From Thauera carbonicopians (GTDB lineage: Bacteria > Pseudomonadota > Gammaproteobacteria > Burkholderiales > Rhodocyclaceae): DNA of 64,000 bases. The notes below the pieces were generated by a model. That model ran no database searches. It was not told the origin of the DNA and saw only the letters and a list, made by a program, of their open reading frames with translations. A program made the translations under genes and the position numbers. Below are positions 1-64,000 of this stretch, piece by piece. Location of the stretch: NCBI RefSeq assembly GCF_025699485.1, contig NZ_JANUXN010000010.1:62001-126000 (forward strand). The letters are read 5' to 3'. The first letter of the stretch is position 1. Every line of letters begins with the position of its first letter.

Positions 1-1
1 C

Positions 2-2371
2 GAACTGCAGACCCTGCTGCGCATCCCCGGCTGGGATCGCAACGGCAGGAAGATTGCGCAGTTCCAGGTCGACCACGTCGTCGAACTGCAGGTCTCCGGA
101 CAGATGGGTGCTGGCGTCGGCAACAGCATCCAGAACATGGAGCTGCTGGACCAGCCGTCGAATTCGAGTTCCGGCGGCACGATACGCAGCGGGATCTACC
201 GCAAGGTCGATGCCTTCCTCGACACCTTCGAGCCCAAGCCGGACCGCGGCACGTTTCTGCGCCAGCATGACCTCGTGTTCACCAGCGTTGCCGCCACCGG
301 CGCCGGTTCGGCGGCGGGTGCGTCGGCCTGGTGGACCAAAACCGAGATCGAGGGCGCCGATCCGCTGAGCACCGCGAGCCCACCGAATCCCGCCGAGGAC
401 GGCGACGTGCAGGGTTCGGCCGGGGAATTCGTCCTGACTTCCGGCCCCGGTGGCATCACCGTCGGCCGTTTCCGCCACAGCCCCGGCGCCGCGCCCGTGG
501 TCGGCCGCAGCCAGGCACGCGCGCTGGCCGGCCTGGAGATCACGGCGATCAGCCTGACCGACAACACGGGCAATCCGGAAGGACCGATCGGCTCGATGTC
601 GGCGAAATGGGATCTGCCTCCCGACTGGCAGCCCAAAACGCCCATGGTCACGGTTTCGCTGAACGGTGACGGCGAGTATTGCGGCTACCCTTCCGCCCTG
701 CCCGCGCTCGAGCTCGAATACAGCAAGCTCAGCCCGGTCCTGTTCGAGAACGTCTCGACCGAGGACGGCGAGCTTGCCGCCGAAGGCACGCTGACCCCGT
801 CGATTCCCATCCTCGACGCGCCGATCACCGTGCGCCTGCGCGGGCGCGACCTGACGTTTTCGCTCGATTACGGCCCCGATCAGGTCAGCCTGCCGATTCC
901 GCGCACCACCATCGACGACGCCTACGTCAGCGTCTTCTACTCCACCATGCGCGGCCTGGGCGTCGGCGGCCAGATTCTGTTCTCGATCGAAGGCGCCGGC
1001 AGCGGCGAACTCGCCGCATCGACGTCGACGACCGGCGGCCTCGTGTTCGAAGGCGGCTTCACTTTCGAGCCCTCGCTGTTCGACCGCGCCCGGGTGCGCG
1101 CCTGGTGGCGCAACGGCCAGTTCGGCGCCGACGGCACCATAGGCATCGACACGCCGGACAAGATCCGCGGCATAGAGAGCGCGACCGCAACCGTCAGCGT
1201 CGAGGAAGGCCGCTGGACCTTCGCCGGCAGCGCGGCGCTTTCGGTGCCCGGCGTCGATGAAGCCTCGATCGCGATCACGCAGGGCGAGAACGGCCTGAAC
1301 ATCGCCGGCGACGTCCAGCTCGCGGCCAATCCGGCGATCCGCTCCGGCTCGATCCACGTCGAGTGCGAACAGTCCGAGGGCGGATGGAAGGTCTCGGCCA
1401 GTGGCACGGCGCAGCCGGCGATTCCGGGCGTCGATTCAGAACTCTCCGTCAGCTACGACGACGGCGCCTTCGACGCCAGCTTCAGCGGCGCCTTCAGCCG
1501 CGGCATGCTGTCGGGCCGGATCACCGCCGGCGCGACCAACCGCAGCATCGGCGAGGACGGCCAGCCCAGCGGCGACGCCGCGCCCGGCGCGCCCATCATC
1601 GTCTACGGCAGCGGCTCGGCGACGGTGCGCATCGCGCCATGGCTGCAGGGGACGGCCGGCCTGCGGCTCGACCCGAACGGCGAGGTCACCGTATCGGGCG
1701 AGATCGCGCTGCCGGGCCAGCTCGAAATCTTCTCCAGGCTCGAATACGACAAGCGCCTGTTCGGCCTGTCGACGCAGATTCCGATCATCCCCGGCGTCGT
1801 CGCCGAAGTCGGCGGCAACCTGAGCGCCAACGCCAGCATCGGCCCGGGCGCGTTCGACCGCTTGCGAGTCGGCATCGAGTACAACCCCGCGCACGAGGAG
1901 AACACCCACGTCACCGGCGACGCCCATCTGAACGTGCCGGCTCAGGCGGGCCTGCGCCTGGGCGCCCGCGCCGGCGTCGGCCTCGGCATCACCGGCGCGA
2001 GCGCCACCGGTGGCCTGGAGATCGGCGGCACGCTGGGCATTTCGGGTGCGGCCGAGGCAAGCGTGCATATCGACTGGATGCCCTCGCAGGGCCTGGAGAT
2101 CGATGCCGAGGCGGCGCTCCATGCCCAGCCCAGCTTCCGCTTCGACGTGTCCGGCTACGTCGCCGTCACCGCGCTCGGCGCGAGCCTGTACGACGAGCGC
2201 ATCGAACTCGCCGCCGTCGAACTCGGCTCGGGCCTCGAATTCGGCGTGCGCTTCCCGATCACCTATCGCGAAGGCGAGCCTTTCGATCTTTCGCTCGACG
2301 ATCTCGAGTTCGACATACCCGATGTCGATCCCGTCGCACTGGTCGACCAGCTCGGCGCGCAGCTCTTCTGA
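2..2371 (+). CDS. C-terminal part of a very large protein with an HNH-like patch (5' end outside window)
   Basis: The frame is open from the first bases of the window, so the true start lies upstream and 789 codons are visible. Near the left edge are VDHVVELQ and, about 25 residues on, NMELLD followed by SNSSSGG. This Asp-His...Asn...Asn spacing resembles the HNH/endonuclease VII fold found in large effector-like proteins, including DUF4157-type proteins linked to contractile injection systems; that link is from memory of family resemblance. The remaining roughly 650 residues are low in Cys and rich in Gly, Ala, Asp and alternating hydrophobic residues, with many short beta-like repeats (for example GLRLGARAGVGLGITGASATG), and suggest a repetitive beta structure. 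No membrane segment or signal is visible in this part. It ends 213 bp before the next gene. The function is not known to me, and without the N-terminus the family call is tentative. Confidence 0.6.
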   Translation, partial: ELQTLLRIPGWDRNGRKIAQFQVDHVVELQVSGQMGAGVGNSIQNMELLDQPSNSSSGGTIRSGIYRKVDAFLDTFEPKPDRGTFLRQHDLVFTSVAATGAGSAAGASAWWTKTEIEGADPLSTASPPNPAEDGDVQGSAGEFVLTSGPGGITVGRFRHSPGAAPVVGRSQARALAGLEITAISLTDNTGNPEGPIGSMSAKWDLPPDWQPKTPMVTVSLNGDGEYCGYPSALPALELEYSKLSPVLFENVSTEDGELAAEGTLTPSIPILDAPITVRLRGRDLTFSLDYGPDQVSLPIPRTTIDDAYVSVFYSTMRGLGVGGQILFSIEGAGSGELAASTSTTGGLVFEGGFTFEPSLFDRARVRAWWRNGQFGADGTIGIDTPDKIRGIESATATVSVEEGRWTFAGSAALSVPGVDEASIAITQGENGLNIAGDVQLAANPAIRSGSIHVECEQSEGGWKVSASGTAQPAIPGVDSELSVSYDDGAFDASFSGAFSRGMLSGRITAGATNRSIGEDGQPSGDAAPGAPIIVYGSGSATVRIAPWLQGTAGLRLDPNGEVTVSGEIALPGQLEIFSRLEYDKRLFGLSTQIPIIPGVVAEVGGNLSANASIGPGAFDRLRVGIEYNPAHEENTHVTGDAHLNVPAQAGLRLGARAGVGLGITGASATGGLEIGGTLGISGAAEASVHIDWMPSQGLEIDAEAALHAQPSFRFDVSGYVAVTALGASLYDERIELAAVELGSGLEFGVRFPITYREGEPFDLSLDDLEFDIPDVDPVALVDQLGAQLF

Positions 2372-2584
2372 AGCAGGCTGCGCCTCACCAGGCATGCGAC
2401 TCGCCCTGCGGGATCGGGATGCAGCGCATGTTCAAAACGGAACAATGCAAGCATGTTTTTCCGCGGGATGCCCCCGGTGGCCCGCGGACACGCATTCGTG
2501 GTAGTAAATGGGCAAGGCGCGGCGGACGCGCAATTCGCGGCGTTCAGCTCCATCCATTGACCATGTTCACCACTGGGGGACGTC

Positions 2585-4057
2585 ATGAGCGAGAAGAATG
2601 ATGGAGGCCTGTTCCGCCCGGGTGAGAACTGCTGGCGGGTCGAGAAGGCGGATCGCTTCGCCTTCATCGTCGATGCGGCCGATTACTTCGTCGTCGCGCG
2701 CAAGGCGATGCTGGCGGCGCGCAAGAGCATCTTCCTGGTCGGCTGGGATTTCGACGCCCGCATCAGCCTGGGCGAACGTGACGACGAAGGCCCGGCGAAC
2801 CTGGGCGACTTCGTCATGTGGCTGGCCAGGCGCTCGCCGGAGCTGGAAATCCGGCTGTTGCGCTGGGACACCGGCGCCTTCAAGGCGCTGTTCCGCGGCA
2901 AGACCCTGCTGACCATCCTGCGCTGGAAGATGCATCGCCGCATCACGCTGCGGCTGGACGCCGCCCACCCCTTTGCCGGTTCGCACCATCAGAAGATCGT
3001 CGTCATCGACGACTGCCTGGCCTTCTGCGGCGGCATCGACATGACTTTGTGCCGCTGGGACCGCCGCGAGCACGAGGACGAAGATCCGCAGCGCATCGAC
3101 CCGTCCGGCAAACCCTACGAACCCTGGCATGACGCGACCAGCGCCTTCGACGGCGCCGCCGCCCGCGCCATCGGGGATCTTGCACGCGACCGCTGGCTGG
3201 CGGCTTCGGGCGAGCGCCTGTCGCCGATCGACGATGCCCACGATTGCTGGCCCGAGGGGCTGGAGCCGAGCTTCCGCGACGTCCGGCTCGGCATCGCCCG
3301 CACCAAGCCCGAGCTCGACGGCGAGGAACCGGTGCATGAAATCGAGCAGATGTACATCGACCTGATCGCGCAGGCGAAGCGATTGATCTATGCCGAAAGC
3401 CAGTATTTCGCCTCGCGCAAGATCGCGCGGGCGATCGCCCAGCGGCTGGCGGAGGACGACGGCCCGGAGATCATCATCATCAACCCGGTCGGCGCCGAGG
3501 GCTGGCTCGAACCCGTGGCGATGGATTCGGCCAGGGCGCGCCTGGTCGAAGCGCTTCAGCGCATCGACAAGCACCGCCGCCTGCGCATCTACCATCCGCG
3601 CACCAAGGCCGGCGCCGACATCTACGTCCACGCCAAGATCATGATCGCCGACGACGACTATCTGCGCGTCGGCTCGTCGAACTTCAACAACCGCTCGCTG
3701 CGGCTCGATACCGAATGCGACGTCATCCTCGCCGCCGACGGCCCCGAAATAGACGGCAAGAGGCAGCGCATCGCAGAGATCCGCAACGATCTGATCGCCG
3801 AGCACCTGGGCACGGAGGCGGAGAAGGTGGCGGAAGAACACGAACGCCACGGCTCGCTGATCGCCGCCATCGAACATCTCCGTGGTGAAGGGCGGACCCT
3901 GATCGACTACGAGCTCCCGGAACTCGGCAACACGGAACAATGGATCGCCGACAACCAGATCCTCGACCCCGAAGGACCGGATGCAATGTTCGAACCCCTG
4001 CACAAGCGCAAGCTGTTCAAGGGCTGGCATTTCCCCCGCTGGCGGAGGAAACACTGA
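2585..4057 (+). CDS. phospholipase D-family cardiolipin synthase-like protein
   Basis: A 490-aa protein with two HKD (HxKxxxxD) motifs, HHQKIVVID near residue 138 and HAKIMIADD near residue 345, the second followed by GSSNFNNRS. This pair defines the PLD superfamily, whose members transfer phosphatidyl groups through a phospho-histidine. The size and the GSSNxNxRS tail fit bacterial cardiolipin synthase-like enzymes, acting on membrane phospholipid. No clear N-terminal transmembrane helices are present, unlike classical ClsA, which places it nearer the soluble ClsB-like proteins. The ATG is preceded by a GGGGGA ribosome-binding site. It is a single-gene unit, convergent with the helicase gene that ends 70 bp downstream. 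The substrate is not proven; other PLD phosphodiesterases share the motifs. Confidence 0.88.
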   Translation: MSEKNDGGLFRPGENCWRVEKADRFAFIVDAADYFVVARKAMLAARKSIFLVGWDFDARISLGERDDEGPANLGDFVMWLARRSPELEIRLLRWDTGAFKALFRGKTLLTILRWKMHRRITLRLDAAHPFAGSHHQKIVVIDDCLAFCGGIDMTLCRWDRREHEDEDPQRIDPSGKPYEPWHDATSAFDGAAARAIGDLARDRWLAASGERLSPIDDAHDCWPEGLEPSFRDVRLGIARTKPELDGEEPVHEIEQMYIDLIAQAKRLIYAESQYFASRKIARAIAQRLAEDDGPEIIIINPVGAEGWLEPVAMDSARARLVEALQRIDKHRRLRIYHPRTKAGADIYVHAKIMIADDDYLRVGSSNFNNRSLRLDTECDVILAADGPEIDGKRQRIAEIRNDLIAEHLGTEAEKVAEEHERHGSLIAAIEHLRGEGRTLIDYELPELGNTEQWIADNQILDPEGPDAMFEPLHKRKLFKGWHFPRWRRKH

Positions 4058-4127
4058 AGCCGCCGGAAAACAGGATTTCGCCGGCTGGCTTCGCCGCTGA
4101 ACGGGCCGCTACGGCCTCCAGGTTCGC

Positions 4128-6425
4128 TCACCCCTGCACCCGCCACCACCGCGGCAACAACGCGCGGACCTCTCCACGCCGATAGCGGTCGTCGATCAGG
4201 AACACCACGCCCCGGTCCTGTTCGCTGCGGATCACCCGCCCCGCGGCCTGCACCACCTTGCGCAGGCCCGGGTAGAGATAGGTGTAGTCGTAGCCCTTGT
4301 CCGCGCCGAAATACGCCGCCATCGCTTGCCGCATCCGTTCATTGACCGGATTGACCTGCGGCAGCCCCAGCGTGGCGATGAAGGCGCCGATCAGGCGCCG
4401 GCCGGGCAGGTCCACGCCTTCGGAGAATACGCCGCCGAGCACGGCGAAGCCGATGCCCTGCCCGTGCTCGCTGAAGCGCTGCAGGAAAGCGCTACGGCCG
4501 CCTTCGTCCATCGACGGCGTCTGCCGCCAGACCGGCAGTTGCGGATCGAGGCGCTGCAGGGTGTCGGCCACCCGCTGCAGATAGTCGAAGCTGCTGCAGA
4601 AGCACAGATAGTTGCCGGGCTGGCGCGCGAACTGGCCGGCCAAGAGTTCGGCGATCGGCTGCAGCGACTGCTCGCGGTCGCGGTAGCGGGTGGAGATGTG
4701 CCCCGCCACCCGCAGCTCCAGTTGGCCGGCCTGGAAAGGCGAATCGGCCTCGACCCAGCGCGTATCCGCGGGCAGGCCCAGCATGTCGCGGTAGAACTGC
4801 GGCGGACTCAAGGTGCCGGAGAACAGCACGCTGGCGTGAGCGGCCGCATGCCGCCCCTGCAGATGCGGCGCCGGCACCACGTTGCGGATGCAGAGCGTGG
4901 AGGCCGGTGTCCGCTGGCGCCCCATGTAGCCGGTCGCCAGGCTCAGATCGAACAGCGCGTGGCCGCCCATCTGCTCGGCCAGCGTCAGGAAGCGCAGCAT
5001 CTCCCAGTAGAGACCCAGCACCGGATCACCGGGCAGCATGGGTTTGTCGGCCAGATCGTCGGCGACGGCGCCGACGGCACGCTGCAGCGCACCGAGCAGT
5101 TCATCCGGCACTTCGTCATAGGCTTTGTAGCCTTCCGTCTGCGCCCGGTTAAGCGCATTCCAGCAGCGCTGCAACCTGTCCAGCGCCTTGCGCACCGCGC
5201 CGGTCGCCGCCTTGCGCGCATCGGCCAGCGCGAACTGCGACAGCTCGGCGGTATACATCCGCCGCGCGCGATCGACCAGGTTGTGGGCCTCATCGACCAG
5301 CATGCCGACTTTCCACTGCTGCGCCACGGTCAGCGCATGGAGCATCGCCGCACTGTCGTAGAAGTAGTTGTAGTCGGCCACCACGACGTCGCTCCAGCGC
5401 ACCAGTTCCTGCGCCAGATAGTAGGGACAGATCTGGTGAGCGAGCGCCACGCCGCGCACCGCCGGCGCATCCCAGGGCTGGGCTTGGGTGATCGCCGCGG
5501 CACGCGCGGCCGGCAGCCGATCGTAGAAACCCTGCGCCAGCGGACAGGATTCGCCGTGGCAAGCCTTGTCCGGATGCTCGCAGACCTTGTCGCGCGCCTG
5601 CACGTCGAGCACACGCAGGCGGCAGGGTTGTTCCTGTGCGGAGAGTTGCCGATCCAGCGCCGCCAGCGCCTGCAGCGCGAGGCCATGGCCGGTGCCTTTC
5701 GCGGTCAGGAAGAACAGCTTGTCCAGGCCTTGCCGCGGCGCGGCCTTGAGCATCGGAAAGATCGTGCCCAGCGTCTTGCCGATGCCGGTCGGCGCCTGCG
5801 CCATCAGGCACCGGCCGCCGCCTTCCTGGCCGGCACAGCGCCAGACGGCGACCGCCAGCTCGCGCTGGCCGGCGCGAAAACGCGCCATCGGGAACTGCAG
5901 CGCCGTCAGTGCCGCATCGCGTGCGGCGCGGTGGGCGGCCTCTGTCTGCGCCCAGGTCAGGAAACGCTCGCACTGCTCCTCGAAGAAAGCGCGCAAAGCC
6001 GCGGCCTCCTGTGTTTCGACGAGCACTGTCTCTTCCCCGCTGCCGACATTGAAATACACCAGGGCCACGCGCAGGCGCTCGAATCCGCGTGCCTCGCACA
6101 GCAGATGGCCGTAGATCCGGGCCTGCGCCCAGTGCAGTGCGCGATGATGGGCACGGATGCCGTCGAGCCGGCCGCGATAGGTCTTGATCTCCTCGACCTG
6201 CCCTGCCCGCGCATCGAAGCCATCGGCACGGCCACGTACCAGCAAGTCCTTATAGCGGCCGGCAAGGCCGACCTCGCTCTCGTAGCCTTCGCCGCGGCGC
6301 GAGCGCACGACGCCGTGGCCGGCGATGCCTTCGAGCGCGCTGGGCGCGGGCGTGAAGCGCAAGTCGAGGTCACCCGTGCGCGCGGTGAACTCGCACAGCG
6401 ACCGCACGGCCACCGTGTAGCTCAC
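4128..6425 (-). CDS. XPD/DinG-type iron-sulfur DNA helicase with N-terminal PD-(D/E)XK-like nuclease domain
   Basis: A 765-aa protein. Residues about 1-170 carry an RADGFD...EEIKTYRG stretch that matches the D...ExK core of PD-(D/E)XK (Cas4/RecB-like) nucleases. After that come Walker A APTGIGKT, a cysteine set (VCEHPDKAC, ESCPL, QICPYY) positioned like the 4Fe-4S cluster of XPD/DinG helicases, DEAH as LVDEAHNL, and a C-terminal motif VI region (QAAGRVIRSEQDRG). It should unwind DNA 5'-3' and may also cut it. I chose a GTG start at 6425 because it has a GGAGG site just upstream and overlaps the stop of the upstream nuclease gene as GTGA, indicating translational coupling. An upstream in-frame extension to 6500 lies inside that gene and is not needed. 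Sharing the operon with a FAN1-like nuclease and a LexA box points to damage repair. Confidence 0.88.
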   Translation of the reverse strand: MSYTVAVRSLCEFTARTGDLDLRFTPAPSALEGIAGHGVVRSRRGEGYESEVGLAGRYKDLLVRGRADGFDARAGQVEEIKTYRGRLDGIRAHHRALHWAQARIYGHLLCEARGFERLRVALVYFNVGSGEETVLVETQEAAALRAFFEEQCERFLTWAQTEAAHRAARDAALTALQFPMARFRAGQRELAVAVWRCAGQEGGGRCLMAQAPTGIGKTLGTIFPMLKAAPRQGLDKLFFLTAKGTGHGLALQALAALDRQLSAQEQPCRLRVLDVQARDKVCEHPDKACHGESCPLAQGFYDRLPAARAAAITQAQPWDAPAVRGVALAHQICPYYLAQELVRWSDVVVADYNYFYDSAAMLHALTVAQQWKVGMLVDEAHNLVDRARRMYTAELSQFALADARKAATGAVRKALDRLQRCWNALNRAQTEGYKAYDEVPDELLGALQRAVGAVADDLADKPMLPGDPVLGLYWEMLRFLTLAEQMGGHALFDLSLATGYMGRQRTPASTLCIRNVVPAPHLQGRHAAAHASVLFSGTLSPPQFYRDMLGLPADTRWVEADSPFQAGQLELRVAGHISTRYRDREQSLQPIAELLAGQFARQPGNYLCFCSSFDYLQRVADTLQRLDPQLPVWRQTPSMDEGGRSAFLQRFSEHGQGIGFAVLGGVFSEGVDLPGRRLIGAFIATLGLPQVNPVNERMRQAMAAYFGADKGYDYTYLYPGLRKVVQAAGRVIRSEQDRGVVFLIDDRYRRGEVRALLPRWWRVQG

Positions 6426-8173
6426 GCTGCCTCCCCCGCATCCTGCTCCCCCCGCCAGCGCACGTGGCAGACGCTGACCGGGATGCCCTGCTCGCCGCAA
6501 TACTGCAGCCAGCGGATCTGGTTGTCCTGCAACCTGTCGCCCGGCGCCTTGACCTCGACCAGCTCGTAGCGGCGCTCGGCGGGCCAGAAACGCACCAGGT
6601 CCGGGAGGCCGCTGCGGTTGGCCTTCACATCGCGCAGCAAGCGCACGAAGAACAGCTTCAGGTGCTCGGCCGGCATGCAGTCCAGTGCCAGCGCCAGCAG
6701 CTCTTCAGTCAGCGCGCCCCAGAATACGAACGGCGACTGCAGCCCCTGCTTGCCGGCAAAGCACTCGTGGATCACTTCGCGGTAGCTGCCGTCGTCGAGC
6801 TGTGCCATACAGGCATCGAACAGCGCCGCACGACGCTGAACGAAATCCGGTGCGCCGAGGTCGGCTGGCCCGCTCTGGAAGGGATGGAAGAAGGCGCCCG
6901 GCAGCGGCGCAAAGATCGCCGGCCAGCACAGCAGGCCGAACAGCGAATTGATCAGCGCATTCTCCACATAGAACACCGGTGCGGCTTCGCTGTGCCAGTG
7001 CTCGCGGAGCACGAACTCGACGGAAACCGGTTGGATGGGCCGATCCAGCTCCAGTTCGATGCGCATCTGAGCCACCTCTGGTACGAGGCCAGCCGAGCGC
7101 CTGCTACCGCCCTCACCCACGCTGCGCCGCAGCCGCGGCAGCATGCGCGCCACGCGCTGGCTTTCCTCGTCACTCTCGGGCGCAGCCCGGGCAGCGAGCG
7201 CCAGCGCCAGGGCATCGGCGAAGCGCCCCATGCGTTCGTAAACACGGATGCGCCTGTGACGCGCACCGGGATAGCGGCATTGCGCATAGGCCTGCTCGGC
7301 CAGCGCCCAATCCTGCACACGCTCACAGGCCTGGCCGATGCGCAGCAGCAGCTTGGCCCGACGATTCTCCAGCCAGGGATTGGCGCAGGCGTATTGCACG
7401 GCGGCCTGCAGCAAATCGGCAGGCGCCCTCCCCTCATCCAGTGCCTGGCGGCAGGCCTGCAGCATCAGATAGCCATCCACATCCGCACGCGACCGGAAAG
7501 CACGCGAGGCGGCATCGAAGGCCACTATCTCGTAGCGGAACACACCGAGATCGGCCAGCACGAACTCCGACCAGTCCTGGTGCAGGTTGCCGAAGAACAT
7601 CAGCCGAAAGCGCTCGCAGATCTCGCCGACCATCACCCGCCATACTGCCGCCGGTGCCTGCGGGTTCCACTCGGCATGGCTTTTCCGCTCCGCATGAAGG
7701 GGCTGCAGCGCCGCCAGCATTTCAGCCTTGCGCATGCCCGCAGCGATCGGCCCGCCAGCGAACACGCGCAACAGTTCGGGCTTGGTGTGCAGTGCGAACA
7801 GTTCCCCCAGGCTCATCGGCTGCCGCTCGTCGAGCCAGCCGAATTCGAGCAGCGGCGCTGCGGCACCGGCAATATCCGGAATTTCCTCATACGCGAGCTT
7901 GTCCGCGCGGAACCAGGGCCCCCGCCTCATCAGCAGGCGCACCATCAGCGCCTGGGCAGGCTGGGGCAGTTGTCCGAACTGCAGCAGGAAGCGGCGCTCG
8001 ACCCCATCCAGCAGATCGTCGTAGCGTTCGCCGATCCAGGCCAGCGCGCGCTGGAAGTTATGCAGGTAGTAGTAGCGGTGAGGCGGGAACATCGGCGTGG
8101 GCAAGGTGACGGCTGTGGAACTCAGACCCGGGGCATCCTGATCTGCATGTTCCAGAGTGACACTGGCTTGCAT
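6422..8173 (-). CDS. FAN1-like structure-specific nuclease (VRR-NUC domain)
   Basis: A 583-aa protein. The C-terminal 110 residues are a VRR-NUC domain: SGLPDLVRFW then YELVEVKAPGDRLQDNQ gives the PD...ExK active site of FAN1/KIAA1018 nucleases. These cleave branched and 5'-flap DNA and in several organisms help repair interstrand crosslinks. The middle is helical with TPR-like character (CERVQDWALAEQAY), and the N-terminus starts MQASVTLEH, as expected for bacterial FAN1 of this length. The ATG at 8173 has an AGGAG site 6 bp upstream; a longer frame to 8350 has no such signal. A LexA-like box lies 22 bp upstream of the ATG, so induction by DNA damage is likely. The gene is coupled to the downstream helicase by a 4-bp overlap. 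Confidence 0.88.
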   Translation of the reverse strand: MQASVTLEHADQDAPGLSSTAVTLPTPMFPPHRYYYLHNFQRALAWIGERYDDLLDGVERRFLLQFGQLPQPAQALMVRLLMRRGPWFRADKLAYEEIPDIAGAAAPLLEFGWLDERQPMSLGELFALHTKPELLRVFAGGPIAAGMRKAEMLAALQPLHAERKSHAEWNPQAPAAVWRVMVGEICERFRLMFFGNLHQDWSEFVLADLGVFRYEIVAFDAASRAFRSRADVDGYLMLQACRQALDEGRAPADLLQAAVQYACANPWLENRRAKLLLRIGQACERVQDWALAEQAYAQCRYPGARHRRIRVYERMGRFADALALALAARAAPESDEESQRVARMLPRLRRSVGEGGSRRSAGLVPEVAQMRIELELDRPIQPVSVEFVLREHWHSEAAPVFYVENALINSLFGLLCWPAIFAPLPGAFFHPFQSGPADLGAPDFVQRRAALFDACMAQLDDGSYREVIHECFAGKQGLQSPFVFWGALTEELLALALDCMPAEHLKLFFVRLLRDVKANRSGLPDLVRFWPAERRYELVEVKAPGDRLQDNQIRWLQYCGEQGIPVSVCHVRWRGEQDAGEAA

Positions 8174-8194
8174 GGCGCTCCTCAGCCGCACTGA

Positions 8195-8210
8195 CTGGCT
8201 TAATATACAG
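8195..8210 (-). promoter_or_regulatory. LexA (SOS) box upstream of the nuclease-helicase operon
   Basis: Read on the minus strand the 16 bases are CTGTATATTAAGCCAG, which is CTG-N10-CAG with an AT-rich spacer, the E. coli/betaproteobacterial LexA consensus layout; the preceding bases extend it as TACTGTATAT. It sits 22 bp upstream of the FAN1-like start codon, where it would block transcription. Assigning LexA control is inference from the match and from the repair function of both downstream genes. Confidence 0.75.
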
Positions 8211-8360
8211 TATCCACATCTCTTCCGCACGCCGACGCGAATCACCCGCGGCCACTGAACTATGATTTGACCGGCAAAGCAGTTCCCGAACGGTGATCGA
8301 TGCGACGGGAAGGCCCCATGCTCTGGCGTTTCTCTGCCAAAAATACGCACCTGTAACCCG

Positions 8361-8588
8361 GTGCTGCGCTGCGCCAGCTCGACGCCCCCGGCGACGCCAG
8401 CTTCTCGGCGGGCGATGAATCTCTGGTGGAATTCAGTGATGGCGTGCTCGACAGGCCTCGCGGTGGATTACTCCAGCGGCCATGTCGTCGCAGCGCGCAA
8501 GCATGTACGTGCCCAGTTCCTGTATGCAATCCATGGCGTGATGGAGGTCGAAACCGGTCGCGGAGCTACGGTTTCCGCTTGCAGGTGA
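8361..8588 (+). pseudogene. fragment of an AraC-family regulator N-terminal domain
   Basis: Within this frame the stretch VDYSSGHVVAARKHVRAQFL, continuing YAIHGVMEVETGRG, has the cupin-like sequence seen near the N-terminus of AraC regulators (DYxxGHxxxxHxHxRAQLLYAxxGVMxVxT). The similarity stops where the opposite-strand methyltransferase gene ends (8566), the C-terminal helix-turn-helix domain is absent, and no credible start precedes it. I read this as the truncated remains of a regulator, cut at or near the join to the methyltransferase gene. The rest of the 8211-8565 gap shows only the promoter region of the minus-strand repair operon. Confidence 0.5.
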
Positions 8589-9210
8589 TCGACAGCCCTG
8601 CCCGGCTGCGCGTGTCGATCGTGGTGACGGCATCCGGCACGCGCTGGATGTGGTCGAGGAATTCGCGGATGCCGCGCTGGTTCATCGACACGTTGTGCGC
8701 GGTGAAGCAGCCGCCGGGGACGATCTTCGGCCACAGTGCATCGAAGTAGTTGATGTACCAGTCCTTGTCCGCATCGGAGAACACGAAGTCGATCGGCCCC
8801 TCCAGTTGCGGCACGAGTTCGTGGGCATCGGCCAGCCGTGCGTCGATGACACCATCCAGCCCCGCTGCCGCGAAGTTTTCCACGGCGATGCCGTGGCGCC
8901 GCGGGTCGATCTCGATGGTGGTCAGGCGGCCGCCGGTCCTGCTCAAGGCCCAGCCGATCCAGATTGAGGAGTGGCCGGTCGAGGTGCCGATCTCGACGGC
9001 ATTGCGAAAGCCATTGGCAACGATCAGTTCGTGCAGCGTCCGCCCGTCGATCTCGGGCACGTTCAGATCCCGCCAACTGCCTTCACGCTCGTCGAGGAAG
9101 GTCTGCACACGCCGGTCGCGTTCGACGTCGGCGGCAGCTTGCGCCGATGCACCTGCCGGCGCGATCAGAGCGGCGAGGAGAACAGCGGCAATGTGAGCGA
9201 TGCGGGCCAT
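8566..9210 (-). CDS. exported class I SAM-dependent O-methyltransferase
   Basis: A 214-aa protein starting MARIAHIAAVLLAALIAPAG, a classical signal peptide with an ASAQA cleavage site. The mature part is a Rossmann methyltransferase of the catechol/caffeoyl-CoA O-methyltransferase group: AVEIGTSTGHSSIWIG is the SAM-binding motif I, LTTIEIDPRRHG motif II, and FVFSDADKDWYINYFDALWP carries the metal/substrate acid. The ATG at 9210 follows an AGGAG site; an upstream extension to 9282 would hide the signal peptide. SAM is cytoplasmic, so an exported methyltransferase is biochemically odd, although signal-bearing members of this family do get annotated. No partner gene is adjacent, and the substrate is unknown. 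Confidence 0.8.
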   Translation of the reverse strand: MARIAHIAAVLLAALIAPAGASAQAAADVERDRRVQTFLDEREGSWRDLNVPEIDGRTLHELIVANGFRNAVEIGTSTGHSSIWIGWALSRTGGRLTTIEIDPRRHGIAVENFAAAGLDGVIDARLADAHELVPQLEGPIDFVFSDADKDWYINYFDALWPKIVPGGCFTAHNVSMNQRGIREFLDHIQRVPDAVTTIDTRSRAGLSITCKRKP

Positions 9211-9389
9211 GAGCAGCTCCTGGCGGCGATAGCGATGCGCGTTGGAGCTGTCCGCCGCTCCTGCGTTCCCGCCGATGTTCATCCGACAAGCTTCGTGGCC
9301 CGCGGTCTTGCCGCGTCTGCCCGTCCATCAGCTGCCGAGATGGAGATAACCGCCACTCATGCGCGGCATCCGTCCGCAGGCGCACATGT

Positions 9390-11444
9390 TCAAGGCAGGC
9401 GCTTGTCGCAACGCAGCAGATCCTCGAATTCTGCTGCCGAAACCGGCCTGCTGAAGTAGTAGCCCTGGATCTCGTCGCAGCGGTTGCGGCACAGGAAGTC
9501 ACGGTGCGCTTCGGTTTCCACGCCCTCGGCGATGACCTTGAAGCCGAGGTTGTGGGCCAGCGAGATGACGGCCAGCACGATGGTCGCGTCTTCCGGGTCG
9601 GTCAGCATGTCGCGCACAAAGGACTGGTCGATCTTCAGCGTATCGGCCGGGAAGCGTTTCAGATAGCCGAGATTGGAGTAGCCGGTGCCGAAATCGTCGA
9701 TCGATATCTTGACGCCGATGTCGCGCAGCCGGCCGAAGGCCGCGATCACCTTCTCGACGTCCTGGGCGATCAGGCTTTCGGTCAACTCCAGTTCCAGCAG
9801 CTCCGGCGGCAGGCCGGTGCTGCGCAGCGTGCCCATCACCCAGTCAATCACGTCCTGCTGCAGAAACTGGCGTGCCGAGATGTTCACCGCCACGGTGACG
9901 CGGGGCAGCCCGGCGTCGCGCCACGCCTTGGCCTGGGCACACGCCGTGCGCAGCACCCAGTCGCCGATCGGCACGATCAGGCCGGAGTCCTCGGCAATCG
10001 GGATGAACTGGGCCGGCGGCACCATGCCCAGTTCGGGATGGTGCCAGCGCAGCAGCGCTTCGCAGCCGGTGATGCGGCCGGCGTGCAGATCCACCTTGGG
10101 CTGGTAGGCGAGCTGGAACTGGCCCAGGGCCAGGGCGTCGTGCAGCCTGGTTTCCAGGCTGACCCGGTGTTGCGTCTCCTTGCTCATTTCGCGCGTGAAG
10201 AACTGGCAGGTGTTGCGGCCCAGGCTCTTGGCGCGGTACATCGCCACGTCGGCGTTGCCGATCAGCGCATCGGCCGATTCGCCGTCCTGCGGAAACACCG
10301 CGGCGCCGATGCTGCCGGTCAGGTGGACTTCACGGCCCTGCACGATGAGCGGGGCTTTCAGGGCCTGGACGATCTTCCCCGCGACCTCATGGGCATCCTC
10401 GGTCTGGCGCAGGTCGGTCAGCAGGATCAGGAATTCGTCGCCGCCCTGCCGGGCCACTGTATCGCCCTCGCGCACCAGCGAAGCCAGCCGCCTGGCAGCG
10501 GCCTTCAGCACCGCGTCGCCGAACGGATGGCCGTAGCAGTCGTTGATGACCTTGAAACGGTCCAGATCGAGGAACAGCAATGCGAGCAGGCGGCCGCTGC
10601 GGCGCACGTGCGCGATGACCTGCTGGATGCGGTCCTGGACCAGGTTGCGGTTGGGCAGGCCGGTCAGGCCGTCGTGGGTGGCAAGGTAGTGGATGCGCTG
10701 CTCGGCCTGCTTGCGTTCGGTGACGTCGCGGCCGACGCAGACGACCACGCCGTGGTCCCGGGACAGCACGGCCGACCAGGTCAGGAACACGACCCAGCCG
10801 GACTTGTGCACGAAGCTGCATTCGAAGTCACGCATGCGCTGCCCCTGCAGCACGGCCTGGAACTCGTGCTGGAAGGGCAGCAGCCCATCGGGATGGATCA
10901 GCCTCTCGATGCAGGTGCCCATCAGCTCGGCAGGCTCGTAATCCAGCATGGCCTGCGCCGCCGCGCTGACTTCGAGGAAACACCCCTGCGTATCCAGCGT
11001 ACAGATGAGATCCAGCGAGTTCTCGAGGATCAGCGTCTTCATGTGCTCGAGCCGGTTCTGCTGGCGCCGGTTCTCGGCCGCATCGAGCGCACGCGCCACC
11101 GCGGGAACGAGCCGGGTCAGATTGTCCTTGAGCACATAGTCGTCGGCACCGAGCTTCAGCGTCTCCACCGCGACGTCTTCGCCGACGGTGCCGGAGATCA
11201 CGATCACCGGCAGGCCGATCTCGCTGTTCCGGATCACACCGAGCGCACCGCGGGCGTCGAAGGACGGCAGCATGTAGTCGGACAGCACGATGTCCCACGG
11301 TCCGCTGCGCAGCGCGTGGCGCAGATCGTCCTCGGTCTCGACGCGCTGCGCACGCACGTCGTAGCCGGCACTTCGCAAAGCCTCCTGGACGAGGATCGAG
11401 TCGTCCTCGTTGTCCTCGACCATGAGGGCGCGCAGCAGCGTCAT
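9390..11444 (-). CDS. REC-PAS-GGDEF-EAL c-di-GMP regulator
   Basis: A 684-aa cytoplasmic protein. Domains in order: REC (about 1-120, phospho-acceptor Asp in LSDYMLPS), a coiled linker, PAS (about 145-255), GGDEF (about 265-425, intact RQGGDEFLILL) and EAL (about 440-684, GCEALLRW, LTESL, DDFGTGYSNLGYL). Both the cyclase and the phosphodiesterase signatures are complete, so it could make or break c-di-GMP, with phosphorylation of the REC domain as the likely switch. The ATG at 11444 overlaps the stop of the preceding response-regulator gene as ATGA. A longer frame running to 11903 is only the response regulator read in another phase. It is the last gene of the kinase-regulator operon. Confidence 0.93.
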   Translation of the reverse strand: MTLLRALMVEDNEDDSILVQEALRSAGYDVRAQRVETEDDLRHALRSGPWDIVLSDYMLPSFDARGALGVIRNSEIGLPVIVISGTVGEDVAVETLKLGADDYVLKDNLTRLVPAVARALDAAENRRQQNRLEHMKTLILENSLDLICTLDTQGCFLEVSAAAQAMLDYEPAELMGTCIERLIHPDGLLPFQHEFQAVLQGQRMRDFECSFVHKSGWVVFLTWSAVLSRDHGVVVCVGRDVTERKQAEQRIHYLATHDGLTGLPNRNLVQDRIQQVIAHVRRSGRLLALLFLDLDRFKVINDCYGHPFGDAVLKAAARRLASLVREGDTVARQGGDEFLILLTDLRQTEDAHEVAGKIVQALKAPLIVQGREVHLTGSIGAAVFPQDGESADALIGNADVAMYRAKSLGRNTCQFFTREMSKETQHRVSLETRLHDALALGQFQLAYQPKVDLHAGRITGCEALLRWHHPELGMVPPAQFIPIAEDSGLIVPIGDWVLRTACAQAKAWRDAGLPRVTVAVNISARQFLQQDVIDWVMGTLRSTGLPPELLELELTESLIAQDVEKVIAAFGRLRDIGVKISIDDFGTGYSNLGYLKRFPADTLKIDQSFVRDMLTDPEDATIVLAVISLAHNLGFKVIAEGVETEAHRDFLCRNRCDEIQGYYFSRPVSAAEFEDLLRCDKRLP

Positions 11445-11881
11445 GGTGCTGATTTTCCGGCCGGCAGCTCGTTGAGCAGCAGCCAGTACAGGCCGAGCTG
11501 GCGCACCGCTTCGATGAACTGGGCGAAGTCCACCGGCTTGCGCACGTAGCTGTTGGCGCCCAGGCTGTAGCTGGAGATCAGATCCTGCTCCTCGCGCGAG
11601 GAAGTCAGGATCACGACCGGCAGGAGCTTGGTGCGCTCGTCGGCGCGGATGCAGCGCAGCACCTCCAGCCCGTCGATCTTGGGCAGCTTGAGGTCGAGCA
11701 GGATGATGGAGGGCGAGACGCTGCCGCCCTCGCGGTCGGGCCCCAGCAGCAGATCCAGCGCCTCGGCACCGTCGCGCGCCACGGTGATGGAATTGGAGAT
11801 GCGGTTCTCCTCGAAGGCGAGGATGGTCAGCTCTTCGTCGTCCGGGTTGTCCTCGACGAGCAGGATGGTCTTGTCGGTCAT
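11441..11881 (-). CDS. single-domain response regulator (Rcp1/CheY-like)
   Basis: A 146-aa protein that is a lone receiver domain: acidic pair VEDNPDD near residue 10, phospho-acceptor Asp in IILLDLKLPKIDG (about 63), conserved Thr/Ser in VILTSSREEQD and Lys in YVRKPVDF. There is no output domain. Such Rcp1-type regulators are usually partners of phytochrome-like or membrane kinases and pass phosphate on or act as a sink. It lies 18 bp downstream of the histidine kinase and overlaps the c-di-GMP gene by 4 bp, so the three very likely form one phosphorelay. Confidence 0.93.
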   Translation of the reverse strand: MTDKTILLVEDNPDDEELTILAFEENRISNSITVARDGAEALDLLLGPDREGGSVSPSIILLDLKLPKIDGLEVLRCIRADERTKLLPVVILTSSREEQDLISSYSLGANSYVRKPVDFAQFIEAVRQLGLYWLLLNELPAGKSAP

Positions 11882-11899
11882 GGGTCGATGCCCTCGATC

Positions 11900-14272
11900 T
11901 CATAGTGAAAAGCGGAAAGTCGCACCCTTGCCGAGTTCGGCTTCGGCCCGGATGCGCCCGCCATGGCGGTTGACGATACGCTGGACCGTGGCCAGGCCGA
12001 CACCGGTGCCGGGAAACTCCGTCATGCGGTGCAGGCGCTGGAACGGCCCGAACAGCTTGTCCGCATAGCGCATGTCGAAGCCGGCGCCATTGTCGCGGAC
12101 GGTGAAGAGCGGCGCGCCGTCTTCACTGTCGGCGGTGAAGGCGATGCGGGCAACGGGCGTCTTCGAGGTGAACTTCCAGGCGTTGTCGAGCAGGTTCTCC
12201 AGCAGGATTCGCAGCAGGCGCGGATCGCCCTCGGCCGCCAGGCCGTCCTCGACGAACAGCTCCGCCTCGCGCTCCGGAGCGGCGTTCTGCAGGTTGGCGA
12301 GCACCTCGTTGGCGATGGCACTGAGATCGACCATTTCGCGCTGCATCTGGTCACGCGAGACGCGGGAGAGCTTGAGCAGGTCGTCGATCAGCTCGCCCAT
12401 GCGGTTCGTCGCGGCCAGCACGCGGCCGAGGTAGCCCTGCGCCTTGTCGTCGAGTGCACCGGCGTAGTTCTTCGCCAGGACCTCGGTGAAGCCGGCGATG
12501 CCGCGCAAGGGCGCGCGCAGGTCGTGCGAAACGGAATAGCAGAACGTCTCCAGCTCGTGGTTCAAGGCCTGCAGCTCCCAGGTGCGCTGGGCCACGCGCT
12601 GCTCGAGCTCGGCGGTGAAGGCGAGTAACTGGATCTGGGCCTGCTGCAGCGTCTTCTCGGCCTGCTTGCGCATCTCCACTTCGGTGGACAGCGCGTCGAA
12701 ATTCCGCTTCAGCCGCTCGGCCATGTCATTGAAGGAGCGGGCCAGCATGTCCATTTCTTCCAGCGGACTGCCGGGCAGTTGCTGGGCCAGGTCGCCGGCG
12801 GCCAGTGCCTGCGTAGCGCGCGAGATGCGGCGGATCGGCGCGGTAACCTTCGACGCCAGCACCGCGGCGACCGCGAGCGACAGCAACAGGGCCAGCGCGA
12901 AGATCACGGCCGAGCGGCTGTTGCCGGTCTGGATGCCGCTCAGGTAATACGACTCGGGCATGGCCGTGACCATGATCCAGTCATTGTGGCCGCCGCTGCG
13001 GTCCTGATAGGCCGTGGCGCGGGCAAACCAGGTTTCACGCGACAGAGGCTTCGGGTCGATCCGGACGAAACGGAATTGGTGGTCCGGCGGGAGCTGTTGC
13101 AGCCCCCCGGACGAATCCTCCACGAGATGGCCGATCGCCGTAGCCACCACCGCATCCACACCAGGCGCCGACGATGCGACGAGCCTGCCGTCGCGGTCCA
13201 CGATGAAGGCGCGGCCGTGCGCAGCGACCGGCAATTCTCGGAGCAGATCGGCGATGGCACTGGTATCGCCCACCGCACCCGGCCGCGACAACTGCTCGTC
13301 CAAGCGCAGATTGATGTTCCCGGTGATTTCCTGGTGCAGCCACTCCGCCAGCCGGTTCGCGTCCTGCGCGGCGCTGCGCAGCGTGACGTAGGCGGTCGCG
13401 CCGACCATCAGCAGCACCAGCACGATGAAGGGCGCAAGAATCACCATGCGCAGCGGAACACCGGATTCCCCCACGCCGGGCGCTGCGTCCTGCTGCTCGC
13501 GGCCGGACTCCCAGATCCACTGCTGCTGGCGCAGCGGACGTTGCTTCACGTGGCCAGCGATGTCGGCCCAGAAAAAACCCAGCCGACGCGCCAGCGGCAG
13601 CGCAGCCAGCATGACCAGCGGTGCAAGCAGCCAGGTGACGCCGGTCGTGAAGATCAGTGCCGGCGTGACGGTACGGTAGGAAATTTCGGGCGTGAATTGC
13701 GCCGCACTGAGATGGCCCCACAGCACCGGCTCGATGGCCAGGAACAGCAGCACGAAGCCCAGGTAGGCGCCCCAGGTCCGGACACGCCGGAAATCCGGGT
13801 TCCTGCCGATGAAGTGGTAGGCGACCCAGAAGCACGCTGCATTGATGAAATACCCGGGCAGCCAGTCGATCAGGAAACTGGGCGGCACACCTTCGATCAG
13901 GTCGGACAGGCCGTAGGCGAACGGCACCGTGATCAATGCCGGGTAGCCGAACAGCACGATGCACACGAACACGACCAGGTCCTTCAGCGACTCGAACGTC
14001 TGCGCCCCCGGCACCAGCACGAAGAAGGAGCCGAGCCAGCCAGTCAGGATGATCAGCACGAAGGTCAGCGGAATGCTCGAGAACGCCTTCGTGTTCCATG
14101 CCTGGCGTTCCCGGCCCAACCCCCAGCGCCCGCCGGGCCGCAGCGTGAACCTGCCGAAGGCCAGCAGCATCAGCCCGAAGCCCAGCCAATAGCCGAGCCG
14201 GCCCCAGACTTCGAGCAGCGGCAGCGGAATGGCCGCGAAGCTTTCCTCGATCGCACGGACGATGGTGTTCAT
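11900..14272 (-). CDS. membrane-bound hybrid-free sensor histidine kinase
   Basis: A 790-aa kinase. The first 300 residues hold about six hydrophobic segments (for example LGYWLGFGLMLLAF, FVLIILTGWLGSFFVLV). A further helix (FIVLVLLMVGATAYVTL) is followed by a periplasmic/Cache-like sensor region of about 180 residues, another helix (VIFALALLLSLAVAAVLA), HAMP, a coiled coil, HisKA with H-box CYSVSHDLRAPLRGIAGF, and HATPase with LLENLLDNAWKFT, DNGAGFD and GTGVGLATVQRIV. I start at the ATG at 14272; an in-frame extension to 14488 has no recognisable content. There is no receiver domain, so the separate regulator 18 bp downstream is the probable target. The ligand is unknown. Confidence 0.9.
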   Translation of the reverse strand: MNTIVRAIEESFAAIPLPLLEVWGRLGYWLGFGLMLLAFGRFTLRPGGRWGLGRERQAWNTKAFSSIPLTFVLIILTGWLGSFFVLVPGAQTFESLKDLVVFVCIVLFGYPALITVPFAYGLSDLIEGVPPSFLIDWLPGYFINAACFWVAYHFIGRNPDFRRVRTWGAYLGFVLLFLAIEPVLWGHLSAAQFTPEISYRTVTPALIFTTGVTWLLAPLVMLAALPLARRLGFFWADIAGHVKQRPLRQQQWIWESGREQQDAAPGVGESGVPLRMVILAPFIVLVLLMVGATAYVTLRSAAQDANRLAEWLHQEITGNINLRLDEQLSRPGAVGDTSAIADLLRELPVAAHGRAFIVDRDGRLVASSAPGVDAVVATAIGHLVEDSSGGLQQLPPDHQFRFVRIDPKPLSRETWFARATAYQDRSGGHNDWIMVTAMPESYYLSGIQTGNSRSAVIFALALLLSLAVAAVLASKVTAPIRRISRATQALAAGDLAQQLPGSPLEEMDMLARSFNDMAERLKRNFDALSTEVEMRKQAEKTLQQAQIQLLAFTAELEQRVAQRTWELQALNHELETFCYSVSHDLRAPLRGIAGFTEVLAKNYAGALDDKAQGYLGRVLAATNRMGELIDDLLKLSRVSRDQMQREMVDLSAIANEVLANLQNAAPEREAELFVEDGLAAEGDPRLLRILLENLLDNAWKFTSKTPVARIAFTADSEDGAPLFTVRDNGAGFDMRYADKLFGPFQRLHRMTEFPGTGVGLATVQRIVNRHGGRIRAEAELGKGATFRFSL

Positions 14273-14594
14273 GCTCTCGCCCGAGGCCCGGTGCGGGCGA
14301 CAGCCTGCCGGGGAACGACCATCGACAGGGGCGACGGCTGCGGACGGAGATGGCCGGAAACGGCCGCTTCCGCTTGCCCTGTGGAAAATGAAGTCTCGAA
14401 CTCCATGGACTGCTCGACCGTCGACAGCGATGGAGAAAGCATAAACTTCTTTTCTGAATATGAGAAAAGTGTAAGCAAGAAATATCACGCGAGACGGCAG
14501 CCCATCGTCATCCCGCTCGCCCTGCCGGTTCCTTGGGAAGCAGGGCTACCGAAAGCTCCTCCAGCAGCAGACCATCCCCAACGTGCCGCAAGAA
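14273..14594. other. intergenic region upstream of the kinase operon
   Basis: This is 322 bp without a credible gene. The strip 14436-14490 is much more AT-rich than its surroundings and probably carries the promoter of the minus-strand kinase operon; on that strand a TTTCTC...TATGCT pair with 18-bp spacing is the only sigma70-like arrangement I can point to, and it is weak. The rest shows no clear repeat, terminator or RNA. Confidence 0.3.
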
Positions 14595-16085
<1,491 letters not shown>

Positions 16086-16242
16086 GGGACGACAGGCTCC
16101 GATAATCCTGTGGAATTGGCTGGCTGGATGGTAATTTGCATTTACCCGGTTTACAGCTACTTCCCATTCTTCCATACAGGTTTCCGAAACGATTCCGGGT
16201 CGATTCAAACGGGTAGCCCCTCTCATGAGCTGTCGGGCGAGG

Positions 16243-16266
16243 AAACCCGCCCTTTCAGGCGGGCCC
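16243..16266 (-). terminator. rho-independent terminator after the siderophore receptor gene
   Basis: On the minus strand CCCGCC-TGAAAG-GGCGGG forms a 6-bp GC stem with a 6-base loop followed by TTTCC, 10 bp past the receptor stop codon. The T-run is short, so strength is uncertain. Confidence 0.55.
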
Positions 16267-16275
16267 CGACTGCCA

Positions 16276-18552
16276 TCAGAAGTCCATCGTGGCCGAGAGC
16301 AGGAAGGTACGGGGAGCGCCCAGGCCCAGGCTTGTGAAGTGCGGCTTCGCCCAATATGCCTTGTCGGTCACGTTGGTAACGGCGGCTCGCAAGGTCAGCG
16401 GGCGGCCTGAAACCTTCGTGGCGTAACGTGCGCCTACGTCGAACACGGTGCGGCCAGGTATCGACAGCGAGTTGTCCGCGCTGAGGTATTGCTTGGATGC
16501 CGCAGTCGCGTTGGCCGTCAGCGTCAAGCCCTGCATCGCAGGCGCATCCCACTCCGCTCCCAACTTGGCCTGCCACTTCGGCAAACCGGTGGCTTGCTTG
16601 CCTTCATTGGCGGCAACAGCGGCCTTCGTCACCTCGGCATCCGAGTAGGCGATGCCGCCCATCAGGCGCACGCCGTTCACGGGCGAACCGAAGAAGCCCC
16701 ATTCCACGCCCCGGTTGCGCTGCTCACCACCGAACGAGAAGACGTTGGTGATCGGATCGGTGTAGCTGCTCGGACGCTTGATTTCGTACACGCTGAGCGT
16801 GTGGGCGAACTCACCCAGGTCAAACTTGACGCCGAGTTCTTTCTGCTTGGTCTTGTAGGGCGCGAAGACCTCGCCCGCATTGGCCGCGGTACTGGGGGCC
16901 ATCGCACCCTGACTCAAGCCCTCGATGTAGTTGCCATATACGGATATCTCGTTGCTTACCTTGACCAGAAATGCCACCGCTGGCGTCGTGGCGCTTTCCT
17001 TGTAGCGACTTCCCATGCGTGCGCCAGTCATGCCGTTGAAACTGTCGTTGACCACTTCCTGGCGGCGCACACCAAGCGTCAGTTGAACCCTGTCCTGTGC
17101 AAACGACAGGGTGTCCGCCACACCGATGCTGGTCAGGCGCGTATCTGTCCTGGTGATCGCCGGAATGTTGGCAGGACGCGACGCCGCTGGCCCCCATACC
17201 GGGTTGTAGATGTTGGTTACCCAGTCCTGCGGCAGGACGTTTCTGTAACCTCGAAGAACATACTCTTCGTCGTAGTACGTGGCGTTGACGGCGAACTGAT
17301 GGCCTACCGCCCCCGTGCGGGCCTTGCCCTGAAGGCCGACTTCGGCTGACTTGCGTTCCATCCTGTCGGACACGCCGCTGAAGTTGGTTCGAAAATCCCC
17401 GGCCTCATTGAACACCAGCGGCACGCCCATGATGGTGTCGATTTCGGACTTGCTGGTGCCTGCTGCCGCATAAACCATCAGTTGATCGGTCAGATCGAAT
17501 TCACCGCGCAGCATGACGCCTTTGTCCGTGTTGTCGTAGTAGGCCCAAGGCGGGTTCCACGAAATATCCGGCTTCGGTGGCTTGGGCACTGATACGCCAG
17601 GAGCAAGTGTCAGACCTCGGGTCAGGCCATACACACGATCCTTGGTCTGGTACAGGTCTGCGGACAGCCGTACACGCTCGCCCCGCCAATCCAGTCCAAG
17701 GGAAGCCAGCGTGACTTTCTTGTCCTGGTCTTTCACAGCGGTTTCGCCGTCACGATAAGCGCCGTTGAAACGGATGCCGAACTGCTTGTTCTCGCCAAAG
17801 CGACGGCCCAGATCCATATGCCCTCCGAAATGCGAGTCGGACATGTAGCTGGCCGTGAACCGCGTCAATGGGTCGTCAGCCGCGCGCTTGGAAACCAGGT
17901 TCACCGCGCCGCCCGCCGATCCCTTGGGCGGCATGCCGTTGAGCAAGGCGGACAGCCCTTTGAGCACTTCGACGCGCTCGAACATCTCGGGCGAATTCCG
18001 GTGGTAGCCGCCCATACCGGCCAGCCCGTTGACGGTCACATCGGCCACGGCGGATGCCAGCCCGCGGATCGAATAGGTTTCCAGACTCTCTCCAGGCACC
18101 CCACCCATGAACACCGCTGGATCGGTCTTGGAGATCACTTCCTGGATGTCCATGGCCTGTATATCCGCCATGTACTTGTTCGTGTAAGTGATGGTGGAAA
18201 ACGGCGTTTCCATGAAATCCTTTTCACCGAGGAGCCCCATACGACCGCCGGTGCTCACTTGGCCGCCAGAGTACGCGGGCATCGTCGCGTCACCTTTGAC
18301 AGTCACCGTCGGCAGTGTCGTCACGCCTTCGGTGCCAGGTGATGTCGCCTGTTTTTCGCTGGGATTGGCTGCGGCGTTGGAGGTCTGAGCCAATGCCGGG
18401 GGCGTCACGACGGCCAAGGCGCTGAATGCCAGCCCGGACAGCAGCGCATTGCGCACTGCTACAGCAGTCCGGTTTGAGGTGAAGTCGAAGTTTGGAGGCA
18501 GTGCCTGCCGTGCATAACGCACGGTGCGCTGAGTCGGATGCGGCTTGGTCAT
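16276..18552 (-). CDS. TonB-dependent siderophore receptor
   Basis: A 758-aa outer-membrane receptor. After a long N-terminus with signal-like segment [20 protein letters not shown] and ALAQ cleavage site comes a plug domain ([70 protein letters not shown]) typical of ferrichrome/ferric-siderophore receptors, then the 22-strand barrel ending in ...[13 protein letters not shown] with a terminal Phe. It would take up a ferric siderophore using TonB energy. There is no N-terminal signalling extension, so control is probably by Fur (a Fur-like box lies about 75 bp upstream) rather than by a sigma/anti-sigma pair. It shares orientation with, and lies 121 bp downstream of, the binding-protein gene. 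Confidence 0.93.
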
Positions 18553-18625
18553 GTGATGTTCCTTTCAGTTGAAGTCAGGGCGGTTCTCACCGCGTTTTGC
18601 AGATGAGAAAGAAAGAGATGGGTCG

Positions 18626-18639
18626 AATGAGATTCGTTA
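18626..18639. promoter_or_regulatory. Fur-like box upstream of the siderophore receptor
   Basis: AATGAGATTCGTTA matches 11 of 14 bases of AATGATAATCATTA, the core of the Fur consensus, and lies in the 121-bp gap upstream of the receptor gene. Iron-dependent repression is expected for such a gene; the site itself is a by-eye match. Confidence 0.45.
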
Positions 18640-18673
18640 ATGGAATTGACTTGGCTGCACGCTGTTGGACGAA

Positions 18674-19678
18674 TCAGTCCCGGTAGCCCCTGATGACGTC
18701 GTCGATCACCAGCTTCACGGAGCTGGGACTGGCGGCGGTGATGTACCAGGCTTCGGCATCGGCAAAGATCACGCGGCCGTTCTTCCAGGCATTGGTCTGG
18801 CGCAGCAAGGGATTGCCCAGCGTCTCGGCATTCAGAGCCGGCCGGCGCTCCATCACCGCGGTGCGATCGACGATGTAGATCACATCGGGATTGGCCTGCT
18901 GGATGAACTCGCTGGATACCGGCTGTCCGTGCAAACCTGTCTCGACCGTCGGACTGGCCGGCTTCACGCCCAGCGCGTTGAAGACGAAGCCGTAGCGCGA
19001 CTGCACGCCGAAGGGGCTGAAAGCGCCGTTGTTGTGCAGCACGACCAGCGCCTTGTCGGGACGATCCTGGGTGATGCGCCGGGCCTCTTCGACCTTCGCG
19101 TCCAGCTCGGTGACTTTCTGGCGGGCGAGGTCTTCCTTGCCGAAGATCCGCCCCAAGGTCAGCAGGTGCTCCTTGATGACCTCGATGTGCTTGACCTGGC
19201 TGTCCCGGTAGTCCACGTCGAAGTGGATGGTTGGGGCAATCTCGCTCAATTCCTGGTAGTGCTTCGCCTGGAGCGAAGTGATCAGGATCAGGTCGGGCCT
19301 GGCCGCATGCACCCGCTCCACATTCGGCTGGACGATCGCGCCGGTGTCCTGAACTTCAGGGGCGTCCTTGTACTTGTCGAGGAAATGCGGAATGAAGTCC
19401 TTGGGCATACCCATAACCGGCACGCCCAACTGGTCGAGAAAATCGGCCTCGTTCATGTCGAGCGCCACCACACGCTGCGGCATCTTCTCGATCACGGTCG
19501 TTCCCAGCTTGTGCTGAACCGTGACGGGCTCGTAGGCTTGCCGCGCATTGGTGCTGGCGGCAGGCTGCGTCGATGCCTGCGACGATTCAGCCGGTTTGTC
19601 GCTGCATCCCTGTACGGCGAACGTAGCCGCGATCAGCAGGGTCAGCGCCCAATGCCGATGTCTGTGCTTGAGGGTCAT
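18674..19678 (-). CDS. iron-siderophore ABC transporter substrate-binding lipoprotein
   Basis: A 334-aa protein with a lipoprotein signal: MTLKHRHRHWALTLLIAATF then VQGC (lipobox). The mature part is a class III (FepB/FatB-like) binding protein: PQRVVALDMNEADFLDQLGV at the first lobe and RPDLILITSLQAKHYQELSEIAP in the hinge region are hallmark stretches, closest in feel to FatB/YclQ/CeuE proteins for catecholate or mixed siderophores. It captures the ferric siderophore in the periplasm and delivers it to the FecCD-type permease encoded upstream. The ATG at 19678 overlaps the ATPase stop as ATGA; a longer frame extends into the ATPase gene and is a shadow. Confidence 0.93.
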   Translation of the reverse strand: MTLKHRHRHWALTLLIAATFAVQGCSDKPAESSQASTQPAASTNARQAYEPVTVQHKLGTTVIEKMPQRVVALDMNEADFLDQLGVPVMGMPKDFIPHFLDKYKDAPEVQDTGAIVQPNVERVHAARPDLILITSLQAKHYQELSEIAPTIHFDVDYRDSQVKHIEVIKEHLLTLGRIFGKEDLARQKVTELDAKVEEARRITQDRPDKALVVLHNNGAFSPFGVQSRYGFVFNALGVKPASPTVETGLHGQPVSSEFIQQANPDVIYIVDRTAVMERRPALNAETLGNPLLRQTNAWKNGRVIFADAEAWYITAASPSSVKLVIDDVIRGYRD

Positions 19679-20451
19679 TCCAGTTCTCCTGATGGGTTGA
19701 AGTAGTTGCACAGGCAGCCGCGCTCGCCATGCGTGATCTCGAAATCCAGTCCGTACAGTTCCCGCAGCCGCGCCTCGGTCACGACCTCGCGTACCGGGCC
19801 GGTGCAATGCACCTCGCCGGCCTTCATCGCGACGATGTGATCGGAGTAGTTGGCGGCGAAGTTGATGTCGTGCACCACCAGGATCACGGTGCGGCCGTGC
19901 TCGTCGCACAGGCGGCGCAGCGCGCGCATGATCTGGACGGCATGCTTGATGTCGAGGTTGTTCAGCGGCTCGTCGAGCAGCAGGCATGGCGTCTGCTGGG
20001 CGATGGTCATGGCCAGGAAAGCCATCTGGCGCTGGCCGCCGCTGAGTTCGTCGAGATAGGCGCTGCGCAACGGCTCCAGCGTCAGGAAGGCGATGGCCTC
20101 GTCGATGGCCCGGTGGTCATCGGCCGTCAGCGCGCCGCGGCTGTACGGAAAGCGGCCGAAGGCGACCAGTTCCTCCACCGTCAGGCGCAGGTTGAAATCC
20201 GGCGACTGGCGCAAGGTGGCGACACGTCTGGCGTAGTCGCCGATGCGAATGTCCGATGCCTTGCTGCCTTCGATCAGAATGTCGCCGTGGCTCGGCTCCA
20301 GCAGCCGGGCGATCATCATCAGCAACGTCGTCTTGCCCGCGCCGTTGGGGCCGATCAGCGAAGTCAGCCGCCCGGCCGGGAAACGCACGCTCACATCGGC
20401 AAGGACGGTTCTGGCGCCATAGGCTTTGGAAAGATTGTGGACCGTGATCAT
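19675..20451 (-). CDS. iron-siderophore ABC transporter ATPase
   Basis: A 258-aa FepC/FhuC-type ATPase: Walker A LIGPNGAGKTTLL, Q-loop at ATLRQSP, signature LSGGQRQMAFLAMTIAQ, Walker B CLLLDEPLNNLD, and the switch His in VILVVHDINFAANYSDH. It powers the two FecCD permease subunits. The ATG at 20451 overlaps the preceding permease stop (ATGA), and the binding-protein gene overlaps its own stop the same way, giving an uninterrupted coupled operon. Nothing in the protein looks damaged, in contrast to the neighbouring permease. Confidence 0.95.
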   Translation of the reverse strand: MITVHNLSKAYGARTVLADVSVRFPAGRLTSLIGPNGAGKTTLLMMIARLLEPSHGDILIEGSKASDIRIGDYARRVATLRQSPDFNLRLTVEELVAFGRFPYSRGALTADDHRAIDEAIAFLTLEPLRSAYLDELSGGQRQMAFLAMTIAQQTPCLLLDEPLNNLDIKHAVQIMRALRRLCDEHGRTVILVVHDINFAANYSDHIVAMKAGEVHCTGPVREVVTEARLRELYGLDFEITHGERGCLCNYFNPSGELE

Positions 20452-21333
20452 GCTGTTCCCCGCGTACGCACCATCAGCGCGAGGAACCAGGCGCCACATA
20501 CCAGGTTGACCAGGATGCCGACGGTGGTTCGATAGTTGAAGACGTGCTCGACCGCGAGCTGGGCCAGGATGAAGATGCCGATGGCGATGGCGCAGCCGGT
20601 GGGCAGGGTGATCCGGTGCCGGAAGCTTCGGGCCAGCGCATAGGTGGTGTTGGCCACGAAGATGCCCATGAAGGCCGTCGGCCCGAGCAGGCTGGTCGAT
20701 ACGGCGACCAGTACCGCGATCAGCGCGAGGTGCAGCCGCACGGTGCGCTGGTAGTCCACGCCGAGGGACACGGCCTGGTCACGGCCCAGCGAAAGCACGT
20801 CCAGCGTCGGCAGGGTCTTGAGCGCGGCGACGCACACCACGGCGACGAGAGTGGCCGACACGAGCAGCTGGCCGGGTTCCGCCTTGCCGAAGGACGCCTG
20901 GCTGAAGCCGAGCAGGACGGAGAACTCGCCGGGGCTGACCTTGAGCTGGACGAACTGGGTGAAGGTGCCGATCACCATCGTCAGCACCAGCCCCAACAGC
21001 AGCAGGAAATACACGTTGTTGCGGCCATCCCGGAACAGCCAGCGATGGATGGCCCAGGAATAGCCGAGCATCAGCAGCACGGACAGGGCAAAGTTGCCGT
21101 TCGTGCCGAGCACGACCAGGCTCTGCGTGCCCATGATGAGGATCAGCAGGGATTGCAGCAGCAGGTAGACCGCCTCGTAGCCCATGATGGCCGGCGTCAG
21201 GATCCGGTTGCCGGTGATGGTCTGGAACGTAATCGAAGTCGAAGCCCGAGCGGAAGAGCAGGAAGGTCAGCGCCAATGCGATGACCACCATCCAGGCGGC
21301 GTGCCGGGAAATCTGTGGCATGGGCATGCGCAT
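20448..21333 (-). pseudogene. second FecCD-type iron permease, disrupted by a frameshifting deletion
   Basis: The gene starts at 21333 with a good ribosome-binding site (GGAGG) and reads MRMPMPQISRHAAWMVVIAL...RSGFDFDY. At about 21229-21233 the frame breaks. In the next phase the protein resumes with TFQTITGNRILTPAIMGYEA and continues intact to 20448 with eight or so membrane segments. In the FatC/YclO family roughly 25-30 residues separate the DFDYxxPRRL region from the FQTxTxNRILTP motif, so I infer an out-of-frame loss of about 80-90 bp, not just one base. An internal ATG (21185) could restart translation, but the product would lack the first helices. Alternatively this is an assembly error. 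The flanking genes are intact and coupled. Confidence 0.75.
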
Positions 21334-22352
21334 CACCTGTTCCTCCCGAGCAAACGCCCGGCCGCCAGAAGTTTGCTCAGCCCCCTCGGGGGGCAGGCGG
21401 GCGCAGCCCGGCCGTGGGGGCCTATGATCATGAGCACGAGGAACAGCAGACCACCGATGCCGCCTGCGGTCAGGCCGATCGGCACCTCGAACGGATGGAT
21501 GAGCAGGCGGCCGAGGATGTCGCAGGCCAGCAGCAGCGACGCCCCGCCCAGCGCCACCACGGGCAAGGTGCGGCCCAGGTTGTCGCCGTAGTGCAGCGCG
21601 ACCAGATTGGGAATCACCAGGCCGACGAAGGGAATGGCGCCGACGGTGATGACCGTGGCGGACACCGTGACGGCGACCAGCATCAGTCCCAGCGCCACCG
21701 TGGCCGGGTAGTTCAGCCCCAGGCTCGTCGCCATGCCTTCGCCCATGCCCAGCACGGTGAAGCGGTGCGCGTACAGGTAGGTCAGCGCGACGATCGGCAG
21801 GATCAGGTAGACGATTTCGTAGTTGCCCTGAACGACCTTGGAGAAGTCGCCCAGCAGCCAGCCCTGCATGCTTTGCAGGATGTTGTGGCGATAGGCGTAA
21901 AACTCGGCAACGGCGCTGAGCACGCCGCCGTACATCAGGCCGATCACAGGGACGAGGATCGTGTTCTTGAACCGGATGCGTCGCACGATCGCCACGAAGA
22001 TCAGGCTGGCAGCGAAGCAGAAGGCCAGCGCGAACAGCATGCGCCCCACTGGCCCGGTACTCGGTGCCAAGGTCAGCGCGACGAGGATGCCGAGCTTGGC
22101 GGCGTCCAGCCCGCCCGAGGTAGCCGGTTCGACGAACTTGTTGCGGACGATGTGCTGGAGGATCACGCCGCAGACCGACAGCCCCACACCGGTCAGCACC
22201 AGCGCCGCCAGGCGCGGCAGCCGGCTGGCCGTCAGCGTCAGCCAGGCGTCGCCCGACAGCGACCACACCTGTGACCATGCCATCTGCTGCGCACCGACCA
22301 GCAGCGACACGCAGCAGAGCACGAGGAACAGTCCGAGCAGGCCGGCTCGCAT
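21333..22352 (-). CDS. FecCD-type iron-siderophore ABC transporter permease
   Basis: A 339-aa polytopic inner-membrane protein of the BtuC/FecCD family with about nine to ten hydrophobic segments. Diagnostic stretches are SRLPRLAALVLTGVGLSVCG near the N-terminus, ATSGGLDAAKLGILVALTL, and GAIPFVGLVIPNLVALHYGD, which forms the coupling-helix region. It pairs with the second permease downstream to form the channel for the ferric siderophore. The start overlaps the ABC-exporter-like gene's stop by one base (TGATG), and its stop overlaps the next start the same way. The last 25 or so residues (HGRAAPACPPRGLSKLLAAG) are unlike permease sequence and are encoded by a GC-rich repeat that has extended the reading frame. 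Confidence 0.92.
   Translation of the reverse strand: MRAGLLGLFLVLCCVSLLVGAQQMAWSQVWSLSGDAWLTLTASRLPRLAALVLTGVGLSVCGVILQHIVRNKFVEPATSGGLDAAKLGILVALTLAPSTGPVGRMLFALAFCFAASLIFVAIVRRIRFKNTILVPVIGLMYGGVLSAVAEFYAYRHNILQSMQGWLLGDFSKVVQGNYEIVYLILPIVALTYLYAHRFTVLGMGEGMATSLGLNYPATVALGLMLVAVTVSATVITVGAIPFVGLVIPNLVALHYGDNLGRTLPVVALGGASLLLACDILGRLLIHPFEVPIGLTAGGIGGLLFLVLMIIGPHGRAAPACPPRGLSKLLAAGRLLGRNR
21378..21426. repeat. GC-rich dyad element inside the 3' end of the permease gene
   Basis: GCCCCCTCGGGGGGC is an imperfect palindrome followed by GGCGGGCGCAGCCCGGCCGTGGGGG. Short elements of this look are common between genes in Comamonadaceae, from memory. Here it is translated as the unusual C-terminal tail of the permease, so it seems to have inserted at, or replaced, the original gene end. 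Confidence 0.4.
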
Positions 22353-24121
22353 CAGGCACGCGCTCCACCGGATGCAGCGGGGGCAATGCGCCAGCCCTTG
22401 GCGGCCTGGCGCTGGGCCAGGAATTGCGCGTACCGCCCCTGGCGCTCACGCAACTGCGCGGGTGTGCCTTGCTCGACGATCTGGCCGTTCTCCAGCACCA
22501 CGATCTGGTCGGCCATCGCCACCGTGGAAAGCTGGTGGGCGATCACCACCCGCGTGCATCGGCCGCGCAGCCGCGCCAGCGCCTCGGCAATGACGACCTG
22601 GTTTTCCGCGTCCAGCGCGGCCGTGGCCTCGTCCACCAGCAGGATGGGCGCGTCCTTGATCAGCGCACGGGCGATGGCGATGCGCTGTCGTTCGCCGCCG
22701 GACAGGCGGGCACCGCCCTCGCCGACAGGGGTATCCAGCCCTTGCGGCAGGCGCTCGATGATTTCGGCAACGCCGGCCAGCCGCGCCGCGCCCATGATGT
22801 CAGCATCGCTGGCATCCGGCCTGCCGACGCGGATGTTCTCGGCGATGCTGCCCGTGAACAGGTAGTTGTCCTGGAAGATCTGGCTGATCTGCCCCGCCAG
22901 TTCCGCGCTGGACATCTGTTTCACGTCCACATCGCCAACGAGCACGCTGCCCCGGCTCGCATCGAAGAAACGCGCAATCAGCCGCGCCAGCGTGGTCTTG
23001 CCGGAACCGGATTCACCGATCAGCGCGGTCATGCTGCCCGGCGCCACGCGCAGGCTCACGCCGCGCAGCACGTCGGGCTCGTCCACCGCGTAGCGGAAAT
23101 GCACGTCGCGCAGTTCGACCGACACATCGCGCGGCGCCTGCGGCGCGTCAGGCTCCGGCAGCGGTTCGACCTCGAACAACTCGCGGATCGCATCGAGCTG
23201 GCCGCGCGCGCCGCGCAGCACCTCGCCATAACCCGCTACTTCCAGCAGCGAGTCGATGAAGCGGCTGACCAGCAGCAGCGCGACGATGACTGCGGTGATG
23301 CCGCTGGCGGCCAGGCCTCCACCCAGGTGCTCGTTCAGCCACAGCGCCGCCGCGACCAGCAAGGCGGCGAACACGGCCTGCACGGCCCAGGTGTTGAGGA
23401 CGGCCGAGCCGGCCGACAGCCAGATCAGCCGCGCCCCCGACTGACGTTGCTGCTCGATCGCCTGCTCCAGCAGGCGCATGCCGCCGCCTTCGCCGTTGAA
23501 GGCGCGCAGCACCGATTGAGCCTGGGCGAACTCCACCACGCGCTGGCTCGCATCGGCGAAGCGCCGATGGAAGGCATCATCTGCACGCCGCGAAAGCCGG
23601 GCCGTGAGTGCCAGCACACCCGCCAGCAGCGGCAGGGTCACCAAGGCGATCAGCCCCAGTGGCCAGTGCAGGACGAACAAGGCCGCGACCAGAACCACCG
23701 GCGTCACCACACCCGCGATGACCGGCGTGAAGACATGCGCGGGAAGCTGGGCCACAGCCATCATGCCCTGCGTGACGACATGGCCGAGCCGGGCCGTGTT
23801 CTGCGATGTGAACCAGCCCACGGGCAGCCCCGCCACATGATCGCCGAGGCGGTGGCGAGCCCCTTGCAGGATGGCAACACCCACGCGCACACCCGCCTGT
23901 TCCACGTAGCACCGCAACACCCAGCAGATGACCAGCCCTGCCAGCAACGCGGTCAGCCACGGCACCGTCTGCTGCACGTCGTTGTTCAGCAGATGGGTGA
24001 GCACAGGCACCAATGCGGTGATGGTCAACCCGCAGAGCACGCCATAGACGACGGCCATCCAGACGTAGCGGCGGAAGACCGGTGCATCGTCACCCAGCAA
24101 CTGCATCAAGGTCTTCAGCAT
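22352..24121 (-). CDS. ABC exporter-fold transporter, YbtQ-like siderophore-uptake half-transporter
   Basis: A 589-aa fused membrane-ATPase protein: six hydrophobic segments in residues 1-310 (YVWMAVVYGVLCGLTITALV first), then an ATPase with Walker A IGESGSGKTTLARL, signature LSGGERQRIAIARAL, Walker B ILLVDEATAALD and H-loop VIAHQLSTV. It forms a heterodimer with the neighbouring gene product. YbtP/YbtQ and IrtA/IrtB are known exporter-fold ABC pairs that import ferric siderophores; that role is inferred here from the receptor, lipoprotein and FecCD genes in the same operon. The ATG at 24121 overlaps the upstream partner's stop by 7 bp. An export role for a siderophore cannot be excluded, but no siderophore synthesis genes are near. 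Confidence 0.85.
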   Translation of the reverse strand: MLKTLMQLLGDDAPVFRRYVWMAVVYGVLCGLTITALVPVLTHLLNNDVQQTVPWLTALLAGLVICWVLRCYVEQAGVRVGVAILQGARHRLGDHVAGLPVGWFTSQNTARLGHVVTQGMMAVAQLPAHVFTPVIAGVVTPVVLVAALFVLHWPLGLIALVTLPLLAGVLALTARLSRRADDAFHRRFADASQRVVEFAQAQSVLRAFNGEGGGMRLLEQAIEQQRQSGARLIWLSAGSAVLNTWAVQAVFAALLVAAALWLNEHLGGGLAASGITAVIVALLLVSRFIDSLLEVAGYGEVLRGARGQLDAIRELFEVEPLPEPDAPQAPRDVSVELRDVHFRYAVDEPDVLRGVSLRVAPGSMTALIGESGSGKTTLARLIARFFDASRGSVLVGDVDVKQMSSAELAGQISQIFQDNYLFTGSIAENIRVGRPDASDADIMGAARLAGVAEIIERLPQGLDTPVGEGGARLSGGERQRIAIARALIKDAPILLVDEATAALDAENQVVIAEALARLRGRCTRVVIAHQLSTVAMADQIVVLENGQIVEQGTPAQLRERQGRYAQFLAQRQAAKGWRIAPAASGGARA

Positions 24122-25917
24122 GGCTGCGCCTCCGCCGCTGCGGGTGTTTCGTAGCCACCTACGGCCCATAGCCGCGCATAGCGCCCGCCCTGCGCCAGCA
24201 ATTGCGCATGCGTACCCTGTTCGACAATGGCGCCGTCTTCGAGCACGAGGATGCGATCGGCGTGCATCACCGTATCGAGCCGGTGCGCAATGACCATCAG
24301 TGTTCGGCCTCGGGCGAAATGCGACAGCGCGCTCTGAATCGCCACCTCGTTGCTGGCGTCGGCCGCTGCCGTGGCCTCGTCGAGCACCAGCACGGGCGGA
24401 TCGAGCAGCACGGCGCGCGCGATGCTCACGCGCTGGCGCTCGCCACCGGAAAGCTGTGCGTCCTCGCCGACCACCGAGTCGTAGCCGCGTGGCAGGGTCA
24501 GGATGCGCTCGTGGATGTTGGCCGCCCGTGCCGCGTCCTCGATGTCCTGCTGGCTGGCCGAAGGCCGTCCCAGCGCGATGTTGTCGCGCACGCTGGCATG
24601 GATCAGCCGCACCTCCTGCAACACGAAACCGATGCGCTGGTAAAGCTGCGAGCTTTCGATGTGCCGCAAGTCCACGCCGCCCAGCGTGATGCGGCCTTCG
24701 GTCGGGTCGAAGAAGCGCAGCAGCAGCCGCGCCAGCGTCGATTTGCCTGCACCCGACGGGCCGACGATGGCCGTGACCGTGCCGGGCTCCAGGGTGAAGC
24801 TGACCTTGACCAGTGCCTGTTGCGCCTCGCCGTAGGCATAGCCCACGTTGTCGAAGCGGATTTCATGGCCTGCCGGGACTTGCTGCTGGCCCTCGGCCAG
24901 CGGCTCCAGCACGGGCGTTTCCAGCAGCGCCAGCACACGCTGCGCTGCGCCCGTGGCACTGCCGAGATCGTGCAGCAGGGTGTGCAGCAACAGCAGCGGC
25001 GCGCAGATGCCCGGCGCGACCAGGGCGAAGGGCAAGACCTCCACCGGGGTGATCCAGCCCTGATTCACGAACACCGCGCCAAAGGCCAGCACGATACCCA
25101 GCACCGTCACCGGCGCGATCATCGCGTGGGCATGGACCATCGCCTTCACCAGCGGGCGGGTGAAGCCGACAAACGCCTCGGCGAAGGCATCGACGGCCTC
25201 GCGGTAGCTGCCATGCGCCTTCCCGGCGGTTCCAAACGCCTTGACTACCGGGATGCCGCTGACGAACTCCACCGTCGCGCTGTTGATGCGTCCGAGCCGG
25301 GCGACGAACTCCTGCATGTTGGCGCCGCCCGTCTTCATGGCGTGACGCAGGAACAGGAAGAAGCCGGGGAACGGCAGCAGCGCGACGACGGCCATGCGCC
25401 AGTCCAGCGCGAACAGGTAGATGACCGAAATCAGGATCGCGCCCACGGCACGCCCTACCGCCGTATAGAAGTGTGCGGTCAGGCTATGCAGCGTGGCGAT
25501 GTCGTCCTGCATCGCCTGCTTGACCTCGCCCGAAGCCCGGCTGGTGAACCAGCCCAGCGGCACCCGGGCCAGCCGTTGCGCCGCGGCCATGCGCAGGCGA
25601 TGGGTGATGCAGTTGTCGGCCAGATGGGCGGTCAATTCGCCAGCAGACACCAGCGCCATGCCAGCGAACATGCTCACCACGCTGATGCCGACCGTCCACC
25701 AGATGTCGGCCCGCGTTTGTGCGGCCGCTGCGACAGCCGCATCACCCAGGGCGATCCTGGCGATATGCGCGATGCCGGCCAGCGGCATCAGCGTGAGCAT
25801 GGAGCCCACGGCAGCCAGCACGGCGGCGACGCTCAGTTGCCCGCGTATGGGTGCGAGCACCCGGCTGATCGAGCCAAGTGCTCCAGATTTGGCTACGGCT
25901 GTGTCGGAAGTGCTCAT
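24115..25917 (-). CDS. ABC exporter-fold transporter, YbtP-like siderophore-uptake half-transporter
   Basis: A 600-aa fused transporter, first gene of the siderophore operon. It has an N-terminal six-helix domain (LSVAAVLAAVGSMLTLMPLA first), then an ATPase with Walker A VGPSGAGKSTLARL, signature LSGGERQRVSIARAV, Walker B PVLVLDEATAAAD and H-loop VIAHRLDTVM. The partner is the product of the next gene, which overlaps by 7 bp. The ribosome-binding site is weak. The divergent TetR-type gene starts 155 bp away, and the gap holds a Fur-like site and AACTAA operators, so both iron and the TetR protein probably control it. Pairing with FecCD-type genes suggests two routes for one ferric siderophore, or uptake followed by intracellular handling. 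Confidence 0.87.
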   Translation of the reverse strand: MSTSDTAVAKSGALGSISRVLAPIRGQLSVAAVLAAVGSMLTLMPLAGIAHIARIALGDAAVAAAAQTRADIWWTVGISVVSMFAGMALVSAGELTAHLADNCITHRLRMAAAQRLARVPLGWFTSRASGEVKQAMQDDIATLHSLTAHFYTAVGRAVGAILISVIYLFALDWRMAVVALLPFPGFFLFLRHAMKTGGANMQEFVARLGRINSATVEFVSGIPVVKAFGTAGKAHGSYREAVDAFAEAFVGFTRPLVKAMVHAHAMIAPVTVLGIVLAFGAVFVNQGWITPVEVLPFALVAPGICAPLLLLHTLLHDLGSATGAAQRVLALLETPVLEPLAEGQQQVPAGHEIRFDNVGYAYGEAQQALVKVSFTLEPGTVTAIVGPSGAGKSTLARLLLRFFDPTEGRITLGGVDLRHIESSQLYQRIGFVLQEVRLIHASVRDNIALGRPSASQQDIEDAARAANIHERILTLPRGYDSVVGEDAQLSGGERQRVSIARAVLLDPPVLVLDEATAAADASNEVAIQSALSHFARGRTLMVIAHRLDTVMHADRILVLEDGAIVEQGTHAQLLAQGGRYARLWAVGGYETPAAAEAQPC

Positions 25918-25965
25918 GGATGCAAAACGTCAGCGATCTCGAGTCAGGCAGTGCCTGCCGTGGAT

Positions 25966-25984
25966 GAGAATTAATTTCATTACT
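25966..25984. promoter_or_regulatory. Fur-like box upstream of the siderophore ABC operon
   Basis: GAGAATTAATTTCATTACT agrees with GATAATGATAATCATTATC at about 12 of 19 positions, with both outer half-sites (GAxAAT and TCATTA) best kept. It lies 49 bp upstream of the ABC start codon in an AT-rich promoter region. Confidence 0.35.
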
Positions 25985-26025
25985 ATAAACTAAATCTTGA
26001 ATTAGTTGCATCATATAAACTAAAT
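25984..26025. promoter_or_regulatory. putative TetR operator: repeated TATAAACTAAAT and AACTAA-N8-TTAGTT
   Basis: TATAAACTAAAT occurs at 25984-25995 and 26014-26025, exactly 30 bp apart. Between them TTAGTT (26002-26007) forms AACTAA-N8-TTAGTT with the first copy. Three related half-sites in the divergent gap between the siderophore ABC operon and the TetR gene are best explained as that regulator's binding sites. Confidence 0.5.
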
Positions 26026-26071
26026 TGTGCGAAGCGGGTTAAAGTTGGGGGCTCACGACCAAGGAGCAGAG

Positions 26072-26683
26072 ATGAAAGCCTCAGAGCAGCCTGCGACGCG
26101 GGGGCGGCCCCGCACCATCACCCGTGAGCGGATTGCAGACATCGGCATCGGGGTCGGTCTGCCGAACATCACTTTCACCGGCCTTGCCGCAGCGCTGGGC
26201 GTCAGCCACATGGCGCTCTACAAGCACGTGCCGAGCCTCGAGGAACTCAAGCAGCTTGTCGCCGAGGAAATCTTCAACCGCTGGGAGATTCCCCAACCTG
26301 CCGACAGCAGTCGCGATGGATTGAGGGAATACCTGACCGTGTTCGCTACATCGGTGCGGGAATTCGTCAAGGCGCATCCGGGGGTGACGCCTTATGTGAT
26401 CCGCAGGCTGGCGGCGACGCAATCCATGATCGACAAGATCGACGGCCACCAGCGCCATATCGCCAATACCTATGGAATTTCCAAGGAACAGGCACGCTGG
26501 CTGCTGGCGACCGTAGCCTTCCACTGCCTTGCGGCAGCCGACACGGTGTATTCAGTGGCCGGAAAGGAACCAGTCGTGAATGCAGACCGCGCGGAGGAGG
26601 AAGCCGAGATGGAGGTTGAACTCTGTCAGGGCATACAGGCGCTCATCGTCGGCGCACTGGTAATGCTGGAAGGCATGCCATAG
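26072..26683 (+). CDS. TetR/AcrR-family transcriptional regulator
   Basis: A 203-aa regulator. Residues about 15-60 form the TetR helix-turn-helix (RGRPRTITRERIADIGIGVG; FTGLAAALGVSHMALYKHVP), followed by an all-helical ligand domain. The ATG at 26072 is preceded by AAGGAG; an in-frame extension upstream would overlap the operator repeats. It is divergent from the siderophore ABC operon and very likely represses it, and itself, from the AACTAA repeats between them. The ligand is unknown; an iron-siderophore or a related metabolite is the obvious guess. Confidence 0.9.
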   Translation: MKASEQPATRGRPRTITRERIADIGIGVGLPNITFTGLAAALGVSHMALYKHVPSLEELKQLVAEEIFNRWEIPQPADSSRDGLREYLTVFATSVREFVKAHPGVTPYVIRRLAATQSMIDKIDGHQRHIANTYGISKEQARWLLATVAFHCLAAADTVYSVAGKEPVVNADRAEEEAEMEVELCQGIQALIVGALVMLEGMP

Positions 26684-26728
26684 TTGCCCGAGTCATTCCG
26701 TGTCCGGAAAACTTTGAGACGATGCGCC

Positions 26729-27114
26729 ATGGTCATGGCATCCTCCACTCCCCGCAAAGGCACAACCCGCGCCGCCGACATCCCCGACGAGGTGCTGCAA
26801 GCCCTGTCGCGCGGCGAGATACAAAGCACCACCCTGGCCGAGAGCACGGCACTCGACCCATCCCGACTGGCGCAAACGGTCTTTCCTGAGCTGTCGCCCC
26901 AGGCACTGAAAGCCGTCGATGCGGCCTGTGAGTTGGGCGTGCTTAAGTGCATGGCCCGTCTGCCTACGTGCAGGATGCGGTCGCCAACTGGCTCAAGGAC
27001 ACTGCCAAGGATCAGCCCGCCTGGGTACGGGGTCTCTGCGGCCAGTGGCTGGAAGGCGCACCGACCGATGCTACCCGGCGCATTTGCCAGCGTGCCCTAC
27101 GCAACCTCAAGTAA
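26729..27114 (+). pseudogene. remnant of a small DNA-alkylation-repair-like protein, frameshifted
   Basis: The first part reads MVMASSTPRKGTTRAADIPD, then VLQALSRGEIQSTTLAESTA up to about 26950. After a frame change near 26955-26970 a second phase continues AYVQDAVANWLKDTAKDQPA and ends RRICQRALRNLK followed by a stop at 27112. Both halves have coding-like composition, and the C-terminal pattern (NWLxDxxKxQPxWVRxLCxxW...ATxRICxRALRxL) resembles the end of AlkD/HEAT-like DNA alkylation repair proteins. The central part of such proteins is missing, so there is an internal deletion as well as a frameshift. The family call is from memory of the motif and is moderate. Confidence 0.5.
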
Positions 27115-27244
27115 GGGAAATGAGCGCGTACACTCACGCTCTCGGGAAATGGACGGCCGGTGCATTCAGGTCAGTGCAACGTGCACGCTCCGTATGGTGG
27201 TGTGAGCAAGCTGATTATTGACGAGCATCGCCAGCACTCAAACC

Positions 27245-28258
27245 TTACCAGCCCGACAGCACGATCTTGCCTATCGCCTGCCCGCTTTCGAGCAGCCCGT
27301 GGGCAGCACGCAGATTCCGCGCATCGATCGTCCCGAGCGCCTGGGTGCGCGTCGTCACGATCTTTCCCCGATCAACGAGTTCGGCGACGTTGCGCAGGAT
27401 TTCCTGCTGACGAATGATGTCCGCCGTTCCGAGCAGCGGCCGGGTAAACATGAATTCCCAGTGGATCGACAGGCTCTTGCCCTTGAGCGAAACGATGTCG
27501 AGCGATGCAGGATCGTCGATCAGCGCGATGCGACCCTGCGGCGCGATCAGTTGCACGATGTCGGCGAGATAACGGTCGGTGTGCGTGGTGGAAAAGACAA
27601 AAGCCGGCGCGACCAGCCCCAGGGCTTCGATCTGTGCGGCCAATGGCCGGCGGTGGTCGACGACGTGATGGGCACCCATCTTCTTCACCCATTCCACCGT
27701 CTCCGGGCGCGAAGCGGTGGCGATCACGGTCAGGCCGGTCAATGCCCGCGCCAGCTGGATCGTCATCGAGCCCACGCCCCCTGCCCCGCCGATCACGACG
27801 ATCGCGTTGGCCGCACCGGCAACCGGCTGTTCCACGCGCAAACGATCGAACAGCGTTTCCCAGGCGGTGATCGCGGTCAGCGGCAGCGCTACGGTGTCTT
27901 CGTTGTCCAGCGTGCGGGGGGCATGGGCGGCAATGCGTGCATCCACCGCCTGCAGCTCGGCATAGCAGCCGGGGCGGTCGATCGCACCGGCGTAGAACAC
28001 CCGATCGCCCGGCCCGAAGCCGGCGACGCGCGCGCCGACTGCGCGCACCCGGCCCACGGCATCCCAGCCGAGGATGCGCCATGTGCCAGTGGCTGGCCGA
28101 GCGGACGCTCGGACTTTGGTATCCGCAGGATTGACCGCGATGGCCTGCACCTCGACGAGCAGATCGTGTTCGCCATATCCAGGCTCCGGCAGCTCGATAT
28201 CGACCAGGGATTGGGGATTCGACACAGCCAGGGGTTGATTGAAGCCGACCGCTTTCAT
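27245..28258 (-). CDS. zinc-type alcohol dehydrogenase-like / quinone oxidoreductase (MDR family)
   Basis: A 337-aa medium-chain reductase. The N-terminal GroES-like domain contains [14 protein letters not shown] and [14 protein letters not shown]; the Rossmann domain has [17 protein letters not shown], the NADPH-binding GGxGxxG of quinone-oxidoreductase-type enzymes. The catalytic-zinc Cys/His set is absent, so it should act like a zinc-independent NADPH:quinone or enone reductase. It is divergent from an HxlR-family gene 105 bp away, an arrangement seen for QorR/YodB-type regulators and their oxidoreductase targets, suggesting induction by electrophiles or quinones. Confidence 0.9.
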
Positions 28259-28363
28259 GACCTACTCCTTTCGTTGAAAACCAGTGCCCTCAATTCTTGG
28301 CTATATTGGCAATCTTCGAAAGAACGCACATATTTTGCATATAGTGTCTTAAAAGGTACCATC

Positions 28364-28738
28364 ATGGCTCGAATCCCGCACGAAACCTTCACCTGCGCAG
28401 CCGGCTGCACGGTCGAAGCCACGCTCGACCTGATCGGCGGCAAATGGAAAGGCGTCATCCTCTATCGCCTGCTCACCGAACAGGTGCTGCGCTTCAACGA
28501 ACTGCGCCGCCTGCTGCCCAACATCACCCAGCGGATGCTGACCAACCAGCTTCGGGAGCTCGAAGGCGACGGGCTGATTGCCCGCAAGGTCTATGCCGAA
28601 GTGCCGCCCAAGGTGGAGTACCGGCTGACGGATTACGGGCAGACGCTGGCTCCCGTCATTCATGCACTGAAGTCATGGGGCGACGCCCATATCCAGAATC
28701 AGCACGGCACAGATCGATCGCAGGCTTCCAGCGCTTGA
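28364..28738 (+). CDS. HxlR-family transcriptional regulator
   Basis: A 124-aa winged-helix protein: [20 protein letters not shown] is the HxlR signature, followed by [19 protein letters not shown] and the wing [14 protein letters not shown]. Cysteines in [10 protein letters not shown] near the N-terminus match the redox/electrophile-sensing Cys of YodB/QorR-type members. The ATG at 28364 lies inside a longer open frame that extends leftward as an antisense shadow of the oxidoreductase gene. It probably represses the divergent oxidoreductase. The gene ends one base before the stop of the convergent EamA gene. Confidence 0.93.
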
Positions 28739-28739
28739 A

Positions 28740-29624
28740 TCAGGAAGAACGCCGGGTACGCGCCGTCGTCCATTGCACGGCGAAGACGCTGAGCAGCACG
28801 ATCATCAGGCCCGCGAGGGCCATGCCGGTCATCGACTGCGAAAGCAGCATCCAGCCCAGCACCACTGCGGTAAGCGGGCTGAGCAAACCCAGCGATGCGA
28901 CGGCCACTGTCGGCAAGCGCACGACGCCGCGGAAGAAGAGCACGTAGGCCAGCACCGCGCCTGCCAGGCTCAGATACGCATAGGCCACGCCTTGCGACAG
29001 CGACAGGGGCGGCAAGGGTGCATCGGCCAGCCAGGCCACCGGCACGAGCATCAGTCCGCCGATCAGCAATTGCCAGCCGGTCAGCGCCAGCACCGGCATG
29101 TCCAGGCGCCAGCGTTGCGTCAGCCAGATGCCGGTCGCCATGCATACGGCGCCCGCCAGCGCGGCCGCGATTCCCACGGGTTCGAACACCGTCTGCGGCG
29201 ACAGCAACAGCACGGCCATGCCCGCGATGCCTGCCACGGCCGACCATAAGGTGACCTGTGCCGGAGACCGCTTGTCGGCCACCCAGGTCAATGCCATGAC
29301 CACCAGCGGCTGGACGGAACCCAGCACCGCCGCAAGCCCGCCCGGCAAACGATAGGCCGCCACGAACAGCAATGCCTGGAAGATGCCGATGTTCAGTGCG
29401 CCCAGCACCAGCAGACGCCACCAGTCCCTGCGCACAGGCATCCGGCGCGTCAGCACGAGCAGCAGCAGGCCGGCAGGCAATGCCCGGATGAGCGCGGCGG
29501 TAAAGGGACGATCCGGCGGCAGAAACTCCGAGGTCACGATGTATGTCGATCCCCAGACAATGGGAGCGAGCGCGGTGACCATGACGTCGCGCCAGTAGTT
29601 GTTGTTCGAAGGGACGGTGGCCAT
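28740..29624 (-). CDS. EamA/DMT-family exporter (YedA/RhaT-like)
   Basis: A 294-aa inner-membrane protein with about ten transmembrane helices in two EamA repeats: APIVWGSTYIVTSEFLPPDR opens repeat 1 and GVAYAYLSLAGAVLAYVLFF marks repeat 2. Family members export amino acids, metabolites or drugs. I start at the ATG at 29624; a TTG five codons upstream is also possible. It is divergent from a MarR gene, and one of two matching operators lies just upstream of its start, so the MarR protein probably controls export. Confidence 0.92.
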   Translation of the reverse strand: MATVPSNNNYWRDVMVTALAPIVWGSTYIVTSEFLPPDRPFTAALIRALPAGLLLLVLTRRMPVRRDWWRLLVLGALNIGIFQALLFVAAYRLPGGLAAVLGSVQPLVVMALTWVADKRSPAQVTLWSAVAGIAGMAVLLLSPQTVFEPVGIAAALAGAVCMATGIWLTQRWRLDMPVLALTGWQLLIGGLMLVPVAWLADAPLPPLSLSQGVAYAYLSLAGAVLAYVLFFRGVVRLPTVAVASLGLLSPLTAVVLGWMLLSQSMTGMALAGLMIVLLSVFAVQWTTARTRRSS

Positions 29625-29630
29625 GGCAGT

Positions 29631-29688
29631 TATCTTCAATTCGAGATATATTGATTGTGCTCGCCATTTATCTTGAAATCAAGACATA
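29631..29688. promoter_or_regulatory. paired MarR-type operators between the EamA and MarR genes
   Basis: Two related dyads flank the 63-bp divergent gap: TATCTTCAATTCGAGATA (29631-29648) and TATCTTGAAATCAAGACATA (29669-29688, core TCTTGA-AA-TCAAGA). Each abuts one of the two start codons, as expected for a MarR dimer repressing both genes. Confidence 0.6.
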
Positions 29689-30251
29689 TGCACAGAACCA
29701 GCCAGCGACCAGCCGATGCAGTGGATGTCATCCTCGAACAGTGGGCGCAGGAGCGGCCCGATCTGGATGCCAGCCCGATGGGGCCTGCAGGACGCATCAT
29801 GCGATGTGCGCTGCGGCTGCAACAGCGCGTGGAATCCGGACTGTCCCACTTCGACCTGAGCCTTTGGGAATTCGACATGCTTGCCGCGCTGCGGCGCGCC
29901 GGCGCGCCATACCGCTTGAGCCCGACCGAGCTGTTTTCCGCCTTGATGGTGACTTCGGGCACGATGACCCATCGGCTCAAGAGCCTGGAAGCCAGAGGAT
30001 GGATCGAGCGGGTACCCAACCAACAGGATGCACGCAGCATGCTCGTGCAGTTGAGCGACGAAGGACGGGCCTTGATCGACCGCGCGGTCGAGGTCCACGT
30101 CGACAACGAGCGCCGGCTTCTGTCCGCGCTGCCCCCGGCTGCGCTTGCCGAACTGGACGCCCACCTCTCCGCCTTGCTGCTGGCATTGGAAGCGCCTGCG
30201 GACAGCGGCGCATCCGGGAATCGCCTCCCTGCACCGCCTGATGCCACATAA
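29688..30251 (+). CDS. MarR-family transcriptional regulator
   Basis: A 187-aa MarR protein: LRLQQRVESGLSHFDLSLWE leads into the winged helix (LSPTELFSALMVTSGTMTHR, then RGWIERVPNQQDARSMLVQL), with the DxRS wing motif intact. I start at the ATG at 29688, which touches the operator; a GTG at 29655 would also cover the operator. It is likely to autorepress and to control the divergent EamA exporter. Its 3' end overlaps the next regulator by 11 bp, so the two are co-transcribed. Confidence 0.92.
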   Translation: MHRTSQRPADAVDVILEQWAQERPDLDASPMGPAGRIMRCALRLQQRVESGLSHFDLSLWEFDMLAALRRAGAPYRLSPTELFSALMVTSGTMTHRLKSLEARGWIERVPNQQDARSMLVQLSDEGRALIDRAVEVHVDNERRLLSALPPAALAELDAHLSALLLALEAPADSGASGNRLPAPPDAT

Positions 30252-31059
30252 GAATCCAAGCCAGGCCTTCTGGCGCGACCCGGCCCTGCCCTTCGCCGAA
30301 AGCCGCCGCGCCTGCCGAAGCCGCGCCTGCTACAAAGCTCATCACCATCCGAGCTTTTCCATCGGTGCGGTCGACGGTGGCCGCAGCGTCTTTACCGGCG
30401 CCGACGCCGGGCCGGTCGAGCTGTCCCCCGGCACGCTGGTGTTCGTGCCTGCTGAGCGCGTGCATGCCTGCAACCCTGCCGCCGACACGGCCTGGAGCTA
30501 CCAGATGCTGCATCTGGATGCGAACTGGCTACGGGCCGTCCGCCAGGAGTACGCACATGCCAGCGCGATCGACGCCGAGCCGGTGCGCATCGTGACTTCC
30601 CCCGCGGCCTATGCACGTTTCTGCCGGCTCAATGACTTGCTGTTCTCCGACGCCGATGCACACGACAAAGAGGCGGCGTTGATCGAGTTCATCGGCGACT
30701 GCGACACCGAACAGGGTTTGCGCATCGACGCGCCGAACGTGCCCTCGCATCTGGCCGCGCAGATCCGACCGACACTGGATTGCCTGCGCGCTTCACCTTC
30801 TGCCAGCATCGCCCTGGACGTACTGGCACGCCTGGCGGGCATGAGCCGCTATCAGCTGATCCGCGCCTTCCGTGCAGTGACCGGCATGACCCCGCATGCC
30901 TGGCAATTGAACCTGCGCATCAACCTGGCCAGGGCGCAGATGCGGAAAGGTGACAGTCTCGCGGACGTGGCCCTGCGCCTCGGCTTCTCCGATCAAGCGC
31001 ACTTCCAGCGGGTTTTCAAGGCACATGCGGGAGTGACGCCCGGCCGCTTCCGCAGCTAG
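30241..31059 (+). CDS. AraC-family transcriptional regulator
   Basis: A 272-aa protein with an N-terminal cupin (AraC_binding: HHHPSFSIGAVDGGRSVFTG, then FVPAERVHACNP) and a C-terminal double helix-turn-helix (ALDVLARLAGMSRYQLIRAF; LADVALRLGFSDQAHFQRVF). This AraC type is usually found beside LysE exporters, and such a gene follows 79 bp downstream, so it probably activates export of an amino acid that it senses. The ATG at 30241 overlaps the MarR stop; an upstream in-frame start lies deep inside the MarR gene. Confidence 0.92.
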   Translation: MPHKNPSQAFWRDPALPFAESRRACRSRACYKAHHHPSFSIGAVDGGRSVFTGADAGPVELSPGTLVFVPAERVHACNPAADTAWSYQMLHLDANWLRAVRQEYAHASAIDAEPVRIVTSPAAYARFCRLNDLLFSDADAHDKEAALIEFIGDCDTEQGLRIDAPNVPSHLAAQIRPTLDCLRASPSASIALDVLARLAGMSRYQLIRAFRAVTGMTPHAWQLNLRINLARAQMRKGDSLADVALRLGFSDQAHFQRVFKAHAGVTPGRFRS

Positions 31060-31138
31060 CGCCGCAGCTGCAATTTCCTTCAATACGGAACACCCTTCGG
31101 TCAGCACACTGCGCAAAAAACTCGCATGCGTGCCCTCG

Positions 31139-31780
31139 ATGGAGCAGTTCCTGATGATCGCCGCAGCGCATTTCCTCGCGCTGCTCTCGCCCGGCCCCGA
31201 CTTCTTCCTGATTGCCCGGACCTCTTTGTCCGCCGGCTGGCGCACCGCCGGCGGCGTGTGTCTGGGCATCGCACTGGCCAACGGCGTCTTCATCGCCGCC
31301 GCCTTCGCCGGCATGGCTGTGCTGCAGACGGGCAGTACCCTGTTCAGCGTCCTGCAACTGGCGGGGTGCGCCTGGCTGATCCATCTCGGCGTGCTGTTCG
31401 TGCGCCATGCCGGCAGCAGCACGCTCGAGGTCTCGGCACCAGGCAAGCACGCCGTGCCCGCTGCACGGCCTCTCACCGCCTGGTTCCGTGCCGCCGGCAT
31501 GGGCTTCCTGTCAGGCATCCTCAATCCGAAGAACGCCCTGTTCTACGCCAGCCTGGCGGCGATGCTGAGCGGCCCGCACGCCAGCGCCGGCTGGAAGACG
31601 ATCTACGGCATCTGGATGTTCAGCGTGGTGCTGTCATGGGATGTGCTGGTTGCCATTCTGATCGGCAACCGGGGCGTGCTGCAGCGCTTCGAACGGGCGC
31701 TGCCCTGGCTGGAACGGATTTCCGGCGCCGTCCTGATCCTGCTCGCGCTGGGCGTGATCGCAGTCATGGCGTTCCGCTGA
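31139..31780 (+). CDS. LysE/RhtB-family amino-acid exporter
   Basis: A 213-aa inner-membrane protein of about six helices: MEQFLMIAAAHFLALLSPGP, then DFFLIARTSLSAGWRTAGG, is the LysE family start with its SPGPD motif, and GFLSGILNPKNALFYASL the central repeat. It exports amino acids or homoserine-like compounds. A GTG three codons upstream (31130) is an equally weak alternative start; neither has a good ribosome-binding site. Its neighbour upstream is the presumed AraC activator. Confidence 0.9.
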   Translation: MEQFLMIAAAHFLALLSPGPDFFLIARTSLSAGWRTAGGVCLGIALANGVFIAAAFAGMAVLQTGSTLFSVLQLAGCAWLIHLGVLFVRHAGSSTLEVSAPGKHAVPAARPLTAWFRAAGMGFLSGILNPKNALFYASLAAMLSGPHASAGWKTIYGIWMFSVVLSWDVLVAILIGNRGVLQRFERALPWLERISGAVLILLALGVIAVMAFR

Positions 31781-31813
31781 TGCGCGACGACTCCGGCGGG
31801 ACGCCACCTGTTG

Positions 31814-32599
31814 TCAACGCATCACGAGGCCACCATCCACGAACAGCACCTGCCCGGTCATGAAGCCGCTGAGCTCCGAGGCCAGGAACAGCACCGGCCC
31901 GGCCACATCCTCGGGCCGCGCCAGACGCCTGAGCGGCGTGGCCGCCATCAGCGATTCGCGGAACGACTCGCGGGTGTTCTGCGTGCCCTGGGTAGGATAG
32001 ACCAGGCCCGGCGCCACGCAGTTGACGCGGATGCCGACCGGCCCCAGTTCGCTGGCCAGATTGCGGCTGAAGGCCACCAGCGAGGCCTTGGCCGTGGTGT
32101 AGTCGTGGTAAGGCACGACCGGATGTTCGACGAGGTTGGTGGCGATATTGACGATGCTGCCCCGCGCGCGCCGGCGCATATGCGGCAGCACCGCGCGGCA
32201 GACCTCGAAGGCCGCGCCCACGGCACCGTCGAACTGGGCCTGGTAATCGCGCCAGTCCAGGTCGTCGAAGCGGCTGCGGCGTTCGGGGTCGAAGGCATAG
32301 GGCTTGAAGGCGTTGTTGACCACGATGTCGATCCCTCCGGCCTCGCGCGCGACCTCTTCGACCATGGCCTGTACGGCGGGCTCCGAACCGACGTCGGCCT
32401 TGACCGCCCAGGCATCGCCGCCGCCGGCCTGGCAGGCCACCACGGTCCGGGCTGCCGCCTCCTCGTTGGCCAGGTAGTTGACGGCCACCGTCGCCCCCTC
32501 GCGCGCAAACGCGGTGGCGATGGCCGCACCTATGCCGCGGCCCGCTCCGGTGACCAGCACCACCTTGCCGCGCAGGTTCAATCCAGATGCCTGGTCCAT
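31814..32599 (-). CDS. short-chain dehydrogenase/reductase (FabG-like), last gene of the TPP-riboswitch operon
   Basis: A 261-aa SDR: VVLVTGAGRGIGAAIA is the TGxxxGxG cofactor loop, VNNAF the NNAG-like motif, and DYTTAKASLVAF the YxxxK active site. The usual catalytic Ser 13 residues before the Tyr is replaced by Thr (NIATN). The C-terminal DVAGPVLFLASELSGFMTGQ is FabG-like. It would reduce a carbonyl with NAD(P)H. The gene starts one base after the binding-protein stop, so it belongs to the thiamin-regulated operon, where it is well placed to reduce the aldehyde made by the LuxC-like enzyme to an alcohol; that role is inference. Confidence 0.9.
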   Translation of the reverse strand: MDQASGLNLRGKVVLVTGAGRGIGAAIATAFAREGATVAVNYLANEEAAARTVVACQAGGGDAWAVKADVGSEPAVQAMVEEVAREAGGIDIVVNNAFKPYAFDPERRSRFDDLDWRDYQAQFDGAVGAAFEVCRAVLPHMRRRARGSIVNIATNLVEHPVVPYHDYTTAKASLVAFSRNLASELGPVGIRVNCVAPGLVYPTQGTQNTRESFRESLMAATPLRRLARPEDVAGPVLFLASELSGFMTGQVLFVDGGLVMR

Positions 32600-32600
32600 G

Positions 32601-33614
32601 TCAGGCCTCCGGCAGCAGGCTGGTATCGACCACTTCCGCCACCTCGATCCGGCGCTGCACCAGGCCGAGCGCGCGATAAGCGTCGGCCCCCTTCTGCAGC
32701 GCCTCCAGGTCGAAGCTGCCCAGGCCCTTGCCCTCCACCGCCGGCAGCGAGGCCGCGTTGCGCAGGCGGATCACGTCGAGGTTGATGTCGCGCTGCGTGC
32801 CGTCGATGGCGTACTTGCCGGCCAGCGTCGCGGCTTCCTCGGGGTTGGCGATCATCCAGGCGGCGCTGTCGCGGTAGCCCTTCAGGAAGGCCTTGAGCAG
32901 CTCCGGCTGCTGGCGCAGCGTGTCCTCGCGCACCACGAACATGTCGCTGGAAATGTTCAGGTGGTCGCGCACGTGCATCACGTCGACCTCGCCGATACCC
33001 TTGCGCAGGCCCACGGCCAGGCCGGTGTCGGTGGCGGCCGTGGCATCGACCTGGCCCTGCATCAGCGGCGCGAAGTTCAGCAGGCCGGTGACGACGATGC
33101 TCACGTCGGACTCCTTCAGGCCGGCCTGGTGCAGCATCACCAGCAGGTTCAGGCGCGTGCCGCTGGACAGGCTGTAGACGCCGATCTTCTTGCCCTTGAG
33201 ATCGGCCGGCGTGTGGATGCCCGCCGACTTGAGCGAGACCACGTTGAATACGTTCTGCGGATAGATATCGTAGATGGCGACCAGCTTCTCGCCCTTGTCC
33301 AGCGCCATGAAGAAAGAGCCGGGGTCAGTGAAGGCCACGTCGGCCTGGCCGCTGAGCAGGTTGCGGATGGCATCGCCGCCGCCCGCGCCGGGCAGATAGG
33401 CGAGTTCCACGCCCTGGGCCTTGAAGAAGCCCTTGGCGGGCTCGGCGAGGATGTTGGTGATCTCGCTGATCGGCTTGCTCCAGCCCGCCAGGCGGATCCT
33501 GCCCTGGACCGGGGCGGCCGAACCGACGCCGGCAAGCATCAGGCCGGCGAGGCCTGCAGTGGCACCGAGCAGGCGGCGGCGGGAGATGAACGGAAGCTGG
33601 ATCGGTGTATGCAT
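32601..33614 (-). CDS. NMT1/THI5-like ABC transporter substrate-binding protein
   Basis: A 337-aa periplasmic protein with a twin-arginine-like signal (SRRRLLGATAGLAGLMLAGV). The mature part follows the NMT1/SsuA fold: IRLAGWSKPISEITNILAEP, GADVAFTD-like segment SGQADVAFTDPGSFFMAL, and LKGKKIGVYSLSSGTRL. This fold binds thiamin pyrimidine precursors (ThiY), sulfonates or taurine. The TPP riboswitch upstream of the operon favours a thiamin-related ligand such as a pyrimidine or thiazole fragment. It works with the adjacent permease and ATPase. Confidence 0.9.
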   Translation of the reverse strand: MHTPIQLPFISRRRLLGATAGLAGLMLAGVGSAAPVQGRIRLAGWSKPISEITNILAEPAKGFFKAQGVELAYLPGAGGGDAIRNLLSGQADVAFTDPGSFFMALDKGEKLVAIYDIYPQNVFNVVSLKSAGIHTPADLKGKKIGVYSLSSGTRLNLLVMLHQAGLKESDVSIVVTGLLNFAPLMQGQVDATAATDTGLAVGLRKGIGEVDVMHVRDHLNISSDMFVVREDTLRQQPELLKAFLKGYRDSAAWMIANPEEAATLAGKYAIDGTQRDINLDVIRLRNAASLPAVEGKGLGSFDLEALQKGADAYRALGLVQRRIEVAEVVDTSLLPEA

Positions 33615-33632
33615 GGCAGTTGCCTGTGGCAG

Positions 33633-34445
33633 TCAGGAGTTGCCGCGTGAACGCGGAGGGAACGTAGCGGACAGGGACGAAGCGGGAAAGGCGTGGGCGC
33701 GCAGCAGCCTGCGCTCCAGCAGAAGGCAGCCCTGGTACAGCAGCAGGCCGATGACGGCGATGAGCACCAGCGCCGCGAACATCAGGGTGGTGTCCATCAT
33801 CCCTTGGGCAGCGATGACCACGGCGCCCAGGCCCTGGCTCGAACCCATGAACTCCGCCACGACGACACCGACCAGGGCCAGCACCACGGCCACGCGCAGC
33901 CCGGCGAGGATGGCGGGCAAGCCCATGGGCAGCTTCAGCCGCAGCAGCGTCTGCAGCCGCGTGGCGCCCAGCATGCGAAACAGCTGCAGCCGCTGCGCAT
34001 CGGCCTGGCGCAGGCCGGCCAGCGTGTTCTCCATCAGCGGAAAAAAGCAGATCAGCGCCGTGATCAGCACCGTGGGCAGCAAACCGAAGCCGAACCACAG
34101 CACGAACAGCGGCGCCAGCGCCAACTTCGGCACGACCTGGCTGACCACCACATAGGGCTTGAGCACACGCTCCAGCAATTCGGATTCGGCCAGCGCCATG
34201 CCGGCGAGCAGCCCCACGATGCTGCCGGCCGCCAGCCCGAGGAACAGGGCCTGCAGCGTCGCCCAGATATGCGGCCAGAAATAGCCCGAGGCCAGGCCCG
34301 ACCACAAAGCCTGCGCCACCGCCGAAGGCGCCGGCAGCACCAGCGCCGACAGTCCCCATTGCCGCACCAGCAGCTCCCACAGGCCCAGCAGGACCAGGAA
34401 CAGTGCGGCCGCCATCAGCCGTGCCTGCATCGGCGTCGGGTTCAT
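33633..34445 (-). CDS. ABC transporter permease (ThiX/SsuC-like)
   Basis: A 270-aa inner-membrane protein with about six helices and the BPD EAA loop FRMLGATRLQTLLRLKLPMG, as in SsuC/TauC/ThiX permeases. It starts at ATG 34445, overlapping the ATPase stop by 4 bp (ATGA), and ends 18 bp before the binding-protein gene. Together with these it forms an importer for the thiamin-related substrate implied by the riboswitch. Confidence 0.92.
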   Translation of the reverse strand: MNPTPMQARLMAAALFLVLLGLWELLVRQWGLSALVLPAPSAVAQALWSGLASGYFWPHIWATLQALFLGLAAGSIVGLLAGMALAESELLERVLKPYVVVSQVVPKLALAPLFVLWFGFGLLPTVLITALICFFPLMENTLAGLRQADAQRLQLFRMLGATRLQTLLRLKLPMGLPAILAGLRVAVVLALVGVVVAEFMGSSQGLGAVVIAAQGMMDTTLMFAALVLIAVIGLLLYQGCLLLERRLLRAHAFPASSLSATFPPRSRGNS

Positions 34446-35188
34446 GTGCCGGCCCCGTCCATGGCAGCGCGCACGCGGGCGCAGTAGTCGTTGAAAGCCG
34501 GGCCGTGGCGCATGGCCTGCGTGCGCGGCAGGGGCAGCGTGATCGTCCAGTTTTCCACGATGCGCCCGCCGTGCATCAGCGCGATGCGGTCGCCCAGATA
34601 GACGGCCTCGTTGATGTCGTGGGTGACGAACAGCACCGTCGTGCCGCGCTCGCGGCAGGTGCGCAGCAGATCGTCCTGCAGTTCGGCGCGCGTGATCGCG
34701 TCCAGCGCCGCAAACGGCTCGTCGAGCAGCAGCAGCGGCGGTTCGAGGACCAGCGCCCGCGCGAGCGCCACGCGGCTCTGCTGGCCGCCCGAGAGCTGGC
34801 GCGGGTGGTGCGGTGCATGACTTGCCAACCCGAGTTGATCCAACAGTTGCAGCGCACGCTGCTGATCCTGCGGCGTGGGTCGGCGCTGCAGCGACACGGG
34901 CAGCAGCACGTTGTCCAGCACGCTCAGCCAGTCCAGCAGCGTGGGCGCCTGGAACATGAAGCCCACCTGCGGCCCGGGTGCCGCCAGCTCGCCGCCGCGG
35001 AGCACGATGCGCCCCGCCTGCGGCCTCAGCAGACCCGCAGCCAGCTTGAGCAGCGTGGTCTTGCCGCAGCCGCTGCGACCCAGCAGGCAGTGGAACTCGC
35101 CGGCCTGCATGCGCCAGTCCACGCCATCGACCACCGGGGCGCGGCCCGGATAGGTGAACACCACCTTTTCGATATCCAGAAATGCCAC
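34442..35188 (-). CDS. ABC transporter ATPase (ThiZ/SsuB-like)
   Basis: A 248-aa ATPase: Walker A LLGRSGCGKTTLLKL, signature LSGGQQSRVALARAL, Walker B LLLLDEPFAALD and switch His in VLFVTHDINEAVYLGD, as in nitrate/sulfonate/thiamin-precursor importers. I prefer a GTG at 35188, which has GAAGG 7 bp upstream and begins with AFLDIEKVVFTYPG; an ATG at 35209 overlapping the LuxC-like stop is the alternative. It energises the permease encoded next. Confidence 0.93.
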   Translation of the reverse strand: MAFLDIEKVVFTYPGRAPVVDGVDWRMQAGEFHCLLGRSGCGKTTLLKLAAGLLRPQAGRIVLRGGELAAPGPQVGFMFQAPTLLDWLSVLDNVLLPVSLQRRPTPQDQQRALQLLDQLGLASHAPHHPRQLSGGQQSRVALARALVLEPPLLLLDEPFAALDAITRAELQDDLLRTCRERGTTVLFVTHDINEAVYLGDRIALMHGGRIVENWTITLPLPRTQAMRHGPAFNDYCARVRAAMDGAGT

Positions 35189-35198
35189 GGTCGCGCCT

Positions 35199-36680
35199 TC
35201 AGTCCGCATACGGGGCGAAAGGCTGCGCCGCCGCCTCGGCCGATTGCTCGATCTCGGTCATGCGCACCAGGTCGATCAGGTTGAAGCGCCCGTCGTGGTG
35301 CCAGCCGGCCTCGGGCATGCTCATGGCGCCGATGGCGCAGATGCGCGTGACACCGGCCGCGCCCAGCAGGCCGGCCAGCCGGTACAGCTCCTCGGGCGAG
35401 GCCGCGATGCCTGCCGTCTGCAGGAAGACGCGCTGCGCCGAAACCACCGGCACCACATCGTCGAGGCGATCCACGCCGACCACGCTTATCGTGCGGTACA
35501 GCGCAGTCGGCGCCAGCGCTTGCAGGCTGTCGCCGTAGGCCACGCTCCAGGGCGCATCCACAGGCCCGATCAGCTCCTGATCGCCGCTGCCCCACTCCAC
35601 GGCCTGCTGCCATCTGGCAACGGCAGCGCCCTCCTCCAGCTCCAGCGGCCGACGCGCAAAGCGCTGCTGCAGATTGACCAGCTCGGCCGCGAGGTAGTCG
35701 GCGAAGGCGCGCGGCGGCACCGGCGCGCCGCGCTCCACGTAGAACACATGGGGCGAGTAGCAGCCCTGCTGGTCGTAGCGCATCACGTCCCAGGCCGCCA
35801 GCCGCGCGACGGCGGGCGCCTTGAGCGTATCGAGCGCGGACGCGCCGACCAGGCCGAAGCCCAGCTTGTGGCCGTGCGGCAGAAAGCGCGTGGTCACGGG
35901 CAGGCGTTGGCGCAGCGCAGCCAGCGTGTCGTTGCCGCCATAGGCCAGCACCGTGTCGGCCTGTCCATAGAGCGCGGCCGCACCCTCGGCGCCCAGACCG
36001 GCATCGCCGCCCGCCCCGCTCCACCACACGACTGCCAGGCATTCCGCCAGCGGCGGATGAACCTCAGCCAGCAGCCGCGCGAACCAGCCGGCGAACAGAG
36101 GTTCGGCACTGGCCAGCTTGCCGATGCTCGGGGCCTTGACCAGCAGGCCGCAGACCAGACTCCACAGCGATAGCGCAGGCACGTTGCCGGCCCAGACATG
36201 CACCAGCAGATCGGGGCCGAAGGCGCGCACCGCGCCGCCCTTGGGTACGGGCTGGAAACCGTCGAGCACGGCGGGGTTGGCAAAGTCCTCGGCCACGAAG
36301 CGGCGCAGTTGCGCGGCGCGGAAGGTCTTGAAAAAGCCCGTCAGCCCCAGTCTCACCATGTCCGCGTCGTAGCCGCTGACCACCGGCAGCCAGGCCTCGG
36401 CCTCGCGGCGGAAAGGATCGCTGCGGTCGAGCAGGCGGGCAATGACACGGTCGATCGCGTCGATGATCCCGGCCACCGGCATCGCGCGCAGATGGCGGTC
36501 CGCAGCCTCGCGCACCCGCTGCGCCAGCGCCTGCATCTGTGCGGCCGTCAGCACCGGTACGGATACTTCGAGCCTCAGGCCCTCAGGTTCGGCACCATGC
36601 TCGAAAGGCAGCACATGCCACTGCACCTCGTCGTCGCGCAGGCCGGGCAGCCAGCCCGCCGTGATCCGTTCGACCTTCAT
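35199..36680 (-). CDS. LuxC-like acyl-CoA/acyl-protein reductase
   Basis: A 493-aa member of the LuxC fatty acid reductase family (aldehyde-dehydrogenase superfamily). Visible features are HVWAGNVPALSLWSLVCGLL, KAPSIGKLASAEPLFAGWFA, the YGGNDTLAALR cofactor region, and DQQGCYSPHVFYVE with the predicted acyl-accepting Cys at residue 307. LuxC reduces an activated acyl group to an aldehyde with NADPH. The ATG at 36680 overlaps the LuxE-like stop as ATGA, as in true lux operons, but luxA, luxB and luxD are absent. With a TPP riboswitch upstream and a ThiXYZ-like importer downstream, a carboxylate related to thiamin is a better substrate guess than a fatty acid. Confidence 0.9.
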   Translation of the reverse strand: MKVERITAGWLPGLRDDEVQWHVLPFEHGAEPEGLRLEVSVPVLTAAQMQALAQRVREAADRHLRAMPVAGIIDAIDRVIARLLDRSDPFRREAEAWLPVVSGYDADMVRLGLTGFFKTFRAAQLRRFVAEDFANPAVLDGFQPVPKGGAVRAFGPDLLVHVWAGNVPALSLWSLVCGLLVKAPSIGKLASAEPLFAGWFARLLAEVHPPLAECLAVVWWSGAGGDAGLGAEGAAALYGQADTVLAYGGNDTLAALRQRLPVTTRFLPHGHKLGFGLVGASALDTLKAPAVARLAAWDVMRYDQQGCYSPHVFYVERGAPVPPRAFADYLAAELVNLQQRFARRPLELEEGAAVARWQQAVEWGSGDQELIGPVDAPWSVAYGDSLQALAPTALYRTISVVGVDRLDDVVPVVSAQRVFLQTAGIAASPEELYRLAGLLGAAGVTRICAIGAMSMPEAGWHHDGRFNLIDLVRMTEIEQSAEAAAQPFAPYAD

Positions 36681-37759
36681 GCAGCCGCAGCCTTGACGAA
36701 TTCCTCGACCGCCAGCGAGCAGCCCTTGGCCGCCGCGCCCTCGGCCCGCCCCAGCAGCAGAAAACCGCCCTCGGCCCACAGGCCCACGTCCTCGGTCAGG
36801 ATGGTCGTGACCGAGTTGTAGTTGGCCAGATCGCAGTGCACGAGAATGCCGCGCTCGCCGGGCACCACACTGCGGCCCGTGACCGGCTCGACCAGGCGCG
36901 AACGGATCCAGTGCGGCCCCGACTTGACCGAGGGCAGCACGGCATTGCCGTCGTCGTAGAACTGCGTGCTCAGCTCCGTCATGCCGTACATGTTGACGCA
37001 GTGCGTGCGCGGCACGCCCAGCAGCTCTTCCAGGCCGGCGTAGAAATCCTCCAGCGGCAGCTCGCGCGACTGGCCCTTGTAGCCGCCGGTATCGAGGATG
37101 CGGCTGCCCGCCGGCAGGCGGAAGCTGCGCCCTTCGGCACGCAGCGCATCCATCACATGCACCAGGCTGAAGCTGGCGCCCAGCAGCGCATAGGGCTGGC
37201 CCGTCCGCTCGGCCTGCTCCAGCGCGGCGCACAGGCCGGGCAGATCCAGGCCCTCGGGCGTCAGGAAATAGCGGCTGTCCGCGGTGCCGAACCCGGACTT
37301 CGCCAGCGCCAGGTAATGCGCGAGCGACGAATTGGGCATGGCCTGCTCGTCGGGAAACAGGATGCCCATGGGCATGTGCCCTGCCCCGCCCATGAAGCGC
37401 CGCGCGAAGTTGCGCGTCATCGACAGATCATAGACGTCGAGCCTGGGATGGAAATGCCGCCCGCGCGCCGCGCGGCCGGTGGTGCCGCTGGTCATGAACA
37501 CGCGCTCGCCGGGCAAGGCCGGCTCGCTGCGCAGCTCCATGGCCTTGAACGCATCGATCGGAACGGCCGGGATGTCGCTCCAGGTCTTGACCTTGCGCAG
37601 CGTGGCGCCGCGCCGCTGGCAAAAGCTGCGGAACGGCGCGTTGGATTCGTACTGGTAGGCGAACAGCCGCAGCGCGAGTTGGTCGAACTGCTCATCGGTG
37701 CAGCCATCCATCGCGATGAAAGCGAGCAGATCTGCAAGCAGCGGAGCGGCCTTGTCCAT
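36677..37759 (-). CDS. LuxE-like acyl-protein synthetase (carboxylate-activating)
   Basis: A 360-aa adenylate-forming enzyme of the LuxE family. It has the phosphate-binding loop FMTSGTTGRAARG, CVNMYGMTELSTQFYDD as the core AMP-binding motif, and near the C-terminus GCSLAVEE, whose Cys (347) corresponds to the acyl-carrying Cys of LuxE. LuxE activates a carboxylate with ATP, holds it as a thioester and passes it to LuxC. The ATG at 37759 has AAGGA 7 bp upstream. It is the first gene of the operon, starting 67 bp after the TPP riboswitch. The natural acid is unknown. Confidence 0.9.
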   Translation of the reverse strand: MDKAAPLLADLLAFIAMDGCTDEQFDQLALRLFAYQYESNAPFRSFCQRRGATLRKVKTWSDIPAVPIDAFKAMELRSEPALPGERVFMTSGTTGRAARGRHFHPRLDVYDLSMTRNFARRFMGGAGHMPMGILFPDEQAMPNSSLAHYLALAKSGFGTADSRYFLTPEGLDLPGLCAALEQAERTGQPYALLGASFSLVHVMDALRAEGRSFRLPAGSRILDTGGYKGQSRELPLEDFYAGLEELLGVPRTHCVNMYGMTELSTQFYDDGNAVLPSVKSGPHWIRSRLVEPVTGRSVVPGERGILVHCDLANYNSVTTILTEDVGLWAEGGFLLLGRAEGAAAKGCSLAVEEFVKAAAA

Positions 37760-37825
37760 GGAGTTTCCTTCGAGAGCGGGGAAATGATGCTCCGAGGAAA
37801 GCCGCGCGCACTGCATCAGGGCCAA

Positions 37826-37898
37826 GCTCTTCTTCCGCCGGCATGATCCGGTTCAAGTTCTCGGGTATGGATCTCAGCACAGGTGTGCACCCCGGAGC
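37826..37898 (-). promoter_or_regulatory. TPP riboswitch (THI element) controlling the LuxE-LuxC-ABC-SDR operon
   Basis: On the minus strand all diagnostic THI-box blocks are in order: CCGGGGTGC, a short P3 arm, GTGCTGAGATCCATACCCG, then TTGAACCGGATCATGCCGG and CGGAAG. The CTGAGA and ACCC blocks bind the pyrimidine end of TPP, and the GGATCATGCCGGCGG part forms the pyrophosphate pocket. Outer GCTC/GAGC bases can close P1. It ends 66 nt before the LuxE-like ATG. High TPP should switch the six-gene operon off; I see no obvious terminator between riboswitch and ATG, so translational control is likely. Confidence 0.92.
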
Positions 37899-37999
37899 GG
37901 GAGGCATGTTACCGCATGATGCAGCGGCATGCTCGGGGCTTGCGTTCGATCGGACGAGGCGCCAACCACTTGATTTGACTCTTCCCCGGACACATCACA

Positions 38000-38020
38000 G
38001 AATAATAACGTTTCTCATTC
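38000..38020. promoter_or_regulatory. Fur-like site upstream of the FecI-type sigma gene
   Basis: GAATAATAACGTTTCTCATTC-type sequence with AATAAT and CTCATT half-sites lies about 55 bp upstream of the sigma-factor start, in the only AT-rich patch of the divergent gap. FecI-type sigma genes are commonly Fur-repressed. Confidence 0.4.
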
Positions 38021-38074
38021 CACCAATCGAACTTAAACCGCGCGGCCCAGCCAGATCCTGCCGGAGTCTTTTGC

Positions 38075-38605
38075 TTGAACCCGCCCCTGCCCTTCACGGA
38101 CACCGTTGCCGACGTCTACCGAAACCATCATGGCTGGCTGCATGGCTGGCTACGCAAGCGGCTGGGCTGCACGCATCGTGCCGCTGACCTTGCCCATGAT
38201 ACTTTCGAGCGGCTATGGAAAGCCGGCCCCTCGGGTGCGCTCGATGAACCTCGCGCCTACCTGACCACGATCGCCAAGCGCCTGACGATCAACCAGTTTC
38301 GCCGCCAGATGCTGGAACAAGCCTATCTGGACGTCCTCGCCCAGCAGCCGGAAGCCCATGCCCCTTCGGCCGAAGAGCAGGTCAGCATCATCGAGACGCT
38401 GCACGAAATCTGGCGCCTTCTCGACGGCATGAGCGAGCGCCGCCGCCAAGTCTTCATGCTCGCCCAGCTCGACGGACTGTCGCACGCCGAAATTGCCCGC
38501 CAGCTCGGCGTCACCCTCAACATCGTGCACAAGGAAGCCGCCGCCGCGTTGAGCCACTGCTACCAGCTCATCTACGCCGGAGAGAGCGCCGGCAGTGCCG
38601 GATGA
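38075..38605 (+). CDS. FecI-type ECF sigma factor
   Basis: A 176-aa sigma70-family protein: region 2 reads AADLAHDTFERLWKAGPSGA, then YLTTIAKRLTINQFRR; region 4 reads RRRQVFMLAQLDGLSHAEIA, then RQLGVTLNIVHKEAAAAL. No ATG is available before region 2; a TTG at 38075 with GGAG upstream gives the natural N-terminus (NPPLPFTDTVADVYRNHHGW). It should direct RNA polymerase to the promoter of the large TonB receptor gene once released by the FecR-type protein. The stop overlaps the anti-sigma start by 4 bp. A Fur-like site upstream links it to iron limitation. Confidence 0.93.
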   Translation: MNPPLPFTDTVADVYRNHHGWLHGWLRKRLGCTHRAADLAHDTFERLWKAGPSGALDEPRAYLTTIAKRLTINQFRRQMLEQAYLDVLAQQPEAHAPSAEEQVSIIETLHEIWRLLDGMSERRRQVFMLAQLDGLSHAEIARQLGVTLNIVHKEAAAALSHCYQLIYAGESAGSAG

Positions 38606-39606
38606 GCGCCAGGATATTCACCCCTGTGGCGCTCGAAGCCGGGCCGCTCGATGCACGGATCGTGGATCAGGCCGCCGAGTGGCTCATCCGCCTGCAGCAC
38701 GACGACAGCCCCGCCGCCCGCCAGGAATGTGCCGCCTGGCGGGCGGCCGATCCCAGCCACGAGTTGGCCTGGCAGCGGCTCAGCGCCTTTGGCTGCGAGC
38801 TCAGGGCCAGCGCCCCGCCACGGGCGGCGGCAACGCTCGACCAAGCCCGCGCCGGCATCCACCGCCAGCGCCGCGCCGGTCTCAAATGGCTGTGCGGACT
38901 CGGCCTCACCGTCGGCGCCGCTTGGCATTGGCGTGCAAGCCTTGGCGACGCCCTGCCGATGCAGGCCTTTGCCGACATTTCCACCGGCACAGGGGAATGC
39001 CGCACGCTCACGCTGGCCGATGGCACCCAACTGATCCTCAACAGCAACAGCGCGGTGGACATCAGCATCGACGCGCAATACCGCCATCTCATTCTGCGCC
39101 GCGGCGAGATCATGATCACCACCGCACCCGACATCGCCGGGCGCCCCTTCCTCGTCGGCACCGGCCACGGCGCCATTGCCCCGGTCGGCACCCGATTCAG
39201 CGTGCGCCGCTTGGAACAGGACAGCAATCCGATCCGCGTCGCCGTGTTCGAGGGCGCAGTGGACATCCGGCCGCAAGGCAGCGGCTCGGCACAGCGCCTT
39301 CATGCCGGCAAACAGGCCGATTTCACATACGCCGGCATCCAGCCCGAAATCGATCTGCGCGCGGCCGACGCTGCCTGGACGCAGGGCATGCTCGTCGCCA
39401 GCCGCATGCCGCTCGGCCAATTCATCACCGAGCTCGCCCGCCACCGCAGCGGCCTTCTGCGCTGCGACTCCGATGCCGCCGACCTGCTCGTCACCGGTGC
39501 GTTCCCCCTCGACGACAGCGACCGCATCCTCGCCATACTCGAGCAGATCCTCCCTGTCCGCACCGAATACCGCACCCGCTACTGGGTCACGCTCAAACGG
39601 CGCTGA
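38602..39606 (+). CDS. FecR-type anti-sigma factor / signal transducer
   Basis: A 334-aa protein. The cytoplasmic N-terminal domain (QAAEWLIRLQHDDSPAARQE; CAAWRAADPSHELAWQRL) is the FecR anti-sigma domain, one helix (WLCGLGLTVGAAWHW) crosses the inner membrane, and the periplasmic FecR domain follows (GECRTLTLADGTQLILNSNS; DIAGRPFLVGTGHGAIAPVG). It senses the N-terminal domain of the cognate TonB receptor and controls the sigma factor. The ATG overlaps the sigma stop as ATGA. Confidence 0.94.
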   Translation: MSARIFTPVALEAGPLDARIVDQAAEWLIRLQHDDSPAARQECAAWRAADPSHELAWQRLSAFGCELRASAPPRAAATLDQARAGIHRQRRAGLKWLCGLGLTVGAAWHWRASLGDALPMQAFADISTGTGECRTLTLADGTQLILNSNSAVDISIDAQYRHLILRRGEIMITTAPDIAGRPFLVGTGHGAIAPVGTRFSVRRLEQDSNPIRVAVFEGAVDIRPQGSGSAQRLHAGKQADFTYAGIQPEIDLRAADAAWTQGMLVASRMPLGQFITELARHRSGLLRCDSDAADLLVTGAFPLDDSDRILAILEQILPVRTEYRTRYWVTLKRR

Positions 39607-39660
39607 AAAAAATTTCTGCTGTCCCCGGCAGTTTTTCCTTTCTCGCGTGTTAACCGGAGA
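39607..39660 (+). promoter_or_regulatory. probable FecI-type sigma promoter of the TonB receptor gene
   Basis: The strip after the fecR-like stop contains AAAAAAATTT, then CTGTCCCCGGCAGTTTTTCC, then CTCGCGTGTT. From memory, FecI-dependent receptor genes in betaproteobacteria share a CTGTCCCGGxTTTT block and a CG-T-TT block in this place. The CTGC...GCAG arms could also form a weak hairpin followed by T5, so a short attenuator is the alternative reading. Confidence 0.4.
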
Positions 39661-39727
39661 AGCCCCCCCTTGCATCGCACCGATGGGGGCCGCCTCCCAT
39701 CAACCCAGTCACAGGAAGAACTCCGGC

Positions 39728-42700
39728 ATGAAACCAGCCCAGCTTCGGCCCGCGCGACCCGCCATGCACCCGCTCCATCGCGCCGTTTGCATCGCCCTGC
39801 TCGCATTCGGTGGCCTCAACAGCGTCGCCCCGCTCACCGCGTACGCCCAGGAAACACAGGCTGCCCGCCGGATCTTCGCCATTCCCGCCGGTTCGCTCGA
39901 CGACGCCCTCGGCGCTTTCGGCACCGCCGCCAACATCATGCTCGCCGCCGATCCCGCTCTCACCGCAGGTATCCGCAGCCCGGGCCTGAGCGGCGAATAC
40001 AGCGTGGAGGAAGGCCTCGCCCGCCTCCTTGCCGGCACGCCATTGCATGCCGTCAGGCAGGACGCGAGAACCTGGCTGCTGCTGCAGCGTCCGGTTGCGC
40101 AGGAAGCGCGCGACAAGACCCTGCCCGCAATGACCGTCACCGCCGAGGTCGATCGGGACATCCAGAGCCACGAAAAGGTCTACACCGAAAACCTCACCAC
40201 CGCCTATCAGGACCGCGAGCAACTGCAACGTTTCAACATCACCAACCCCGGCGACGTGTTCAAGGGCATGAACGGCGTCTACAGCATGGACTCACGCAGC
40301 AGCCAGTCCATCACCCCCAACATTCGCGGCATCACCGGCGAAGGCCGCACGCCGCTCACCATCGACGGCACCGAGCAATCCACCAACGTCTGGCTGCACT
40401 TCTACGGAGCCGGCAACCGCAGCTACGCCGACCCCGCCATGTTCCGCAGCGTCGAAGTCGAAAAGGGGCCTTCGCTCACCCGTGGCATCAAGAGCGGCGT
40501 CGGCGGCGCGGTGAATATCCGCACCATCGACGCCAAGGACATCATCCCCGAAGGCGAGAACATCGGCATCGAACTCAAGCTCGCCACCGCTGGCAACACC
40601 AGCAGGCCGCGCCGCGACGCCAATTCCATTTTCGGCAAGGATTACCACGACATCCCCGATGCCACGCTCACAGGCGGCACCTACGTCGCCCTGCCCCTGC
40701 AAACGCCGCGCACCAAGGGCGACGCCTCCATCCTCAATTTCGACGACCATGCCGAAATGTTCACCATCGCCGCCCGCAACGACTTTGCCGACGTGCTGCT
40801 GTCACACAGCGAACGCAGCGCCGGCAATTACTACGCCGGCAAAAAAAATGCTGGCCGCTATTCCGGGCACGATGCCTACGACCAAACGACCACCGACAGC
40901 TATGTCCCCAACCTGACCAAGATGTACAAGGCAGGCAACGAAATCTACAATACCGCCAACGACACCCAGACTACTTTATTCAAGAACAACTGGTATCTTC
41001 CCAACGACCAGAAAATCGCGCTGCAATTCATGCGCACCAAATCAACATTTGGTGAAACCACCCCAGGCAGCAGCGTTCTGAATTATTTATACCGCGAAGC
41101 AGCCGAATTGCAAAAACCGGATGAAGACTGGTCAAAAGTACAAGCAGTAGAGGAATATCCGCACAGCAATCTGAAAGTCAACAGTTACAAACTGAGCTAC
41201 GATTTGAAACCCGAAGGCTCCGACTGGCTCAATCTGGAAGCCAGCCTGTGGCAGACGAAAACGCGCGGCACGCGCTACCAGACTGGCGCCAACGCTTACA
41301 CCCTGTCGCTCGACGAAGATACGGAAAATGCGCTGAATTTATATAATGCAATCTGCGGTCCGGGCAAAATGGATTGCGTCAGCTTCGGCTGGCTGCCGCC
41401 CGCGCACGATGGCACCATCGTCGCCACCGGCAAGCAGTGGACAAGCCACGACCGCAGCGGCTTCGATCTCAGCAACCAGATGCGGCTGGCCGACAATCTG
41501 CACCTGACCCTTGGCGGCAGCTATCAGCGCGAAAAGCTCGATGAGCGGCTGACGATGGTCGAAAAACAGCCCAATCCCTTCGCACCCAGTGGCGCCGATC
41601 AACTGATGGCCACCGACCGCCTCGGCCCGCGCGCGGGTAAGCGCAAGGAATGGTCGGCGATGATGAATCTTGCCTGGCAGCCGACTTCATGGCTCACCCT
41701 GACCGCCGGCACCCGCTACCTGCACTACACCGGCAAGGACACCGGCACCGCCAAGCGCCGCCGCCAGCAAGAGGAGTTTTTTGCGGCAAGCCGACGTCTT
41801 GCCGGGCTTGAATTGAAATATCGAGAAATAATGGCACCTGAGGACAAGGCCACGCTTACTCAGCTACAACAGGATTTCAATAACGCCTGGAATGCCGCCT
41901 TTGTCGCTCAGAACCCGGCGGATTTCAAAACATGGGAATTTATCTACCATGGCGGCAGCAGCGACACAAATCATATTATTGATTATTTTCCGACAGAAAA
42001 TGCGCAAGTGAGGACAGCGGCCCAACGTTATGCAGACTTCCTCTCGGCAAACAATGCCAATCATTTTTCCAATGATAGAAATGAGACCCTGCTTGATTCA
42101 AACGAATTCGATAGAACATTGTTTGCAATGTTTCGGCATGGCGTTGCCGGTCTCGATGTTAATCCAATGTATGACTCTCCTTGGGAGAATGAAACTTACT
42201 GGAACAAAAAAGCGACCCTGCCATACAAGGATGGCAAGTTTGATTCCTCGCACAACCCCTTTGCCAACGGCGAAGCGGACATGAACGAAGCCGTCGACAA
42301 CCCCTACGGCACGGGCACAGTCAATAAATACAGAATCGGCGGCCATAACGAAGGCGGCTATGGAGAGGAGGTTTATCAAAGACTTGATACCGGCAAAACC
42401 TGGGAAATGCCGGAAGAGGAATCCGGCCACGCCTTCAGCCCGGTATTCAGCGCCACCGCCCGCATCACCCCTTTCGGCACTGCCTTCCTGCGCTATGCGC
42501 AGACCACCCGCTTCCCGAGCGTGAATGAACTGACCTCCAGCGCCATCATCGACGGCGCCGGCACCGTCGGCGGCTTGGCCGTCGACGGTGCCAGCAAGCC
42601 GGAACGCAGCACCAACTGGGAAATCGGCTACGCCCACGACCTGCGCCAGTTCTTCCCCACGCTGAATCATGCTGACGTGCGCGTCAGCTACTTCAACACC

Positions 42701-43324
42701 GAAATCCGCGATTTCATGGATCGTTCGCTGAATTTGGGAGTCCTCCAGCTCGACAAGAAGAAAAGCAGCGGCATCGAACTGCAATCGCGCTTCGACACGA
42801 GCCGTTTCTACGGCGGCCTGGGTGCCACTTACCGCCTCAAGCAGAAAACCTGCGACAAGGACATCGCTTCGGCAATGGATCCCTTCTATAATCGCGTTCC
42901 CACCTGCATGACCGGCGGCTTCCCCGGCAGCTACAGCGGCACGAGCCTGCAACCCAAGTACTCCATCGACATGAATCTCGGTGCGCGTCTGTACAACAAC
43001 CAGCTTGAATTCGGCTGGCGCGGCGTGTACCACTCCGGCGCGGAAAACGATCAACTCGACAAACTGCTCGGAAATGGCGACGGCAATCCGGATATCGGAA
43101 AATTTCTTCTGCACGAAGTCTGGTTCCGGGGCAACAAGGAAGCCTTTTACTGGAAGCCCGTCATGCTCCACGACATCTACGCCACCCTGCGCATAAACAA
43201 GGAGCTCACCCTCAACCTTGGCATCACCAACCTCACCGACCGGTACTACCTCGACCCCATGTCCAAGGTCCTCCTTCCAGGGCCGGGAAGGACGCTGCGA
43301 GCGGAAATGCGGGTGAAGTTCTAG
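39728..43324 (+). CDS. very large TonB-dependent receptor with N-terminal signalling (STN) domain
   Basis: A 1198-aa outer-membrane protein, far longer than the usual 700-850. A signal peptide (RAVCIALLAFGGLNSVAPLT, AYAQ) is followed by an STN domain (RRIFAIPAGSLDDALGAFGT, then AEYSVEEGLARLLAGTP-like sequence) that contacts FecR, a plug (FNITNPGDVFKGMNGVYSMD; TPNIRGITGEGRTPLTIDGT; FRSVEVEKGPSLTRGIKSGV) and a barrel ending in RTLRAEMRVKF. The extra length lies in long loops between about residues 400 and 870. Those loops are encoded by noticeably more AT-rich DNA (about 40940-41170 and 41830-42250), which suggests recombination or diversifying exchange. I start at ATG 39728 with AGGAAG upstream; a much longer open frame to 39176 runs through fecR. 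The ligand is unknown; heme, haemoglobin-like proteins or a large siderophore complex are possible. Confidence 0.93.
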   Translation: MKPAQLRPARPAMHPLHRAVCIALLAFGGLNSVAPLTAYAQETQAARRIFAIPAGSLDDALGAFGTAANIMLAADPALTAGIRSPGLSGEYSVEEGLARLLAGTPLHAVRQDARTWLLLQRPVAQEARDKTLPAMTVTAEVDRDIQSHEKVYTENLTTAYQDREQLQRFNITNPGDVFKGMNGVYSMDSRSSQSITPNIRGITGEGRTPLTIDGTEQSTNVWLHFYGAGNRSYADPAMFRSVEVEKGPSLTRGIKSGVGGAVNIRTIDAKDIIPEGENIGIELKLATAGNTSRPRRDANSIFGKDYHDIPDATLTGGTYVALPLQTPRTKGDASILNFDDHAEMFTIAARNDFADVLLSHSERSAGNYYAGKKNAGRYSGHDAYDQTTTDSYVPNLTKMYKAGNEIYNTANDTQTTLFKNNWYLPNDQKIALQFMRTKSTFGETTPGSSVLNYLYREAAELQKPDEDWSKVQAVEEYPHSNLKVNSYKLSYDLKPEGSDWLNLEASLWQTKTRGTRYQTGANAYTLSLDEDTENALNLYNAICGPGKMDCVSFGWLPPAHDGTIVATGKQWTSHDRSGFDLSNQMRLADNLHLTLGGSYQREKLDERLTMVEKQPNPFAPSGADQLMATDRLGPRAGKRKEWSAMMNLAWQPTSWLTLTAGTRYLHYTGKDTGTAKRRRQQEEFFAASRRLAGLELKYREIMAPEDKATLTQLQQDFNNAWNAAFVAQNPADFKTWEFIYHGGSSDTNHIIDYFPTENAQVRTAAQRYADFLSANNANHFSNDRNETLLDSNEFDRTLFAMFRHGVAGLDVNPMYDSPWENETYWNKKATLPYKDGKFDSSHNPFANGEADMNEAVDNPYGTGTVNKYRIGGHNEGGYGEEVYQRLDTGKTWEMPEEESGHAFSPVFSATARITPFGTAFLRYAQTTRFPSVNELTSSAIIDGAGTVGGLAVDGASKPERSTNWEIGYAHDLRQFFPTLNHADVRVSYFNTEIRDFMDRSLNLGVLQLDKKKSSGIELQSRFDTSRFYGGLGATYRLKQKTCDKDIASAMDPFYNRVPTCMTGGFPGSYSGTSLQPKYSIDMNLGARLYNNQLEFGWRGVYHSGAENDQLDKLLGNGDGNPDIGKFLLHEVWFRGNKEAFYWKPVMLHDIYATLRINKELTLNLGITNLTDRYYLDPMSKVLLPGPGRTLRAEMRVKF

Positions 43325-43356
43325 GACGAGGGCAAGGCCAGGTCCGGATGAAACTG

Positions 43357-43389
43357 AAACCGTGAGCCGCCAAACACGGCTCACGGTTT
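43357..43389. terminator. strong bidirectional hairpin after the TonB receptor gene
   Basis: AAACCGTGAGCCG-CCAAACA-CGGCTCACGGTTT is a perfect 13-bp stem with a 7-base loop, 32 bp past the receptor stop. AAA and TTT at the stem ends give U-runs on either strand. Confidence 0.85.
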
Positions 43390-43500
43390 CATGGCACTCG
43401 CCGATGGCCATTGTAGGCTGAGGTCGAGCGCCGGGATGTCTTTTGGACGGCGGACCACCTCGCGCGCCAAGCCTCGGAAGTGGAGGATGTTGGCAAACAT
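43381..43500 (-). other. 39-codon open frame, possibly the tail of a lost gene
   Basis: On the minus strand MFANILHFRGLAREVVRRPK continues DIPALDLSLQWPSASAMKP and stops within the terminator hairpin. The composition looks coding, but there is no ribosome-binding site and I do not recognise the family. A TGGACACTGTCCA dyad (43528-43541) and the palindrome GGATCCTAGGATC (43545-43557) lie just beyond it. The rest of the 43390-43630 gap shows nothing else. Confidence 0.2.
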
Positions 43501-43630
43501 GAGCTTACAGCCCCATGGATCTGGAATGTGGACACTGTCCATTTCGGATCCTAGGATCTAAGTACCGTCCACACCATGGCCGTATCTCTCCCCATGGCCC
43601 GCCCCTTCCCTCGATTGCCCGGAGATTCCC

Positions 43631-44032
43631 ATGAAAGCCAATCCCGTTGTCTGGTTCGAGATTTACGTGCAGGACATGGCGCGTGCACGCAGCTTCTACG
43701 AAACGGTGTTCCAGTGCACCCTGGAGCCGCTGGCCGCGCCTGAGCCGGCCGCGCCCGAGTGCGAAACCGGCGGCATGGAAATGCTGAGCTTTCCCATGAA
43801 CATGGACGCTCCCGGCACGGGCGGTATGCTGGTCCGCATGGACGGTGTCTCGCCCGGCGGCGGGGGCACACTGGTCTACTTCGGCTGCGAAGACTGCGCC
43901 GTCGTACAGTCGCGCGTCGAAGCCGCCGGCGGCCAGGTGCACAAGCCCAAGTTCGCCATCGGCCCCTACGGCTTCTGCGCGCTGGTGGTGGATACCGAGG
44001 GCAACTGCATCGGCCTGCATTCCATGCAATGA
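43631..44032 (+). CDS. VOC-family (glyoxalase-fold) protein
   Basis: A 133-aa protein of the vicinal oxygen chelate fold: VVWFEIYVQDMARARSFYET opens the first beta-alpha-beta module and IGPYGFCALVVDTEGNCIGL closes the second, the pattern of YdcJ/PhnB-like small VOC proteins. Whether it binds metal or has activity is unclear. GGAG precedes the ATG. It is the first of three small genes in a row, followed by an SRPBCC protein 19 bp later, a pairing often seen in environmental stress cassettes. Substrate unknown. Confidence 0.88.
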   Translation: MKANPVVWFEIYVQDMARARSFYETVFQCTLEPLAAPEPAAPECETGGMEMLSFPMNMDAPGTGGMLVRMDGVSPGGGGTLVYFGCEDCAVVQSRVEAAGGQVHKPKFAIGPYGFCALVVDTEGNCIGLHSMQ

Positions 44033-44051
44033 CCCAGAAGGAGACACGTAC

Positions 44052-44498
44052 ATGAGCACCGGAACCGTCCACCTCCACCGCGTCCTGCGCACCACGCCCG
44101 ACAAGGTGTACCGCGCCTTCACGCACGGCGCGGCCCTGGCCAAGTGGCTGCCACCCTACAGCTTCGTCTGCCACGTCCATCAATTCGACGGCAAGGTCGG
44201 CGGCAGTTTCAAGATGTCGTTCGAGAACTTCTCGACCGGCCACAGCCATTCATTCGGCGGCGAGTATCTGAAGCTGATCCCCGGCGAGCTCGTCGAGTAC
44301 ATCGACCGCTTCGACGATCCCGGCCTGCCCGGCGAAATGCGGGTGACCGTGAAGCTGCGCGCAGTATCCAGCGGTACCGAGGTCAGCATCGAGCAGGCCG
44401 GCATTCCCGAGCTCATCCCGACCGAAATGTGCTACCTCGGCTGGCAGGAATCCCTGCTGCAACTCGCCACGCTCGTCGAGCCCGACATTCCCGACTAG
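44052..44498 (+). CDS. SRPBCC-family (AHSA1-like) protein
   Basis: A 148-aa START/AHSA1-like protein: VHLHRVLRTTPDKVYRAFTH, then LAKWLPPYSFVCHVHQFD and GGSFKMSF mark the N-terminal half, and SLLQLATLVEP the terminal helix. These proteins form a hydrophobic cavity and are often annotated polyketide cyclase-like or ATPase activators, but the ligand is unknown. AAGGAG lies 7-12 bp before the ATG at 44052. An upstream in-frame extension is a shadow of the VOC gene. Confidence 0.9.
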   Translation: MSTGTVHLHRVLRTTPDKVYRAFTHGAALAKWLPPYSFVCHVHQFDGKVGGSFKMSFENFSTGHSHSFGGEYLKLIPGELVEYIDRFDDPGLPGEMRVTVKLRAVSSGTEVSIEQAGIPELIPTEMCYLGWQESLLQLATLVEPDIPD

Positions 44499-44527
44499 CC
44501 ACGCATGGGTCCGCATCGGCGGGTGCG

Positions 44528-44833
44528 ATGAAAGTCCAGTATCTGGATATCGTGACCAGCAACGTGGAGGTCGTGTGCGCTGCATATGCCGCGGCGCATG
44601 GAGCGCAATTCGGCGAGCTCGATGAAAGCCCGGGCGGCGTGCGCACGCCATTGCGCGAGACCGAAGAACCGATGGTGCGCCCCTATTGGCTGGTCGAGGA
44701 CATCGAAGCCGCCGTCGCTGCGCTAGCCGAAGCCGCGGGCGTGATCACCGTTCCGCCGATGGAGATCCCCGGACGCGGGACATTTGCCATTTATCTCCAG
44801 GGTGGCAACGACCACGGTCTCTGGCAGCTCTGA
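44528..44833 (+). CDS. small VOC-like protein
   Basis: A 101-aa protein beginning MKVQYLDIVTSNVEVVCAAY with PYWLVEDIEAAVAALAEAAG and FAIYLQGGNDHGLWQL, which fits a shortened glyoxalase/VOC or hydroxylase-like domain. It follows the SRPBCC gene by 29 bp and is probably co-transcribed. Function unknown. Confidence 0.8.
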   Translation: MKVQYLDIVTSNVEVVCAAYAAAHGAQFGELDESPGGVRTPLRETEEPMVRPYWLVEDIEAAVAALAEAAGVITVPPMEIPGRGTFAIYLQGGNDHGLWQL

Positions 44834-44998
44834 TCGCGTGCACCAGCCCGGCGGGATGCCATGAATGACCCCTACCGCTTTTTTGGGGTGACCCATGGAG
44901 ACGGAAGGTCGACTGCGGCTAGACGGATGTGTTCATGTCGATTACGGTATCGACCATCCATCTCAAGTCGGGCGGCACAGCACCGATACTAGGGAACC

Positions 44999-46768
44999 AT
45001 GCTCACACACCTGCCATCCGCGAAGAAGTTGCTCCTGTTCGTGTGCTGGTGGCTGGGGTTTGCATTTGCGTTTGCACAAGCACAGCCGCCGCCGCTGTCC
45101 CAGCCTTTACACCTGGACCAGCACAGCACTGCTGTCAACGTCTGGCCGGCGCTCGGCCTGCTGCGCGACCCGGTGGGCACGTTGGCCGTCGAAGACGTGC
45201 TGGCGCAGCGGGCGCGCTTCGCGGCACCCGAGAGCACGCCCGGCAACCTCGGCCGCACGGCCGACGCAGTGTGGCTGAAGCTGCCGCTGCATGTGGGCGG
45301 CACACAGCCGCTGCACCGCGTGCTGGAGTTCGACTATCCCTCGCTCAACCTCGTCGACGTCTACCTCGTCGCCGACGGCCGCGTGCTGCGCCACTGGCGC
45401 CTGGGCAACCAACTGCGCCTGTCCGAGCGTCCACTGCCTTCGCGCAGCCACGCCACCCGCATGGATCTGCCGCCGGGCGCAAGCGAGCTCTTCATGCGCG
45501 TGCAGACGACCAGCACGATGGTGCTTCCGATCACGCTGCGCAGCGCCGAGGACTTCACCGCCCACGAATCGCAGGCGCAGTTGCTGCAAGGCATGTTCAT
45601 CGGGCTGGCGCTGTGCATGCTGTTGTACAGCCTGGCGCACTGGACCAGCCTGCACGACACGCTGTTCGGCTACTACGCGGTTTTGCTGGGCGGCAACGTC
45701 GTCTTCCTGCTGTCGTACTTCGGCATCGGGCCGCTGTACCTTTGGCCCGATCTGCCGCAACTGTCGCAGCAGATCGCGCCGCTAGGGGTCCTGGTTTCGG
45801 TGGCGGCGGCTACGGTGTTCATTCGCCGCGCGCTGCGCGTGCACGAGGCGAGCCGCATCGCCGACTGGCTGCTGCGCGCGGTGGGCATGATGGCCGCGCT
45901 CGGCATCGCGGCGGCGCTGCTCGGCGTGCTGCCCTACCGCAGCATGCAGACGCTGGTCACGATCCTGGGGCTGGCGACAGTGGGCGTCGCGGTGCCGATA
46001 GCCTTCCTGCGCACGCGACAGGGCGAAGTAGCGGGGCGCTACATGCTCGCCGGATGGGCCGTCTACTGCATCGGCGCGGCAACGATGGCAGCGCTGCTGC
46101 GCGGCTACATCGAACCCACCTTCTGGGCTCAATACCTTTACGCCGCTTCGATGATGGTCGAGATGGCCGCCTGGATGGGCGTGCTGGGTCTGCGCGTGCA
46201 GGCCATCCACCGCAGCGCCGACCGAGCGCGTGTCGAGAGCGACACGTTGCGCGCGCTGGCGCATACCGACGCGCTGACCGGCCTGCCCAACCGCCGCGGA
46301 CTGCAGATTCACCTGGGCGCCGCGCTGCGCGATACCGCGCCGCAGCGCGTGCTGGCGCTGTACCTGCTGGATCTGGACGGGTTCAAGCCGATCAACGACC
46401 GCTACGGCCACGACGTGGGCGACGCGTTGCTGATCGCCGTCGGTCGGCGCCTGCAGGAGCAACTGCGTTCCTGCGACGTGGTGGCCCGCTTGGGCGGCGA
46501 CGAGTTCGTCGTGCTCGCCGGCGGCCTGTCGGACGAGCACGCAGCGCGCACAGTGGGGCAGAAAATGCTGGCTGCTTTCTCCGAGCCTTTCGACGCCGCC
46601 GGACAGCACTGCACAGTGGGTCTGACCATAGGCTATGCGCTTGCGCCCCAGGATGCTTCGGACGGCGACGAACTCCTCAAGCGCGCCGACGCGGCGATGT
46701 ACGCCGGCAAGCAGGCAGGCCGGCACCAATTGCAACGTGGCGGGCGAACGGTGGCAGCGGCGGCGTAG
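44999..46768 (+). CDS. 7TM-DISM diguanylate cyclase
   Basis: A 589-aa membrane protein. A signal peptide (LLLFVCWWLGFAFAFAQA) precedes a periplasmic 7TMR-DISM extracellular domain (about 30-190: DAVWLKLPLHVGG, LEFDYPSLNLVDVYL), seven transmembrane helices (about 195-395) and a GGDEF domain (about 420-580) with intact LGGDEFVVLAGG and HTDALTGLPNRRG. It should make c-di-GMP in response to a periplasmic carbohydrate-like or other ligand. AGGGA precedes the ATG. The 166-bp gap before it shows no other feature, and the 236 bp after it hold nothing clear. Confidence 0.93.
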   Translation: MLTHLPSAKKLLLFVCWWLGFAFAFAQAQPPPLSQPLHLDQHSTAVNVWPALGLLRDPVGTLAVEDVLAQRARFAAPESTPGNLGRTADAVWLKLPLHVGGTQPLHRVLEFDYPSLNLVDVYLVADGRVLRHWRLGNQLRLSERPLPSRSHATRMDLPPGASELFMRVQTTSTMVLPITLRSAEDFTAHESQAQLLQGMFIGLALCMLLYSLAHWTSLHDTLFGYYAVLLGGNVVFLLSYFGIGPLYLWPDLPQLSQQIAPLGVLVSVAAATVFIRRALRVHEASRIADWLLRAVGMMAALGIAAALLGVLPYRSMQTLVTILGLATVGVAVPIAFLRTRQGEVAGRYMLAGWAVYCIGAATMAALLRGYIEPTFWAQYLYAASMMVEMAAWMGVLGLRVQAIHRSADRARVESDTLRALAHTDALTGLPNRRGLQIHLGAALRDTAPQRVLALYLLDLDGFKPINDRYGHDVGDALLIAVGRRLQEQLRSCDVVARLGGDEFVVLAGGLSDEHAARTVGQKMLAAFSEPFDAAGQHCTVGLTIGYALAPQDASDGDELLKRADAAMYAGKQAGRHQLQRGGRTVAAAA

Positions 46769-47004
46769 TCGTGGTACTGGCGAGTGCAGGTCTTGCTGGA
46801 AGGGCTACGTCAGACATTCGCCGCACGCACGGACCAGGTCGCCCGTGCAGGCAAGAACATCGGGCGTCCCCCATTGGCCTTCTGCCCATACAGCAGCAAG
46901 AAACTCGGAGCACCGAGGTATGTTGTTCACCGCCGACCCATCACAACGGGTTCCGGGCCACTTCCGTTCTTTTCAGTATTTCCGGCTTTCAGGCCGATCC
47001 GGCG

Positions 47005-49080
47005 CTAAAGCGCCAGGGCTGTGTCACGGACGGCCCTCCGGCTCACTACGGCGCAATGCGGGGAGCACGTTTCTCGCTTGCGATCGATGCGCTCGATTCT
47101 GAGTGCATCCTTGCCGTTGGGCACGGGGCGGCCGAACAAATAGCCTTGAACTTCGACGCAGCCCTCATTGCGAAGGCAATCGAGTTGTTCTTCAGTCTCG
47201 ACGCCTTCCGCCACGGTCGTGACGCCGAGCCGCTTGCCAAGGTCCGTGACGGCTCGCACGACAGCGGCGCAATCGGGACGGCTGACGGCATCTTTCACGA
47301 ACGATCCGTCGATCTTGATCTTGTCGAAGGGGAAGGCGCGCAGATGCGCGAGCGACGAATAGCCGGTGCCGAAGTCATCCAACGCGATACGCACGCCAAG
47401 GTCCCGCATCCGTCGCAGATCTCCGATTATGTCGCGTTCGTTGTCGAGCAATGCAGTTTCGGTGATTTCGAGTTCAAGCCGGTTTGGCGACAGACCGCTC
47501 GCGACCAGCGCCGACAGCACATAGCCGTGCAAGGTCCCCTTGCCGAGTTGAGTCGCCGATATATTGACGGCGATCCGCGCACGATCCTCCCAACTGGCTG
47601 CCTCGCGGCAAGCCGTCTCCAGAACGAATGCGCCGAGCGCATCGGCCAAGCCGAATTGCTCTGCCACCGGCACGAACTCGGCAGGCGAAATCCAGCCACG
47701 GAGCGGATGGCGCCAGCGCACCAGCGCTTCGCGGGCCGTGACTTCACCGGTCTCGATCGAGACGATCGGCTGATAGAACACGAATAGATCGTCCCGATCC
47801 TGCAGCGCCTTGCGGAAATCTTCTTCGAGACGTGCTCGCTCCTGGATTCGGGTTTCCATGCTGGAAGTGAATATGCGCGCGTTGCCTTTGCCCGCCTCCT
47901 TGGCCGCATAAAGGGCGATATCGGAACGGGCGAGCAGGTTTTCGGCGGTGTCGCCATGTTGGGGAGCAAGCGCGATACCGATGGACGCGCCGATCGTGAT
48001 GTTGCCATGCCCGAAATCGTAGTTGGCGCTTACGGCCTCAACGATCCGGTCCGCATGGGCCTTGGCTTCATCGACGTTGCCATGAGGCAAGATCACGGCA
48101 AATTCATCCCCACCAAGTCGACTGACGAGCATCGCCCGCGCGTTGCAAACCGCGCTCAGCCGCTTCCCCACCTCGACGAGCAGCAGGTCGCCGATCCCGT
48201 GGCCACGCGTATCGTTCACCAGCTTGAAGCCGTCGAGGTCGATATAGAGCAGGCCGATCGGATTGCCCGGTGCTGCAAGCCGACGTTCGAGTTCGTCGTT
48301 GAAGCTGGCGCGATTGGGCAATCCCGTCAGCATGTCATAGTGCGCGAGATGGCTGACGCGCTCGCGCGCATCGACCATGCGCACGAAGTCCCGATTCTGG
48401 ATGAGGCCGATGACGGCTGTCGCGATGATCACGGGGAAGAAAGAGGTCGCCATGATGATCAGGGACAGGATTCCGCTGGATGCGAAATAGCCGAGAAAGG
48501 TCGTCCCGCCGATGATGGTGACGCTCAGCATCGCCGGGCGCAAATGCGTGAGGCACAACATACAGGCAAGTATGGTGATCGCCAGATAGAAGGCGACATG
48601 CGCCTTCTGATAGGCGTCCCCATAAGGGAAAAGCGCAAGAGACCAGGCACACACTGCACAGCCGAGAACGACGGTGAGCACGGTCGTGCGCAACTGTTCC
48701 TTGCGAATCTGTTCCGCTGTGAACTGGGCGTTCCGCCTGAGCCACCACATGGCGACCCGCACGCAGCTCACGATGGAGAAGCCCACCGGAATCGCTATGG
48801 TCAGGCGCGCCGGCGCATGATCGAAAAATGCGACCGCCACCCCCCAACTGTTCGCAAGGAGCGTGAAATAGAGCAGCGGAACCAGATGGGAATGCACCGA
48901 CCACTGCTCCTGGAGCAGCTTTTCGTTGTCGGACTGCACCGGGAAGATCATGGCAAGGCGCGAGGCGATCCAGTGCAGCACCAAGCGGCCTTCCCGTCCG
49001 ACAGGCGCACCGTCACCCATGATCCGCCCCGGCGAGGAGGGCAAGCCAAGGCTTACGATGCGGCCCAATATTGTCATCAT
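47005..49080 (-). CDS. membrane GGDEF-EAL bifunctional c-di-GMP enzyme
   Basis: A 691-aa protein with about five N-terminal helices (VPLLYFTLLANSWGVAVAFF first), a GGDEF domain (YDMLTGLPNRASFNDEL, intact LGGDEFAVIL) and an EAL domain (AREALVRWRHP, ISATQL, DDFGTGYSSLAHLRAFPFDK), then a 30-residue tail with no domain character. Both active sites look complete. The sequence style (GLLYIDLDGFKLVNDTRGHG; LGKGTLHGYVLSAL) resembles alphaproteobacterial members and differs from the two c-di-GMP proteins at 9.4 and 45 kb, and it sits next to an integrase remnant, so acquisition is likely. I use ATG 49080 with GGGACGG upstream. Confidence 0.9.
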   Translation of the reverse strand: MMTILGRIVSLGLPSSPGRIMGDGAPVGREGRLVLHWIASRLAMIFPVQSDNEKLLQEQWSVHSHLVPLLYFTLLANSWGVAVAFFDHAPARLTIAIPVGFSIVSCVRVAMWWLRRNAQFTAEQIRKEQLRTTVLTVVLGCAVCAWSLALFPYGDAYQKAHVAFYLAITILACMLCLTHLRPAMLSVTIIGGTTFLGYFASSGILSLIIMATSFFPVIIATAVIGLIQNRDFVRMVDARERVSHLAHYDMLTGLPNRASFNDELERRLAAPGNPIGLLYIDLDGFKLVNDTRGHGIGDLLLVEVGKRLSAVCNARAMLVSRLGGDEFAVILPHGNVDEAKAHADRIVEAVSANYDFGHGNITIGASIGIALAPQHGDTAENLLARSDIALYAAKEAGKGNARIFTSSMETRIQERARLEEDFRKALQDRDDLFVFYQPIVSIETGEVTAREALVRWRHPLRGWISPAEFVPVAEQFGLADALGAFVLETACREAASWEDRARIAVNISATQLGKGTLHGYVLSALVASGLSPNRLELEITETALLDNERDIIGDLRRMRDLGVRIALDDFGTGYSSLAHLRAFPFDKIKIDGSFVKDAVSRPDCAAVVRAVTDLGKRLGVTTVAEGVETEEQLDCLRNEGCVEVQGYLFGRPVPNGKDALRIERIDRKRETCSPHCAVVSRRAVRDTALAL

Positions 49081-49161
49081 CAATCCGTCCCTTTCGCAAC
49101 AAGGCGCACTCCCGTTCAACCGCCGGCCTGTGAATGAGCAAGCAAGACTGAACATTGCCAG

Positions 49162-49724
49162 TTATCGGAAAAGTCTCACTATTTCTTGAATGCAGACTGC
49201 GACCTGCTTCACGCTGTCACGGACATGTATCGCCGTGGCAGGCGCGCAGTGCGCCTTCACCTTGTTGCACAAGATCCGGAGGTTTCCGGCCTGGATTTCG
49301 GTGAGTAGGCGATTCTGGAAAATCGGACAGGATGTCCCGGTCGATGATGTGCTTGCACACGGCACCGGTGCTCTCGGCCCATCTCGTATGGGCGAGGCAG
49401 CTCTCCATCGCCGCGCCGAAAGTCTTGATGGCGCGAACCCGGCGCTTGTCGCGTTGTGCTTTTCCAGCGCGGGCGATATGCCCTGGAGAACGGTCTTGCG
49501 CGCCTCCAAGAGCAGTTCGCGCGCCATCGCCAGCGAAATGCCGCTCGGCCCGTAGCGGCCGATGGTCAGGGTTTCGCGGCGGCCGTTGAGACGGTAGTCG
49601 TAGCGGAAGGTGACGGTGCCGGCGGGTGATACCGCCAGGGACCAGGAGACCCGCTGATGCCCGGAAAGCCGCATGAAATAAGCTTTCCTGAGGAGGCTTT
49701 TACCGTCAAAGACGGCAAAAGCCT
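49162..49724 (-). pseudogene. decayed P4-type tyrosine integrase (N-terminal half)
   Basis: On the minus strand an N-terminal DUF4102-like piece reads TVTFRYDYRLNGRRETLTIG, then RYGPSGISLAMARELLLEAR. The frame then changes (about 49450) to KAQRDKRRVRAIKTFGAAME and AESTGAVCKHIIDRDILSDF, and changes back (about 49320) to FQNRLLTEIQAGNLRILCNK and ATAIHVRDSVKQ before a stop. These are successive parts of one P4-like integrase with two frameshifts. The catalytic C-terminal domain (R...HxxR...Y) is missing, so it cannot recombine DNA. It marks an old genomic-island end. Confidence 0.8.
49694..49724. repeat. inverted repeat AGGCTTTTaCCGTC / GACGGcAAAAGCCT
   Basis: Two 14-base arms with one mismatch, separated by AAA, lie at the start of the integrase remnant. 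It contains the first of the TTACCGTCAA repeats, so it may be an integrase or excisionase binding site rather than a terminator. Confidence 0.55.
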
Positions 49725-49981
49725 GAATAGTGAACGAGAGTGTCTTAATTCCGCCTCAATTCTTACCGTCAACCGTTTTTGCTGGCCGACGATAGCCGTC
49801 GATAAATGCCGCGACGCATTTAATTATAAATCAAAACGTTACGACAGCTTTCCGATAGCTGGCGATAGTCCCCGAAGGACCTAAATTCACTCCCACTCGA
49901 TCATCAACAGGCCCTGAAACCCGCATCGTTAAAGGGGTTGGCTCTGATCGAGTCGGCTTTTATCGTCACTTTTACCGTCAA
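49700..49981 (+). repeat. three copies of TTACCGTCAA (possible integrase arm sites)
   Basis: TTACCGTCAA occurs at 49700-49709, 49763-49772 and 49972-49981, all in one orientation, on both sides of the guaA-like end at 49887-49901. Short direct repeats flanking a core are the usual layout of integrase arm-type sites. Confidence 0.45.
49887..49901 (-). other. guaA-3'-end-like sequence (candidate attachment core)
   Basis: On the minus strand ATCGAGTGGGAGTGA encodes IEWE-stop, the conserved C-terminus of GMP synthetase. P4-type islands are known to insert at the 3' end of guaA with the integrase gene immediately downstream, and here the integrase remnant starts about 160 bp downstream in the same direction. 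Upstream residues (FQGLLM) do not continue as GuaA, so this is only the crossover-sized piece, consistent with a displaced att site. Confidence 0.4.
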
Positions 49982-50111
49982 AACAGCTCATCTTTTGCTG
50001 GTGCGGGAGATGGAGCGATTTGCGCGGCGTCGACACTTTCGGCCTTATCGTCGATCAGGATGCATCTTAGCGCGCTCGAACTTGCCCTGGAACGCCCTGC
50101 TCTTCGCCTGC

Positions 50112-51396
50112 TTACGGCGACATCCCACCGAGTGTTCTGGCCGCCTGCTCAAGCCCGCCCAGGATGGCATAGCGGACACGCGGTGAGAAGTCCTGTGGCA
50201 ATTCGGCTTGCACTTCGGCAATGGCCGCTGGTGTACGAGCAACAAGTTCTTCAACGATCGGCTCGGCGGTCGATGCGTAGCCAACTTTCTGCGCGGTGCT
50301 GTTGAAGTGCCTGCGCTGGATACCGTGCATCTCGTAGTGTCGATTCTTGCCGAGTAGGGCCATGGCCAACTTGATCTCATACGGAGACCACTGGTTGGGG
50401 CCATCGCCCAACACCGGGTAGACCGACATCACGTCATACAGCGGGGTCAGCTGGAAACGACCGCGTGGCAGAAGCTGGATGCTGAAGTTCTTGGCATGGC
50501 CATCGGGCGCGCGCAGCAACCAGAACAGCACCTGCGCCGCCATCAGCGTCTTCATGTCGGCCTCGGTATTCACCGATTGCCTCAGCGTGCCGAACAGGGC
50601 CTTGAGCCCAGGACCGCCCTCGTTCTCGTACTTGCGTAATGGCGAGCAGCTCTCGACCTGGCAAAAGTCCTCCTGTGGCAGACGCATGAGCCACTGCCTA
50701 TTGGGTGCGACGCGCCGGTCGAAACGCACCACCACCACCAGCACACGCTGTCGGCCGAAGGTCACGATGCGGGCATCAGCCACGGGCAATCCGTAGGCTT
50801 TCAGCAGCCGCAAGCATAGCCATTCGTTGTCGACGGACGTGCTGAAGTCCGCCCGCCGCCCGCCCATCAGACCGAGCGGAAGCTTGAAGATGTGGCTCGT
50901 CGGCGTGGCGCCACGCGGCGCCAGCCATTGCTCGCCCCACCACAGGAAGGCCGTCTTCTCCTGTGCACCGGCCAGTGAGATGCGAAAGTCAGCATCCGGG
51001 TTTCGACCCGCAGCGAAGGCCTGCGGCGAAACGGTCTCGACCAGGTGCCGCTCGATATCCTCTTCAGATAGGGGCACGCCCTCGATGCGATCGAAGTCCG
51101 TGGGCACCTCCTCCTCATCCAGGATCTGGACGGCGCCCACGCAATCGCGCTCGATGGCCTTCAGCAAGTCGAACGGCTCGGTCGAACTAGTTGGCGACCT
51201 TCTAGCCCTTGACAGGCAGGTTCTGCAGATTGAACGGCAGCGACAAGGACAGCGGCCGGCCAAGGAACTGCAGTGCGACACGGATTGGCTTGCTGCCGAG
51301 CCCATTTCTGTACCCAGCTGCTGCAACTGCAACAGCTTGAGTTTGGGTGAAATGACGAGAGATCCGCGGTTCCCTTATCTCTGGCGTACGGCGCAC
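50112..51396 (-). pseudogene. hipA: decayed HipA-type serine/threonine kinase toxin
   Basis: The C-terminal 340 residues (to 50112) are a clear HipA kinase: STEPFDLLKAIERDCVGAVQ, SLAGAQEKTAFLWW (ATP loop), APDGHAKNFSIQLL (catalytic loop) and LTPLYDVMS (metal-binding Asp). The N-terminal HipA_1 region is broken. In another phase it reads ALQFLGRPLSLSLPFNLQNL, PVKG, then an amber codon, KVAN, a second amber codon and FD, and rejoins at STEPFD. The usual VANYFDNLLPDS...F stretch of about 30 residues is deleted. No hipB antitoxin gene is visible upstream. HipA phosphorylates glutamyl-tRNA synthetase and causes dormancy; this copy is probably inactive. Confidence 0.75.
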
Positions 51397-51536
51397 CTAA
51401 TCAACTTGAGCCGCCTCGCAACGCGAGGAGCTTGTGCTCGCATCTAAAAGTCCCTAAAGTCTGCGCAGCGAAGTTCACTTCTCGCCACCCGGATACTGGC
51501 GCTGCGTTCAACTTTAACCTAAAGGAGACAGGCCTC

Positions 51537-52265
51537 ATGGAAATTCGAGTTCAGCGCACGATTGGCGTGCTTCCGCAGCACGCTCGCAGTTTTATCCAGC
51601 TAGCACTGCAGACCGCAGAGCGCTCGCAGAAGGTGATGGGAATCGCGTCCGACGTCTTCTACAACGCGCACGCGAACGACGAGGCTATGGAGTTCGTGGT
51701 CTTTACTGACTTCGAGAGCATGGCCGTCTACGAGAAGCGCTTCCTTGGTGATCTGCTGCACGACATGGACTATCTAAAGCTCGCCGCTGGCGCTGTGGAA
51801 ATGATCCGCGACGAGCCGCTCGACGAGATGTTCGTGCGACTGCAGCCGGACGACTATTTCATGAACCTCGGTACGACTAAGCGTCGGAAGTTCACCTTCG
51901 AAAAAACTAAGCCTGCAAAGGCGTCGAAGCCATCGCGGTTTCGCCGCGAGCGGGAGTACTGCGCTGCCAAGGGGCAGCTACGCAACGTGATGCAGATGAA
52001 CTTTGACTTCATGGACAAGTACTTCCGCGGCACCGGCAGTATCCCCAAGTTCTTCTGCACACGCTTCTCAGCAAAGCGCATCGGCTCTACAAAGTTGTAC
52101 TTCGATGCTGACGAGTGTCCGCAATGCACGCCCGCTTTCATCGAACAGGATGAAGACATCGCGGTAAATCGTAGCGGGCTGCTCCTGCGCGCGCCTATCG
52201 ACCGCCTCTTTACCCGCGTTGATGCCTCGATGGCAGGCTTTTCGCTTGCTAAGCTTGCCGAGTGA
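51537..52265 (+). CDS. unknown 242-aa protein opening the PKS/NRPS cluster (NIPSNAP/ABM-like N-terminus)
   Basis: I do not recognise this protein with confidence. AAGGAG precedes the ATG at 51537, and the stop overlaps the PKS GTG start as GTGA, so it is tightly coupled to the cluster. The first 95 residues look like a dimeric alpha/beta-barrel (NIPSNAP/ABM) domain: GIASDVFYNAHANDEAMEFV, then FTDFESMAVYEKRFLGDLLH. A basic linker (TKRRKFTFEKTKPAKASKPS) leads to a second half containing MNFDFMDKYFRGTGSIPKFF and DADECPQCTPAF with a CPxC pair. ABM-like proteins act as small-molecule oxygenases, cyclases or heme-binding proteins, so a tailoring role on the assembly-line product is possible but unproven. 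Confidence 0.8.
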   Translation: MEIRVQRTIGVLPQHARSFIQLALQTAERSQKVMGIASDVFYNAHANDEAMEFVVFTDFESMAVYEKRFLGDLLHDMDYLKLAAGAVEMIRDEPLDEMFVRLQPDDYFMNLGTTKRRKFTFEKTKPAKASKPSRFRREREYCAAKGQLRNVMQMNFDFMDKYFRGTGSIPKFFCTRFSAKRIGSTKLYFDADECPQCTPAFIEQDEDIAVNRSGLLLRAPIDRLFTRVDASMAGFSLAKLAE

Positions 52266-54748
52266 CGAGGTCAGCACGGCCCGACCTAGGGCAACGGTTG
52301 TCGGATGTCGCAATCGTCGGAATCGACTGCCGCGCTGCTGGGGTGCCTAATCGCCATCAGTTCTGGCGAGGCTTGGTCGATGGCAGCGTTCGCACTGGAC
52401 CATGGCCGCGCTCGCGCTGGCTGCTTTCTGATCTGTGGTCCTCTTCGTGGGTAGACGGTAAACCACCACCGCGCGTTCTTCGCGCCATGCACGGCGCCTA
52501 CCTTGACGGGGTAGACGCGTTCGATGCCGCGCTGTTTGGCATCTCAGCGCGAGAGGCCGCCGCGATGGATCCGCAGCACCGGCTCATCCTTGAGGCGTGC
52601 TGGATAGCATTGCAAGACGCTGCGATTGATCCACGCCGACTCGCCCGTTCTGCGATCGGTGTCTTTGTCGCTCTCTCGTCGATGGACTATGCATTGCTGG
52701 GTCACGAAGCTGGTGCACGAGTCGGTGCCTACTCGGCGTTAGGTGCCACCAAGAGTCTGGCTGCGAACCGTGTTTCACATGCGCTTGGTCTCGTCGGGCC
52801 TAGCATGACCATCGACTCGGCATGTTCTTCGGGCCTGGTCGCGCTGCACTTGGCGCGCCGCGCGCTCGGGACGGGCGAGTGCGAGTTGGCCATCGTCGCT
52901 GGCGCTAACCTTGTGCTAGCGCCGACCGTGAACGCCGCCTTCGACCGCGCCGGCATGCTGTCTTCGCGCGGGATGTGCACGCCTTTTCGTGTGGGCGCCG
53001 ATGGCTACCTGCGCGGTGAGGGCGTGGCCGCGCTGGTTCTCAAACGCTACGCTGACGCGATCGACGATGCAGACCCAGTGCATGCGGTCGTGATTGGCTC
53101 GGCCGTCAATCAGGACGGACGTACTCCCGGAATTACGGTGCCCGCAACCGAGGCGCAGGTGGCCGTTGTGCGCGCCGCTTGGGAAGACGCCCGGGTTAGC
53201 TCCGACGACATCGACATCCACGAGGCGCATGGCACGGGCACGCCAGTTGGCGACAGAGCAGAAATCGATGCACTAGCCACGCTCTTCAAGGACCGCAACA
53301 AGCAGACACCCTGCTTCGTCGGTTCGCTGAAGGCCAACTTCGGTCACACCGAGGCGGCCGCCGGCCTCTTTGGCGTGATTAAAGTTTCCAGCGCTCTCGC
53401 CAAAGGTATCTCACCACCGCATGCTGGAGAAGGTGAGCTAACGAAGTGGCCCGCGGATGTCCACGGCCGATTGCATTGGCCAGAGTTGACCGAGTCACTG
53501 TCCTCGCAACCAACACCTTGGCATGGCAGCGTTAGTGCGTTTGGATTCGGTGGCACCAACGCGCATGTTGTGTTGCGCGCTGCGCCACCGGCGCGCCAGG
53601 CGGTGGCGCGGCGGCTCGCCCTCCCGCTTTCGGCCCACAGCACGACCGCCTTATGCAAGCTGGCCGACGCCTGGGCCGAGGCATTTGAAAGTTCCGATCC
53701 GTTGCGCGCGACGGCACTTGCCCTCAGCGCGCGCCGGGCCTACGCCGGTGAGCGCACGCGCATGTATGTCGAAGCGGTCGATGGGAGAGACGCGACGCAC
53801 AAGCTGCGCCTGGCAGCAGCCGAGCACGATATGAGCGAGGTAGGCGCGGTGAGGCGGGGCGTGCTCCTTCTCGGTGCACCCGAGACCGAGCAGGGGATGT
53901 GCGCAGCGGCGGGCACGAACGGAGGCAGTGGAATCGCTGCTCAGTTGCACTTGCTGTCAAAGCTCCAAGCGGTGTTGCCAGATTGGCCAGTCCATTCGCT
54001 AGGGGCCCATCCACTCGCACTCGCACTCTGGCGCGGACAGATCGATCTCGCAAGTGCTCTCGAGCGGCTTAGAGAGCCAGATGTCGAACCACGTAGCACG
54101 GACAAAGATGTCGATCTTCGTTCGCTGGTCGAGTCTCCGATTCTGACTATCGGCACGATCCCTCAGGATGCGAATCCTGACTGCAGACTGTTTGTGCTTA
54201 GGCCGGGCGATGACCCAACCTCAATCCTTGGCGCTTTGTGGAAGGATGGGGTCGACGTGCGCCTGGATGCCTGGGCCCCGCCCGCCGTCTCCGCGGCCAG
54301 TGGCGCGCCGCCCTATGCATTCGAACCGGGTCGCCACTGGCATGCGGTAGGAACGAGCAACGAGATCAAACTGGAGACTTCGGCGCCAGCGGATCTGCCT
54401 GAGACGGTCCCGCTCGAGCTCGGCGAACTCTCGTATGTTTCGCAGCACCGCATCGATGGCGAGACTGTTGTTCCAGGGGCGGTACTGCTCGACCTTGCGC
54501 TGGCCGCCGCGACTCAGAGGCACCCACTTGCGACTGGCATATGGAGCGCACACGACGTGTGCTTTGAAGCGCCACTATTCATTCATGGTGCGGCGTCATC
54601 TACCCGGTTGGAACTGCGGCCAGTTGCTGGAGAAGATGGCGTTTGGGCGTTTGTAGTCCTGCAGTCCACCCGCCACTCGACACGGCGTATTGCCAGTGGG
54701 CGACTGAAACGGGAACACCATCAGGGGGGTGCATGCGCTTCAGCCTGA
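52262..54748 (+). CDS. polyketide synthase: KS, truncated AT, N-terminal half of DH
   Basis: An 828-aa protein starting with GTG inside the previous stop. KS is residues 15-440: DSACSSG with Cys188, EAHGTGTPVGD with His323, KANFGHTEAAAG with His362, and GFGGTNAHVVL at the end; fully active by motif. Residues 450-690 have the KS-AT linker and the post-AT linker (ILGALWKDGVDVRLDAWAPP), but between them only about 60 residues recall an AT (LPDWPVHSLGAHPLALALWR with an HSLG in place of GHSxGE). The acyltransferase is therefore reduced and probably dead. Residues 715-815 are the N-terminal hotdog of a dehydratase, with HRIDGETVVP (His729) as the HxxxGxxxxP motif. The protein then stops just after the first hotdog. 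The second hotdog is in the next gene, behind a monooxygenase domain. Confidence 0.93.
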   Translation: MTRSARPDLGQRLSDVAIVGIDCRAAGVPNRHQFWRGLVDGSVRTGPWPRSRWLLSDLWSSSWVDGKPPPRVLRAMHGAYLDGVDAFDAALFGISAREAAAMDPQHRLILEACWIALQDAAIDPRRLARSAIGVFVALSSMDYALLGHEAGARVGAYSALGATKSLAANRVSHALGLVGPSMTIDSACSSGLVALHLARRALGTGECELAIVAGANLVLAPTVNAAFDRAGMLSSRGMCTPFRVGADGYLRGEGVAALVLKRYADAIDDADPVHAVVIGSAVNQDGRTPGITVPATEAQVAVVRAAWEDARVSSDDIDIHEAHGTGTPVGDRAEIDALATLFKDRNKQTPCFVGSLKANFGHTEAAAGLFGVIKVSSALAKGISPPHAGEGELTKWPADVHGRLHWPELTESLSSQPTPWHGSVSAFGFGGTNAHVVLRAAPPARQAVARRLALPLSAHSTTALCKLADAWAEAFESSDPLRATALALSARRAYAGERTRMYVEAVDGRDATHKLRLAAAEHDMSEVGAVRRGVLLLGAPETEQGMCAAAGTNGGSGIAAQLHLLSKLQAVLPDWPVHSLGAHPLALALWRGQIDLASALERLREPDVEPRSTDKDVDLRSLVESPILTIGTIPQDANPDCRLFVLRPGDDPTSILGALWKDGVDVRLDAWAPPAVSAASGAPPYAFEPGRHWHAVGTSNEIKLETSAPADLPETVPLELGELSYVSQHRIDGETVVPGAVLLDLALAAATQRHPLATGIWSAHDVCFEAPLFIHGAASSTRLELRPVAGEDGVWAFVVLQSTRHSTRRIASGRLKREHHQGGACASA
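54724..54729 (+). other. six-G run at the junction of the two PKS frames
   Basis: The KS-gene frame reads CAG GGG GGT and stops 17 bases later. Reading one base back (or with a seventh G) gives CAG GGG GGG TGC ATG and continues straight into the monooxygenase frame. The same G-rich strip is a ribosome-binding site for the ATG at 54733. Confidence 0.6.
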
Positions 54749-57700
54749 TGTACTTTTCGAGCGGCGAGCGAGAAGGGGCTGCGGCCACCTACACAAGGTT
54801 GCTCGATTTCGCCCGCCGCGCTGATTCCTCAGGCTGGACCCGCGTGTGGTTACCCGAACGACATTTTACCGACTTCGGCGCCGTTCATCCCAATCCCGCG
54901 GTGCTTGGTGCGGCGGTAGCGACACAGACTCAGAGGTTACGCATCGCCGCTGGAAGCGTCGTTGCACCGCTACACGACCCACTTCGCATTGCCGAAGAAT
55001 GGGCGATCGTCGATAACCTGAGCAAAGGCCGCGTGGACTTGTCGCTAGCGGCTGGCTGGCGCGCCGAAGACTTCGTACTCGCGCCCGCATCCTACGCGGA
55101 ACGAGCAAGTGTGCTCGCCAAGAGCGCGGACGAAATTCGCCGGCTCTGGCGCGGCGAGTCGCTAGCGCGCCCAGATGGCAAGGGCGCTACTCGCTGCGTG
55201 CGGACGCGCCCGAGACCCTACCAGCCAGACCTTCCGCTATGGGTCACCGCCGCACGTAGTGGAACCAGTTTCGAGATGGCCGGTAGCTTGGGCGCTAGCC
55301 TTCTGACATATCTTGTTGATCTGGGCTTCGACGGCCTCACGAAGCGCATAGCCGACTACCGCAGTGCGCGACAGCTTGCAGGGTTCACCGGGCCCGGATG
55401 GGTGACCGTGATGTTGCACAGCTTTGTCGGTGCCAGAAGCGGCGACGTACGAACTGCGATCGCACCTTCCTACATTGACTACTTGGTTGCCAACCGCGAG
55501 TTGCTAGGGGCGTCCGGAACGCTGACTGCCGGAGATGCGGCAGACCTTGCACAGGCTCAGTTCGAGCGAGTGTTCGAACGGCTCTCGCTCATCGGTGGGA
55601 GATCAGCGTGCGTCCAGGTAGTTAACCGGTTGCGCGAACTGGGGGTGGACGAGATCGCCTGTCTTGTGGACTTCCCGGCTGATTTGAGTCTAGTTGATGA
55701 CGCATTGCCAAGGCTCTTTGAGCTCGCGGACGATTGCGCGGGGCCGAATGTTGTCTGGAGCAGGATCGAGCCGCCACCATTAGTTCGCGTCGATGGGGAT
55801 GCCTTCTACACCTACATTGAGCAACGAGGCGCTGTGTATGGGCCTGTGTTTCGATGGTTGCAAAGCGCCGAAGCAAACGAGCGTAAGGCTCGCTGCGAAC
55901 TCGTTGTTCCGGCGGATATGCCTGCGAGCGCAGAACGAGCCTTGCTGATCGACGCGGCAGTATCCTGTGCCCATGCGATCGGAATGACTCCAGGTTTGCG
56001 AGCGAGTGCGCACCCGCTAGGTCTTCCCGTGGGTATCGACTCCCTGCGCGCGCTTTCGCCAGTGCAGCAAGGCGCGCGGCTGTACGTCGAGATTGAGCTG
56101 GTAGAACTCACCGAGAGCAATGCGCGATTCGACGTCGATGTGCGCGATAGTGGCAAAGCGTTGGTTCTCGAGTTGCGGGGATTGCGCATGAGCAGACCGC
56201 CGCCGCTTGTCCATAGCGCTGCCAACACCATGCCGATGGGCTTGCTTCGAAGCCCCGCCTGGCAGACGACGAGTCCTCAGCCTTCTTTGAGTGCTGCCTC
56301 GAGTACAAGGACCGGTGAAGTGTTGGGTTTTGACGGCGACTTTGCACGCGCCCTTGCCCATGAACGCGACCCAAAGACGACTACATGGCTTTGGTGCACT
56401 CCCGACGCGGCATCGGCAGACAGAGAGTCGCTCGAGGCCGACATTCAGACCTGGGTCCCGCGGATGGTTGCCGATGTCGCCCGCTGGCGCGCCACCACCG
56501 GGACGGGGCCGATGGTGGTGCTACTGCGTGGTTCTCGCCGAGTCGATCGCACTGATGCCTTGCCAAGTCCTTTATCGTCCGCGCTTTGGGCTGCAGCCTG
56601 TTCGCTGTTGGCAGTGTCGGGACAGGGGTCAGCCCTCTGGGTGCTTGATGTCGAGACCAAGGCGTTGGCCGCGGATGCCGCTGCTTGTGCACAGATCCTT
56701 GCCGATTCGGAAGGTGGTGGGGCCTTGGCTTGGCGAAACGGACTATGGTTGCGACCCACTCTCGAGCCGATGTCGGTGGAACCAAAGGCGCAAGCAAGAA
56801 GCTCGCGCGCGCTCATCACTGGTGGCAGCGGCGGTCTGGCCCGCCCTCTCGCCGCCTGGCTTGCCGCAGAGGGAGTGCGAGACCTGCGTTTAGTGTCGCG
56901 TCATCCCGAACGCGCTGCATGGTGGGCTGACGCACTGGCGAGTCTGCCTGGCTCCCCTCGTATCGAACGCGTTGCAGCCGACCTCGCTGAAGCGGAGGAC
57001 ACTAGGCACGCGCTACAAGGCGATGAACCGTGGGATGCAGTGTTTCATCTCGCGGGCGATGTAGTCGACCCGCGCGGCGACAAGGGTGATGCCGACGCCG
57101 TGGCGCGCTGCCTGCGACCCAAACTAAGTGCGCTGCGCCGCATGCGTGCTGCGTGGGGCGATGCGCCACCTAGCCGACTCGTGGTGTTCGCAAGCATCGC
57201 TGGGCTCGCAGGCTCGGCCGGCCAGGTCGCCTACGCTGCGGCCAATGCGGCCATGGCTGCCAGCGCCACGATTGACGTCGCAGCGAACGGCACGGCGGTC
57301 ACGGTTATCTGGTGGGGGCCATGGGCCGACGTGGGAATGGCCGCGCTTCCGGAGCTTGTACCGTTGCTGGCAGCAAAGGGTGTCGCGCCGATTCCACCGT
57401 GGGAGGCACTAGCCGCGATGCGGCTCGCGCTTGATTCCAGGCTCAACGAGGTGGTCATCGCGCGCGAGTCGTTGGTGACATCGGCTGCGCGGTCGACATC
57501 ACACGTCGGCATGATGGAATGGGATGGCCAGCTCGACGCGGCTAGCCTGCACGCATTGCTGCGCGACAAGGTGCTGCAGCTGCTTGCCCGCATTTTGGAA
57601 GTCGACCCTGGCAGCATCGACCCCCAAAGGAATCTCTACGAACTCGGCTTCGATTCGCTTATGGCAATCGAGCTAAAGGGTGAAGTACGTACGCTGCACG

Positions 57701-57816
57701 GCATCGATTTGAACCTCGCCACGATGCTCGACGCCAGCAGCTTGAACGACATCGTCGATGCGATAGTGCCAGTGCTCGCCGGCAAGGAGACCGAGCCGGG
57801 CACACTTAGGCTCTGA
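54733..57816 (+). CDS. LLM monooxygenase - C-terminal DH half - KR - ACP polyketide synthase
   Basis: A 1027-aa protein. Residues 1-335 are a luciferase-like flavin monooxygenase of the type embedded in natural-product synthases (MRFSLMYFSSGEREGAAATY; VWLPERHFTDFGAVHPNPAV; LRIAAGSVVAPLHDPLRIAE; RVDLSLAAGWRAEDFVLAP). Residues 340-490 are the second hotdog of a DH/PS domain (FYTYIEQRGAVYGPVFRWLQ; LIDAAVSC with Asp407; GLPVGIDSLRAL). Residues 530-910 are a KR with NADPH loop TGGSGGLARPLA and Ser821, Tyr834, Asn838. Residues 940-1012 are an ACP with LGFDSLMAIEL (Ser975). The LLM thus sits between two halves of one dehydratase. The start ATG overlaps the previous stop by 16 bp and has AGGGGGG upstream. 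Such LLM domains are thought to add oxygen to the ACP-bound chain (hydroxylation or Baeyer-Villiger type). Confidence 0.92.
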   Translation: MRFSLMYFSSGEREGAAATYTRLLDFARRADSSGWTRVWLPERHFTDFGAVHPNPAVLGAAVATQTQRLRIAAGSVVAPLHDPLRIAEEWAIVDNLSKGRVDLSLAAGWRAEDFVLAPASYAERASVLAKSADEIRRLWRGESLARPDGKGATRCVRTRPRPYQPDLPLWVTAARSGTSFEMAGSLGASLLTYLVDLGFDGLTKRIADYRSARQLAGFTGPGWVTVMLHSFVGARSGDVRTAIAPSYIDYLVANRELLGASGTLTAGDAADLAQAQFERVFERLSLIGGRSACVQVVNRLRELGVDEIACLVDFPADLSLVDDALPRLFELADDCAGPNVVWSRIEPPPLVRVDGDAFYTYIEQRGAVYGPVFRWLQSAEANERKARCELVVPADMPASAERALLIDAAVSCAHAIGMTPGLRASAHPLGLPVGIDSLRALSPVQQGARLYVEIELVELTESNARFDVDVRDSGKALVLELRGLRMSRPPPLVHSAANTMPMGLLRSPAWQTTSPQPSLSAASSTRTGEVLGFDGDFARALAHERDPKTTTWLWCTPDAASADRESLEADIQTWVPRMVADVARWRATTGTGPMVVLLRGSRRVDRTDALPSPLSSALWAAACSLLAVSGQGSALWVLDVETKALAADAAACAQILADSEGGGALAWRNGLWLRPTLEPMSVEPKAQARSSRALITGGSGGLARPLAAWLAAEGVRDLRLVSRHPERAAWWADALASLPGSPRIERVAADLAEAEDTRHALQGDEPWDAVFHLAGDVVDPRGDKGDADAVARCLRPKLSALRRMRAAWGDAPPSRLVVFASIAGLAGSAGQVAYAAANAAMAASATIDVAANGTAVTVIWWGPWADVGMAALPELVPLLAAKGVAPIPPWEALAAMRLALDSRLNEVVIARESLVTSAARSTSHVGMMEWDGQLDAASLHALLRDKVLQLLARILEVDPGSIDPQRNLYELGFDSLMAIELKGEVRTLHGIDLNLATMLDASSLNDIVDAIVPVLAGKETEPGTLRL

Positions 57817-57825
57817 GCAGATATC

Positions 57826-60800
57826 ATGGACTTCGCGCAGACCAAACAGGAACTCGCGCGTCACGGCATAGGCCTGACAATTGAAGACGGCGAGTTGGTA
57901 CTGCGCGGCCGCATCGCCGAACTGCCGCCCTCTCTCCTGAACGCGCTGCGCGAGGCCAAGCCAAGGTTGCTGGCCTCCGCCAATGCTGACGGAGCACCGC
58001 CATGGCAGGCAGCTTCAAACGGCCAAGCACGTCTCGCCTACCTTGATCTACTTCAGCCGCAAAGTGCGGCATATATTGTCGCAGCAGCCCTCGTTCTGCG
58101 TGGCGAGGTCGAACTCGAACCGCTTCGCCGAGCCTGGCAAACCGTGATCGAACGCCGTGCGATGCTGCGCGCCGTACTTGCTTGGAACGACGGTCAGCCT
58201 GGGGTGCGCTTTGTCAGCGAGGCAATGCCACTGGCCGAGCCGCTCGATCTGCGCAGAATCACGCCGACTGAAGCCATAAACCGCTTGGCGGCAGTACGTC
58301 AAGATATCGCCACTCGCGGCTTCGATCTCGAGGCTGCACCACCCTGGCGCGCGCTGCTTGTGCTGCGGAGCGAGGAGACCCTCGAGCTCATGCTAGCAGC
58401 CCACCACTTCATCGCTGACGGTTGGTCGATCGCACATGCGTTGCGCGAACTGGCGCGACTATATCGGCTTGAGTGCGAGAACGCAGGAGCCGCTGCTGCC
58501 GCAAAGCTTGCCCCGGCTCGACCCTACTCCGACTTTGCCGCCTGGCAGCGCGACGCTGTCTCGAGCTCAACCGGAATGGCGGCCTTGAGCGAATGGGGCG
58601 ATCAGCTGCGAGGGCTCCATGGCGCACTGCGTTTACGTGGCGCGCGACCATATCCGCCCAACCGAACCGACCGAGGCGCGCGTATTGCATTCAGCCTTGA
58701 GGCCAAGCAAACGGCGCGCCTGCGCGCCTTTGCTGCGTCCCGAAGAGTCACTGTGGCGCTTCTCTTGGCGGCCGTGCACGGAGTGCTACTTGCGCGGCAA
58801 TCTGGCGCGACTCGCTTTGCGCTGGGCATAGCAGTATCGCAGCGACCCGATCCGCTTGATACTGAAGCATTTGGTTTCTATGTGAACTGGCTGCCCGTCG
58901 TGGTGGACCTGACCGGCATCGCCAGCTTCACCGAATTCTTGCCAAGGTTTGCTGCACTTCGGCGAGAAGCGCTAGCGGCGCAGGACATTCCCTTCGATGC
59001 GATCGTGCGTGCTAGCGGAGCCCCTACTCGTCTAGACCACCATCCGATCTTTCAGCATATGGTCGTCTCGCACGTGCCGGCACGCCGGGTTGACTTCGGG
59101 CCGGCGGCGCATGCGAGTATCAGTCCCCTCGATACCCGCACAAGCAAGCTTGACCTAACACTGTTCGTTACTGACTGCCGCGAGGCGCTCCCGATCGCCG
59201 GCGAAGGCGAGATCTACCTCGAGTTCGAGTACAGCCTAGACGTCTTTGATGCTTCGGTGATCGAGGCGTTGACCGGCGAATGGCGCAAAACGCTTACGCG
59301 ACTGCTCGACGATCCCGACGCACCGCTTTTCGAGCAAAGCCGTGTTGAATCTCGGGCACACCAGCCGCCGCAAGACATCTGCCGAATGCTCGACGTGAGC
59401 GCTCGTCGTCACGCCACGGCAACGGCTATTGTTGCGCGTACCCGAGAAGTAACCTATGCCGCCCTATGGCGCGGTGCCCAAGCGTGCGCGGAGATGCTGG
59501 CGCGCGAGGGCGTGACGAGTGGCTCGCGCGTGGCCCTGCTGTGCCGCCGCGTGCCGGAACTGCTCTCAGCCTACATCGGCATCTTGCGTATCGGCGCTGT
59601 CGTGGTCCCGCTCGACATTGGGCTTCCGAAGCTGCGCATCCGCGAGCAGCTTGAGGATTCCGAGCCTGCGCTAGTACTTGGTCGCGGCGACGATCTCGCC
59701 GCGTTGTGCCCCGAGTGTGAGTTCCAGCGCCAGCCCTGGCCAGAATTGCAGGACGGGGAGGCGATGCCTCCCACCGTAGCCGCGCAGGCCACAACGGACG
59801 GTGCCTATCTGCTCTACACATCAGGATCTAGCGGCCGACCCAAAGGCATTCTCGGCTCGCGACGCGCGCTCGGCAATTTTGTTGCCTGGCTCAATCAGGA
59901 GTTGGTGGCAGGACCCGGTCAGCGCGTGCTGGCGCGCGCGCCATTTGGCTTCGACGCCTCCCTGCGCGAGACCGTCGCGCCGCTGGCCGCCGGCGCCACT
60001 ATCGTGCTTTCGGACGACGAGGAGGCATCGGACCCCGAGGCGCTGCTCGCACTTATGCACGATTTTGGGGTTACAACGCTGCACGCCACGCCAAGCGTTC
60101 ACGCCCTCTTTCTCGAAGCGCTCGCGTGTGCGCCCGCGCCGGCTACGTTGCACACGGTGATGTGTGGAGGCGAGTCGCTCAAGCCAACGCTCGCGCGCCT
60201 GCACTGCGAACGGCTACCCCATGTCGCCCTATACAACGTATACGGGCCGACCGAGTGCACCGTTGATGTGAGCGCAATACGCGTGGATGAGTGGCTTCGC
60301 GAACGCGACTCTGCGGGGCTCACCACGGACGCGCTACCTATAGGCCAGCCGATTTCTGGTGCAGTTGTCTATGTTGCCGATGAGCGAGGAGTACCTGTGT
60401 CCGACGGCGCACAGGGCGAGATCGTAATCGGGGGCTGCGCGCTTTCCCTCGGCTACTGGCGGGAAGGTCGCGCCACCGGATTTCCCGTCGCCTCGGACGG
60501 ACCGTACAGGGGCACTTTCCTGTATCGCACGGGTGACCAAGGTCGGCGCGATCCGGACGGGTTGCTCTGGTGTGATGGTCGCGCTGACCGGCAGCTCAAG
60601 ATCCTTGGTGCACGGGTCGAGCCCGCAGAACTGGAGCGAGTGCTTTGCGCTCAGGCAGGCGTGGCAGACGCGGCCGTCATCGCGAGTACGCAACCCTCAG
60701 GTATTCCACGCATGTTGGCATTCGTCGCCGTTGCTGATGCAGCAGCGTTCGACGAGTCGGCTTTGCGCGAGTCCATCGCTGCCACGCTGCCACGCTACCT

Positions 60801-61218
60801 CTGGCCAGCAGGCCTTTTTCGGGTCTCGTCGTTTCCGCGCTTGCCCAACGGCAAGCGCGACGATTCAGCGCTCCTGAGGCTGGCGACTATCCCTGCGGAA
60901 GAGTGCTCGGCGCCAGCCGCGTCACTGACTTCCGCCGAACAAGAGGTTGCGGCGCTGATGGGCGAGTTGCTTGGCCGGACTATCGATGATGCGGCGACCA
61001 ACTTCTTTCACGCGGGGGGGCACTCGCTCGATGCAGCCCGGCTGCTGGCGCGTCTGCGGCAGCGCCTTGGGGTGACTCTGCGCCTGCGCGAGCTTGTCTC
61101 CGATGCCAGCGTCACCGGGATCGCCGCCCGGGTCGAAGAGCAGCGCCGACGACTCGAGCCTGAGCCTTCAGTGCCGCCGCTGGTTCCCAGTCGACGCCCC
61201 CGCGCCTCGCATGACTGA
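57826..61218 (+). CDS. NRPS module: TubC docking - C - A - T
   Basis: A 1130-aa synthetase, 9 bp after the PKS stop. Residues 1-50 (MDFAQTKQELARHGIGLTIE) are a TubC-type N-terminal docking domain, which pairs with the C-terminus of the upstream synthase. The C domain (about 65-500) has HHFIADGW (His193, His194, Asp198). The A domain (about 520-1030) has YLLYTSGSSGRPKG, FGFDASLRET, NVYGPTECTVDVS, YRTGDQGRRDPDG and LPNGKRDD with its Lys. The T domain has FFHAGGHSLDAARLL (Ser1067). Reading the pocket by eye gives approximately D-A-R-A-M-G-V-V-D. The amino acid is not assigned; the DA-x-x-x-GVVD pattern recalls Glu-type codes but Arg at the third position is atypical. No termination domain is present, so the chain passes on. 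Confidence 0.95.
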   Translation: MDFAQTKQELARHGIGLTIEDGELVLRGRIAELPPSLLNALREAKPRLLASANADGAPPWQAASNGQARLAYLDLLQPQSAAYIVAAALVLRGEVELEPLRRAWQTVIERRAMLRAVLAWNDGQPGVRFVSEAMPLAEPLDLRRITPTEAINRLAAVRQDIATRGFDLEAAPPWRALLVLRSEETLELMLAAHHFIADGWSIAHALRELARLYRLECENAGAAAAAKLAPARPYSDFAAWQRDAVSSSTGMAALSEWGDQLRGLHGALRLRGARPYPPNRTDRGARIAFSLEAKQTARLRAFAASRRVTVALLLAAVHGVLLARQSGATRFALGIAVSQRPDPLDTEAFGFYVNWLPVVVDLTGIASFTEFLPRFAALRREALAAQDIPFDAIVRASGAPTRLDHHPIFQHMVVSHVPARRVDFGPAAHASISPLDTRTSKLDLTLFVTDCREALPIAGEGEIYLEFEYSLDVFDASVIEALTGEWRKTLTRLLDDPDAPLFEQSRVESRAHQPPQDICRMLDVSARRHATATAIVARTREVTYAALWRGAQACAEMLAREGVTSGSRVALLCRRVPELLSAYIGILRIGAVVVPLDIGLPKLRIREQLEDSEPALVLGRGDDLAALCPECEFQRQPWPELQDGEAMPPTVAAQATTDGAYLLYTSGSSGRPKGILGSRRALGNFVAWLNQELVAGPGQRVLARAPFGFDASLRETVAPLAAGATIVLSDDEEASDPEALLALMHDFGVTTLHATPSVHALFLEALACAPAPATLHTVMCGGESLKPTLARLHCERLPHVALYNVYGPTECTVDVSAIRVDEWLRERDSAGLTTDALPIGQPISGAVVYVADERGVPVSDGAQGEIVIGGCALSLGYWREGRATGFPVASDGPYRGTFLYRTGDQGRRDPDGLLWCDGRADRQLKILGARVEPAELERVLCAQAGVADAAVIASTQPSGIPRMLAFVAVADAAAFDESALRESIAATLPRYLWPAGLFRVSSFPRLPNGKRDDSALLRLATIPAEECSAPAASLTSAEQEVAALMGELLGRTIDDAATNFFHAGGHSLDAARLLARLRQRLGVTLRLRELVSDASVTGIAARVEEQRRRLEPEPSVPPLVPSRRPRASHD

Positions 61219-64000
61219 AGCCGATCTCACCCAGGTGGGCACAGAACCCCTCGGCGAAGACGGGAGCTACCGCTTCGCGCTGTCGCGCGAGCAGGCCCGG
61301 CTGTGGTTCTTGGCCGAGCAAGAGCCAGGCGCCATCTGTTACCACATGGCTTACGCACTGGAGTTCCACGGCGCACTCGATGTTCTGCGCGTACGCGAGG
61401 CATTTGATGCGCTGGCGCGGCGCCATGAATTGCTGCGTGCGCATGTTGTCGTCGAGGGAGGTACTCCTCGTTGGGTGGTCAGACCCGCGCCCTTCCACGC
61501 TCTGGAACTGATTGCTCTCGATGCGCTCGCTGACCAGGAGAGAAGCATAGACGAGGGGGCGACTCTGCGCGCAGCCGAGGACCTAGGGTGCGAGTTCGTC
61601 GCCCACCCGTTCGATCTTGCCGCGGCGGCGCCGCTATGGCGACTGCGCCTAATTCGTATAGCAAACGGCAGGCACCGTCTCGTTATGGTGATGCATCACC
61701 TAATTGGCGACGGCTGGTCCCACTCTGTGCTGGTTCGGGACTGGTGCGCGGCCTACACCGGCCGGCCCGATGCGCTAGCACGACTTCGAGTGCAGTTTGC
61801 GGAACATGTACTCGCACAGCAGCAAGCACTCGAACGCGATGGCGCACGCGACCGACTTATCGCTTGGTCGGCCGGACTGGAACAGTACCCGCCTCTTCGC
61901 CTGCCGCACGATCCAACGCCGCGATCGAGACGAGGCTTGCCCGAAGGTGCTCGGCTTCGCTTTTCAACCACGGAGGAAACTAGGAATCGCATGCGCGCGA
62001 TGCTCGAACGCGGCCCGCACTTGCTCTCTGCTCTCCTGCTCGCCCCCTTCGAAGCATTGCTCGCGCGCTATGCCGGCCAGAACCGCTATACGCTTGCCCT
62101 AGCTATTGCAAACCGGGGTCACGAGGAACTGGACGGTGTGGTCGGCTTCTTCGTCAACACCTTGGCGCTGCCTGCCGAACTAGCCGATGAACCCGACTTC
62201 GAAACCCTTGTTGGCCGAGTAGGAGCAAGCCTAGTTTCCGCCCACGCCTACGCCGATCTACCGCTAGATGAGGTACTTGCCCGACTACGCGAGAGCGCTG
62301 ATGTCACCTGGCGCGAGCCCACGCCTCTGCGCGCTCTATTTGTTTTGCAGAACTCTCCGCCCGCGCGCTTCGATTTGCCGGGGCTTGAGGTCGAGGTCGG
62401 GCGACTCCCAACCGCCACATCGAAGTTCCCCCTGACACTCTTCGCAATACCTAGCGACGGTCAGCCAATGCAGGCCGAGTTTGAGGTCGAGTATGACCCG
62501 CGATGGATCTCTCCCGCGAGCGCTGTTGTACTGCGTGACGCTTACCTTGAACTGCTCGATCTCTGCTGCCGCACGCCGGCGGCGTCGGCGCTGCGGGCGC
62601 CTTTGCGCGCCCATCCCAGCCGGCTGCGAGGCGCCGTCCAGCCGGCGCGCTACGCCCAAACAGTAATTGATCGCATCGCCGTTCGCGCCGCCCAGCTACC
62701 CGATGCGATGGCGCTGCGCTGGAACGGCGGCGAGCTGACTTACGCTGCGCTGGCGGGAGCAGTCGAGGACTATGCCGACGTTCTCGACGCCGCAGGGGTT
62801 GGGCACGGCGACCAAGTTGCGCTCGCCCTGCGTCGTGGCCCGCAAACGATCGTCGCCATGCTCGCGCTGTTAGCTGTTGGAGCGGCTTACGTCCCGCTCG
62901 AACCCGAGTGGCCCGTTGCGCGGCTGCACGTCCTGCTTGCCAACTTGGCGCCACGGGGACTGATCGATGACGGTGCGATCCCTGATTCGACGGTTGCGCG
63001 CCTGCCGGTACCCAGGGTCAAGCACACGCCGAGATCACCCCTTGGCTCTGCGGATCGCCTCTTGGATCGTTTGCGAAGCGCCGGCCCTCAGCCAGCGGAC
63101 GCTTGCTATGCCATCCATACGTCCGGCAGTAGCGGAGTGCCTAAGGCGGTTTTGGTCGAGCACGCGGGACTCGCTAACGTCTGCGACTGGATTGTCGAAA
63201 CCCTGGCCCTCACTGCTGGTGATCATGGCCTGCTGAAGACGCCACTCACATTCGATGCCGCGGCGCGCGAGCTGTACCCACCGCTGCTGGCCGGTGCGAC
63301 TTTGGTGCTCGCTGATCCAGACAGTCACCGCGACATGGCTTTGCTGGGCGAGCAGCTTGCACGCCATCAGATTTCAGCGCTGCACTGCGTGCCTTCGCAG
63401 CTCGCCGCATTGTTGGAGCAGCCTCTGGCCCTGCCGGCCCTTCGAGGCGTCATGTGTGGAGGGGAGCGCCTCCCCGCAGCACTCGCTGCGCGTTGGCTGG
63501 CGCGGACCGGTGGTACTGGCGGTCTCTGGAACGTCTACGGCCCGACTGAGGCCACCGTCGATGTGAGCGCACATCGCGTGTCGCTTGAGGACTTGGCGGA
63601 CCCAGGCTCGAGTGTGACGATCGGCGAGCCGCTGCCAAATATTGATCTACGTGTGGTGGACGGTGATGGCCAACCCGTATTTCGCGGTGCCATCGGCGAG
63701 CTTGAAATTGCAGGAATAGGTGTTGCCCGCGGGTACCTAGGTGCGCCGGATGACCGCCGCTTCAGCAGCGATCCCACTGCTCCTGGTGCGCTACGTCGCT
63801 ACCGCACTGGAGACTTGGTCCGCCTTCTCCACAACGGCAAGATCGCGTTCCTCGGCCGCACCGACGGCCAGGGCAAGCGGCTGGGCGTGCGCATCGAGGC
63901 TACAGGCTTGGAAGCGCTGCTGCTGCGTCAACCGGGAATCGGTGCCGCGCATGTTAGGTGGCTGGCCGCCGAGGTGTCTGACGGAGCGGAAGTGAGAGCT
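61211..64000 (+). CDS. NRPS module: C - A... (3' end outside window)
   Basis: The ATG at 61211 overlaps the previous stop by 8 bp, and the frame stays open for 930 codons to the window edge, so the protein is partial. The C domain (about 20-450) begins YRFALSREQARLWFLAEQEP and has MHHLIGDGW (His162, His163, Asp167) and VGFFVNTLALP. The A domain (from about 480) has YAIHTSGSSGVPKAVLVEHA, LTFDAAARELYPPLL, LWNVYGPTEATVDVS and, near the edge, FLGRTDGQGKRLGVRIEATG. The pocket read by eye is about D-A-R-C-M-G-V-V-D, differing from the preceding module at one position, so both may load the same or closely related amino acid. A T domain and later modules presumably follow beyond 64000. Confidence 0.93.
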   Translation, partial: MTEADLTQVGTEPLGEDGSYRFALSREQARLWFLAEQEPGAICYHMAYALEFHGALDVLRVREAFDALARRHELLRAHVVVEGGTPRWVVRPAPFHALELIALDALADQERSIDEGATLRAAEDLGCEFVAHPFDLAAAAPLWRLRLIRIANGRHRLVMVMHHLIGDGWSHSVLVRDWCAAYTGRPDALARLRVQFAEHVLAQQQALERDGARDRLIAWSAGLEQYPPLRLPHDPTPRSRRGLPEGARLRFSTTEETRNRMRAMLERGPHLLSALLLAPFEALLARYAGQNRYTLALAIANRGHEELDGVVGFFVNTLALPAELADEPDFETLVGRVGASLVSAHAYADLPLDEVLARLRESADVTWREPTPLRALFVLQNSPPARFDLPGLEVEVGRLPTATSKFPLTLFAIPSDGQPMQAEFEVEYDPRWISPASAVVLRDAYLELLDLCCRTPAASALRAPLRAHPSRLRGAVQPARYAQTVIDRIAVRAAQLPDAMALRWNGGELTYAALAGAVEDYADVLDAAGVGHGDQVALALRRGPQTIVAMLALLAVGAAYVPLEPEWPVARLHVLLANLAPRGLIDDGAIPDSTVARLPVPRVKHTPRSPLGSADRLLDRLRSAGPQPADACYAIHTSGSSGVPKAVLVEHAGLANVCDWIVETLALTAGDHGLLKTPLTFDAAARELYPPLLAGATLVLADPDSHRDMALLGEQLARHQISALHCVPSQLAALLEQPLALPALRGVMCGGERLPAALAARWLARTGGTGGLWNVYGPTEATVDVSAHRVSLEDLADPGSSVTIGEPLPNIDLRVVDGDGQPVFRGAIGELEIAGIGVARGYLGAPDDRRFSSDPTAPGALRRYRTGDLVRLLHNGKIAFLGRTDGQGKRLGVRIEATGLEALLLRQPGIGAAHVRWLAAEVSDGAEVRA

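Follow-up and report, generated by a model that had tools for sequence, protein, structure and literature searches.

A luciferase-like monooxygenase between the two hotdog halves of a polyketide synthase dehydratase in Thauera carbonicopians and other bacteria

Introduction

The dehydratases CurK (3kg9) and CurF (3kg6) are presumably ordinary members of their family, with both hotdogs on one chain. Luciferase-like FMN-dependent monooxygenases (LLMs) have been tied to alpha-hydroxylation in the mupirocin pathway, where MupA hydroxylated a beta-keto and not a beta-hydroxy ACP substrate (PMC10952193), and in the puwainaphycin cluster, where the oxygenase PuwE is linked to a 2-hydroxy fatty acid (PMC4219810). 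A third relevant system is that of cyanochelin B, to whose cluster the Leptolyngbya protein pair BAU16016/BAU16015 belongs (PMC12628792). By NMR, the acyl part of this compound has a beta CH-OH, and its alpha carbon is quaternary, with oxygen and CH3 as substituents; as described, the alpha and beta carbons have no oxygen inserted between them and are not joined by a ring (PMC12628792). Ketoreduction is given to CcsC (BAU16015) in section 5 of that paper, while its methods place the KR in ccsAB; the figure legend names Ox, cMT and KR and makes no mention of a DH, and the word 'dehydratase' is absent from the main text (PMC12628792).

The present study concerns a 64,000-nucleotide stretch of DNA from Thauera carbonicopians, referred to here as the window, in which a first-pass annotation had proposed that an LLM separates the two hotdogs of one polyketide synthase (PKS) dehydratase (DH). 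This is a real and recurrent domain arrangement, undescribed in the literature searched, whose chemistry is otherwise known; none of the literature matches listed described an oxygenase splitting a DH.

Results

Two proteins of the window share one dehydratase

The module and the genes that follow it lie on the forward strand, and comprise:

52262..54748, +, PKS protein 1: ketosynthase, post-AT-like linker (by eye) and DHn hotdog (Pfam, ORF)
52304..53425, +, ketosynthase (KS), N and C parts, residues 15-388 of protein 1 (Pfam)
54416..54658, +, core of the N-terminal DH hotdog (DHn), residues 719-799 of protein 1 (PF21089)
54723..54729, +, Shine-Dalgarno-like AGGGGGG ahead of the LLM ATG (sequence)
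54733..57816, +, PKS protein 2: LLM, DHc, KR and ACP (ORF, TIGR04020, Pfam)
54739..55725, +, LLM, residues 3-331 of protein 2 (TIGR04020)
55756..56196, +, C-terminal DH hotdog (DHc), residues 342-488 of protein 2 (PF14765, phmmer)
56809..57330, +, ketoreductase (KR), residues 693-866 of protein 2 (PF08659)
57565..57765, +, acyl carrier protein (ACP), residues 945-1011 of protein 2, with GFDSL (PF00550)
57826..61218, +, NRPS C-A-PCP, the next protein of the assembly line (Pfam)
61211..64000, +, second NRPS, continuing beyond the window (Pfam)

Protein 1 (828 residues) carries the KS motifs ACSSG, HGTGT and NFGH at residues 187, 323 and 359 and, as the first-pass annotation had it, ends with an N-terminal DH hotdog. 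PKS_DH_N (PF21089) scores 36.7 bits against a cut-off of 27 over profile positions 23-100 of 103, and HxxxGxxxxP occupies residues 729-738, the catalytic-type His729 having its codon at 54446. About 22 initial profile positions, corresponding to the HPLLG part, are missing from this half, and no second hotdog was reported in the protein by Pfam at E-values up to 1. Protein 2 (1027 residues), whose ORF overlaps that of protein 1 by 16 nt in a different frame, has the order that had been read from it. It opens with an LLM scoring 360.6 bits against TIGR04020 (MupA/Atu3671; curated cut-off 244.45) over profile positions 1-340 of 341, and residues 342-488 then match the PS-DH hotdog (PF14765, 58.6 bits against a cut-off of 23.7), for which phmmer also gave matches to MAS and to the CurK DH. 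This half has YGPVF at residue 369 and Asp407 (codon at 55951); at the DxxxQ/H motif it reads DAAVS, with the Asp kept and Ser at +4. In the KR that follows, the Ser, Tyr, Asn motif region (SIAG...YAAAN) is visible by eye. Pfam reported no AT domain in either protein and no MT domain in the module. Both hotdogs of a PKS DH are present (PF21089, PF14765), but on two proteins, and where such a domain has one chain and a short linker there are two ORFs and an LLM of about 330 residues between the halves.

A profile of four DHn ends aligns to CurK residues 7-132, and the DHc part of a four-row LLM+DHc profile to CurK residues 139-289, each half of the window DH aligning to one hotdog of CurK or CurF. 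Because the halves align in this way, the LLM replaces the short inter-hotdog linker, the position that had been proposed for it, and by alignment the cut is in that linker, at about CurK 132-139. Nine control DHs, taken from eight hand-picked regions plus L037, all carry both halves in one ORF with no LLM between them. Their halves nearly abut in L037, L077, L078, L079 and L083, and are 39 to 61 residues apart, with weaker matches, in L080, L081, L082 and L084.

The split recurs in other bacteria and is rare

LLM+DHc was found at ten loci including the window, about eight of which are distinct, with L035/L054 and L064/L065 forming near-identical pairs. The nine further loci come from Burkholderia arboris (L011), Cylindrospermum NIES-4074 (L004) and Leptolyngbya NIES-3755 (L035), from the cyanobacteria, the phylum of L004 (L054, L055, L056), and from the myxobacteria, the phylum of Corallococcus (L063, L064 and L065, the last interrupted by a contig end). 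At all ten, a separate upstream protein ends in PF21089 and the next protein opens with LLM-DHc (PF00296, PF14765), in each case above cut-off; the window has the split-module pattern of the cyanochelin type, DHn // LLM-DHc-(MT)-KR-ACP. The spacing between the two genes varies: some overlap, by 16 and 4 nt, and others are set apart by up to 116 nt (20 and 24 nt in L064 and L065, counted from ORF starts), which favors two translated proteins. Of the two options left by the first-pass annotation, a DH shared over two polypeptides stands and a single frameshifted chain falls; frameshift or assembly error was rejected in view of the separate ORFs and varied spacing at all ten loci.

In the LLM tree, the ten split-DH LLMs fall on one side of a branch and 23 others on the other (93/97; recovered in 91% of 200 bootstrap trees, a support that does not reach the star threshold of the tool), the 23 having been chosen from available loci, nine of them from plasmid matches, and not systematically. 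The window forms a long branch (1.3) adjoining L064/L065. For the DH halves, the best tree does not bring the split DHs together, and they form one group in 0% of 200 bootstrap trees, although a single group is not rejected (p-AU 0.228); the window branch has a length of 2.99.

Among 1039 plasmid records with a match, coverage of the B. arboris LLM+DHc query reaches 80% or more in two, of which one is from B. arboris. A profile built from the window, L011, L004 and L035 (A1) matched four of 386 genomes from the phylum of G199 (E 1e-150; one being the source of L004) and five of 146 from the phylum of G200 (E 1e-145; three of these reach DHc). Only the organism's own genome was matched among 398 genomes of its phylum (E 1e-140), 399 of its order (E 1e-140) and 29 of its genus (E 1e-100), and none of 149 in the phylum of G204 (E 1e-145), a setting at which the empty answer is uninformative. 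These thresholds were chosen to exclude LLM-only matches, so that weak cases may be missed; in the phylum and order searches, scoring was confined to at most the best 3 to 9 candidates of each genome, and the searches have some genomes in common. Within the searched genomes the split LLM-in-DH arrangement is rare and patchy, and this patchiness suggests horizontal transfer.

Catalytic residues of the split dehydratases

In a motif comparison, the catalytic His is kept in six of the ten split DHs and in all nine controls, being replaced by Tyr in L004, Asn in L056, Ser in L064 and Ala in L065; the contrast is small (one-sided p 0.054) and the rows are related. The Asp is kept in 9/10 split DHs (Glu in L004) and in 10/10 control C-halves. 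Both residues are kept in the window, L011, L035, L054, L055 and L063. HxxxGxxxxP and DxxxQ/H together occur in none of the ten split DHs, but this joint test says little because only three of the nine controls pass it; five of the nine lack Q/H and carry Gly at that place.

Since His729 and Asp407 are intact, and six of the ten split DHs keep both, activity of the window DH is possible. An active shared DH would eliminate the beta-hydroxyl after alpha-hydroxylation and ketoreduction, and the resulting enol would give an alpha-ketoacyl chain. Although the intact HxxxGxxxxP, YGP and Asp of the window speak for such an outcome, we regard it as unlikely, given a DxxxS in place of DxxxQ/H (a feature of limited weight, considering the controls), the missing start of DHn, the loss of His in four relatives, and the beta-hydroxyl that is retained in the sole known product, cyanochelin B, as described (PMC12628792). 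That product is itself no proof of an inactive DH, because its alpha carbon is quaternary and no DH could carry out a dehydration there. The reading of the DH as a non-dehydrating scaffold is backed by the loss of His in 4/10 split DHs as against 0/9 controls, and by the occurrence of DHn on a KS-less dioxygenase.

A dioxygenase fused to the N-terminal half

The latter case is found in L064 and L065, where a PhyH-type 2OG dioxygenase takes the place of the KS as fusion partner of DHn, which directly precedes LLM-DHc in a two-gene cassette, PhyH-DHn // LLM-DHc-KR-ACP (L064:3585-8752, L065:7326-10541; KR and ACP follow LLM-DHc in L064). The partner of DHn is a KS protein in eight loci and this dioxygenase in two near-identical ones, the fusion being known from that one pair and counting as one event. 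By eye, the neighbours on the two contigs (19 and 26 kb) are unrelated to PKSs.

The window cluster encodes a related PhyH protein separately, so that one set of partners has DHn on a KS in one case and on the dioxygenase in the other, as would be expected of a docking handle. Of all the observations, this fusion points most strongly to a structural role for the DH. It also bears on the idea that an LLM gene landed in a DH and left the halves behind as remnants that neither pair nor dock. Such a history would fit the length of the DH branches (2.99 for that of the window) and the catalytic residues lost in some members, but both halves score above their Pfam cut-offs at all ten loci and pure decay would not maintain a DHn on a KS-less dioxygenase, which makes it quite improbable.

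Probable reaction of the inserted oxygenase

The split pair of Leptolyngbya NIES-3755 (L035) is BAU16016/BAU16015, of which we infer BAU16016 to be the ccsAB product. The first-pass annotation had held the architecture to be unknown from described assembly lines; it is in fact present in the cyanochelin B cluster, in a paper whose main text does not speak of a dehydratase (PMC12628792). The closest solved LLM to the four-row profile is PuwE (6ket, E 1.2e-147). On the analogy of this match, the structure of cyanochelin B and the beta-keto substrate of MupA, the most likely role of the window LLM is that of a MupA/PuwE-type alpha-hydroxylase acting on beta-ketoacyl-ACP. The non-elongating KS0 that follows the hydroxylating module in a MupA-type bimodule is lacking in the window, where an NRPS C-A-PCP comes next.

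The annotation had envisaged oxygen insertion coupled to dehydration, or formation of a pyran-like ring; an oxygenation tied to the module survives from this, and insertion, pyran formation and dehydration gain no support from cyanochelin B as described (PMC12628792). A Baeyer-Villiger insertion of oxygen into the chain by the LLM, or an oxa-ring formed by it together with the DH, is very improbable, considering that neither feature is reported for that part of cyanochelin B (PMC12628792), that MupA (PMC10952193) and the puwainaphycin oxygenase (PMC4219810) are tied to alpha-hydroxylation in the accounts given of them, and that the next protein of the window is an NRPS.

Surroundings and condition of the cluster

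The second NRPS has C, A, MT and PCP domains in two copies each (in a presumed order) and a C-terminal region without a Pfam match. The first two adenylation domains within 57826-64000 have binding-pocket letters that appear identical by eye, at what we take to be the pocket positions, hinting that one amino acid may be used twice. Past the end of the window, the same contig carries TauD, PhyH and PPTase genes. The PhyH-family 2OG oxygenase of the contig (L033:16030-17277) shares 44% identity with the dioxygenase portion of the L064 fusion across 386 residues; its iron motif is HxE by eye (hydroxylase-like), and its match to a chlorinating-enzyme model is below cut-off.

Directly 5' of the KS gene, the ORF at 51432-52265 has no Pfam or NCBIfam match. 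The left border of the cluster (49162-51332) holds a HipA-like ORF (matches below cut-off) and a short ORF, without an NCBIfam match, that we take to resemble an N-terminal piece of an integrase; the two are suggestive of the cluster being an island. A trans-AT inside the cluster was sought and rejected, the only two AT-family matches of the genome being on contigs C22 and C46 and not on C1. Compared with the records of the plasmid collection, the 16S rRNA of the genome comes closest to betaproteobacteria, at 91.3% to Niveibacterium microcysteis.

The window copy could be decaying, because its branches are long (1.3 and 2.99), its DHn is truncated and an AT is absent. That the cluster is dying and the whole arrangement is a single DH interrupted by a frameshift or by misassembly is, however, scarcely credible: the out-of-frame overlap, the missing AT, the truncated DHn and a match in one of 29 genomes of the genus (its own) are set against an identical break point at all ten loci, varied spacing, KS, KR and ACP motifs that are present, and NRPS frames that are open.

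Discussion

The architecture, its recurrence and the family memberships of its parts are established. The explanation that we favor, and consider reasonably probable, is a split DH module in which the LLM alpha-hydroxylates and the DH serves as a non-dehydrating scaffold and docking interface. KS-DHn and LLM-DHc-KR-ACP would be translated separately and joined through their hotdog halves, DHn and DHc closing into one double-hotdog across two chains, with the LLM barrel sitting at the normal place of the short inter-hotdog linker. The KS would condense malonate onto the ACP, with an AT acting in trans, and the LLM, using FMNH2 from a reductase encoded elsewhere, would hydroxylate the alpha-carbon of the beta-ketoacyl-ACP. 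The KR would then reduce the beta-ketone, and the alpha,beta-dihydroxyacyl chain would be handed undehydrated to the NRPS. For the window's own cluster, alpha-hydroxylation and non-dehydration are thus predicted by analogy with its relatives, and the DH would no longer be a dehydratase.

A more specific and more tentative proposal, which may or may not hold, is that the retired DH halves are a docking device that positions the inserted oxygenase at the ACP, and that the N-terminal half can be moved between partners. If so, this would be a docking class distinct from the coiled-coil, four-helix and DH-docking motifs. The arrangement would reveal a site at which a PKS module can accommodate an alpha-hydroxylase, and would provide a natural split point and a pairing interface usable for engineering. 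For genome mining, the rule would be that LLM-DHc after a DHn-ending protein predicts a 2,3-dihydroxyacyl unit and not an alkene, whereas an automatic DH call at such loci would suggest the wrong product.

Among known systems, placement of an LLM within another megasynthase domain has a parallel, by eye, in Nostoc sp. C052 (L037:9703-15153), where the LLM lies inside an NRPS adenylation domain, but there the host domain is of another kind and the protein a single polypeptide. MtaG and MelG are published cases that resemble an LLM within an adenylation domain. PuwE, the nearest relative of solved structure, differs in being accompanied by an aminotransferase and in lying between a PKS and an NRPS module on one protein. 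Mupirocin biosynthesis is closer in its chemistry: the window LLM belongs to the family model named after MupA (TIGR04020), and MupA, as described, alpha-hydroxylates a beta-ketoacyl-ACP ahead of ketoreduction, as is proposed for the window, although it acts in trans at a KS0 junction whereas the window LLM is built into a DH and is followed by an NRPS. The cyanochelin B synthase differs in having FAAL-type loading, a cis AT and a C-methyltransferase, and in its product being a siderophore, but it has the same layout as the window, KS...DHn // LLM-DHc...KR-ACP // NRPS; the cut falls at the identical point, and the two LLMs belong to one group in the tree.
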